Positions 1-28,085 of a stretch of 28,085 nt of DNA are shown in pieces. Source of the stretch: a virus; the IMG/VR virus record IMGVR_UViG_3300032246_001014, positions 1 to 28,085 of that record; one strand, written 5' to 3'. Below the pieces are notes generated by a model that worked only from the letters and a program-made list of their open reading frames with translations, had not been told where the DNA came from and ran no database searches. Made by a program: the position numbers and the translations under genes. How positions within the stretch are numbered: position 1 is the stretch's first letter; every line of letters starts with the position of its first letter.

Positions 1-49
1 CTATTGACAAAGTGTAAGTAAGTGGTTACAAACACGGCAAGGAGTGATT

Positions 50-508
50 ATGAGTGTTCCAACAGATAAGTTGATGGAGTTAATGAAAGGCAACCGTTCA
101 GCGGGTGCTGCTTCTCCTATGCCTGAAGAATTGCCCACAGGCGCAATGTCTGATGCTGAAACTCCTCCGATGGCATCTCCGATGTCCACTCCAGAACCAA
201 AGATGGGGAGCAAAGAAGCTGCTCTCATCAACGTCAGCATGGCAATGGACTTGCTGGAGCAATCTCTCCCCGCTCTAGGCTCAGAATCTGCTGAAGGACA
301 AAAAGCCTTGAATGCTATTCGCCAACTCAGCGGTCTGATAGGCCCAAGAAAAGGCAAGACCAACGAACTCCAGCAATCTGAAATTCTTCAGATGCTCCAA
401 ACCTTGCCACAGGCGGGTGGTGCTACCCCTGAAGGTAAAGCAATGGCTCAAGCACCTATCCCTGGTATGCCCCCTCAAGGCGGTATGCCTCCTCCTCCCC
501 CAATGTAA
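50..508 (+). CDS. Proline/methionine-rich head-module protein, unknown function
   Basis: No family recognised. The start is placed at the ATG at 50 because the AAGGAG ribosome site (39-44) overlaps the alternative GTG at 44. The 152-residue product has a low-complexity N-terminus rich in Pro, Met, Ser and Ala, a central helical part (about residues 55-120) and a C-terminus of repeated Pro-Pro-Met and Gly-Gly-Met. It sits directly ahead of the scaffold and capsid genes, so a head-assembly or portal-accessory role is inferred from position only. Bases 1-21 before it contain stop codons in more than one frame and probably include the 3' end of an upstream gene, but I cannot tell which frame. Confidence 0.75.
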   Translation: MSVPTDKLMELMKGNRSAGAASPMPEELPTGAMSDAETPPMASPMSTPEPKMGSKEAALINVSMAMDLLEQSLPALGSESAEGQKALNAIRQLSGLIGPRKGKTNELQQSEILQMLQTLPQAGGATPEGKAMAQAPIPGMPPQGGMPPPPPM

Positions 509-517
509 GGAAACATC

Positions 518-700
518 ATGGAATTATTCAAGCCCCGTGGCGCAGCCGCACCCCGCCGCCCTACTGACAACAATCAGCAAAATGGCGTTATCACCAACAC
601 CCCCCGCTTCGCTCCACTTGGTGGCTTGAGTGCCCCCAACAAGATTGGCAAGACGGGCATGGCTGTCCAAAAACCTGGTGATGGCAAAAAAGTAATCTAA
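518..700 (+). CDS. Small basic hypothetical protein in the head module
   Basis: A 60-residue protein, unrecognised. It begins 10 bases after the previous stop and is preceded by AAGGAA. It is rich in Arg, Lys, Pro, Gly and Asn, has no membrane segment or Cys, and looks mostly unstructured. It lies between the Pro/Met-rich protein and the probable scaffold, where many phages place small head-assembly accessory genes; that role is inference. Consistent spacing and a plausible ribosome site support it as a real gene. Confidence 0.65.
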   Translation: MELFKPRGAAAPRRPTDNNQQNGVITNTPRFAPLGGLSAPNKIGKTGMAVQKPGDGKKVI

Positions 701-721
701 TCGTATAAAGAGGGTAACAAT

Positions 722-1252
722 ATGTCATTAGAAAATCTGTCCTTAGAAGCCCGTGACGAGTTGGCACAACTTGCTCAAACTCTTGCGGAAAACCCCGACA
801 CTCGCAAAGACTTTTTGCGGATGACCAAGAAGGTTAAACCCGACTTGCCAATCCCTGAACTCGACATCGAAGACTACACACATCGTGCCGTCAGCAAGTC
901 TGAAGACCGTGTGCAAGCTTTGGAAGCCAAGTTGCGTGAACGTGATGCAGTTGAAGAATTGCAAAACCGCAGACAGTCTTTGATGAAAAAAGGTTTGATT
1001 GCTAACGAATCAGAAATCAATGACGTAGAAAAAATCATGTTGGAGCGTGGCATCACAAACCACGAAACAGCAGCCGAGTACCATCAGTGGATGAAGCAAG
1101 CCGCAGTGCCTACTTCAACTGGATACAACCCAAGTGCTGTCAAGCAATTTGACTTGAACAAGTATTGGAAGAATCCAGCCGCCGCTGCTCGTAACGAGGC
1201 AATGAATGCGCTCAATGACCTGCGTAAACCGCAGCGTCCTATTGGGTTGTAA
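722..1252 (+). CDS. Probable capsid scaffolding protein
   Basis: A 176-residue, highly charged and helical protein just upstream of the major capsid gene, the usual place of a scaffold in tailed phages. Residues about 55-110 (HRAVSKSEDRVQALEAKLRE and following) look like a coiled coil with abundant Glu, Lys, Arg and Gln. The C-terminus is Pro/Arg rich. An AGAGGGTAAC ribosome site precedes the ATG. Scaffolds diverge too fast to recognise by sequence, so the call rests on position, size and coiled-coil character. A different core or capsid-maturation protein is possible. I see no serine-protease motif that would suggest a fused prohead protease. Confidence 0.6.
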   Translation: MSLENLSLEARDELAQLAQTLAENPDTRKDFLRMTKKVKPDLPIPELDIEDYTHRAVSKSEDRVQALEAKLRERDAVEELQNRRQSLMKKGLIANESEINDVEKIMLERGITNHETAAEYHQWMKQAAVPTSTGYNPSAVKQFDLNKYWKNPAAAARNEAMNALNDLRKPQRPIGL

Positions 1253-1281
1253 GAGGGTATTGTTTTTTTCAAGGAGGCCTT

Positions 1282-2283
1282 ATGGCTATTGGCGGCGGCA
1301 TCCTACCAGCAACAGGGTCAGCACAGTTTAACGAACTGACCTACGTTACTCGTAGAGCCTTCATCCCCAAGCTGGTTGTCCAGCTTTACAACTCGACACC
1401 CCTCATGGCGGCTCTGATTGCCAACAGTCAGCAAGCCTCTGGCGGTGTGTCTTCCGTAACCGTTCCTGTCCAAGGCGCACAGTTTGTGAACGCTCAATGG
1501 TCTGACTATTCTGGCTCTTTTGCCCAGCCGTCAGTCCAGCAAGGTGCTTACAACGCTGAGTTCGACCTGAAACTGATGATTTCTCCCGTGCCGTTCCTCG
1601 GTATGGAAGGCGCAGTTCAGCAAGACGCTGCCATCATCCCTTTGATTGAAGCTCGTATGAACGATGCGACCAACGTCATGATGGATGCAATGGCTACCGC
1701 TTTGTACACCAACACCACCAACACTCAGCAGTTCATCGGTCTTCCCGCCGCTGTTGCCAACTCTGGCACATACGGCAACATCGACCGTTCTGCCTACACC
1801 TGGTGGAAGTCCTCACAGTACGCCGCTGGCTCTGTGAACCCAACCCGTCAAAACATCCTGCAATACATTTCTGGTACTGTGAAGAACGGTGCTGAGATGC
1901 CTTCATTTGGTGTTTGCGGCTTTGGTACTTGGACACTGTTGGCTCAAGACTTTGTTGGTCAAGAGCAGTACGTCATCACCCCTGGCGGTGGCTTTGACGG
2001 TGACGCAAATGGCCCTCAAGCCGCATTCCGTGCGCTGATGGTTGCTGGCGTTCCCATCTACCCAGACCCCTATTGCCCTGAAGGTACTGTGTACTTCCTG
2101 AACACCAACTACTTGTCTCTGTACATCCATGAGCAAGGTTCGTTTGTGTTTACAGGCTTTGAGTCCACACTCCCGAACTGGCAGATTGGTTATGTTGGCG
2201 CAGTTTTGATGATTGCCGAATTGGTGAACGTCAAGCCTAAGTCAATGACCAAGGTGACTGGTTACAACTACCTCTCACTGTAA
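1282..2283 (+). CDS. Major capsid protein (HK97-fold type)
   Basis: A 333-residue protein with a strong AAGGAGG site 4-10 bases before the ATG, fitting a highly expressed gene. The N-terminal half has the features of phage coat proteins: an extended N-terminal arm (LTYVTRRAFIPKLVVQLYNS), a helix of the spine type around residues 115-150 (EARMNDATNVMMDAMATALY), and a Gly/Asn-rich domain before a hydrophobic C-terminal strand region ending in a conserved-looking VNVKPKSMTKVTGY stretch. Length and position between scaffold and decoration/adaptor genes agree. Codon use is smooth with no frame breaks. It forms the icosahedral shell; no cleaved delta domain is evident, in line with a separate scaffold. 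Confidence 0.88.
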   Translation: MAIGGGILPATGSAQFNELTYVTRRAFIPKLVVQLYNSTPLMAALIANSQQASGGVSSVTVPVQGAQFVNAQWSDYSGSFAQPSVQQGAYNAEFDLKLMISPVPFLGMEGAVQQDAAIIPLIEARMNDATNVMMDAMATALYTNTTNTQQFIGLPAAVANSGTYGNIDRSAYTWWKSSQYAAGSVNPTRQNILQYISGTVKNGAEMPSFGVCGFGTWTLLAQDFVGQEQYVITPGGGFDGDANGPQAAFRALMVAGVPIYPDPYCPEGTVYFLNTNYLSLYIHEQGSFVFTGFESTLPNWQIGYVGAVLMIAELVNVKPKSMTKVTGYNYLSL

Positions 2284-2295
2284 GGAGAAAAAGAC

Positions 2296-2619
2296 ATGGC
2301 TTTAGCAATGAACAAAATCATTCTGGCGAATGCAACCACCAACACTGCTGGTGCTTACTTCTCCAACGTGTCTCTGACTGCCGCTAACGCAGGTACAGTG
2401 ATTCCCGCAGGTACATACCTGATTTTCCCTTCCGCTAACGTAGTGATTACTGCGAACAACGGTTCTGCTATTACAACTCTGCTTGCCAACGCAACTGGCG
2501 GCATGATTTTGTCTGATGGCGTGAACGTGTTTGCACAATCTACTATTGCTGGTGCTGGTGCTGCAACTGCTCTGACCATCAACGGTGGTATCTCAGCAAA
2601 CAGCACTTACACAAGCTAA
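2296..2619 (+). CDS. Small beta-rich head protein, possible decoration protein
   Basis: A 107-residue protein, 12 bases after the capsid gene, with an AAGGAG site. It is dominated by Ala, Thr, Asn, Ile and Val with almost no charged residues, the composition of an all-beta virion surface protein. The motif AGTVIPAGTYLIFPSANVVI suggests alternating strands. Placement right after the capsid gene is typical of capsid decoration or head-fibre proteins. I do not recognise the exact family, so the function is an inference from context and composition. It could instead be a head-closure partner. Confidence 0.65.
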   Translation: MALAMNKIILANATTNTAGAYFSNVSLTAANAGTVIPAGTYLIFPSANVVITANNGSAITTLLANATGGMILSDGVNVFAQSTIAGAGAATALTINGGISANSTYTS

Positions 2620-2628
2620 GGAGACGGT

Positions 2629-3039
2629 ATGAACTCGAATCATGTAGGTGCACTGTATCCTGACCAGTTTGGAAATATTGTTATTGGCACTCTTGCTGTT
2701 CCCGTGGGTTTGGGAAACACAGGCAATGCCGTTGCAACAATTCCAACTATCGGTACAAACTACATTGTTCGCCGTATTACCGTTAACAATGCCAACGGAA
2801 GTGTTGCGCTTGCCAACGTAACCATCATTGCAAGTAGTGATGGCAATTTGGCAAACGCAGTTTCCAACGCAGTAGTTTTGGGCAACATTACAGGTACAAC
2901 CAAGTATCAAGATTTGAACCTGACGGCAAACACCGCCACAACAATCTTTTCTGGTTCTCTGTTTTTGTGCGTCAATACTGGTGCTGCGGCAAACAACACA
3001 GTTGACATCTCGGTGTACGGTGACGTTGTATCACTATGA
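2629..3039 (+). CDS. Beta-rich virion protein, likely decoration protein
   Basis: A 136-residue protein following the previous one by 9 bases, with a GGAGACGGT leader. It is strongly beta-prone (Val, Thr, Ile, Asn, Ala) with regularly spaced Gly; the section VRRITVNNANGSVALANVTI resembles edge strands of a jelly-roll or Ig-like fold. Its stop overlaps the next ATG by four bases (ATGA), so translation is probably coupled. The composition resembles the 107-residue neighbour and the 116-residue protein at 16044, although I see no clear sequence identity. A structural virion role is inferred. Confidence 0.65.
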   Translation: MNSNHVGALYPDQFGNIVIGTLAVPVGLGNTGNAVATIPTIGTNYIVRRITVNNANGSVALANVTIIASSDGNLANAVSNAVVLGNITGTTKYQDLNLTANTATTIFSGSLFLCVNTGAAANNTVDISVYGDVVSL

Positions 3040-3377
3040 CGGAAGTTGTCTACGTAACCAACAACTCCGATAAAGACCTCAACTTTGAGTACAACTTTGT
3101 CGGAATTGAGTTTCCTGTTGGCAAGACGGTAGAGATACCTCTCAAGACAGCCCAACATGTTCTTGGTTACGGAGACGATGACAAGGAGAAGTATCTCGTC
3201 CAATTAGGCTTGATACGACTCCACAGCGAACTTGAAGACGCAACGGAGAAGTTCAAGCGGATAGTCATATCCGAAACTCCTCCAGGAAAGAACAGCTCGT
3301 TACCCTCGGCTGTTGGCGTAGTACCCTTGCGGATTGAAAAGTCCGTGGGGGGAAAGTCCAATCAGAGGGTTGCTTAA
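3036..3377 (+). CDS. Hypothetical head-module protein
   Basis: A 113-residue protein that starts inside the stop of the previous gene (ATGA overlap). It opens with a beta-type segment (TEVVYVTNNSDKDLNFEYNF) and continues into a charged middle (GDDDKEKYLVQLGLIRLHSE), suggesting a small alpha/beta fold with a flexible C-terminus from about residue 85. I cannot assign a family. Position between decoration proteins and the head-tail adaptor points to a head-surface or head-completion protein; this is inference from order. Confidence 0.6.
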   Translation: MTEVVYVTNNSDKDLNFEYNFVGIEFPVGKTVEIPLKTAQHVLGYGDDDKEKYLVQLGLIRLHSELEDATEKFKRIVISETPPGKNSSLPSAVGVVPLRIEKSVGGKSNQRVA

Positions 3378-3389
3378 CATGAAGGTCAC

Positions 3390-4229
3390 ATGGCAACTCT
3401 CTCTTCCTACATCACGGAAGTACAGCGTTTATTGCATGATGCAAACTCTGTCTTCTGGTCTACTGCGGAGCTAACGGACTACATCAACGATGCCCGTGAG
3501 CGAGTAGCGAGAGATACTGGGTGCTTACGTACCCTGCAAATAACTGCCACCCCGATTTCTAACACAGGAGTTGCAGCCGACCTCTGGACTGCCAACACTG
3601 TTGTCACCGCTGGTGACTTTGTGTTTTCTAACATCTTCATTTACCAAGTCACCCAGAGTGGCACGACAGGCTCAACTGCGCCTCCCTACCCCGCCGCTGG
3701 TGCAACTTTCCCGCCGTCCACCGCATTCACAGATGGAACGGCACAACTGACTTACTCTGGCCCTGCGGAAATCATTCCGTTTGCCACCTTGTCCAACGGC
3801 ACAACCTTGGACATCCTGAACGTCAACATTTATTGGGGCAACAGTCGTATACCCTTGCGCTATCTGCCCTGGTCAAACTTCAACGCACAACTGCGTTACT
3901 GGCAAAACTACGTAGGCAGACCCGTGTGTTTCTCTGTCTACGGACAGCAACAGATTTACATAGGCCCAGTTCCTGACCAGGCTTATGTTGTCGAGATTGA
4001 CAGCACCATCTTGCCGACACCTTTGTCTTTGGCAACATCCAACGCTGTTGACCCCATCCAAGACCCTTACACCACCCCTGTGGCTTTCTATGCGGCCTAC
4101 AAAGCCAAGTATAAGGAACAGAGCTATGGTGAGGCTGAACTCTACAAACAAGAATACATCAAGCATGTACAGGCAGTGTTGAACTCTGTCTATACAAGGC
4201 GCATCCCTGACCCCTACACCACGTTCTAA
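3390..4229 (+). CDS. Head-to-tail adaptor protein
   Basis: A 279-residue protein. Its N-terminus, a helical segment containing [20 protein letters not shown] then [20 protein letters not shown], matches the pattern I associate with phage adaptor proteins that dock under the portal in short-tailed phages. The middle (about residues 55-130) is a Thr/Pro/Gly-rich beta insertion containing the phrase [20 protein letters not shown]. The C-terminal part returns to helices with many Tyr and Lys residues. The gene lies between the head genes and the large neck/nozzle-like protein, as expected for an adaptor. Start choice: AAGGTCAC precedes the ATG. Confidence in the adaptor call is good but rests on recalled family patterns. 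Confidence 0.72.
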
Positions 4230-4231
4230 TC

Positions 4232-6229
4232 ATGGCAGCAGCAGAACAAAAAAAGTCTTATGCTGTCATTAAGAACTTCAAGGGTCTAAACACCAAGGCC
4301 AACAGGACAGCTATTGATGAGGAAGAGTTCTCATGGATTGAGAACGCCATGCCTATTGGTTTTGGCAACATCAAAATTGTTCAGGCTCAGTCCACAGTCA
4401 AAGATTCTGGCAATGCCGCTGTCTCGTTTGGCAACGTGGTTACCACTTTGGAAAGCTGTAATCTGGGGTTGTCAGACTACATTCTGGCGTTTGAGGCAAA
4501 CGGACGGGGTGAATATTTCAAAGTTGATTCCGCTACAAAAGGCAATGTGGCAATTACTGGCACGTTTTCTTCTGCCAATGTTTCTACTGCCCAGTGGAAA
4601 AATGAATTTGTATTTATAGGTGACCCTGACAAGGGCTTGTACACATGGAACGGCACTGATTTGCTGGCTGTGGGAGGTGTAGGCTCTGTCGGCATCACAA
4701 ATGCGGGTTCTGGCTACACATCTGCCCCGTCAGTGACCATCTCAGCCCCCAACCAGACCAACGGTGTTCAGGCAACGGCTACAGCCACCATTACAGCCAA
4801 CGCTGTTTCCTCTATTTCTATCACCAACGGAGGTAGCGGGTACACCGCCGCCCCGACTGTGACCATTACAGGCGGTGGCGGTAGCGGTGCAACTGCAATT
4901 GCCCAGGTTTTGACTTTTACCAAGGGTGCGATGGTCATTTCTGTGACCAAAGGCGGTTCTGGATACAACCCTGCCTCTCCTCCTGCGGTCACCATCACGA
5001 GTGGAGGCGGTGCAAATGCTGCTGGTACGGCAATCGTGTCAGGAAACGCCATCACAGCGGTCATCATGACCAACGTGGGCAACAACTACACATCTGCTCC
5101 CACCGTCAGCATTGCCGCCCCTCCTACGCCCACAGGCAACACCACAGCAACAGCTATAGGTGTACCCAATCTTGACTCTATTGTCAGCGTAGCGACCTTC
5201 TCTGGGCGTGTCTGGGTGGCTACAGGCCGCACGGTGACATATTCCTCGTCTGTCAGTCCGTTTGACTTTGTGTCCGTGTCTGCGGGTGCTATCACTCTGT
5301 CTGACTCAACCTTGCACGGCAACATCCAGTACTTGATGTCTGCCAACAACTTTTTGTACATCTTTGGTGATGACAGCATCAACGTGTTTTCAGATGTGCG
5401 TGTGACCACCACAGGCTCAACCCTGTTTACCAACACCAACGTGTCTGCCTCTGTTGGTAGCAAGCTGAAATATGCGGTCTTCCCATACTTCCGTTCAGTG
5501 TTGTTTATGAACAACTATGGTGTGTATGCCCTTGTAGGTTCAACCACCAGCAAACTGTCTGACCAACTGGACGGAATTTTTCCCTATATTGATTTCACTT
5601 TGCCTATCACTGGCGGTCAGGTGTTGCTCAACAACATTCTGTGTGCGGCATTTAATTTTTACCTCAACAGCAGTTTTCCAATCACAGATGGCTCACGCTA
5701 TGTCCAAGCTGTTTTCTTTGAAAAGAAGTGGTTTATCACCAGCCAAGGCATACAAACCTACATTACATCTGTTCCTGTTGGCGGTTTAATCAGCATGTAC
5801 GGGGTCACAGGTGCGGCTTTGTACAAGCTGTACGCTTCTGCTACAGCCAACATCTCCAGCGAGATACAGACATCTCTTTCTCCCATGAAAGACCCTATTC
5901 GTACCAAGCAAGCCTTAAAATTTGGCGTAGAAGCAACGCTTACCACCCCTGCAACATTCAACGTGACAGTGGACAGCGAGTATGGAAGCAGTCCTGTTTA
6001 CTCATTAACCAATACTGGCATTGATTGGACGAATGTCTATGGTGATGTTGTTACTTGGACAAATAACACAGGTACGGTTATCCCGTGGGTTACATCCAAG
6101 GGATACAACTTGTACAAGTCAGATGCACAGCAGTACGGTAAGTATTTGGGATTGACCATCACTTCCAACAATGCCGCATTTATTGTGAACACAATTGAGT
6201 TTGAACACGAATTGAGAGTGAGGTTCTAA
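4232..6229 (+). CDS. Large neck/tail-nozzle-like structural protein with SGY repeats
   Basis: A 665-residue protein starting two bases after the adaptor stop. The N-terminus ([20 protein letters not shown]) resembles phage proteins that begin with a statement of parameters and source position, common in neck/nozzle components following the adaptor in podoviruses. Residues about 150-310 contain four ~40-residue repeats built around [12 protein letters not shown]-like motifs with Thr/Ala-rich linkers; this looks like an inserted beta domain set that could project from the tail. The remainder is beta-rich ([40 protein letters not shown]) as in beta-propeller tail nozzles. Its TAA abuts the next ATG with no gap. 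The function is inferred from gene order and fold character. Confidence 0.68.
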
Positions 6230-7858
6230 ATGGCAGTCCCGTATACCTTTTCAACAGCCACAGGTTCTTTGCCCCTGTCGCAACTTGACAGCAACTTTTC
6301 TACCGCCATCACTATCGGTAACACGGCTGTTGTGCTTGGTGATTCCATCAGCACAATCAATAACCTAGTTCTTGCTAACGTAGCTATCACAAGCGTAGCA
6401 ACACAGTTTCCTAACGGGTACTTGGCAAACAGCAATGTGATTGTTGGTACAACTACTCTCACGCTTGGTAGCACAGTTACTACTGTTGACGGATTGACAT
6501 TAAGCAATGTCACTATCAGCAGTGGTAATGTAACTATTACAAACGTGTCAGTAACTACTGCAAATGCGACTACTGCTAACGTAGGTACGTTAATAGTTAG
6601 AGCAAATGCAACTGTTGGTGGCAATGTCACTATCACAGGTAATGTCAGTGCGGCTAATGGTACTTTTACAAGTGCAAACGTAAGCGGAACAGCAAACGTA
6701 TCCACACTTGCTGTCATCAGTAACGTCACTATCGGTGGTAATGCTACTGTTACTGGCAACGTCAGCATGAACGTGGCTACCATCACTACAGCCAATGTCA
6801 CTACAGCAAATACAAGCTCACTTGTTGTTACTGGTAACCAGACGTTTGTAGGTACAGGAAACCGAATTCTTGGTGACTTTACTAATGCGACTACTGCAAG
6901 TCGTGTTGCGTTTCAGACAAGCACGACAAATGGTAATACATCATTGCTGGTATTGCCAAATGGTACAGCTACCATTGCTGGTGCTGATTTATTTAATAAC
7001 TCAGACCCTACAAATGCTGCTTATTTTTCAATGCAATCAAGAAGTACAGAATCTAGATTGCAAACCACAATTACAGGTACAGGCACATATGTGCCAATGA
7101 CCTTCTACACAGGAGGTAGTGAGAGGATGCGGGTAGATACCAGCGGTAACGTGGGTATAGGTACTACCTCTCCTACAGCAGTTCTTATGTTAAAAGCAGG
7201 AACAGCTACAGCAAGCACTGCGCCTTTAAAACTTACTTCTGGTACAAATTTAACCACTCCTGAAGCGGGAGCAGTTGAATATGATGGAACTGTTTTTTAT
7301 GGCACAACTGATACAAACTTCAAGCGTGGAACACTGCCCATAACTAATTACACATCTGGTACAGGTACTGCTCTAGGCACAAACACAGAAGCAACAAACG
7401 CTGTCTTGTTACCCTCTGCAAACGACACAATCACGTTGTCTGTGGGCACTTATTTCCTTGACGTTTCGTACATTGTTACCAGAGGTGCAACATCTGTAAC
7501 AAGTGCAACAGCAAGAATAAACATCAGAGGTTCAGGTGCGGCAGTAGGCAACTTTAGCGGTATGTCTCTGAGCGCACCCACTGCTGGTGGTGCAACTGCA
7601 AACTTCTCTTTTGATGCCGTAAACATCACGACTGACAATGTGTTGACTGCCGCAAGCACTACTGCCGCTGGTGTATACACAATCAGTTTGCGTGGAATCT
7701 TAAAGATAACCACAAGTGGAACAATCATTCCTCAATACAGTTTGAGTGCAAACATCAATGCTGCTGGCACAGTGGCAAAAGTCTTGTATTTCCGTCTGCA
7801 ACAATTGGATACACAGAGTGCGGCTGCTGCTGGCCCTGCTGGTACTGGTTGGGCTTAA
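6230..7858 (+). CDS. Tail fibre / beta-shaft receptor-binding protein candidate
   Basis: A 542-residue protein whose ATG directly abuts the previous stop. Residues 30-220 are a long low-complexity shaft of short strands made almost wholly of Asn, Val, Thr, Ile, Gly, Ala and Ser (recurrent GNVTI and TANV motifs), typical of trimeric fibre shafts. About residues 290-320 contain the MRVDTSGNVGIGTTSPTAVL phrase common in phage fibres. The C-terminal about 170 residues (PSANDTITLSVGTYFLDVSY onward) look like a globular beta-sandwich, C1q/TNF-like by pattern, possibly the receptor-binding head. No chaperone gene is recognised downstream. The first residues likely anchor the fibre to the nozzle. Confidence 0.75.
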   Translation: MAVPYTFSTATGSLPLSQLDSNFSTAITIGNTAVVLGDSISTINNLVLANVAITSVATQFPNGYLANSNVIVGTTTLTLGSTVTTVDGLTLSNVTISSGNVTITNVSVTTANATTANVGTLIVRANATVGGNVTITGNVSAANGTFTSANVSGTANVSTLAVISNVTIGGNATVTGNVSMNVATITTANVTTANTSSLVVTGNQTFVGTGNRILGDFTNATTASRVAFQTSTTNGNTSLLVLPNGTATIAGADLFNNSDPTNAAYFSMQSRSTESRLQTTITGTGTYVPMTFYTGGSERMRVDTSGNVGIGTTSPTAVLMLKAGTATASTAPLKLTSGTNLTTPEAGAVEYDGTVFYGTTDTNFKRGTLPITNYTSGTGTALGTNTEATNAVLLPSANDTITLSVGTYFLDVSYIVTRGATSVTSATARINIRGSGAAVGNFSGMSLSAPTAGGATANFSFDAVNITTDNVLTAASTTAAGVYTISLRGILKITTSGTIIPQYSLSANINAAGTVAKVLYFRLQQLDTQSAAAAGPAGTGWA

Positions 7859-7876
7859 TTTTTAAAGGAGTAAATC

Positions 7877-8173
7877 ATGTCAGCAACAATCACTTGGGTT
7901 ATTCAACAACTTGACCGCCAGACATCTGATGGTTTTGTAACAACAGCGCACTGGAGAGCAAATGCAGTAGACGGTGACTACTCTGCATCTGCTTACGGTA
8001 CTTGCGGCTGGTCTGAAGGTGCACCAGTTATCCCTTATGACCAACTGACACAAGACACTGTGCTTGGTTGGGTATGGGCAGATGGCGTGGACAAAGACGC
8101 AACAGAAGCCACCTTGAATGCTCAGATTGAATTGCAAAAGAATCCAGTAACAGCAACAGGACTGCCTTGGTAA
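7877..8173 (+). CDS. Small phage protein of the DUF7936 type
   Basis: A 98-residue protein with an excellent AAAGGAG site. The pattern ITWVIQQLDRQTSDGFVTTA, followed by DGDYSASAYGTCGW and VLGWVWADG, matches a small protein family frequent in environmental phages that I recall as DUF7936; the role is unknown. It is Trp-rich and compact. It follows the fibre gene and shares its stop A with the next gene's ATG (TAATG), so it may be virion-associated or tail-assembly related, but nothing in the sequence proves that. Confidence 0.7.
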   Translation: MSATITWVIQQLDRQTSDGFVTTAHWRANAVDGDYSASAYGTCGWSEGAPVIPYDQLTQDTVLGWVWADGVDKDATEATLNAQIELQKNPVTATGLPW

Positions 8174-8394
8174 TGGATAACCAGCAGATATTCAACGCCG
8201 TAGTCAGCATTGCTGGCTTCCTTGCTGTCTTTGTGTTCACAAACTTCACAAAGCAGATTCAGAAACTTGAGGACAAAATAAATGAACTTCCTAAAGAGTA
8301 TGTGGCAAAAGATGATTACCGTTCTGACATCTCTGAAGTCAAAAATATCCTCAAGCAAATCTTTGACAAGTTAGACAACAAGGCTGACAAATGA
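8173..8394 (+). CDS. Single-TM coiled-coil small protein
   Basis: The start is chosen at the ATG overlapping the previous stop (TAATG) rather than the TTG at 8167. The 73-residue product has an N-terminal hydrophobic helix (FNAVVSIAGFLAVFVFTNF, about residues 7-25) followed by a charged coiled-coil segment (KQIQKLEDKINELP and SEVKNILKQIFDKLDNK). This layout resembles haemolysin XhlA-like or holin-accessory phage proteins, but no exact family is recognised. Position after the fibre region leaves both membrane-lysis accessory and virion-membrane roles open. Confidence 0.68.
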   Translation: MDNQQIFNAVVSIAGFLAVFVFTNFTKQIQKLEDKINELPKEYVAKDDYRSDISEVKNILKQIFDKLDNKADK

Positions 8395-8418
8395 GAAAGG
8401 CAGGGTAACTCTATCAAT

Positions 8419-8751
8419 ATGGAAGCACTCTCCTACGTGAAGTTCGGTGACAAAGACGGACTTGGAGAATTCCTGTTTGAAAATGGTGTTCAGCACCAGT
8501 TGTTCTATGAAATCTTGGGTGACCAAGGTATTGCAGTGCAGAAGTACCCGCTGACAGATGCCGACACAGATAACCTTGATGATTGGTTGTATGTTCATAA
8601 CCAAGAGCATCAGCGTTTGGCAAGCGTTTTAGGGTTGGATAATCCGTTCCAGTTGCTCGACAGTGATTGGAATGTAGAGAATGACTTTTACGATTGGATT
8701 GGTGTTCACCAGACAATTCATCAACAAATAGCTTCGGCTTTGGGAGTTTGA
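8419..8751 (+). CDS. Hypothetical protein with three internal 22-residue repeats
   Basis: A 110-residue acidic protein. Three stretches, residues 14-35, 52-73 and about 89-110, align over 22 positions without gaps: each has Glu/Asp then Phe/Trp at positions 4-5, His-Gln at 13-14 and Leu-Gly at 20-21. The motif of the second copy is DDWLYVHNQEHQRLASVLG. This suggests a small three-repeat helical bundle, perhaps with His-mediated packing or metal contact. The family function is unknown to me. The ribosome site is weak (a GGCAGGG about 17 bases upstream). The gene is one base from the next. Confidence 0.68.
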   Translation: MEALSYVKFGDKDGLGEFLFENGVQHQLFYEILGDQGIAVQKYPLTDADTDNLDDWLYVHNQEHQRLASVLGLDNPFQLLDSDWNVENDFYDWIGVHQTIHQQIASALGV

Positions 8752-8752
8752 T

Positions 8753-9184
8753 ATGGCAGATGTGATGCAAGCATTGAAAAAGCAAAAGGGTACAGAAGAC
8801 ATACCCATGCTTGACATTATCAAAAACGATGTTGACAAAATTGGCAGTGATTTTGATACCGTTTATCAAAACCTCAAACAAGGTATTGATTCAGGCAAAA
8901 CAAGAATTATGCGGTCTGGCAACACGCTGTTGATATACAACATCATGCAGCCTGGTGTTGCTGAGTTGCATATTTCTACTATGGACTCTCCTGACAAGTT
9001 GGTAAATGCTGTTCAAGACTTATATCAAGCCATGAAAGTTGCGGGATTTAAAACAGGCATTGCCATCACTGATAACTCTCAAATTGCACGTGTGTTGAAT
9101 GCCGCAAAGATTCCTGTAAAGGTTAAACAAGTACCTGGCACAAAAGGTCAGGCTCAATATCAATTAACCATAGAGGTGAAATAA
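8753..9184 (+). CDS. Hypothetical protein, possible GNAT-like internal virion protein
   Basis: A 143-residue alpha/beta protein. The segment ending VAELHISTMDSPDKLVNAVQ followed by MKVAGFKTGIAITDNSQIAR and ARVLNAAKIPVKVKQV has the alternating strand-helix rhythm of GNAT-like small virion proteins such as T7 gp13, which lies ahead of the internal core genes. Here too it precedes a run of large virion-internal candidates. I see no convincing acetyl-CoA loop, so an enzymatic role is not supported. Its stop overlaps the next ATG (TAATG). Confidence 0.6.
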   Translation: MADVMQALKKQKGTEDIPMLDIIKNDVDKIGSDFDTVYQNLKQGIDSGKTRIMRSGNTLLIYNIMQPGVAELHISTMDSPDKLVNAVQDLYQAMKVAGFKTGIAITDNSQIARVLNAAKIPVKVKQVPGTKGQAQYQLTIEVK

Positions 9185-10281
9185 TGGGCGGTTCTTCATC
9201 ACCAAGTCCTTTTTTATCAGACCCGTTTGGTCAAATAGGCGAAGGCTTAGGAAAAATTGGAAAAGGCATAGAGAAAGCTGGTAAGGGATTAGGCAAAGCC
9301 GTAGAGAATGTTGCTAAAAACCCTCTTCCTGTTATTGAAACAATTGCATTGATTTACGTAGGTGTTCCTCCTAATGTTGCGGCTGCGGCTGTGTCTGCGG
9401 CAAATGGTGGTGATATTAAACAAATTGCAACTGCTTATATTGCTGTTTCTGCGGGTTCTGAAGTCTCAAGTGCGGCGGGTGCTGAAGCTACATCTGCTGG
9501 CGCATCTGCAACAACCGCCAAAATTGCATCCTCTGCTGCTGGTGCATCTGCCGCAACAGTGACTTCTGCTCTTGCTTCTGGTAAATCTTTAGACAAAGCA
9601 TTAGAAGCTGGCTTGACTTCAGGTGCGCTTGCGGGTGGAACTACTGGCTTAATAGAGGCTGGTAAAGCAGCGTTAGCACCACCTGAAACAGGTCAAGGTA
9701 TCAAGGTTGTACCAGGTCAAGGCACTCAACTTTTGGGTGACCAAACCTCTGTCAGCGGTCTTGGCTTGACAGACAAAGTGCCTACGGGTGGTGGACAGGG
9801 ATTGGTAGTTGACCCCAACATTATTCTTCCCGCATCTTTGGCGCAATACGGCACAGATACAGGAAAAGTCAGGGGTACAGACACAGGTGGATTGCAACCC
9901 GCCTACAAGTCTGCTTCTGACTATCTGACACCTCCATCTTTTGACACATCTGTTGCACCGCCTACGCTTTACCAAGAGCCAAAGACAGTTACTCAGACTC
10001 CTGAACCTGTGATTTCCAAAACCACAGAGTCTCTTGCCAGACCAGTTGTTTCTGGCGCATTGTCGGAAGTGTTTGGTCTTGGCCCAAAAATACCAGGCGC
10101 AACTTCTGCGGGAAGTTCTGGTGGCCCCGCACCTGTCGCCCAAGGCACGGCTACAGGCACAACTGTCGGCTTGACAGGAGAGCGTGGAGCGGGTGAAATT
10201 GAAGGCAAAGAAACAGGGAAACCCAGACAAAACGTGTGGAACGAGGCTTCCCTGCGCCTCAAAGATGCTTTAGGAGTGTGA
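9184..10281 (+). CDS. Ala/Gly-rich virion-internal or DNA-ejection protein candidate
   Basis: A 365-residue protein. Residues about 12-50 are a Gly/Lys amphipathic repeat (GEGLGKIGKGIEKAGKGLGK), followed by a hydrophobic Ala-rich segment (VIETIALIYVGVPPNVAAAA) and a long Ala/Ser/Thr stretch to about residue 160. The second half is Pro/Gly/Thr-rich and probably disordered. Such membrane-active Ala/Gly-rich proteins are common among ejected virion proteins of short-tailed phages (T7 gp14, P22 gp7/gp20 style), and the gene begins a row of four large proteins in the matching genome position. The role is inferred from composition and order. Confidence 0.62.
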   Translation: MGGSSSPSPFLSDPFGQIGEGLGKIGKGIEKAGKGLGKAVENVAKNPLPVIETIALIYVGVPPNVAAAAVSAANGGDIKQIATAYIAVSAGSEVSSAAGAEATSAGASATTAKIASSAAGASAATVTSALASGKSLDKALEAGLTSGALAGGTTGLIEAGKAALAPPETGQGIKVVPGQGTQLLGDQTSVSGLGLTDKVPTGGGQGLVVDPNIILPASLAQYGTDTGKVRGTDTGGLQPAYKSASDYLTPPSFDTSVAPPTLYQEPKTVTQTPEPVISKTTESLARPVVSGALSEVFGLGPKIPGATSAGSSGGPAPVAQGTATGTTVGLTGERGAGEIEGKETGKPRQNVWNEASLRLKDALGV

Positions 10282-10282
10282 G

Positions 10283-11350
10283 ATGGCAACGCTGAAAAAA
10301 CTTACCCGTGTGGGCGCAGATGTGCGCCAGATTGCCCGTCTGTTGCAAGCAAAAGCACCAGAAGGCCACATGCTTGCCTACATTACCCCAGAAGAAGCAA
10401 AGCTGCTGAAATCTCAGGGCGGTAGCGGTAAGGAACATGAAGACACGGGCATTCCTTCTTTTGAGGTAGGTGCTACTGGTGGTGCTGATTATGGTGATTT
10501 TTACCAAGCAGAGCCTGTTGCTCAACCAGCAATGCAACCAATGCCTTCTCCAGTTGAAATATCTTCTCCTGCTCGTATTCCAAATGTGCAAGCAAATGCA
10601 CCTGTAGATTTAGGATATTCAACAGGAACAACACCAACAGACAAACCTATAGATTTAGGTCAGGCAGCACCATCTGTACAACCACAAGCTGCACCTGCAT
10701 TTACAGGTTCTGCTGATAAAGCCGCTTTGTTTGGCCCAGAAGGTTATGGCGCAGTTACCAGTCCCGCAGAACTTGCTCGTTTTGACACAACCAGAGAAAC
10801 AAAAACTCTTGGTGACAAATACAGGGACTTGGCAAAGAGTCTTGGCATTTCAGAAGATGCACTTGGCAAAGCTGGTGTAGGTGGATTGCAAGCTGTCTTG
10901 GGTGCTTACCAAACACGTAAGGCATCTGAACAAGGTGAAGCCGCCAAGAAAGAGCAACAAGCACTTGCCGCACCTTACCAACAAAAAGGTGCTGAGTTAC
11001 AACGTGCTGCTCAGGCAGGTGAACTCACCCCCGCAAGCCAACAACAGTTGCAAGCTGTTCAGGCACAGGCGGCTCAGGCGGCATCTGCCAGAGGCGGGGC
11101 TGTTGGACAAGCTCAGGTGCAAGCTCAAGTGGAATCATTCCGAAACCAGTTGCTACAGCAACAGTATGACTACGGTTTGAAACTGTCTGGTATTGGTGAC
11201 CAGATTGCTCTGGGTGCTATCAAGACAGGTATGCAAGCTGACCAGTACGTCAACCAGTTGACCAACAATTACTACAGCAACATTGCTCGTACTCTGTATG
11301 GTGCTGCTCCCATGACGCAACAACAGCAAACTGTTACAGGAGCGGCATGA
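10283..11350 (+). CDS. Gln/Ala-rich virion-internal protein candidate
   Basis: A 355-residue protein one base after the preceding stop. The N-terminal 45 residues form a compact helical unit (VGADVRQIARLLQAKAPEGH), residues 50-150 are Pro-rich and probably disordered, and residues 185-355 are a Gln/Ala-rich helical domain (LQRAAQAGELTPASQQQLQA; QLLQQQYDYGLKLSGIGDQI) resembling coiled-coil core proteins ejected with DNA. Its TGA overlaps the next ATG. The family is not identified; placement among the large internal candidates drives the call. Confidence 0.62.
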   Translation: MATLKKLTRVGADVRQIARLLQAKAPEGHMLAYITPEEAKLLKSQGGSGKEHEDTGIPSFEVGATGGADYGDFYQAEPVAQPAMQPMPSPVEISSPARIPNVQANAPVDLGYSTGTTPTDKPIDLGQAAPSVQPQAAPAFTGSADKAALFGPEGYGAVTSPAELARFDTTRETKTLGDKYRDLAKSLGISEDALGKAGVGGLQAVLGAYQTRKASEQGEAAKKEQQALAAPYQQKGAELQRAAQAGELTPASQQQLQAVQAQAAQAASARGGAVGQAQVQAQVESFRNQLLQQQYDYGLKLSGIGDQIALGAIKTGMQADQYVNQLTNNYYSNIARTLYGAAPMTQQQQTVTGAA

Positions 11351-12915
11351 TGGCTACTCAAGCACTTGGCAATGCCTTAAAAACAAATATGTCTAAGCAG
11401 CCGTCAATGACTGCGGGAGAGACATATATGCAATCTGTTGAACCCACTTTGAAAGAACTCAAAGGTGCGGAAGAAGAAAAGATGAAGGCAGAAAAAGAGA
11501 AGGCCATCTTTACTGGTGAGAGCGAGTCCAGAAGACAACAGGCTTTGTCAAAGGCAACAGAAGCAGAAGCTACTGCCATGCGGGAAGACCCTGCACGTGC
11601 ACAGTATGAAGGCTTGATTCAGGAGAAGTCCAAGGCTGAGTTCATTCCAACTCAAGAAAATGCCAAGGACATGGCGGCACTGTTCAGCCTGATGAATGTC
11701 ATCGGTTTTGCTATTGGTGCTGGTGGCAAGCAACACGCACAGCAAGCAATGTCAGCCATGAACGGCATGTTGGAAGGTCATCAAAAAGGTCGTGATGACT
11801 TGTACAGACAACAGCGCAACATCTTTGAAACCAACCAAAAGCAGTTGGATAAGAAGATTGATGACTTGTTCAAGTTCATGCAAGAAAACACCAAGTTGTA
11901 TGCCAGAGACAAGGTGGCTGCTGAACAGAATGCAAATGCCAAGTTTGCAGAAGAAGGTGCTGGTTTCTTGAAAACGTATTACGAGAAGTATGGCCCTGGC
12001 CCTGCTCTGGAATACATGAAGCAGATTGTCAAAGCAAAAGAACATGCCGCTGATTTGACTGACAGGGAAAAAACACGTGCTGAACAACAAGCCGCACGGC
12101 TGCAACAAGCTAAAGAAGTAGCTGCAATAAAAGCTGGACTTGGTACTGCACCTGCTGGCCCAAGTGTGTCAAATGACATTGAAAGCAGTGCTCAAGCTAT
12201 TGCCAATTATGCTCAGAAACCACCTGGCTTGAGAGACAAAACTCGTCCTCAAATCATGGCCCGTGTACGACAAATCAATCCAAGCTACAACGAAATGGAT
12301 TATGGTCAGCGTGACCTTGCCATGAGAAATTACACCAATCCCAACGGTACTGGTGCAAAACAACTGCAAGCGTTTACAACTGTTGCTGGTCACTTGAATA
12401 GTCTGGAAAGACTTGGAGAGGCTTTAAACAACAAAGACACACAGCTTGCCAACCAAGCATTGAATTACATTGCTGTTCAAACAGGTAATCCTGAAGTTAC
12501 AAACTTTAAAGCCGCCAAGCAAGCTGTTGCTGGTGAGGTTGTCAAAGCCATAACTGGCACTGCTGGCGCATTAGCAGACCGTAAAGAAGCCGAGCAAATC
12601 TTTAGTGAAGTTCAAGCTCCAGAACAATTGCAAGGTGCTATTGATACTGTCAAAGAATTGATTTACAGCCGTCTTGACACAACAAGAGCACACTATGAAT
12701 CTGCAACAGGTAGACATGACTTTGAAACAAGATTGCCTGATATTGTTAAGCAGACATTCATTGAAAAGAAAAGACCAACTTCTGCACCTTCACCTGCACC
12801 GCAAACATCGACATCAACAAAACCAGCAAACATCCCTGCTGATGCAAAATTAGCTTCAGATGGTTATTACTATTCACCAGACCCAACACGTCCAGGTAAA
12901 TACATAAGGCATTAA
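11347..12915 (+). CDS. Large helical virion-internal protein candidate
   Basis: A 522-residue protein translationally coupled to its upstream neighbour (ATGA). The first 260 residues are heavily charged and helical (Lys/Glu/Gln/Ala) with coiled-coil character. Residues about 300-450 hold a distinct domain containing NPSYNEMDYGQRDLAMRNYT, AGHLNSLERLGEALNN and QTGNPEVTNFKAAKQAVAGE, a pattern I have seen in phage and prophage internal proteins of unknown activity. The C-terminus is Pro/Ser/Thr-rich and ends in a short Tyr-rich motif. It probably forms part of the ejected core. I see no transglycosylase catalytic motif. Confidence 0.65.
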   Translation: MMATQALGNALKTNMSKQPSMTAGETYMQSVEPTLKELKGAEEEKMKAEKEKAIFTGESESRRQQALSKATEAEATAMREDPARAQYEGLIQEKSKAEFIPTQENAKDMAALFSLMNVIGFAIGAGGKQHAQQAMSAMNGMLEGHQKGRDDLYRQQRNIFETNQKQLDKKIDDLFKFMQENTKLYARDKVAAEQNANAKFAEEGAGFLKTYYEKYGPGPALEYMKQIVKAKEHAADLTDREKTRAEQQAARLQQAKEVAAIKAGLGTAPAGPSVSNDIESSAQAIANYAQKPPGLRDKTRPQIMARVRQINPSYNEMDYGQRDLAMRNYTNPNGTGAKQLQAFTTVAGHLNSLERLGEALNNKDTQLANQALNYIAVQTGNPEVTNFKAAKQAVAGEVVKAITGTAGALADRKEAEQIFSEVQAPEQLQGAIDTVKELIYSRLDTTRAHYESATGRHDFETRLPDIVKQTFIEKKRPTSAPSPAPQTSTSTKPANIPADAKLASDGYYYSPDPTRPGKYIRH

Positions 12916-12916
12916 C

Positions 12917-15196
12917 ATGGCAACTCAAGTTGATTACGACCCATTTGCTAAACCAGTTTCCGCAAAAGGAACGCCTGTTGAGTACGACCCGTTTGCAAAA
13001 GAAACTGTAAAAACAAGTCCAGCGACATCAGATTTTTCAGTTCCGACAAAAGAAAATCTGGCAGAGAGCGCAAGACAAGCAAAAGAGCGTGGGAAGTTAG
13101 CCAGAAAAGAAGAGCCAGGGTTTTTTGAACAAGTATTGGCATCTCCTGAAGTGCCAATATCAATGGTGCAAAACATTCCTGTAAGTCTGGCTGGTGCAAT
13201 TGCTACTGGTGGCAAAGCCGAGCCAATGGCTGACTTCATGCAAAAGTACGGGTATCAATTTAAAACCCGTGGTGGTCAAGCCGTTGGTGAAAAACTTGGT
13301 AAGGCACTGGAAGGGTTGCCTCCTGTGCTTGGCATGGGTGGTGCTGTAGAAGGTGCAATGCAAGCTGCTGCTCCTGCCGCAAGACAAGTTGCTGCTATGC
13401 CTGGTGTTCAAAAGGCAATGTCAAAAGCAGAAGCACTTGGACAAGGATTAAAAACAGGAGCAGCTTATCCTTTTGTAAAAGGCGCAGAGTCCTTGGTATC
13501 TTCAACACCAGGCACATACATAACCGAAAGAGCCATTGGTAAAACAACTCCATCAGTAGAAAAACGTGCCAGAAGCATGGAAGCCAGAGGATACCAATTA
13601 GAGCCTGGACAATTAAGAGAAGTTAGACCTCTTGGTTCTCCTGGGTACGATTTAAAGAGAATGAGAAAAAATCAAACTCTTGCCAATCAAGAAGCCACGG
13701 ATGTCACTGGAAATAAAGTGGGATTTGGAAAAGTAACAAAAACTCATCTTAATGAAACTCAAAAAGAACTGGGTTCAAAATACGATGAAATTTTTGGCAC
13801 AGAGTCAAAGCCAAAAGAATTAAAAATTGACCAAGGTCTTGCCGATGCCGCTACAAGAGCTGCTCAATTTGAAGCATCTGTTGACCCCGCCGAAGTAAGC
13901 GGCATTCAAAAGACAGCCGATAACTTATTGGGACGCTGGGCTGAGATACAAGACTTAGAAAAAAAACTTGGCGCATACCGAAAGAAACCTGTCGTTCCAT
14001 TGTCAGAACCTCCACCCATATCTGCCAGTATGCGTAGGCAGTGGTCAAACTTGGTTGAGGCAACTGCAAAAGGTGCGCCTGAACATGCTTCTGAAATTCA
14101 AAAAACAGTTGATGAACTGTCCAAGAATTTAAACCTTGCGGTCAAACCTAAGGTCTGGTTTGGCAATGACAGAAGTGGAAGCACTTATGGCATGGCAAGT
14201 TCTGATGGTCATATTGTGATTCGCAGTGGCATGGACAGAGATGCCGCTGTTGCTACCGCTTTGCATGAGTTTGGTCACCAAGCTGAATTTCAAATGTTGG
14301 TACATGCGCCATCCAATGTTCAAGCTGAAATTTACAAGGCATTCCAAAAACATCGTCAAGATGTTCGGATGGGAACAAAAACTGTTGAACAATACAGACC
14401 AGTTACTGCTGCCAAGTATTCTGAACAAACAAGAACACAAATACCAAGCCAGACTTACGAAAGAGATTACTTGCGTAATTTTTCAGAGTGGTTTGCCGAG
14501 CAGACATCTCGCTGGATAACTACAACAGAAAAACCAACAACTGTTGTTGAAAAGTTTTTTGCCAATGTTTCTAAGGTTTGGAAAGACATTTACAAGCGTG
14601 TCACTGGACATGTTGGTTTGGCAGATGAGGTAAATGAGTTTTTTCGCTCTCGCTGGAATCCTGATTTGGTTCAACAAGCTGTTCAGACTGAACCTGTTTT
14701 GACTCCACAAGCGGCTATGGCTGGTGGTGTCAATGGCAGAGAGTTGCAAGCATTAAGAAGTAACTTGTCTGATTTGACATACAGATTGTCTGGTCAAGAC
14801 AAGTACAGGGCTGGTCAATTGTTAAATGAAATAGATGCAGCTATTGCGAGAAACAATCCTCAAATAGCAGATTTGTTCAAAGACACAAATAAAAAATATG
14901 CCGCCAACTCTTTGTTGTTAGATCTTGAAAGAAAGAACGGCATATTGCAAGGTAACGTCAGTCTTGAGCGTTTGGGTGAATTGACAAAATATTTACCCGA
15001 AAATCACCCCTTGTACGAGCTTGGAGAAGATGGTCGCCAAACATACATGAGGGGAATGTTTGAAGGGGCACAACTTCCTCCTGGAGATTTGAGTTCATTG
15101 TTAACAAGGTCAAAAAGGTTTGTGCTGGGAGAATTAACAGATAGTCCATTGGCAAGATGGGCACAAAGACGTATTAGCGAACCACCAAAGGAGTAA
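12917..15196 (+). CDS. Large virion protein with zincin (HEFGH) metallopeptidase-like domain
   Basis: A 759-residue protein, the largest in the window. The N-terminus has two copies of YDPFAK within 30 residues, then Ala/Gly helical regions. Residues 450-454 are HEFGH, a HExxH zinc-binding motif in the context ATALHEFGHQAEFQ, and downstream Glu524/Glu528 (NFSEWFAEQ) fit the third zinc ligand of gluzincin-type peptidases. After about residue 600 it is helical without further motifs. Predicted role: ejected virion protein carrying a metalloprotease that could act on host envelope proteins or on virion proteins. The catalytic assignment rests on the motif; the substrate is unknown. It closes the block of large internal genes. 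Confidence 0.7.
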   Translation: MATQVDYDPFAKPVSAKGTPVEYDPFAKETVKTSPATSDFSVPTKENLAESARQAKERGKLARKEEPGFFEQVLASPEVPISMVQNIPVSLAGAIATGGKAEPMADFMQKYGYQFKTRGGQAVGEKLGKALEGLPPVLGMGGAVEGAMQAAAPAARQVAAMPGVQKAMSKAEALGQGLKTGAAYPFVKGAESLVSSTPGTYITERAIGKTTPSVEKRARSMEARGYQLEPGQLREVRPLGSPGYDLKRMRKNQTLANQEATDVTGNKVGFGKVTKTHLNETQKELGSKYDEIFGTESKPKELKIDQGLADAATRAAQFEASVDPAEVSGIQKTADNLLGRWAEIQDLEKKLGAYRKKPVVPLSEPPPISASMRRQWSNLVEATAKGAPEHASEIQKTVDELSKNLNLAVKPKVWFGNDRSGSTYGMASSDGHIVIRSGMDRDAAVATALHEFGHQAEFQMLVHAPSNVQAEIYKAFQKHRQDVRMGTKTVEQYRPVTAAKYSEQTRTQIPSQTYERDYLRNFSEWFAEQTSRWITTTEKPTTVVEKFFANVSKVWKDIYKRVTGHVGLADEVNEFFRSRWNPDLVQQAVQTEPVLTPQAAMAGGVNGRELQALRSNLSDLTYRLSGQDKYRAGQLLNEIDAAIARNNPQIADLFKDTNKKYAANSLLLDLERKNGILQGNVSLERLGELTKYLPENHPLYELGEDGRQTYMRGMFEGAQLPPGDLSSLLTRSKRFVLGELTDSPLARWAQRRISEPPKE

Positions 15197-15199
15197 ATC

Positions 15200-15361
15200 A
15201 TGGCAAAGAAAGAATCAGCAGAACAGAGGATGGCCCGTGAGGGTGGCGAGAACGAGGTGAGAGCCTCTGAAGACTACAACCGTGAGATGGCAAAGCGCAA
15301 GCAGTCCAAAGGTGATGTTAAACCTGCCAAACGAGCCGTAGGCCGCAAGCTCAACAAATGA
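15200..15361 (+). CDS. Small charged protein (53 aa)
   Basis: A short gene read directly from the sequence. It starts at the ATG after AAAGGAGTAAATC, a leader identical to that of the gene at 7877, and ends in TGA overlapping the next ATG. The product is 53 residues, rich in Lys, Arg, Glu and Ala (AKKESAEQRMAREGGENEVR), probably helical or disordered. No family recognised. The perfect ribosome site and coupling to the next gene support it. Confidence 0.65.
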   Translation: MAKKESAEQRMAREGGENEVRASEDYNREMAKRKQSKGDVKPAKRAVGRKLNK

Positions 15362-15573
15362 GCCGCAAGTCCAAAGATAAGGGTATTAACCCTGAGTTGG
15401 ACAAATTCATCGCTGACCTGATGACACAGGTGATGAATGACCCAGAAGCATCCGTCACCGACAAAGTGAAGGTGTTAGACCGTGCACTCAAGCTGGAAGC
15501 CTTGAAGATGAAAGACTCCGATGATGCTTGGGGTTCAGGGTTTATGGATGGTAATGATGACGAGGATACATGA
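15358..15573 (+). CDS. Small acidic-tailed protein, possible terminase small-subunit-like
   Basis: A 71-residue protein beginning in the ATGA overlap. The helical core (PELDKFIADLMTQVMNDPEA, then VTDKVKVLDRALKLEALKMK) and the strongly acidic end (DGNDDEDT) resemble short packaging-associated proteins that some short-tailed phages place after internal core genes, where T7 has its small terminase. That similarity is weak and no large terminase follows, so the packaging call is only a possibility. It could equally be a small assembly factor. Confidence 0.55.
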   Translation: MSRKSKDKGINPELDKFIADLMTQVMNDPEASVTDKVKVLDRALKLEALKMKDSDDAWGSGFMDGNDDEDT

Positions 15574-15608
15574 TAATATGGTTATCCCGACATTAAACAG
15601 GAATCATC

Positions 15609-15830
15609 ATGGATGCAACCGCAATCATTCGTCTGGCACTGGTGGTCATCTCCGACCGCTTAATCACCATCCTTGCTCTGCTCACCTCCTTTGGTCTGGG
15701 TTGCTGGACAATGTGGGGGATGGGTTGGGAGAGGGTGACAACTCTTGCAATTTATGTCATATTCAGCTATCTGACCGTCAGAACCAAGGAGAAAAGTAAT
15801 GCTCAATCACGACCCCAAGATTCCGAGTAG
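15609..15830 (+). CDS. Two-TM small membrane protein, holin candidate
   Basis: A 73-residue protein with two hydrophobic segments (about residues 5-28, IIRLALVVISDRLITILALL; and about 38-58, ERVTTLAIYVIFSYLTVRTK) and a hydrophilic C-terminal tail, the layout of a small class II-like holin or antiholin. An AACAGGAATC leader lies upstream. Its last 32 bases overlap the next gene out of frame. A second, better holin candidate lies at 17074, so this may be an accessory or pinholin-type protein. Membrane location is well supported; lysis function is inferred. Confidence 0.58.
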   Translation: MDATAIIRLALVVISDRLITILALLTSFGLGCWTMWGMGWERVTTLAIYVIFSYLTVRTKEKSNAQSRPQDSE

Positions 15831-16041
15831 TCGCAAACATCAGCGTGACCACGACCTGAACCAGCAGACTTCAACTGCTGTGCGTCCTCCCATTCCACGG
15901 GATGCCACATCTCACATGACTCGCTGGCAACCAGGTGAACTGCCCAAGGGTGGTTACCGTGCCGTGTTTGACTTCTCCAGCACTGGCCCTCTGGATACAA
16001 AACATTCGCCTACTGAAGGCGGCGGCAAGAAGGTTTACTAA
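15799..16041 (+). CDS. Hypothetical basic protein
   Basis: An 80-residue His/Pro/Arg-rich protein with a good GGAG site 7 bases ahead of the ATG, starting inside the end of the upstream membrane gene. It contains RKHQRDHDLNQQT and ends GGGKKVY. No membrane segment, no Cys, no recognised family. Two bases separate it from the next gene, so it belongs to the same late transcript. A small virion or assembly protein is plausible but unsupported. Confidence 0.6.
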   Translation: MLNHDPKIPSSRKHQRDHDLNQQTSTAVRPPIPRDATSHMTRWQPGELPKGGYRAVFDFSSTGPLDTKHSPTEGGGKKVY

Positions 16042-16043
16042 TC

Positions 16044-16394
16044 ATGGCAAATAACATCGCTTTCACCCCTATGGGTAAGACGTACAAGCTCAATGCTGCA
16101 ACCACCATTCAGCAAGTTACTTTGTACTCTGACAGCCCGTCCAATCAGTATATGCTTGTGAACCATGAGAATGCCAACACTGGTCTGCCTGTGTACGTGC
16201 GTATCTCTGCAAGTGCAACTTCCAACGTAGGTATTCCAACCAACGCAACGCCCAACTACGCCATCGTTGTCCCGCAAGATACTCGCATGGTTATTTCTGG
16301 CCCACAGGTTACCAACACTGCTCCCGTGTACGTTACCTTTGTTTCTGAGTCAGGTACGCCTGAGTGCTATATCGTGCCTGGTGAGGGCCTGTAA
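16044..16394 (+). CDS. Beta-rich virion protein, decoration-like
   Basis: A 116-residue Thr/Val/Asn/Pro-rich protein with the look of a small beta sandwich (YKLNAATTIQQVTLYSDSPS; QYMLVNHENANTGLPVYVRI; VISGPQVTNTAPVYVTFVSE). It resembles in style the decoration-like proteins at 2296-3039 but lies far from the head genes, between membrane proteins. Its TAA (16392-16394) is followed immediately by an in-frame open stretch that I annotate as a separate gene (16395-16934). It may be a late-added capsid surface protein; this is inference. Confidence 0.65.
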   Translation: MANNIAFTPMGKTYKLNAATTIQQVTLYSDSPSNQYMLVNHENANTGLPVYVRISASATSNVGIPTNATPNYAIVVPQDTRMVISGPQVTNTAPVYVTFVSESGTPECYIVPGEGL

Positions 16395-16934
16395 ATTGAC
16401 CCGTTCACCCTTGCTCTAGGTGCTATAGCGGCAATAAAGCAAGGGGTTGCCCTTTATAAGGACATCAAACAAACAGGCGGTGAAGTTCACAAGATAACCA
16501 AAGAAATCTCTGGTTACATAGGGCAGTTATTTGAAGCCCATGAAGAGGTTAAAAAACAAGCAGAAGAGGTAAAGCGTAATCCTCCCAAGGCAAAATCTCT
16601 TAAAACGCAAGCACTTGAGAATGTCTTTAACCAGATAGAGTTAGAGCGGCAAACTGTTGAATTGCGTGAGTTCCTCATTTATCATGTAGACCCTGCCCTT
16701 GGTGCGGTGTGGACAAGATTTGAAGATGAATACGCCAGGTTGCGGGAAGAGGAAGAACAGGAGAGGGTGCTACAGGAAGAGAAGGCTCGGAGAGCGGCAT
16801 GGCAACGAAAGCAAATGCTAAACAACCTTCAGGACAAAGCTCTGGTAATCGGGGCGGTGGCTCTGGTTTCTATGTACCTCCTGCTTTTGATGTGGTCGAT
16901 AAGCCTGATGAAGAGGGGTACACCAAGCTCTTGA
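16395..16934 (+). CDS. Helical tail-anchored membrane protein with apparent ATT start
   Basis: An open frame of 179 codons begins right after the TAA of the previous gene in the same frame. It starts ATT-GAC-CCG-TTC and reads IDPFTLALGAIAAIKQGVAL, then a long charged helix (ISGYIGQLFEAHEEVKKQAE), ending in a membrane segment (about residues 150-172, VIGAVALVSMYLLLLMWSIS) and a short basic tail. The opening resembles phage membrane proteins that I recall starting with MDPFTLAL-type sequence. No ATG, GTG or TTG occurs in frame before the TTG at 16662, which would remove half of the helical domain. GGTGAGGG lies at 16380-16387 as a possible ribosome site. Options: true ATT start, reinitiation, readthrough of the TAA, or a base error (ATG to ATT). 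Confidence 0.6.
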   Translation: MDPFTLALGAIAAIKQGVALYKDIKQTGGEVHKITKEISGYIGQLFEAHEEVKKQAEEVKRNPPKAKSLKTQALENVFNQIELERQTVELREFLIYHVDPALGAVWTRFEDEYARLREEEEQERVLQEEKARRAAWQRKQMLNNLQDKALVIGAVALVSMYLLLLMWSISLMKRGTPSS

Positions 16935-17077
16935 TTGTCTTGGTCTGCCTGATGATGATTCTTCCCCTGTTTTTGTATTTGATGGCATCTATGTATTTTG
17001 ATATGCTGATGCTCAGAGAAGAGATTCGGCAGCAACAAGCAATTGTTCGGCGGTTATTGATTAAGGATGAAAAATGA
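16799..17077 (+). CDS. Single-TM protein overlapping the previous gene out of frame
   Basis: A 92-residue protein with GGAG six bases before its ATG. The N-terminal about 40 residues are Gly/Ser/Lys-rich and disordered; one strong membrane segment follows (LLIVLVCLMMILPLFLYLMA) and then a helical basic end (LREEIRQQQAIVRRLLIKDE). Its first 136 bases overlap the preceding membrane gene in another frame, and its TGA overlaps the next ATG. Both proteins of the overlapping pair are membrane proteins, as in Rz/Rz1-type arrangements, but no lipobox is present, so a spanin call is not supported. Confidence 0.62.
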   Translation: MATKANAKQPSGQSSGNRGGGSGFYVPPAFDVVDKPDEEGYTKLLIVLVCLMMILPLFLYLMASMYFDMLMLREEIRQQQAIVRRLLIKDEK

Positions 17078-17583
17078 TTCCTATACTTGCATCCCTGTTG
17101 GGAAGCCTGGCTGAAAATGGTTTGGGACTGCTGTCCTCTGCCATCCAAGCAAAAGGCAAGGAAGTGGTGGAGAACACCCTTGGCGTAAAGATTCCAGATG
17201 CACCCACACCAGAAGATGTTGCCAAGTTGCGACAACTTCAGTTTGAGCATGAAGAGAGGTTGCTGGAGCTTGGTATAGAGAAAGCCAAGATGGAGTTGGC
17301 TGAACTGGATTTGCTGGCAAAAGCTGCCCAGAACGATGCTGACAACATCACAGACCGCTGGCAAGCAGATATGGCATCTGACTCTTGGCTGTCCAAAAAC
17401 ATACGCCCTATGAGCTTAATTGCCATTTTTTTGGGATATTTCCTGTTTGCCATGATGTCAGCCTATGGTCTAAACGCAAATGAGTCCTACGTCACCTTGC
17501 TTGGAAACTGGGGAATGCTCATCATGGGTGCGTACTTTGGCGGCAGAACGGTTGAAAAACTTGCAGAAATGAGGAAGAAATGA
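17074..17583 (+). CDS. Holin, 3-TM gene-transfer-agent type
   Basis: A 169-residue protein with an N-terminal hydrophobic stretch (IPILASLLGSLAENGLGLLS), a long charged helix (about residues 50-100), and a C-terminal pair of membrane segments (LIAIFLGYFLFAMMSAYGL and LGNWGMLIMGAYFGGRTVEK). This is the layout of the 3-TM holin family known from gene transfer agents and many phages. The motif SWLSKNIRPMSLIAIFLGYF fits the family pattern. It lies directly before the endolysin with an ATGA overlap, so a holin role (membrane permeabilisation for peptidase release) is well supported. Confidence 0.78.
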   Translation: MIPILASLLGSLAENGLGLLSSAIQAKGKEVVENTLGVKIPDAPTPEDVAKLRQLQFEHEERLLELGIEKAKMELAELDLLAKAAQNDADNITDRWQADMASDSWLSKNIRPMSLIAIFLGYFLFAMMSAYGLNANESYVTLLGNWGMLIMGAYFGGRTVEKLAEMRKK

Positions 17584-17921
17584 GCCTCAGTCAAGAACAG
17601 GCAGCATTCCTACTGGATGCTTGCAAACTCATCACTTACGCCACAGAACAAGGTTTTGTGGTCACTGGCGGTGAACTTGCCCGTACACCTGAACAACAGG
17701 CCATCTACTTCAAGACAGGCCGTTCCAAGACCATGAACAGCATCCATTTGAAACGGTGTGCCATAGATTTGAACTTCTTCAAGGATGGGAAGATAATCTG
17801 GGACAAGGCTACCCTTGCTTTTCTGGGTGCATTCTGGGAGTCCTTGCACCCTAAGAACAGGTGGGGAGGCAACTTTTCTAACCTGGTTGATTGTCCCCAT
17901 TTTGAGAGGAATGTAGGATGA
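17580..17921 (+). CDS. Endolysin, peptidase M15 (L-Ala-D-Glu type) family
   Basis: A 113-residue protein with the M15 zinc-peptidase signature: Ser54-x-His56 followed by Asp63 (SIHLKRCAIDLNFF) and a second His at 107 (DCPHFER). These are the three zinc ligands of VanY/phage T5-like endolysins that cut peptide stems of peptidoglycan. The N-terminal helix (ACKLITYATEQGFVVTGGEL) with ARTPEQQ matches small M15 phage enzymes. The length is usual for a single-domain endolysin with no wall-binding domain, which fits a Gram-negative host. No signal peptide; export would depend on the upstream holin. Confidence 0.86.
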   Translation: MSLSQEQAAFLLDACKLITYATEQGFVVTGGELARTPEQQAIYFKTGRSKTMNSIHLKRCAIDLNFFKDGKIIWDKATLAFLGAFWESLHPKNRWGGNFSNLVDCPHFERNVG

Positions 17922-18145
17922 GAAAGAAGTCACCCAACCTGTCTGTTGGCAGAGGCGAGAAGCTATCCGTCAAGGCGGGTGGTGGCTTGACTGCCAAAGG
18001 TAGAGCAAAGACAAACAGGGCTACAGGTAGCAACCTAAAAGCCCCAACCAAATCAGGCCCACGCCACAAGTCATTCTGCGCCAGGAGCAAGAGTTGGACA
18101 GGTGAGCGTGGTAAAGCAGCCAGAAAGAGATGGGGGTGCAGATAA
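17918..18145 (+). CDS. Small basic protein of the DUF6321 type
   Basis: A 75-residue, very basic protein coupled to the endolysin by an ATGA overlap. The stretch GGLTAKGRAKTNRATGSNLK followed by RHKSFCARSKSW and GERGKAARKRWGC matches a small phage protein type I recall as DUF6321. It has two Cys and many Arg/Lys, suggesting nucleic-acid contact or packaging with virion DNA. The function is unknown. Its TAA shares a base with the next ATG. Confidence 0.7.
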   Translation: MRKKSPNLSVGRGEKLSVKAGGGLTAKGRAKTNRATGSNLKAPTKSGPRHKSFCARSKSWTGERGKAARKRWGCR

Positions 18146-18291
18146 TGGCATACACACCTAAAGCCAAGCGAGGCTTGTACTACAACATCAACAGACGCAG
18201 AGCGGCAGGACTTCCTGCCAAGCGTCCAGGTCAGAAAGGCTACCCGACAAAGGCAGCCTTCAAGCGTTCAGCCAAGACAGCTAAACGCTGA
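18145..18291 (+). CDS. Tiny basic protein, last gene of the late region
   Basis: A 48-residue gene read directly from the sequence. Its ATG overlaps the previous stop (TAATG). The product (MAYTPKAKRGLYYNINRRRA then GLPAKRPGQKG and KAAFKRSAKTAKR) is a highly basic type that I associate with cyanophage and other marine/freshwater phage genomes; the role is unknown, with nucleic-acid binding likely from charge. Its last 11 bases overlap the end of the convergent minus-strand methyltransferase gene, so there is no intergenic space for a terminator. Confidence 0.68.
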   Translation: MAYTPKAKRGLYYNINRRRAAGLPAKRPGQKGYPTKAAFKRSAKTAKR

Positions 18292-18745
18292 CCTTTTCCA
18301 GTTCCGCTATCAGGTGAGGGCCGTGGTAGCGCATATTGTTGATGTGGAATTTGCCTTTAAATCCGTACATCTTCGCCCAAGTCTTCTCATCATCGAAATA
18401 CTCTGCAAAGGTCAGAGGCGTGATGATGTTGACATGTGTCGGGTCTTGGAACGCTGGCGCATGTGGAAACGCTGGAGTGGAAGACAAGAACTTGCCTCCC
18501 ACCTTCATCACCCGCCATATCTCTGACATCAGTTCCACAAACGGGTATCTGCGGTGTGGGACATACAACAGTCTGGGGATGTGTTCCAGAAAGTCGTATG
18601 CCGTCACAAAATCAAAATGGTCATCAGGGTAGGGGATAGGCTCGACAGCCAAGTCAGCGTCCTCTATGTCGAGTCCTACGCACTGTAGAGCTTGGTACGG
18701 GTTGCGGATTGTTTCACCGCACCCAAGGTCAAGAGAAATGGTCAT
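18281..18745 (-). CDS. SAM-dependent methyltransferase (class I)
   Basis: A 154-residue enzyme of the Rossmann-fold SAM methyltransferase type. Motif I is near the N-terminus (LDLGCGETIRNPY, residues 5-10 = LDLGCG), an acidic loop follows (VGLDIEDADL), then FDFVTAYDFLEHIP as motif IV and a C-terminal portion with IWRVMKVGGKFLSSTP. This type-11-like core often methylates small molecules, sugars or lipids rather than DNA; no DNA target-recognition domain is seen. It is the last gene of the leftward operon and directly follows the glycosyltransferase (ATGA overlap), hinting at a shared carbohydrate or nucleotide substrate. That link is inferred. Confidence 0.8.
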   Translation of the reverse strand: MTISLDLGCGETIRNPYQALQCVGLDIEDADLAVEPIPYPDDHFDFVTAYDFLEHIPRLLYVPHRRYPFVELMSEIWRVMKVGGKFLSSTPAFPHAPAFQDPTHVNIITPLTFAEYFDDEKTWAKMYGFKGKFHINNMRYHGPHLIAELEKVSV

Positions 18746-19488
18746 GGAGCGGGTAACAAGCCACCTTCAAACAGGTAGCTACCGAAATGCCCCAGAACCA
18801 CCCAAGGAGCAGCGTAAATCTTGTACCCATGCCTACGTGCTTCCTGACAGAAGTAGTAGTCCTCTGACAGCAAGCGTCCTACGCCTTCTTCAATCGCACA
18901 GGCAAAGAACTCCACAATCTTGTCCTGCTTGATTTCGCCAGACAGGAACGTGACATCATTGATGTAACTTGCCATCTTTGTTGACAAGTCTTCCAAGCAT
19001 TCACGCTTGATAAGCATGAAGCCTGTACCGCCATTCCAGATTTCCACAGGCTCATGTGCTGGTACTGTGACTGTCCCCTGATAGTCCACAAGGTTAACCA
19101 CAAGGCTACCTGTACGGGTTTTCAGTTGGTCAACAGCTACACCCTCTTTGACGGCTTGCTCGACACCATGCCAGTTGATTTCCTTCTTGGGATAGATACC
19201 GCAGATGATGTCCTTGTCAGCCTCAATCATCGGGATGATGTCGGCAGGATTCCAGCGAATATCAGCGTCAATGAACATCAGGTGGGTTGCATCCTTCTTC
19301 TGGAGAAACCCGTGTGCAAGAGCGTTTCTGCCCCGCTGGATGAGGCTTTCGTTGAACATGCAAGAGAAGCTCATGTCGATGTCTGCCTGACGCATGACGG
19401 CGGTCATGTTGACCAGGGACTGACAATAGTAGCCTGTGGTCATGCCGCCATACATAGGGGTTGCCACAAAGATGTGTGCTTTGCTCAT
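18742..19488 (-). CDS. GT-A type glycosyltransferase
   Basis: A 248-residue protein with the layout of a GT-A glycosyltransferase: N-terminal ATPMYGGMTTGYYCQSL, the INDEX-like segment ESLIQRGRNALAHGFL, and DAD at residues 74-76 (HLMFIDADIRWNP), the DxD motif that binds metal and nucleotide sugar. The C-terminal half has WNGGTGFMLIKRECLEDL and LLSEDYYFCQEARRHGYKIY, the usual acceptor-side acidic motif. Phage enzymes of this type modify DNA bases or virion/host glycans; the target is not deducible here. It sits between an unknown 63-residue gene and a methyltransferase in one coupled operon. Confidence 0.8.
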   Translation of the reverse strand: MSKAHIFVATPMYGGMTTGYYCQSLVNMTAVMRQADIDMSFSCMFNESLIQRGRNALAHGFLQKKDATHLMFIDADIRWNPADIIPMIEADKDIICGIYPKKEINWHGVEQAVKEGVAVDQLKTRTGSLVVNLVDYQGTVTVPAHEPVEIWNGGTGFMLIKRECLEDLSTKMASYINDVTFLSGEIKQDKIVEFFACAIEEGVGRLLSEDYYFCQEARRHGYKIYAAPWVVLGHFGSYLFEGGLLPAP

Positions 19489-19676
19489 TGCTGGATTCCT
19501 TGGTCAGTTTTAACGATTTCCATTGCGTCTTCAAAACCAGCTTGGTAGGCAATGTTCCACAGTTGTTGGAGGCTCATGTTGATGAGTTGGGTGGAGTAAC
19601 CAATAGAGTTGTTTGCTGCTTGCAAAGACTTCTGGCTCATCTGAATTTGTTGTTGCTGTGGTGCTTGGTCTGTCAT
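19485..19676 (-). CDS. Small Gln-rich hypothetical protein
   Basis: A 63-residue protein starting with a Gln-rich low-complexity segment (APQQQQIQMSQKSLQAA) and ending in a helical part (LQQLWNIAYQAGFEDAMEIV). Coupled at both ends by ATGA-type overlaps. No family recognised. Its tight coupling between the resolvase-like nuclease and the glycosyltransferase supports a real gene. Confidence 0.62.
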   Translation of the reverse strand: MTDQAPQQQQIQMSQKSLQAANNSIGYSTQLINMSLQQLWNIAYQAGFEDAMEIVKTDQGIQQ

Positions 19677-19996
19677 GATATATCCTCAATTCTTAAAACA
19701 TATTTGTTGGTCTTTGCTGACTTGCGCCAGCCATGCACTTCGATTCTGATTCCCGCATCTCGCACAAGTGCCAGAGTGTCGGAAGCCATAATCTTCTTTA
19801 TGCGGTCACTGACAGCAGAGGCGGTCACCTGCACTGCCAGAACCTCACCCTTGCGTATCGCAAGAAGGTCAGCCCACCCCCACAAGTCTTTTCGTTGTTT
19901 GGTGAAGCTGTTCCACTTCTCAACGATTTCAACGTGGTAGCCAAGCTCACGTAGGTGAGCCAGACTACGCTGTGTGGGAGAGACTTTTGTTGCCAT
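19673..19996 (-). CDS. Resolvase/nuclease-like protein (PD-(D/E)XK-related)
   Basis: A 107-residue protein. The core KDLWGWADLLAIRKGEVLAV (about residues 36-55) followed by QVT and a basic helix (SDRIKKIMASDTLALVRDAG) resembles small phage PD-(D/E)XK nucleases of the Holliday-junction or VRR-NUC-like type, with Asp37/Asp43 as candidate metal ligands. The usual E-x-K is replaced by Gln-x-Thr (residues 56-58), a variant I associate with this phage family, so activity is not certain. Location in the recombination operon after the SSB-like gene fits a branch-cutting role. Starts in an ATGA overlap. Confidence 0.65.
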   Translation of the reverse strand: MATKVSPTQRSLAHLRELGYHVEIVEKWNSFTKQRKDLWGWADLLAIRKGEVLAVQVTASAVSDRIKKIMASDTLALVRDAGIRIEVHGWRKSAKTNKYVLRIEDIS

Positions 19997-20310
19997 CAGA
20001 AAGGCACATCTTCGGAGTCATTAGAGCGTGATGGTCTAGGCGTGTACCTTGACGGCACTTCCTTGTCCTTCATCTCTTCTTCACGCTTCTTCTTGCTCCA
20101 GTTATCTTCTTTCAGAGCAAGCAGGTTGTGACCACGGCTGGTAGGTTTTTGCCATGCAGCAATCTTCAACTTCTCACCTGCCTTGTAATCGCATTCAAGG
20201 ACGATAAAGCCTTTGAAGTCTGGGCCTTTGGGAGACTTACGCATCTCCTCTTCTTCCCAATACATGACACCTGAACCTGGCATCTCTTTGTGTGCATTGT
20301 TTGTCGCCAT
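19996..20310 (-). CDS. SSB-like OB-type single-strand binding protein candidate
   Basis: The start is chosen at the internal ATG (20308-20310) because AAAGGA precedes it and the bases upstream belong to another gene. The product has 104 residues. It shows an OB-like pattern (GSGVMYWEEEEMRKSPKGPD, FKGFIVLECDYKAGEKLKIA, AAWQKPTSRGHNLLALKED) and a C-terminus ending DSEDVPF, which resembles the acidic protein-binding tip of bacterial SSBs. Its operon position beside RecT and nuclease genes is usual for phage SSBs. The fold similarity is by eye, so it could be another small DNA-accessory protein. Confidence 0.62.
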   Translation of the reverse strand: MATNNAHKEMPGSGVMYWEEEEMRKSPKGPDFKGFIVLECDYKAGEKLKIAAWQKPTSRGHNLLALKEDNWSKKKREEEMKDKEVPSRYTPRPSRSNDSEDVPF

Positions 20311-20320
20311 ATAAATCCTT

Positions 20321-20491
20321 TCAGTTGAGTGTGTACCTGGCGTACTTCTTGCCGTTTTCATTAACCATGTGCGTAAAGATTCTGTGTCCGTTTTTCCGCA
20401 GACTTTCGATATGTGCTGCAAGCCTGAAACAGTTGTACTCATTCAATGCTTCCATTGGAGTGATACTTTTCCCGTTTTGAAGGTGGGTCAA
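20321..20491 (-). CDS. Small helix-turn-helix protein (HTH_39 type)
   Basis: A short gene read directly from the sequence. It reads 56 residues from a TTG at 20489-20491, overlapping the RecT stop (TTGA). The core GKSITPMEALNEYNCFRLAA then HIESLRKNGHRIFTHMV and NGKKYARYTLN is a winged-helix motif that I recall as HTH_39, a frequent phage DNA-binding or replication-accessory module. Upstream residues TQRANIL in the same frame resemble the expected first helix, yet no ATG or GTG lies there; only TTG (20489) or the ATG at 20455 is available. A noncanonical or upstream start is therefore possible. Confidence 0.7.
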   Translation of the reverse strand: MTHLQNGKSITPMEALNEYNCFRLAAHIESLRKNGHRIFTHMVNENGKKYARYTLN

Positions 20492-21357
20492 AATATTGGC
20501 TCGCTGAGTCCCGAATCGGGAAGTGGTTGGGACTTGTCGGGCTTTGGGGAGACTGTTCCTCCTGCTTCAACGATTGCTCCTTTGAGCTTGACTTTATCCA
20601 TAGTGTGGAAGTTTTCTGTAACAACCTTGTTGCACTCGGCAAGTGCGGAGAGCTTGTTTGCCTTTTCCTCCACAGAGAGCTTTTGACTGCCCGCAATACG
20701 TGCGACCATATCTCCATAGCCGTTTATCCAATCCTCTGTTGTTGCATACCGTTTGTAGGGTTGGTCTGTACCTGGTACATGTAGCGCAAACGCACCGTCC
20801 TCAACCATTTCAACGTCTTCAACTTTTGGTATGTCCTGAACCCGCTCGACATTTCCCATGAACTTTTCTTTGGGAGGTTCGAAATCTTGGACTTCTTCAG
20901 GTGTATAGACTCCGACAACACAGCCTGGAAACACGGAACGAATGCCCTCGCTAATGACTCTCGCACGTAGCATTGCTCTTGGATAGTTCTTCCAGTTATC
21001 CTTCGTGGCAATCCCAATTTTCTTGGCTTGTGCCAATGTCCACGTAAGCTCAAGAGTTCCCCCTTGAGGATGCGAGAACACGCCTGTGACTTGCTCATCT
21101 GTATATTCCTTCCAGTTAACTGTTCCACCTGCCTGTTGGAAACGAGCAAGCATTGCATCTGCTTTCAAAGCAGGACGACCTTGGATGACATGAAAATCAC
21201 GCATAGCCACAGCAGGGTGTAAGTTCTCTGCTTGGCACAACAGCATAATTGCCATTGCTTCTTGTGGGTTCTTGAACCCAAACATCTTGCTACCAGCGGC
21301 AACCTCTGCCATCTGCTGCATGTCATTAAACGCTACGATATTACTCACTGGGAACAT
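20488..21357 (-). CDS. recT: RecT-family single-strand annealing protein
   Basis: A 289-residue protein. The central motif YPRAMLRARVISEGIRSVFP is a well-known signature of phage RecT/Bet-like recombinases, preceded by LTWTLAQAKKIGIATKDNWK and HVIQGRPALKADAMLARFQQ. The C-terminus (after about residue 175) is a charged linker with a helical end, as in many phage versions. It anneals complementary DNA ends and is normally paired with an exonuclease, here the YqaJ-type gene three genes upstream. Its 17-base overlap with the upstream gene at its start and the HTH gene at its stop shows tight coupling. Confidence 0.85.
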   Translation of the reverse strand: MFPVSNIVAFNDMQQMAEVAAGSKMFGFKNPQEAMAIMLLCQAENLHPAVAMRDFHVIQGRPALKADAMLARFQQAGGTVNWKEYTDEQVTGVFSHPQGGTLELTWTLAQAKKIGIATKDNWKNYPRAMLRARVISEGIRSVFPGCVVGVYTPEEVQDFEPPKEKFMGNVERVQDIPKVEDVEMVEDGAFALHVPGTDQPYKRYATTEDWINGYGDMVARIAGSQKLSVEEKANKLSALAECNKVVTENFHTMDKVKLKGAIVEAGGTVSPKPDKSQPLPDSGLSEPIF

Positions 21358-21553
21358 CCTTTCTTGTACGTGCTTCCATCATTTCATCTGCAATTCTGTA
21401 GGCTCTTTGTGCCATCAGGTCATAGACATTACTGCCTTGGTAAAACATACCTTGCATTGCCAGACCAGCGAACCAGTCCCGCAAATCCATCCCTTCCTCC
21501 ATACGTGTGAGTCCAGAGGTAGGGTCTTTGTGAATAAAGGGATGAGCCTTCAT
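21341..21553 (-). CDS. Small hypothetical protein of a common phage type
   Basis: A 70-residue protein. The phrase MDLRDWFAGLAMQGM followed by DLMAQRAYRIADEMMEARTR is a helical pattern I recognise from many phage early regions, of unknown function. It starts with an ATGA overlap and its end overlaps recT by 17 bases. Conserved use next to recombination genes suggests a helper role, but no motif supports one. Confidence 0.68.
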   Translation of the reverse strand: MKAHPFIHKDPTSGLTRMEEGMDLRDWFAGLAMQGMFYQGSNVYDLMAQRAYRIADEMMEARTRKDVPSE

Positions 21554-21756
21554 GCTTGCACCTTTGGCTTTCTGCCAGGCTTTTGGCGTGGTGAGCCGTC
21601 AGTGTTTGCCCCGTAAGGGTAGGCTTTCATCAACGCATCTATGCGTATGGTTTGAATTTCAAGTCTTCTTATCAGATTTTTTACATCTGATTTAAGAAAT
21701 TCAATTTCTTTTTGCATTGCATGAACTTGCGTTTTGTCTTTGAATGTGTAAAACAT
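21550..21756 (-). CDS. Small coiled-coil hypothetical protein
   Basis: A 68-residue protein preceded by GAGGTTCAC. The middle (AMQKEIEFLKSDVKNLIRRL EIQ region, residues about 12-40) has a heptad-like hydrophobic pattern, suggesting a coiled coil; the C-terminus is basic and Gly/Pro-rich (PRQKPGRKPKVQA). No family recognised. It lies between the nuclease and a conserved small gene in the recombination operon. Confidence 0.62.
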   Translation of the reverse strand: MFYTFKDKTQVHAMQKEIEFLKSDVKNLIRRLEIQTIRIDALMKAYPYGANTDGSPRQKPGRKPKVQA

Positions 21757-21763
21757 GTGAACC

Positions 21764-22657
21764 TCACTTCAAAAGGAATCTACGAGAGCCAGGCACTTCA
21801 CGCATAAATTGCTTGTAGATGTCTGGCATGGCACTTTCAAACAGCTTTGCATCGAACTTGACGCTAGGCTTTGCTGACTTCCAAGTCGCTAGGACTTTGC
21901 CGTCAATGGTGGCAAGTGTTCCCTTGTCAGCCATGTAACCCCTTACCAGGGTGTCGTACTGCTCTTCTTGAGCCTCTAAAGCCTTGATATTGGCTTTGAT
22001 TTGAGCCAAAGCTAGACAGGCTTGCTCAACACTTGCGGAGGCTGTTTTGACCTCTTCTGTGCTGACTGGATAGAGAAGTTTGACTTGCTCCACATCCTCT
22101 GGCGGCAGAGTAGTCCCTGCTTGTACGTGTCCCCAGATGACTGCCATCTGCTTGATAAGCTCTTCCTTCTGCTCGTCAGTGATGGTGAACGGGATAAGGA
22201 CAAACTCTTGACCTCCGAATAGAACGGCGAGATAAACCATATCGACACCGAATACAGCAGCTTCGTGTACCAGTTGAGCCATGTCTGCTGGAGGACAGAT
22301 ACCGCTAACGTCAAACTTAGAACGGGTGGCAGCGTTGTAGTTCTTACACTCAACCAGAATAGTCTTGCCATTCTGTTTGCCAGCAAAGTCAAAGTGAGAC
22401 TTGAACCAAGGGTGTTTGGCATGTGTGAGACTCTCCTCAATCTTGGTTAACTCGACACCTAGCTTGTCCTGTGCGAGTCTGCCGATAACAGGCTCAAGTA
22501 CATGACCCATCTGGACAGCTTCTATCTCTGACAAGTCCTCAATCTCGATGATGCCTTGCTTTGTCAGGATGACTTCGTTTGCCCGTCCGTTGGCTACCTT
22601 GCGGGAGTCACCAGACCAGATAGCGGAGTTGCGGGTGGAGGGTGAGAAATCAGACAT
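21764..22657 (-). CDS. YqaJ-type PD-(D/E)XK exonuclease
   Basis: The start is taken at the ATG at 22655-22657 because GGAGGTTACAC precedes it; the upstream open frame to 22687 lacks a ribosome site. The 297-residue enzyme shows the YqaJ/lambda-exonuclease layout: an early GDSRKVANGRANEVIL basic segment, Glu55 (GHVLEPVIGRLA), Asp90 (SHFDFAG) and Glu103-x-Lys105 (LVECKN), the metal-binding PD-(D/E)XK set. Such enzymes resect 5' ends to give single strands for RecT, also present here. Together they form the standard two-component phage recombination system. Confidence 0.82.
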   Translation of the reverse strand: MSDFSPSTRNSAIWSGDSRKVANGRANEVILTKQGIIEIEDLSEIEAVQMGHVLEPVIGRLAQDKLGVELTKIEESLTHAKHPWFKSHFDFAGKQNGKTILVECKNYNAATRSKFDVSGICPPADMAQLVHEAAVFGVDMVYLAVLFGGQEFVLIPFTITDEQKEELIKQMAVIWGHVQAGTTLPPEDVEQVKLLYPVSTEEVKTASASVEQACLALAQIKANIKALEAQEEQYDTLVRGYMADKGTLATIDGKVLATWKSAKPSVKFDAKLFESAMPDIYKQFMREVPGSRRFLLK

Positions 22658-22823
22658 GTGTAACCTCCAATCCATTAACAGTTGCAATAATTTTTTCTAA
22701 CCATCTTGAATCGATTTTTTGCAACACATTTACGGGAATTGTTTGTTTGTAAACAACATAGTCATCTTCCATATTGTCGTTATAGAGTCTGATGTCAATA
22801 CTTATCATTGAAAATTCACTCAT
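22650..22823 (-). CDS. Small hypothetical protein (57 aa)
   Basis: A short gene read directly from the sequence. It starts at the ATG that overlaps the stop of the upstream gene and ends in TGA within the start region of the nuclease gene (8-base overlap each side). The product (MSEFSMISIDIRLYNDNMED, then YVVYKQTIPVNVLQKIDSRW) is an alpha/beta small protein with no recognised family. The close coupling supports translation. It may be an accessory of the nuclease, by position only. Confidence 0.58.
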   Translation of the reverse strand: MSEFSMISIDIRLYNDNMEDDYVVYKQTIPVNVLQKIDSRWLEKIIATVNGLEVTHV

Positions 22824-23073
22824 GTGGCATCCCCTTCATGAGTTCTTCTTCCTCTTCTGGAGTCATCACATGGGCGGCAGCTTCCCAGAGTTCACCAGAG
22901 GTCTTACAAGGCTCATGGTTGAGTCGTTGGACAGCGCAGTAGGGTAGCTTGTCATCAGGGACATGAAGCCCTGTTACAAGGCTTATAGGGCGGTTGTAGC
23001 CGCATCTGGAGACTTCCCTGTTGGGATGCTCTGTCGGGAAGACAGCGTGTTTACAGTTGATACACAGTTTCAT
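22816..23073 (-). CDS. Cys-rich small protein, possible zinc-binding
   Basis: An 85-residue protein from the ATG at 23071-23073; a GTG six bases upstream is also open, but the AAAGG site fits the ATG better. Cys residues occur in a CxxC-like arrangement (KLCINCKHAV), followed by RCGYNRP, LPYCAVQR and EPCKT, a pattern common in phage zinc-ribbon or cysteine-cluster proteins. The C-terminus is acidic (TPEEEEELMKG). It is the first gene after the strong promoter at 23111-23141, so it heads the recombination operon. The family function is unknown. Confidence 0.68.
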   Translation of the reverse strand: MKLCINCKHAVFPTEHPNREVSRCGYNRPISLVTGLHVPDDKLPYCAVQRLNHEPCKTSGELWEAAAHVMTPEEEEELMKGMPHE

Positions 23074-23110
23074 GGTCACGAACCTTTCAGTTAAAGATGA
23101 TTGGGATTAG

Positions 23111-23141
23111 ATTATAAGCACAGTTGGTTAGATGATGTCAA
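23111..23141 (-). promoter_or_regulatory. Sigma70-like promoter for the recombination operon
   Basis: On the minus strand TTGACA (-35, 23136-23141) and TATAAT (-10, 23111-23116) are perfect consensus hexamers 19 bases apart, slightly longer than the optimum 17. It lies 38 bases upstream of the ATG at 23073 and points at the operon from the Cys-rich gene to the methyltransferase. Perfect hexamers make host RNA polymerase recognition likely; the long spacer may weaken it or signal regulation. Confidence 0.7.
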
Positions 23142-23203
23142 GCACTCCTTTCTCTGTGTAGAAAATATTTGTTGTGTCTGCGTCTGAGTTGTCGGATGGT
23201 CAT
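23138..23203 (-). CDS. Possible 21-residue micro-ORF
   Basis: The ATG (23201-23203) overlaps the previous stop (ATGA) and has AAGGAGAAGAAC just upstream. The product is a very basic 21-residue peptide (TIRQLRRRHNKYFLHRERSA after the Met). Its TGA lies within the -35 hexamer of the promoter at 23111-23141. The coupling and ribosome site support translation, but a peptide this short cannot be trusted without comparison. Confidence 0.3.
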   Translation of the reverse strand: MTIRQLRRRHNKYFLHRERSA

Positions 23204-23601
23204 GTGTTCTTCTCCTTATGCGGAGAATTCTTCTCTCGCAATTTGGCTTCGACTGCGCTTATCAATGGCGAGACTCCAAAGTTGTTATCTCGCAAATAAT
23301 CAAACTCCTCATCCGTTAGTCCTACCCATGCGGATGGCTTGCCAGACGATTCGCTGCGCTCTGGTGGGTGGGTGTAGAGCTTGGTGTCTGGCTTCAAATT
23401 AATGCCGCCAATCAGTAACCTAACTTTGATGTCGTGAGCATCGCCATCAACAACAGCCACAGGCTCTTGGCTTTCCAACTCTGCAATGGCTTTGCGTAGG
23501 GATGCCTTTGCCTTTCTTATGTCATCAACATTATGAAGTGGAAGGCAACTGTTCCATATGTCATCCAACACATCAAACGACTGTTTCAATACTTTAATCA
23601 T
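23200..23601 (-). CDS. Hypothetical phage protein with LTDEE motif
   Basis: A 133-residue protein. The N-terminal helical part (DVLDDIWNSCLPLHNVDDIR; KAKASLRKAIAELES) is followed by EPVAVVDGD, a Pro/Gly region with KLYTHPPER and then WVGLTDEEFDYLRDNNFG and ISAVEAKLREKN. This combination of an EPVA segment, a HPPE segment and a C-terminal LTDEE...AIEAKLKEKN motif is common in phages, often near eaa-like genes, with unknown function. It ends in an ATGA overlap with a micro-ORF. Confidence 0.68.
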   Translation of the reverse strand: MIKVLKQSFDVLDDIWNSCLPLHNVDDIRKAKASLRKAIAELESQEPVAVVDGDAHDIKVRLLIGGINLKPDTKLYTHPPERSESSGKPSAWVGLTDEEFDYLRDNNFGVSPLISAVEAKLREKNSPHKEKNT

Positions 23602-23792
23602 GATTGTTTTCCCTTAGCTTTTGTTGCTTTGCGATTCTCTTTTTGAATGTCTAAATAAATCTTTTTACCATCTTCATTCCCCTCATATAAAACTTCAGCG
23701 GGGACTTTTCTCCCGTCATAAAGTTGATATTCATGAGTGTCCATAAGATATAAAGGCTTGACATTTTTTATAGGGTTTCTAAGGACTATCAT
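23598..23792 (-). CDS. Small basic hypothetical protein
   Basis: A 64-residue Lys-rich protein with an ATGA overlap on each side. It contains DTHEYQLYDGRKVPAEVLYE, a compact beta-type core, and a basic C-terminal tail (ENRKATKAKGKQS). Its start region shares AGAGGTGAAGCATGA with the gene at 24010, indicating a reused translation-start module. No family recognised. Confidence 0.6.
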   Translation of the reverse strand: MIVLRNPIKNVKPLYLMDTHEYQLYDGRKVPAEVLYEGNEDGKKIYLDIQKENRKATKAKGKQS

Positions 23793-24013
23793 GCTTCACC
23801 TCTAGCTCTGATGGCTTTTTGAATCATCATTGGAGCTTGCCCAAAATTAAATTCATCACACACCTTTGCACAGGCTTCACATTCTTTGTAAACAGCGTTT
23901 TTCCACGCAATCTCACACATACGCATAGTGTGTTCTTCGCAATCGTGGTGCGTGTATGGGGCTTGACTGCCTTCGTTGTGCCACCACGATTTGAATGCTT
24001 CATCTTGTGTCAT
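23789..24013 (-). CDS. Small Cys-rich hypothetical protein with MTQDE start
   Basis: A 74-residue protein beginning MTQDEAFKSWWHNEG and ending RARGEA. It has Cys residues in DCEEHTMRMCEIAW and YKECEACAKVCDEF, suggesting metal binding. The start (MTQDE) and end (RGEA) match the next upstream gene (24010-24258), including identical DNA across the junctions. The middle of the two proteins differs, so they may be module-swapped relatives. Function unknown. Confidence 0.62.
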   Translation of the reverse strand: MTQDEAFKSWWHNEGSQAPYTHHDCEEHTMRMCEIAWKNAVYKECEACAKVCDEFNFGQAPMMIQKAIRARGEA

Positions 24014-24258
24014 GCTTCACCTCTGGATGTAACAGCCCACTTACAAGCATAGCAAGCATCCACCCACCCATCATCGTAATCTTCATAGTCTTTATGAGGT
24101 TCAGTGTTGTCGCTTAATTCTTCAAACAATTTTTCAATTTCTTCACGTTCTTTGGCGGCTACCAGTTTGGCAAAGTGATAGCGGGTAAACATCTCACCTT
24201 CTTCAATAGACTGACGCATGGCTTGCTGCCACATAGTGTCAATTTCATCTTGTGTCAT
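24010..24258 (-). CDS. Small acidic hypothetical protein with MTQDE start
   Basis: An 82-residue protein: MTQDEIDTMWQQAMRQSIEE, then a charged helix (AAKEREEIEKLFEELSDNTE), an acidic segment (DYEDYDDGWVDACYACKWAV) and an SRGEA end. It resembles the helical accessory genes found in arrays in phage early regions. Its ATG is one base after the stop of the small membrane protein at 24260-24364 and overlaps the stop of the 70-residue frame at 24255-24467. Function unknown. Confidence 0.65.
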   Translation of the reverse strand: MTQDEIDTMWQQAMRQSIEEGEMFTRYHFAKLVAAKEREEIEKLFEELSDNTEPHKDYEDYDDGWVDACYACKWAVTSRGEA

Positions 24259-24467
24259 GTCAGTTCTCCTTCCAGGCTTTGTACAACAGCATGATGAACA
24301 GAGGGGCTATCACTATGAGTCCACCCGCTGCTAGCAGTGCTATCAGGGCTAGTAAGTTTTCCACATATATCTCCTGTGATGGTAAGGGCTTTGATGATGG
24401 CAGAGGGGGGGTGCAATATGCCACCTTTGACTTGGTTTAAGACTTGATTTGCTTCTTGTCTGTTCAT
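24255..24467 (-). CDS. Small hypothetical protein, 3' half overprinted
   Basis: It starts at the ATG at 24465-24467 with AAAGGAAACACACAC as leader. The N-terminal half (MNRQEANQVLNQVKGGILHP; SAIIKALTITGDI) looks like a helical phage accessory protein. From about residue 35 the sequence turns into Ser/Thr/His-rich text and the same DNA encodes a clear membrane microprotein in another frame (24260-24364). So either the true gene is shorter in origin and was extended, or the two frames are used together. The frame is open upstream of the ATG too. Function unknown. Confidence 0.5.
   Translation of the reverse strand: MNRQEANQVLNQVKGGILHPPSAIIKALTITGDICGKLTSPDSTASSGWTHSDSPSVHHAVVQSLEGELT
24260..24364 (-). 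CDS. 34-residue membrane microprotein (GTG start)
   Basis: A short gene read directly from the sequence. A GTG at 24362-24364 has GGAG about six bases upstream. The product is one membrane helix with a charged end: MENLLALIALLAAGGLIVIA then PLFIMLLYKAWKEN. Its stop lies one base from the next ATG. The hydrophobic run and the Lys/Trp-containing tail are unlikely by chance. It overlaps the 3' half of the 70-residue frame at 24255-24467 out of frame. Role unknown; it could affect the host inner membrane. Confidence 0.5.
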   Translation of the reverse strand: MENLLALIALLAAGGLIVIAPLFIMLLYKAWKEN

Positions 24468-24790
24468 GTGTGTGTTTCCTTTAGACAATAGTAGGGACAA
24501 CGTATAGGGATGATGATTAGTCTGTGTCCTATGCGTCACCCTATTGGGTGTCAGCATTGGGGTTTTACCCTTAATGCCGTTTGCTGCTTTATTTATCAGG
24601 CCAGAGATTCTGTCTCTGCAACAGTTGACTATCAGCCTACGCGCCTGTTTATCACTTGGGGCAAAACCCTCGTGCACCCGTTTCCCTGTTGAGCCTTCGC
24701 AGGTCTCGGTCAAGGTGAACCGCTTTCCTCCCTCGCCACCACAGTCATGGGTGCTTACTATCGTGAGGGGTACGGTTGACGTAGGGGCAT

Positions 24791-24862
24791 AAAAAAAACC
24801 GTTACAACTGCCCTCGGTAGAAACCCATAGGTGAAGACCAAGGGCGAGAGCATGTGTAACGG
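24791..24862 (-). terminator. Intrinsic terminator-like nested hairpin with T8
   Basis: On the minus strand an 8-bp outer stem encloses a 9-bp inner stem and is followed directly by eight T (24791-24798 as A on plus). The outer loop is long (48 bases) but mostly filled by the inner stem. It would stop leftward transcription before the 70-residue gene. Confidence 0.45.
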
Positions 24863-24891
24863 CTTTCAATATGTTGCTTTCTACGACAACG
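24791..24891 (-). ncRNA. Candidate ~100-nt structured RNA
   Basis: Between a promoter-like pair (24898-24927) and a run of eight T on the minus strand lies a sequence that can fold into nested stems: outer CCGTTACA/TGTAACGG (24799-24806 with 24855-24862) and inner GCCCTCGGT/ACCAAGGGC (24810-24818 with 24837-24845, one wobble in the minus-strand RNA). The start near 24891 is estimated from the -10 position. No known RNA family is recognised. It lies in an open frame, so the alternative is coding sequence with a chance fold. Confidence 0.4.
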
Positions 24892-24897
24892 GGGCAG

Positions 24898-24927
24898 ATA
24901 TTAACTGAAAACAATCAGGGCTGTCAA
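24898..24927 (-). promoter_or_regulatory. Promoter-like TTGACA...TAATAT for the candidate RNA
   Basis: Minus strand: TTGACA (24922-24927, perfect -35) and TAATAT (24898-24903, 4 of 6 for the -10) with 18 bases between. It lies at the 3' end of the 59-residue gene (24901-25080). It points at the candidate RNA and terminator hairpin. Confidence 0.45.
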
Positions 24928-25080
24928 GAACCCTGTTGCAAAGGCACACAGGTATATAAGTACCCTGTCCGACAATGGGGACTTATCCTGCCATGCAGGG
25001 GCAGCGGGAAAGGCTTCCGACAAGGTACGGGGATACCTACGGGGGGTGTCGTTCAGGGACTCAGGCTTGAATTTAATCAT
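24901..25080 (-). CDS. Small protein with C-terminal membrane segment (59 aa)
   Basis: A short gene read directly from the sequence. ATG at 25078-25080, GGAG 7 bases upstream (with TAGCCCC between), and an ATGA overlap with the upstream gene's stop. The product has a Pro/Arg-rich N-terminus (KPESLNDTPRRYPRTLSEAF; PAAPAWQDKSPLSDR) and a C-terminal membrane helix (VLIYLCAFATGFLTALIVFS). The RYPRTLSEAFP motif reminds me of phage membrane proteins with an RYPRTLAEAF-type core, function unknown. A promoter-like sequence is embedded in its last codons. Confidence 0.65.
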   Translation of the reverse strand: MIKFKPESLNDTPRRYPRTLSEAFPAAPAWQDKSPLSDRVLIYLCAFATGFLTALIVFS

Positions 25081-25271
25081 GGGGCTACTCCATCTTTTTG
25101 TAAATAAGGGCCACAGTCCCCGAATTGGATAGCAAAGCCTTTTTTAAATTCAATTATTTTCACTGCTTTGCATTCATTCTTATATTGGTAAGGGTTTGTG
25201 AAATGTTGATTCTTGTATGGTTCGGCGGCTTTCTCTGCTTCATCGCGGGTTTTGAAATAAATTGGTTTCAT
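25077..25271 (-). CDS. Small basic hypothetical protein
   Basis: The start is placed at the ATG at 25269-25271, which has AAAGGATAGCCCC upstream; an upstream open stretch to 25352 belongs to the neighbouring frame. The product has 64 residues: PIYFKTRDEAEKAAEPYKNQ, then NECKAVKIIEFKKGFAIQFG and a C-terminal YLQKDGVAP. It looks like a compact beta-alpha unit. No family recognised. Confidence 0.62.
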   Translation of the reverse strand: MKPIYFKTRDEAEKAAEPYKNQHFTNPYQYKNECKAVKIIEFKKGFAIQFGDCGPYLQKDGVAP

Positions 25272-25282
25272 GGGGCTATCCT

Positions 25283-25447
25283 TTAATCGAAATGTGTAGG
25301 GGCTTTGTAATCTTCTTCTAGCCATGCCATGACGGTGCAAATGTCGTTCCATTTTTCATCATGCACGGCTACGCCTTCTGGGATAACTTGGTCACGGTAG
25401 TCGCACAATACATCCCACAGAAAATCAATAATATTTTTCTCAGTCAT
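25283..25447 (-). CDS. Small acidic hypothetical protein (54 aa)
   Basis: A short gene read directly from the sequence. ATG at 25445-25447 preceded by AAAGGAGTTAGCCCC, and an ATGA overlap with the gene upstream. The product (MTEKNIIDFLWDVLCDYRDQ; AVHDEKWNDICTVMAWLEED) is an acidic helical protein with two Cys. The reading frame, ribosome site and coupling agree. Function unknown. Confidence 0.62.
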   Translation of the reverse strand: MTEKNIIDFLWDVLCDYRDQVIPEGVAVHDEKWNDICTVMAWLEEDYKAPTHFD

Positions 25448-25752
25448 GGGGCTAACTCCTTTGGTACTTCAATTTCATCACCTAATTTGCTGGCAACAAA
25501 GCAGCGCATAGCGGCAACCAGAGGGGTTGATGCACGGTGGCAAATGGGGCTGTCGTTATCGCTGGCTGTCCATGCTTTGCCATCAAAGTCAATAGCAATC
25601 TTTTCACGTTCAATAATGGGGCCACCTTGCGCCCAATTGGTTGATGGTTTGAATATGCGTTGAGCAAAATCTACCGGCTGAGGTTGAATATATCCCTCTG
25701 CTATTTGCACTGCATAGTCAAGCGCAGTTCCTGTCAATTCGCTTGTTTTCAT
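25444..25752 (-). CDS. NinX-like (DUF2591) protein
   Basis: A 102-residue protein from the ATG at 25750-25752. The start MKTSELTGTALDYAVQIAEG, the middle FKPSTNWAQGGPIIEREKIA and the end STPLVAAMRCFVASKLGDEI match the phage DUF2591/NinX pattern. NinX-like proteins sit in early or nin regions of many phages and have no proven activity. The GTGACC before the ATG also occurs in the gene at 22816-23073. Its ATGA overlap couples it to the downstream small gene. Confidence 0.75.
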   Translation of the reverse strand: MKTSELTGTALDYAVQIAEGYIQPQPVDFAQRIFKPSTNWAQGGPIIEREKIAIDFDGKAWTASDNDSPICHRASTPLVAAMRCFVASKLGDEIEVPKELAP

Positions 25753-25772
25753 GGTCACAGACTCCAAAGGTT

Positions 25773-25804
25773 AAAAAAAGGGGCTACAAGCCCCTATAAG
25801 GGGC
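25773..25804 (-). terminator. Strong intrinsic terminator with an alternative hairpin
   Basis: On the minus strand GGGGCT-TGT-AGCCCC (25780-25794) is followed by seven T (25773-25779), a strong terminator just after the gene at 25807-26106. The 5' half can instead pair as GCCCC-TTATA-GGGGC (25790-25804), which would break the terminator. This is an attenuator-like choice. Confidence 0.8.
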
Positions 25805-25806
25805 GT

Positions 25807-26106
25807 TTAAACGGTTTCCGTCATTTGTTCAAGGGCAAACATAATGCCATCTGCATAGGCATTCATTAGGTCGTACAAGTGTCGTTTGGTCGTGTGATAA
25901 CTGATTATGGGCGTTGTAATACCGCCACCATCGTTGTACATGCGATGCAAGCAAACACCACCGTATGCGTGTGACAAGTGGAAATTGCCTATATTTGCAA
26001 CACTTCGACCGTCAATCTGTGAATACGGTTCAAGTGGTGAATTCGTCAATTCGTTCAAGCGTTTGACACGGTTTTCAAGCATGGAATCAGTGATACGGTC
26101 TGACAT
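25807..26106 (-). CDS. Conserved-looking phage hypothetical protein
   Basis: The start is placed at the ATG at 26104-26106 (AAGGGTAGTACC leader); the open stretch upstream has no site. The product has 99 residues: MSDRITDSMLENRVKRLNEL, SPLEPYSQIDGRSVANIGNF, HLSHAYGGVCLHRMYNDGGG and TKRHLYDLMNAYADGIMFAL. This set of motifs is one I recognise from many phages, with unknown function. Likely alpha/beta. A terminator follows it, making it the last gene of the upstream transcript. Confidence 0.7.
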   Translation of the reverse strand: MSDRITDSMLENRVKRLNELTNSPLEPYSQIDGRSVANIGNFHLSHAYGGVCLHRMYNDGGGITTPIISYHTTKRHLYDLMNAYADGIMFALEQMTETV

Positions 26107-26136
26107 GGTACTACCCTTTAAGTTAGTTGATGATGC

Positions 26137-26158
26137 GATTATCAAGCGAATGATAATC
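26137..26158 (-). repeat. Perfect 8-bp dyad, operator-like
   Basis: GATTATCA (26137-26144) and TGATAATC (26151-26158) are perfect inverted repeats with a 6-base spacer, located in the leader of the gene at 25807-26106. It is AT-rich and has no T-run, so a protein-binding operator is more likely than a terminator. Confidence 0.45.
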
Positions 26159-26186
26159 CATAAGCCCACGGGTAGTAGGCTTACGG
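26158..26186 (-). repeat. Intergenic hairpin, copy 1 of a related pair
   Basis: Minus strand CCGTAAGCC ... GGCTTATGG, about 9 bp with one G-U, loop includes ACCCGTG. It lies between the clamp-like gene and the next gene. The loop ACCCGTGG and the stem order match the hairpin at 26870-26895. Confidence 0.55.
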
Positions 26187-26193
26187 GTATCAC

Positions 26194-26829
26194 TTAGGCC
26201 GTTACTGGTTCACTTGTAACGGTCTTAGGCCGTGAGCACCAAGTAGGAATATTGACGCTGCCATGTTCCCGCATAGGCATAATAATGCCTACAAACAAGG
26301 GTTCACTATCAATATTGACAATGCCGCTATCGTTGCCCCGTTGCTTGATTTGAACGGATATACCCGTTGACTTATGCCCTCTTAAGTCGTTTGCACAATC
26401 GGCAAACGCTGCAATATATTCGGGGTTGTAAGTACTGGGTTCAAGGCCGCTATCGCTTGTCAATTTAGGAACAACACGGTCACAATCGGGAAATTTACCC
26501 TCTACCCTTTGAAATACCATGCTTGTACTATCGGGGTTGATAACGGTAATTTTTACCCCGTCAACGGTAAAGCACAATGATTCATTACCCTTTTTGCCCG
26601 TTGCTGACAAGGTTTTCACCGATTCAAGCGGTAATATCACACTGCAAGGGTTTGCTGTCGGTGTTTCGTCAACAAGCAAACGACCAAGCATATGACCGTT
26701 AGTTGCTTCGATATACGTACCACGGTTGTCCTGAACGACATGCAAACCGTTCAAGTAATAACGTATGTCCTTAGTGGCTGCAAGCCTGGACATGGCCTTA
26801 AGTTGTTTGCGTTGAATTGAGAATTGCAT
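26194..26829 (-). CDS. DNA polymerase III beta-clamp-like protein, reduced architecture
   Basis: A 211-residue protein clearly related to DnaN by motifs: DIRYYLNG (21-28, like DVRYYLNG of E. coli beta domain II), ATNGHMLG (42-49, like ATDGHRLA), VEGKFPDCDRVVPK (109-122, like VDGRFPDYRRVLPK) and IIMPMR (182-187, like the C-terminal VVMPMR). Aligned by eye, domain I is absent and only the second half of domain III is present, giving about three half-domains instead of six. A 24-residue tail follows MPMR. It may be a replication clamp of unusual oligomeric state or a regulator of the host clamp. No polymerase gene is in the window. Confidence 0.75.
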   Translation of the reverse strand: MQFSIQRKQLKAMSRLAATKDIRYYLNGLHVVQDNRGTYIEATNGHMLGRLLVDETPTANPCSVILPLESVKTLSATGKKGNESLCFTVDGVKITVINPDSTSMVFQRVEGKFPDCDRVVPKLTSDSGLEPSTYNPEYIAAFADCANDLRGHKSTGISVQIKQRGNDSGIVNIDSEPLFVGIIMPMREHGSVNIPTWCSRPKTVTSEPVTA

Positions 26830-26869
26830 GGTAACTTACCTTTTTTAGAATGATGCAACATTGCACCTT

Positions 26870-26895
26870 GTAGGCCACGGGTTAGCATGGCCTAC
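26870..26895 (-). repeat. Intergenic hairpin, copy 2 of a related pair
   Basis: GTAGGCCA (26870-26877) and TGGCCTAC (26888-26895) are perfect 8-base inverted repeats with a 10-base loop holding the ACCCG motif in the minus-strand RNA. It lies between the gene at 26907 and the clamp-like gene. The stem differs from copy 1 by a paired change (A-T to G-C). Confidence 0.6.
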
Positions 26896-26906
26896 GGGTT
26901 GAAATG

Positions 26907-27098
26907 TTAGAACGCTTCAAAGCCTAAGCCATAACCTGCATAACCTAGAGTACTTGCACCTGCAAACCACGTTTCAAGGTCATAATCATTTACCGCATGG
27001 TAAGAATTTTCTTCAAATACCACATAGTAATCATCGCTATGCGTATTTGATAAGCGAATTGCCGCCCTTGCCGCATCATTGAAAGTTGCATAGGCCAT
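26907..27098 (-). CDS. Small hypothetical protein (63 aa)
   Basis: A 63-residue protein: MAYATFNDAARAAIRLSNTH, then DDYYVVFEENSYHAVNDYDL and a Gly/Tyr/Phe-rich C-terminus (TLGYAGYGLGFEAF). Ribosome site GGGAG 7 bases upstream and a TAATG overlap with the upstream gene. The core looks like a short beta-alpha fold. No family recognised. Confidence 0.65.
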   Translation of the reverse strand: MAYATFNDAARAAIRLSNTHSDDYYVVFEENSYHAVNDYDLETWFAGASTLGYAGYGLGFEAF

Positions 27099-27277
27099 TA
27101 GAATTCTCCCGTCATTTCAAGGTCTTCTAAGGCCGTTACAAGGCCGTCAAAGTCTTCATTTGAACCTAGGATACTTGCAAGTGCAAAAACGGTTTGTACG
27201 TCGATACCGTACGTTTCAGCCAGGTCGATTAAATAGGCTTTACGGTTTTCAAAGCCTTCAGATTGATAGATTGACAT
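27098..27277 (-). CDS. First gene of the early leftward operon (59 aa)
   Basis: A short gene read directly from the sequence. ATG at 27275-27277 with GGGAG 8 bases before. The product (MSIYQSEGFENRKAYLIDLA; ETYGIDVQTVFALASILGSN; EDFDGLVTALEDLEM) is acidic and helical, a pattern I associate with small phage proteins carrying an NEDFDGLVTALED core. It is the first gene read from the divergent control region, so it may be the earliest expressed. Function unknown. Confidence 0.7.
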   Translation of the reverse strand: MSIYQSEGFENRKAYLIDLAETYGIDVQTVFALASILGSNEDFDGLVTALEDLEMTGEF

Positions 27278-27307
27278 GAGTACTACTCCCTTTGTTGATT
27301 GATTGAC

Positions 27308-27332
27308 GTAAGCCTAAATTTTCAAGGCTTAC
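27308..27332 (-). repeat. Leader hairpin with GTAAGCCT dyad
   Basis: GTAAGCCT (27308-27315) and AGGCTTAC (27325-27332) are perfect inverted repeats with a 9-base AT-rich spacer, 31 bases upstream of the first early gene. The stem core AAGCC/GGCTT is shared with the hairpin at 26158-26186. Confidence 0.5.
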
Positions 27333-27360
27333 ACATATATACATAATAGAATCGTGCCAG

Positions 27361-27446
27361 TTGCTGTAACTACTTGATTTATATAGTATAGGAAAAACCC
27401 TCATGTAAATCTATACAGTATTATTCTAGTAATAAAGTTACTGCAA
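27361..27446. repeat. Distant inverted repeat, TTGCTGTAACT / AGTTACTGCAA
   Basis: TTGCTGTAACT (27361-27371) and AGTTACTGCAA (27436-27446) are inverted copies with one mismatch, flanking a candidate promoter. A further related TTGCAGTTACTG occurs near 27906. These may be operator sites for a phage regulator. Confidence 0.4.
27380..27409 (-). promoter_or_regulatory. Candidate early promoter
   Basis: Minus strand TTTACA (27404-27409, 5 of 6 for -35) and TATATA (27380-27385) with 18 bases between, pointing at the first early gene 103 bases downstream. Other AT-rich alternatives exist nearby, so the assignment is tentative. Confidence 0.35.
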
Positions 27447-27608
27447 CGGTAGTAAGACTAGGGTTAGTATATGTAGTACACTAAATATATTCTAGATTGT
27501 GTTTGTAATAGTATATCTAAGGCAATGCCTGGTTACTTATCGGGGACAAAAGGGGTTTGTCACTTACCGCCCACTGTAACGACAATTAAGCCTTACCCGT
27601 TACCCGTG

Positions 27609-27644
27609 CATGTCATGACATGGGTTTGGGACATGTCGCATGTC
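27609..27644. repeat. Cluster of CATGTC/GACATG dyads
   Basis: A perfect 14-base palindrome CATGTCATGACATG (27609-27622), a palindrome GACATGTC (27630-27637) and a further CATGTC (27639-27644) lie within 36 bases. This spacing suits cooperative binding of a dimeric regulator or origin-binding protein. Confidence 0.5.
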
Positions 27645-27948
27645 ATCGCACGCTAGGCGTAACCAGTTGGCTCAGGAGATGGGTCGGAGGGTCTGGAATG
27701 GTGTGCTCCCAACTTCTCGCCCCCCATAAAAAAAATGTGTTTTGTGGTAAAGTTGGTTTTCCAAAAAGTGTGTGGATTGGCAGGTATGAAGTCGGTCATG
27801 TGGCCTCTGGGTAAGGTGTCTTGCAAGCTAGCCAAACCTAAGTTATTCACCCCGATGCTCTGTACGGGTCGCTCCCGTAACAGTCCATACACTTGTTGGT
27901 ATATATTGCAGTTACTGTTAGTTCCCGAATGCTCTAGCAGTTGCCTTC

Positions 27949-27988
27949 AGGGTTAGTCAGGGGTTACTTCTTGACTAACCCTTTTTTT
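27949..27988 (+). terminator. Strong rightward intrinsic terminator
   Basis: AGGGTTAGTCA (27949-27959) pairs perfectly with TGACTAACCCT (27972-27982), followed by a run of seven T (27982-27988). An 11-bp stem with T-run is a strong terminator for plus-strand transcripts, 38 bases before the next gene. No convincing protein gene lies upstream on that strand. Confidence 0.85.
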
Positions 27989-28026
27989 ATCTGTAGTATC
28001 TGGTTATCTGTAGAGGGGTAGATAGG

Positions 28027-28085
28027 ATGATTACTGAGATTGGTATTGAAGTAGGTGTACCTGCACCCAAGATGAGGGTGGTGTA
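28027..28085 (+). CDS. 5' end of a rightward gene, cut by window end
   Basis: ATG at 28027 with GAGGGG about 8-13 bases upstream; open to the window end (19 complete codons): MITEIGIEVGVPAPKMRVV. No family can be assigned from this. It is the first rightward gene after the terminator, and TTATCTGTAG is repeated in its leader (27987-27996, 28004-28013). Confidence 0.5.
   Translation, partial: MITEIGIEVGVPAPKMRVV

Follow-up and report, generated by a model that had tools for sequence, protein, structure and literature searches.

Does a viral genome encode a small RNA where a promoter-like sequence, a stable fold and a run of thymidines follow one another on one strand, or is this a chance arrangement within a reading frame? 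The question was raised by positions 24791 to 24927 of the window, that is, the whole stretch of 28,085 nucleotides from IMG/VR record IMGVR_UViG_3300032246_001014 that was analysed here. The initial annotation, made from the sequence alone, proposed a small RNA that is started and ended by signals of its own, a promoter and a terminator. Comparison with related phages supports this proposal. No transcript has been observed, and in the absence of such data we regard it as very likely that the locus encodes a real, structured phage RNA with both of these signals, which we call RNA1. Three aspects had been missed: a pseudoknot, a second structured RNA of about 300 nucleotides (RNA2) and the position of RNA1 as the first half of a conserved pair.

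Promoter, terminator and folding energy

On the minus strand, the −35 element TTGACA (24922–24927) is followed after an 18-nucleotide spacer by the −10 element TAATAT (24898–24903), and transcription is predicted to start at about 24891. These elements had been claimed beforehand and their coordinates were confirmed. The pair is the top sigma70-type match (10/12) within the last 10 kb. RNA1, as delimited by its fold and by comparison with relatives, spans about 100 nucleotides (24791–24891, minus strand) and terminates in a T8 tract (24791–24798, minus strand). The 8-bp outer stem CCGUUACA/UGUAACGG is present at 24862–24855 and 24806–24799 of the same strand, so that the claim of such a stem followed by T8 held as well.

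It had also been argued that promoter, fold and terminator in this order are unlikely by chance. This held for the fold: the 101-nucleotide RNA1 has a minimum free energy (MFE) of −38.7 kcal/mol, against −21.6 ± 3.3 for dinucleotide shuffles (z = −5.17), and none of 200 shuffles was as low. Promoter-like sites in the last 10 kb numbered 11 versus 13.9 in shuffles, which is no excess, and a terminator scan alone was no richer than shuffles. Since both scans taken alone remain at the shuffle level, the case for RNA1 rests on comparison.

Among the homologues, 44 of 81 distinct upstream regions score at least 10/12 against the sigma70 consensus, versus 14 of 810 shuffles. The −10 element ends 6–7 nucleotides upstream of the first G of a 5′ hairpin, P1, in 61/81 cases, and from this fixed distance transcription should begin within the first bases of P1. 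A T tract of T6–T9 occurs in all 83 distinct homologues, and a terminator lies directly upstream of RNA2 in 136 of 158 loci (0/474 in shuffles). RNA1 thus meets two criteria of a phage small RNA: a sigma70 promoter at a fixed distance, and a stem with a U tract at the 3′ end.

A conserved pseudoknot and the coding question

The structure of RNA1 was assessed in an alignment of 65 copies, with 33 pairs distributed over P1, P2, P3 and a pseudoknot. In these copies 94.8% of the cells are paired, compared with 79.1% after shuffling and 36–47% after sliding. Double changes are found at 25 of the 33 pairs, in 371 cells where 98 were expected.

All the following elements lie on the minus strand. P1 (helix 1; 24873–24890) is a hairpin of the form GUUG(u)...(g)CAAC, with 96% of cells paired. 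Its loop contains the 5′ strand of the pseudoknot, GUAGAAA (24878–24884), whose partner is UUUCUAC (24817–24823). This helix 2 is paired in 455/455 cells of the 65 copies; five of its seven pairs are changed on both sides and two positions show all four Watson–Crick types. P2, the terminator stem, is closed by CCGUUACA/UGUAACGG (24799–24862) and continues with UGCUCUC/GAGGGCA (24852–24846 / 24815–24809). Together these form helices 3 and 4, in which 96–97% of cells are paired and 16 of 17 pairs are doubly changed. P3 (helix 5; 24824–24844), a CCC/GGG inner hairpin, is paired in 77% of cells.

The central feature of RNA1, as shown by covariation, is the pseudoknot between the loop of the 5′ hairpin and the stretch just 5′ of the terminator's 3′ arm. 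Alignment rows were admitted on a loop complement of at least 6 nucleotides, which inflates the figures for this helix. There is nonetheless some support independent of admission: the complement is absent from the search pattern and is also present in loci chosen by RNA2 alone. Covariation cannot separate intramolecular from intermolecular pairing of the loop. It is strong enough to provide a structure that can be tested immediately.

The 9-bp inner stem GCCCUUGGU/ACCGAGGGC of the initial annotation held only in part. It is present, and the MFE fold of the window RNA prefers it, whereas the centroid prefers the conserved fold. In relatives, 73.4% of its cells are paired, close to shuffles (71.3%). 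The conserved inner fold is UGCUCUC/GAGGGCA with the CCC/GGG hairpin, not this stem.

Could the fold be a chance product within an open reading frame (ORF), or nothing more than an ordinary intergenic terminator? In favour of this rival, an ORF of 219 amino acids is open across RNA1 in the window, running through RNA2 as well, and neither the promoter scan nor the terminator scan exceeds chance by itself. Against it, no reading frame is shared across RNA1 (the best is open in at most 36 of 65 homologues), and the lengths of RNA1, from 91 to 109 nucleotides, vary without a 3-nucleotide rhythm. There is therefore no conserved coding frame, and a protein-coding reading of the region is ruled out. 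Furthermore, covariation, promoter and terminator are kept in tens of divergent phages. The rival is all but excluded. The claim that the region holds no canonical gene held, despite the ORF that crosses it. A conserved frame with broken stems in relatives had been named as a refutation; the opposite was found, with stems conserved and the frame not.

RNA2, the tandem and its distribution

RNA2 begins with CCGUAC and extends over 24481–24775 on the minus strand, as judged from its covarying helices; its 3′ end is approximate. It measures about 300 nucleotides in the window and 230–400 overall. The spacer between the two RNAs (24776–24790, minus strand) holds CUACG (24784–24780), which again is partly complementary to the P1 loop, and the gap from T tract to RNA2 is mostly 13–19 nucleotides across loci. 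Compensatory changes occur in each of four sequence groups of RNA2. In 43 aligned copies of its 5′ domain, 98.3% of cells are paired and seven of eight pairs are doubly changed.

Among 162 distinct copies of RNA2, 83 have an RNA1 that matches the search pattern; of the others, the 77 with sufficient sequence upstream were analysed. Most of these 77 also show a unit of promoter, hairpin and terminator at this place: a terminator precedes RNA2 in 60 of them, against 0/474 when all upstream regions are shuffled, and 56/77 have at least 7 nucleotides of loop complement, versus 29/231 shuffles. In addition, an RNA1 model that lacked the pseudoknot and had none of these loci in its training set detects 49 of 67 loci chosen by RNA2 alone at E ≤ 0.03. 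Strongly diverged versions of RNA1 upstream of RNA2 usually keep the same topology. For L163, which shows no sequence match, this topology can be drawn by eye.

Two other readings of RNA2 were rejected. Look-alike motifs of bacterial RNase P RNA, GAGGAAAG and ACAGAA, are persuasive in the window alone. RF00010 (RNase P) gave no match in the record that contains the window, nor at E ≤ 10; this identity was rejected since there is no Rfam match and the ACAGAA-like stretch is not kept in close relatives. Full-length antisense pairing between RNA1 and RNA2 was discarded as well, own pairs being no better than swapped pairs.

Several loci depart from the usual arrangement. Some phages carry an additional structured element (GATGGTGAATGCGCAGGCTGATGCGC ... 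CCACCATC or a similar one) that separates RNA1 from RNA2, and another has it within RNA2 (L226, about 11630–11795; L219, about 1917–2060; L194; L240); the element resembles a movable RNA domain. L254 (about 3310–3360) has RNA2 without a recognisable RNA1; a promoter-like site, TTGACG-N17-CAGAAT, would place its start about 13–15 nucleotides before CCGTAC, which is the usual spacer length. In L004, a different and apparently structured stretch (8036–8280) replaces RNA2 after RNA1.

The first relatives were collected through a neighbouring sliding-clamp-like gene. Twelve of their loci had the RNA1 region; in three of them (L017, L018, L020) it is oriented opposite to the clamp gene, and the unit is therefore not tied to the operon around it. 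A degenerate pattern, composed of the 5′ hairpin, the T tract and CGTAC after it, gave at least 120 matches in viral contigs. A stricter pattern with one extra base gave three matches, which were not examined and, as one more base was demanded, serve only as a rough gauge of chance. A downstream complement of the hairpin loop of at least 6 nucleotides is found in 126 of 133 pattern instances. Six of the remaining seven seem unrelated, and L102 is a true relative with mismatched pseudoknot strands. All 19 full records searched carry a single sense-strand copy of RNA1. The number of matches to the RNA2 5′ domain is likewise a lower bound, and RNA2 appears at least as widespread as RNA1.

The single scan of bacterial and archaeal genomes returned 13 matches. 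Only one is genuine; it lies on an 8.8-kb contig from a Comamonadaceae metagenome-assembled genome (MAG), and this contig is probably of phage origin. Among 301 genomes sampled from the family of this MAG, only the MAG itself matches. BLASTN with other family members found the tandem in two named records of environmental phage genomes, MW202484.1 and MW202753.1; the window's own region gave no match to named phages, and a single query against plasmids gave none. RNA1 is not an isolated case: it forms a large family in more than 100 related phages, nearly always just upstream of RNA2. A wide range of environmental phages carries the two RNAs, and RNA1 occurs almost nowhere in bacterial genomes.

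The initial annotation recognised no RNA family, and this held. Neither the window nor 13 homologous loci match Rfam 15 at the gathering score (including GOLLD, ROOL, RNase P, tmRNA and group I introns), and scans of three regions at E ≤ 10 gave chance-level matches only. The literature searched (subscription journals and most preprints were not covered) holds no description of either RNA. RNA1 and RNA2 are thus very likely two new, previously uncatalogued families of structured phage RNA, unusual in their tandem order and in conserving shape over sequence. Structured phage RNAs are sparsely catalogued, and a single window has led to two families absent from Rfam.

The genes downstream of RNA2 differ among phage groups. 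In the class of the window, the tandem lies upstream of small genes followed by recE- and recT-like genes; in another it is flanked by a P22-Cro-like gene and a replication-initiation gene. At most loci RNA2 leads straight into the ribosome-binding site of a gene. The ORF that follows RNA2 is convergent in two phages, L226 and L240; it matches a GIY-YIG domain in L226 and has no convincing family match in L240. In the window, the gene after RNA2 is probably a 70-amino-acid MNRQEANQVLNQ... protein (24255–24467, minus strand; kept in relatives), not the 219-amino-acid ORF. Elsewhere on the minus strand, three consecutive small genes have a near-identical ribosome-binding leader, GGA(G)T(T)AGCCCCATG (25437–25460, 25262–25285 and 25072–25095). 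The gene at 26194–26829 (minus strand) is labelled RusA-like resolvase in PHROGs and matches the central domain of the DNA polymerase III beta clamp in Pfam; the PHROGs label of this family is possibly wrong.

Possible functions and known systems

Comparison establishes how RNA1 folds, that it has a promoter and a terminator, that the two RNAs follow each other in a constant order and that each phage record holds one copy. The mode of action is inferred, in the absence of data on transcripts, stability or partners, and we lean only slightly towards action in trans as the main mode of both RNAs. We take RNA1 to be a true gene for a noncoding RNA, carried by tailed phages. Host sigma70 RNA polymerase would initiate at about 24891, synthesize about 100 nucleotides and stop at T8. 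The product would be compact: the P1 loop would pair just upstream of the terminator's 3′ arm and the terminator stem would close the shape, so that both ends are protected. Polymerase passing the terminator, an inferred read-through, would produce RNA2. Both RNAs may then be stable, defined by their structure and trans-acting, probably with a host or phage protein as binding partner and with a putative role early in infection. The convergent ORFs in L226 and L240 imply that the tandem needs no downstream gene. Together with the varied downstream genes they favour trans-acting noncoding RNAs over a leader of a single gene. RNA1 is kept by many streamlined genomes in variable gene surroundings, and should thus matter to infection. 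Several findings speak against action in trans: most RNA2 copies adjoin a ribosome-binding site, like a leader; one class occupies the Cro/replication location; the L102 homologue has a broken pseudoknot; and the convergent ORF of L240 lacks a convincing family match. Lambdoid phages place terminators and antitermination sites between Cro-like and replication genes.

The main rival is a cis transcription gate, in which RNA1 is a terminated leader, like lambda 6S RNA/tR′ or tR1, that silences RNA2 and the early genes behind it until antitermination sets in; RNA2, like the put RNA of HK022, may in turn target the polymerase. The constant order of promoter, terminator, RNA2 and gene, with 13–19 nucleotides before RNA2 in most loci, speaks for it, as do the Cro/replication location of one class, the fact that RNA2 usually leads into a gene and the position of putL just downstream of its promoter (PMC9378689). 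Against it, a conserved antiterminator helix of the mutually exclusive kind did not emerge, and relatives do not keep the alternative inner stem; downstream genes vary and two phages lack a same-strand gene directly after RNA2; and a gate has no need for an elaborate pseudoknot. On its layout and location the gate remains an open possibility.

An autoregulatory or immunity RNA, in the manner of P4 CI RNA or P1 C4, appears unlikely. Here the P1 loop of released RNA1 would pair with the spacer of read-through transcripts of its own phage and block RNA2 and later genes. The complementarity of loop and own spacer does exceed permuted pairs (mean 12.8 versus 10.5 ± 0.3; 0/1000), and a control stretch of RNA2 showed no such excess. 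However, the match to the spacer is imperfect, several phages lack it (e.g. L035, L037, L103, L130), RNA1 itself already offers the loop a perfect partner, and the permutation test leaves shared ancestry in.

Beyond action in trans as favoured here, a bolder reading is conceivable: RNA1 and RNA2 could belong to a single phage RNA machine whose two parts are swapped as modules and conserved in shape rather than sequence, with a P1 loop that switches between its internal partner and the spacer adjacent to RNA2. If true, it might for example act against host defence or redirect a host RNA-binding complex.

Known systems resemble the tandem in part. P4 CI RNA and P1/P7 C4 are small phage antisense RNAs from an early leader, and RNA1 could likewise pair with downstream sequence of the same strand; it differs in having no Rfam match and in carrying its conserved complement within itself. 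GOLLD and ROOL are large structured phage RNAs with kissing loops and unknown function (PMC12286853), to which RNA2 is comparable in spirit, although it measures 230–400 nucleotides and matches no Rfam model. The put RNA of HK022 (put-L, put-R) is, like RNA1, a phage RNA element with which an early transcript begins (PMC9378689). It has about 70 nucleotides and two stem-loops and acts on the polymerase to pass terminators, whereas RNA1, with three helices, a pseudoknot and an intrinsic terminator, differs from this terminator-free form. The lambda 6S RNA/tR′ late leader and tR1 combine a strong promoter, a short transcript and a terminator before phage genes. RNA1 shares this arrangement but adds a conserved pseudoknot and a second structured RNA. 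Lastly, the pRNA of phi29 is a phage RNA of about 100 nucleotides whose complementary, covarying loops pair between molecules in the packaging motor. RNA1 resembles it in size and loops, and its loop pairing could also be intermolecular; its topology, its own terminator and its early-gene location set it apart.
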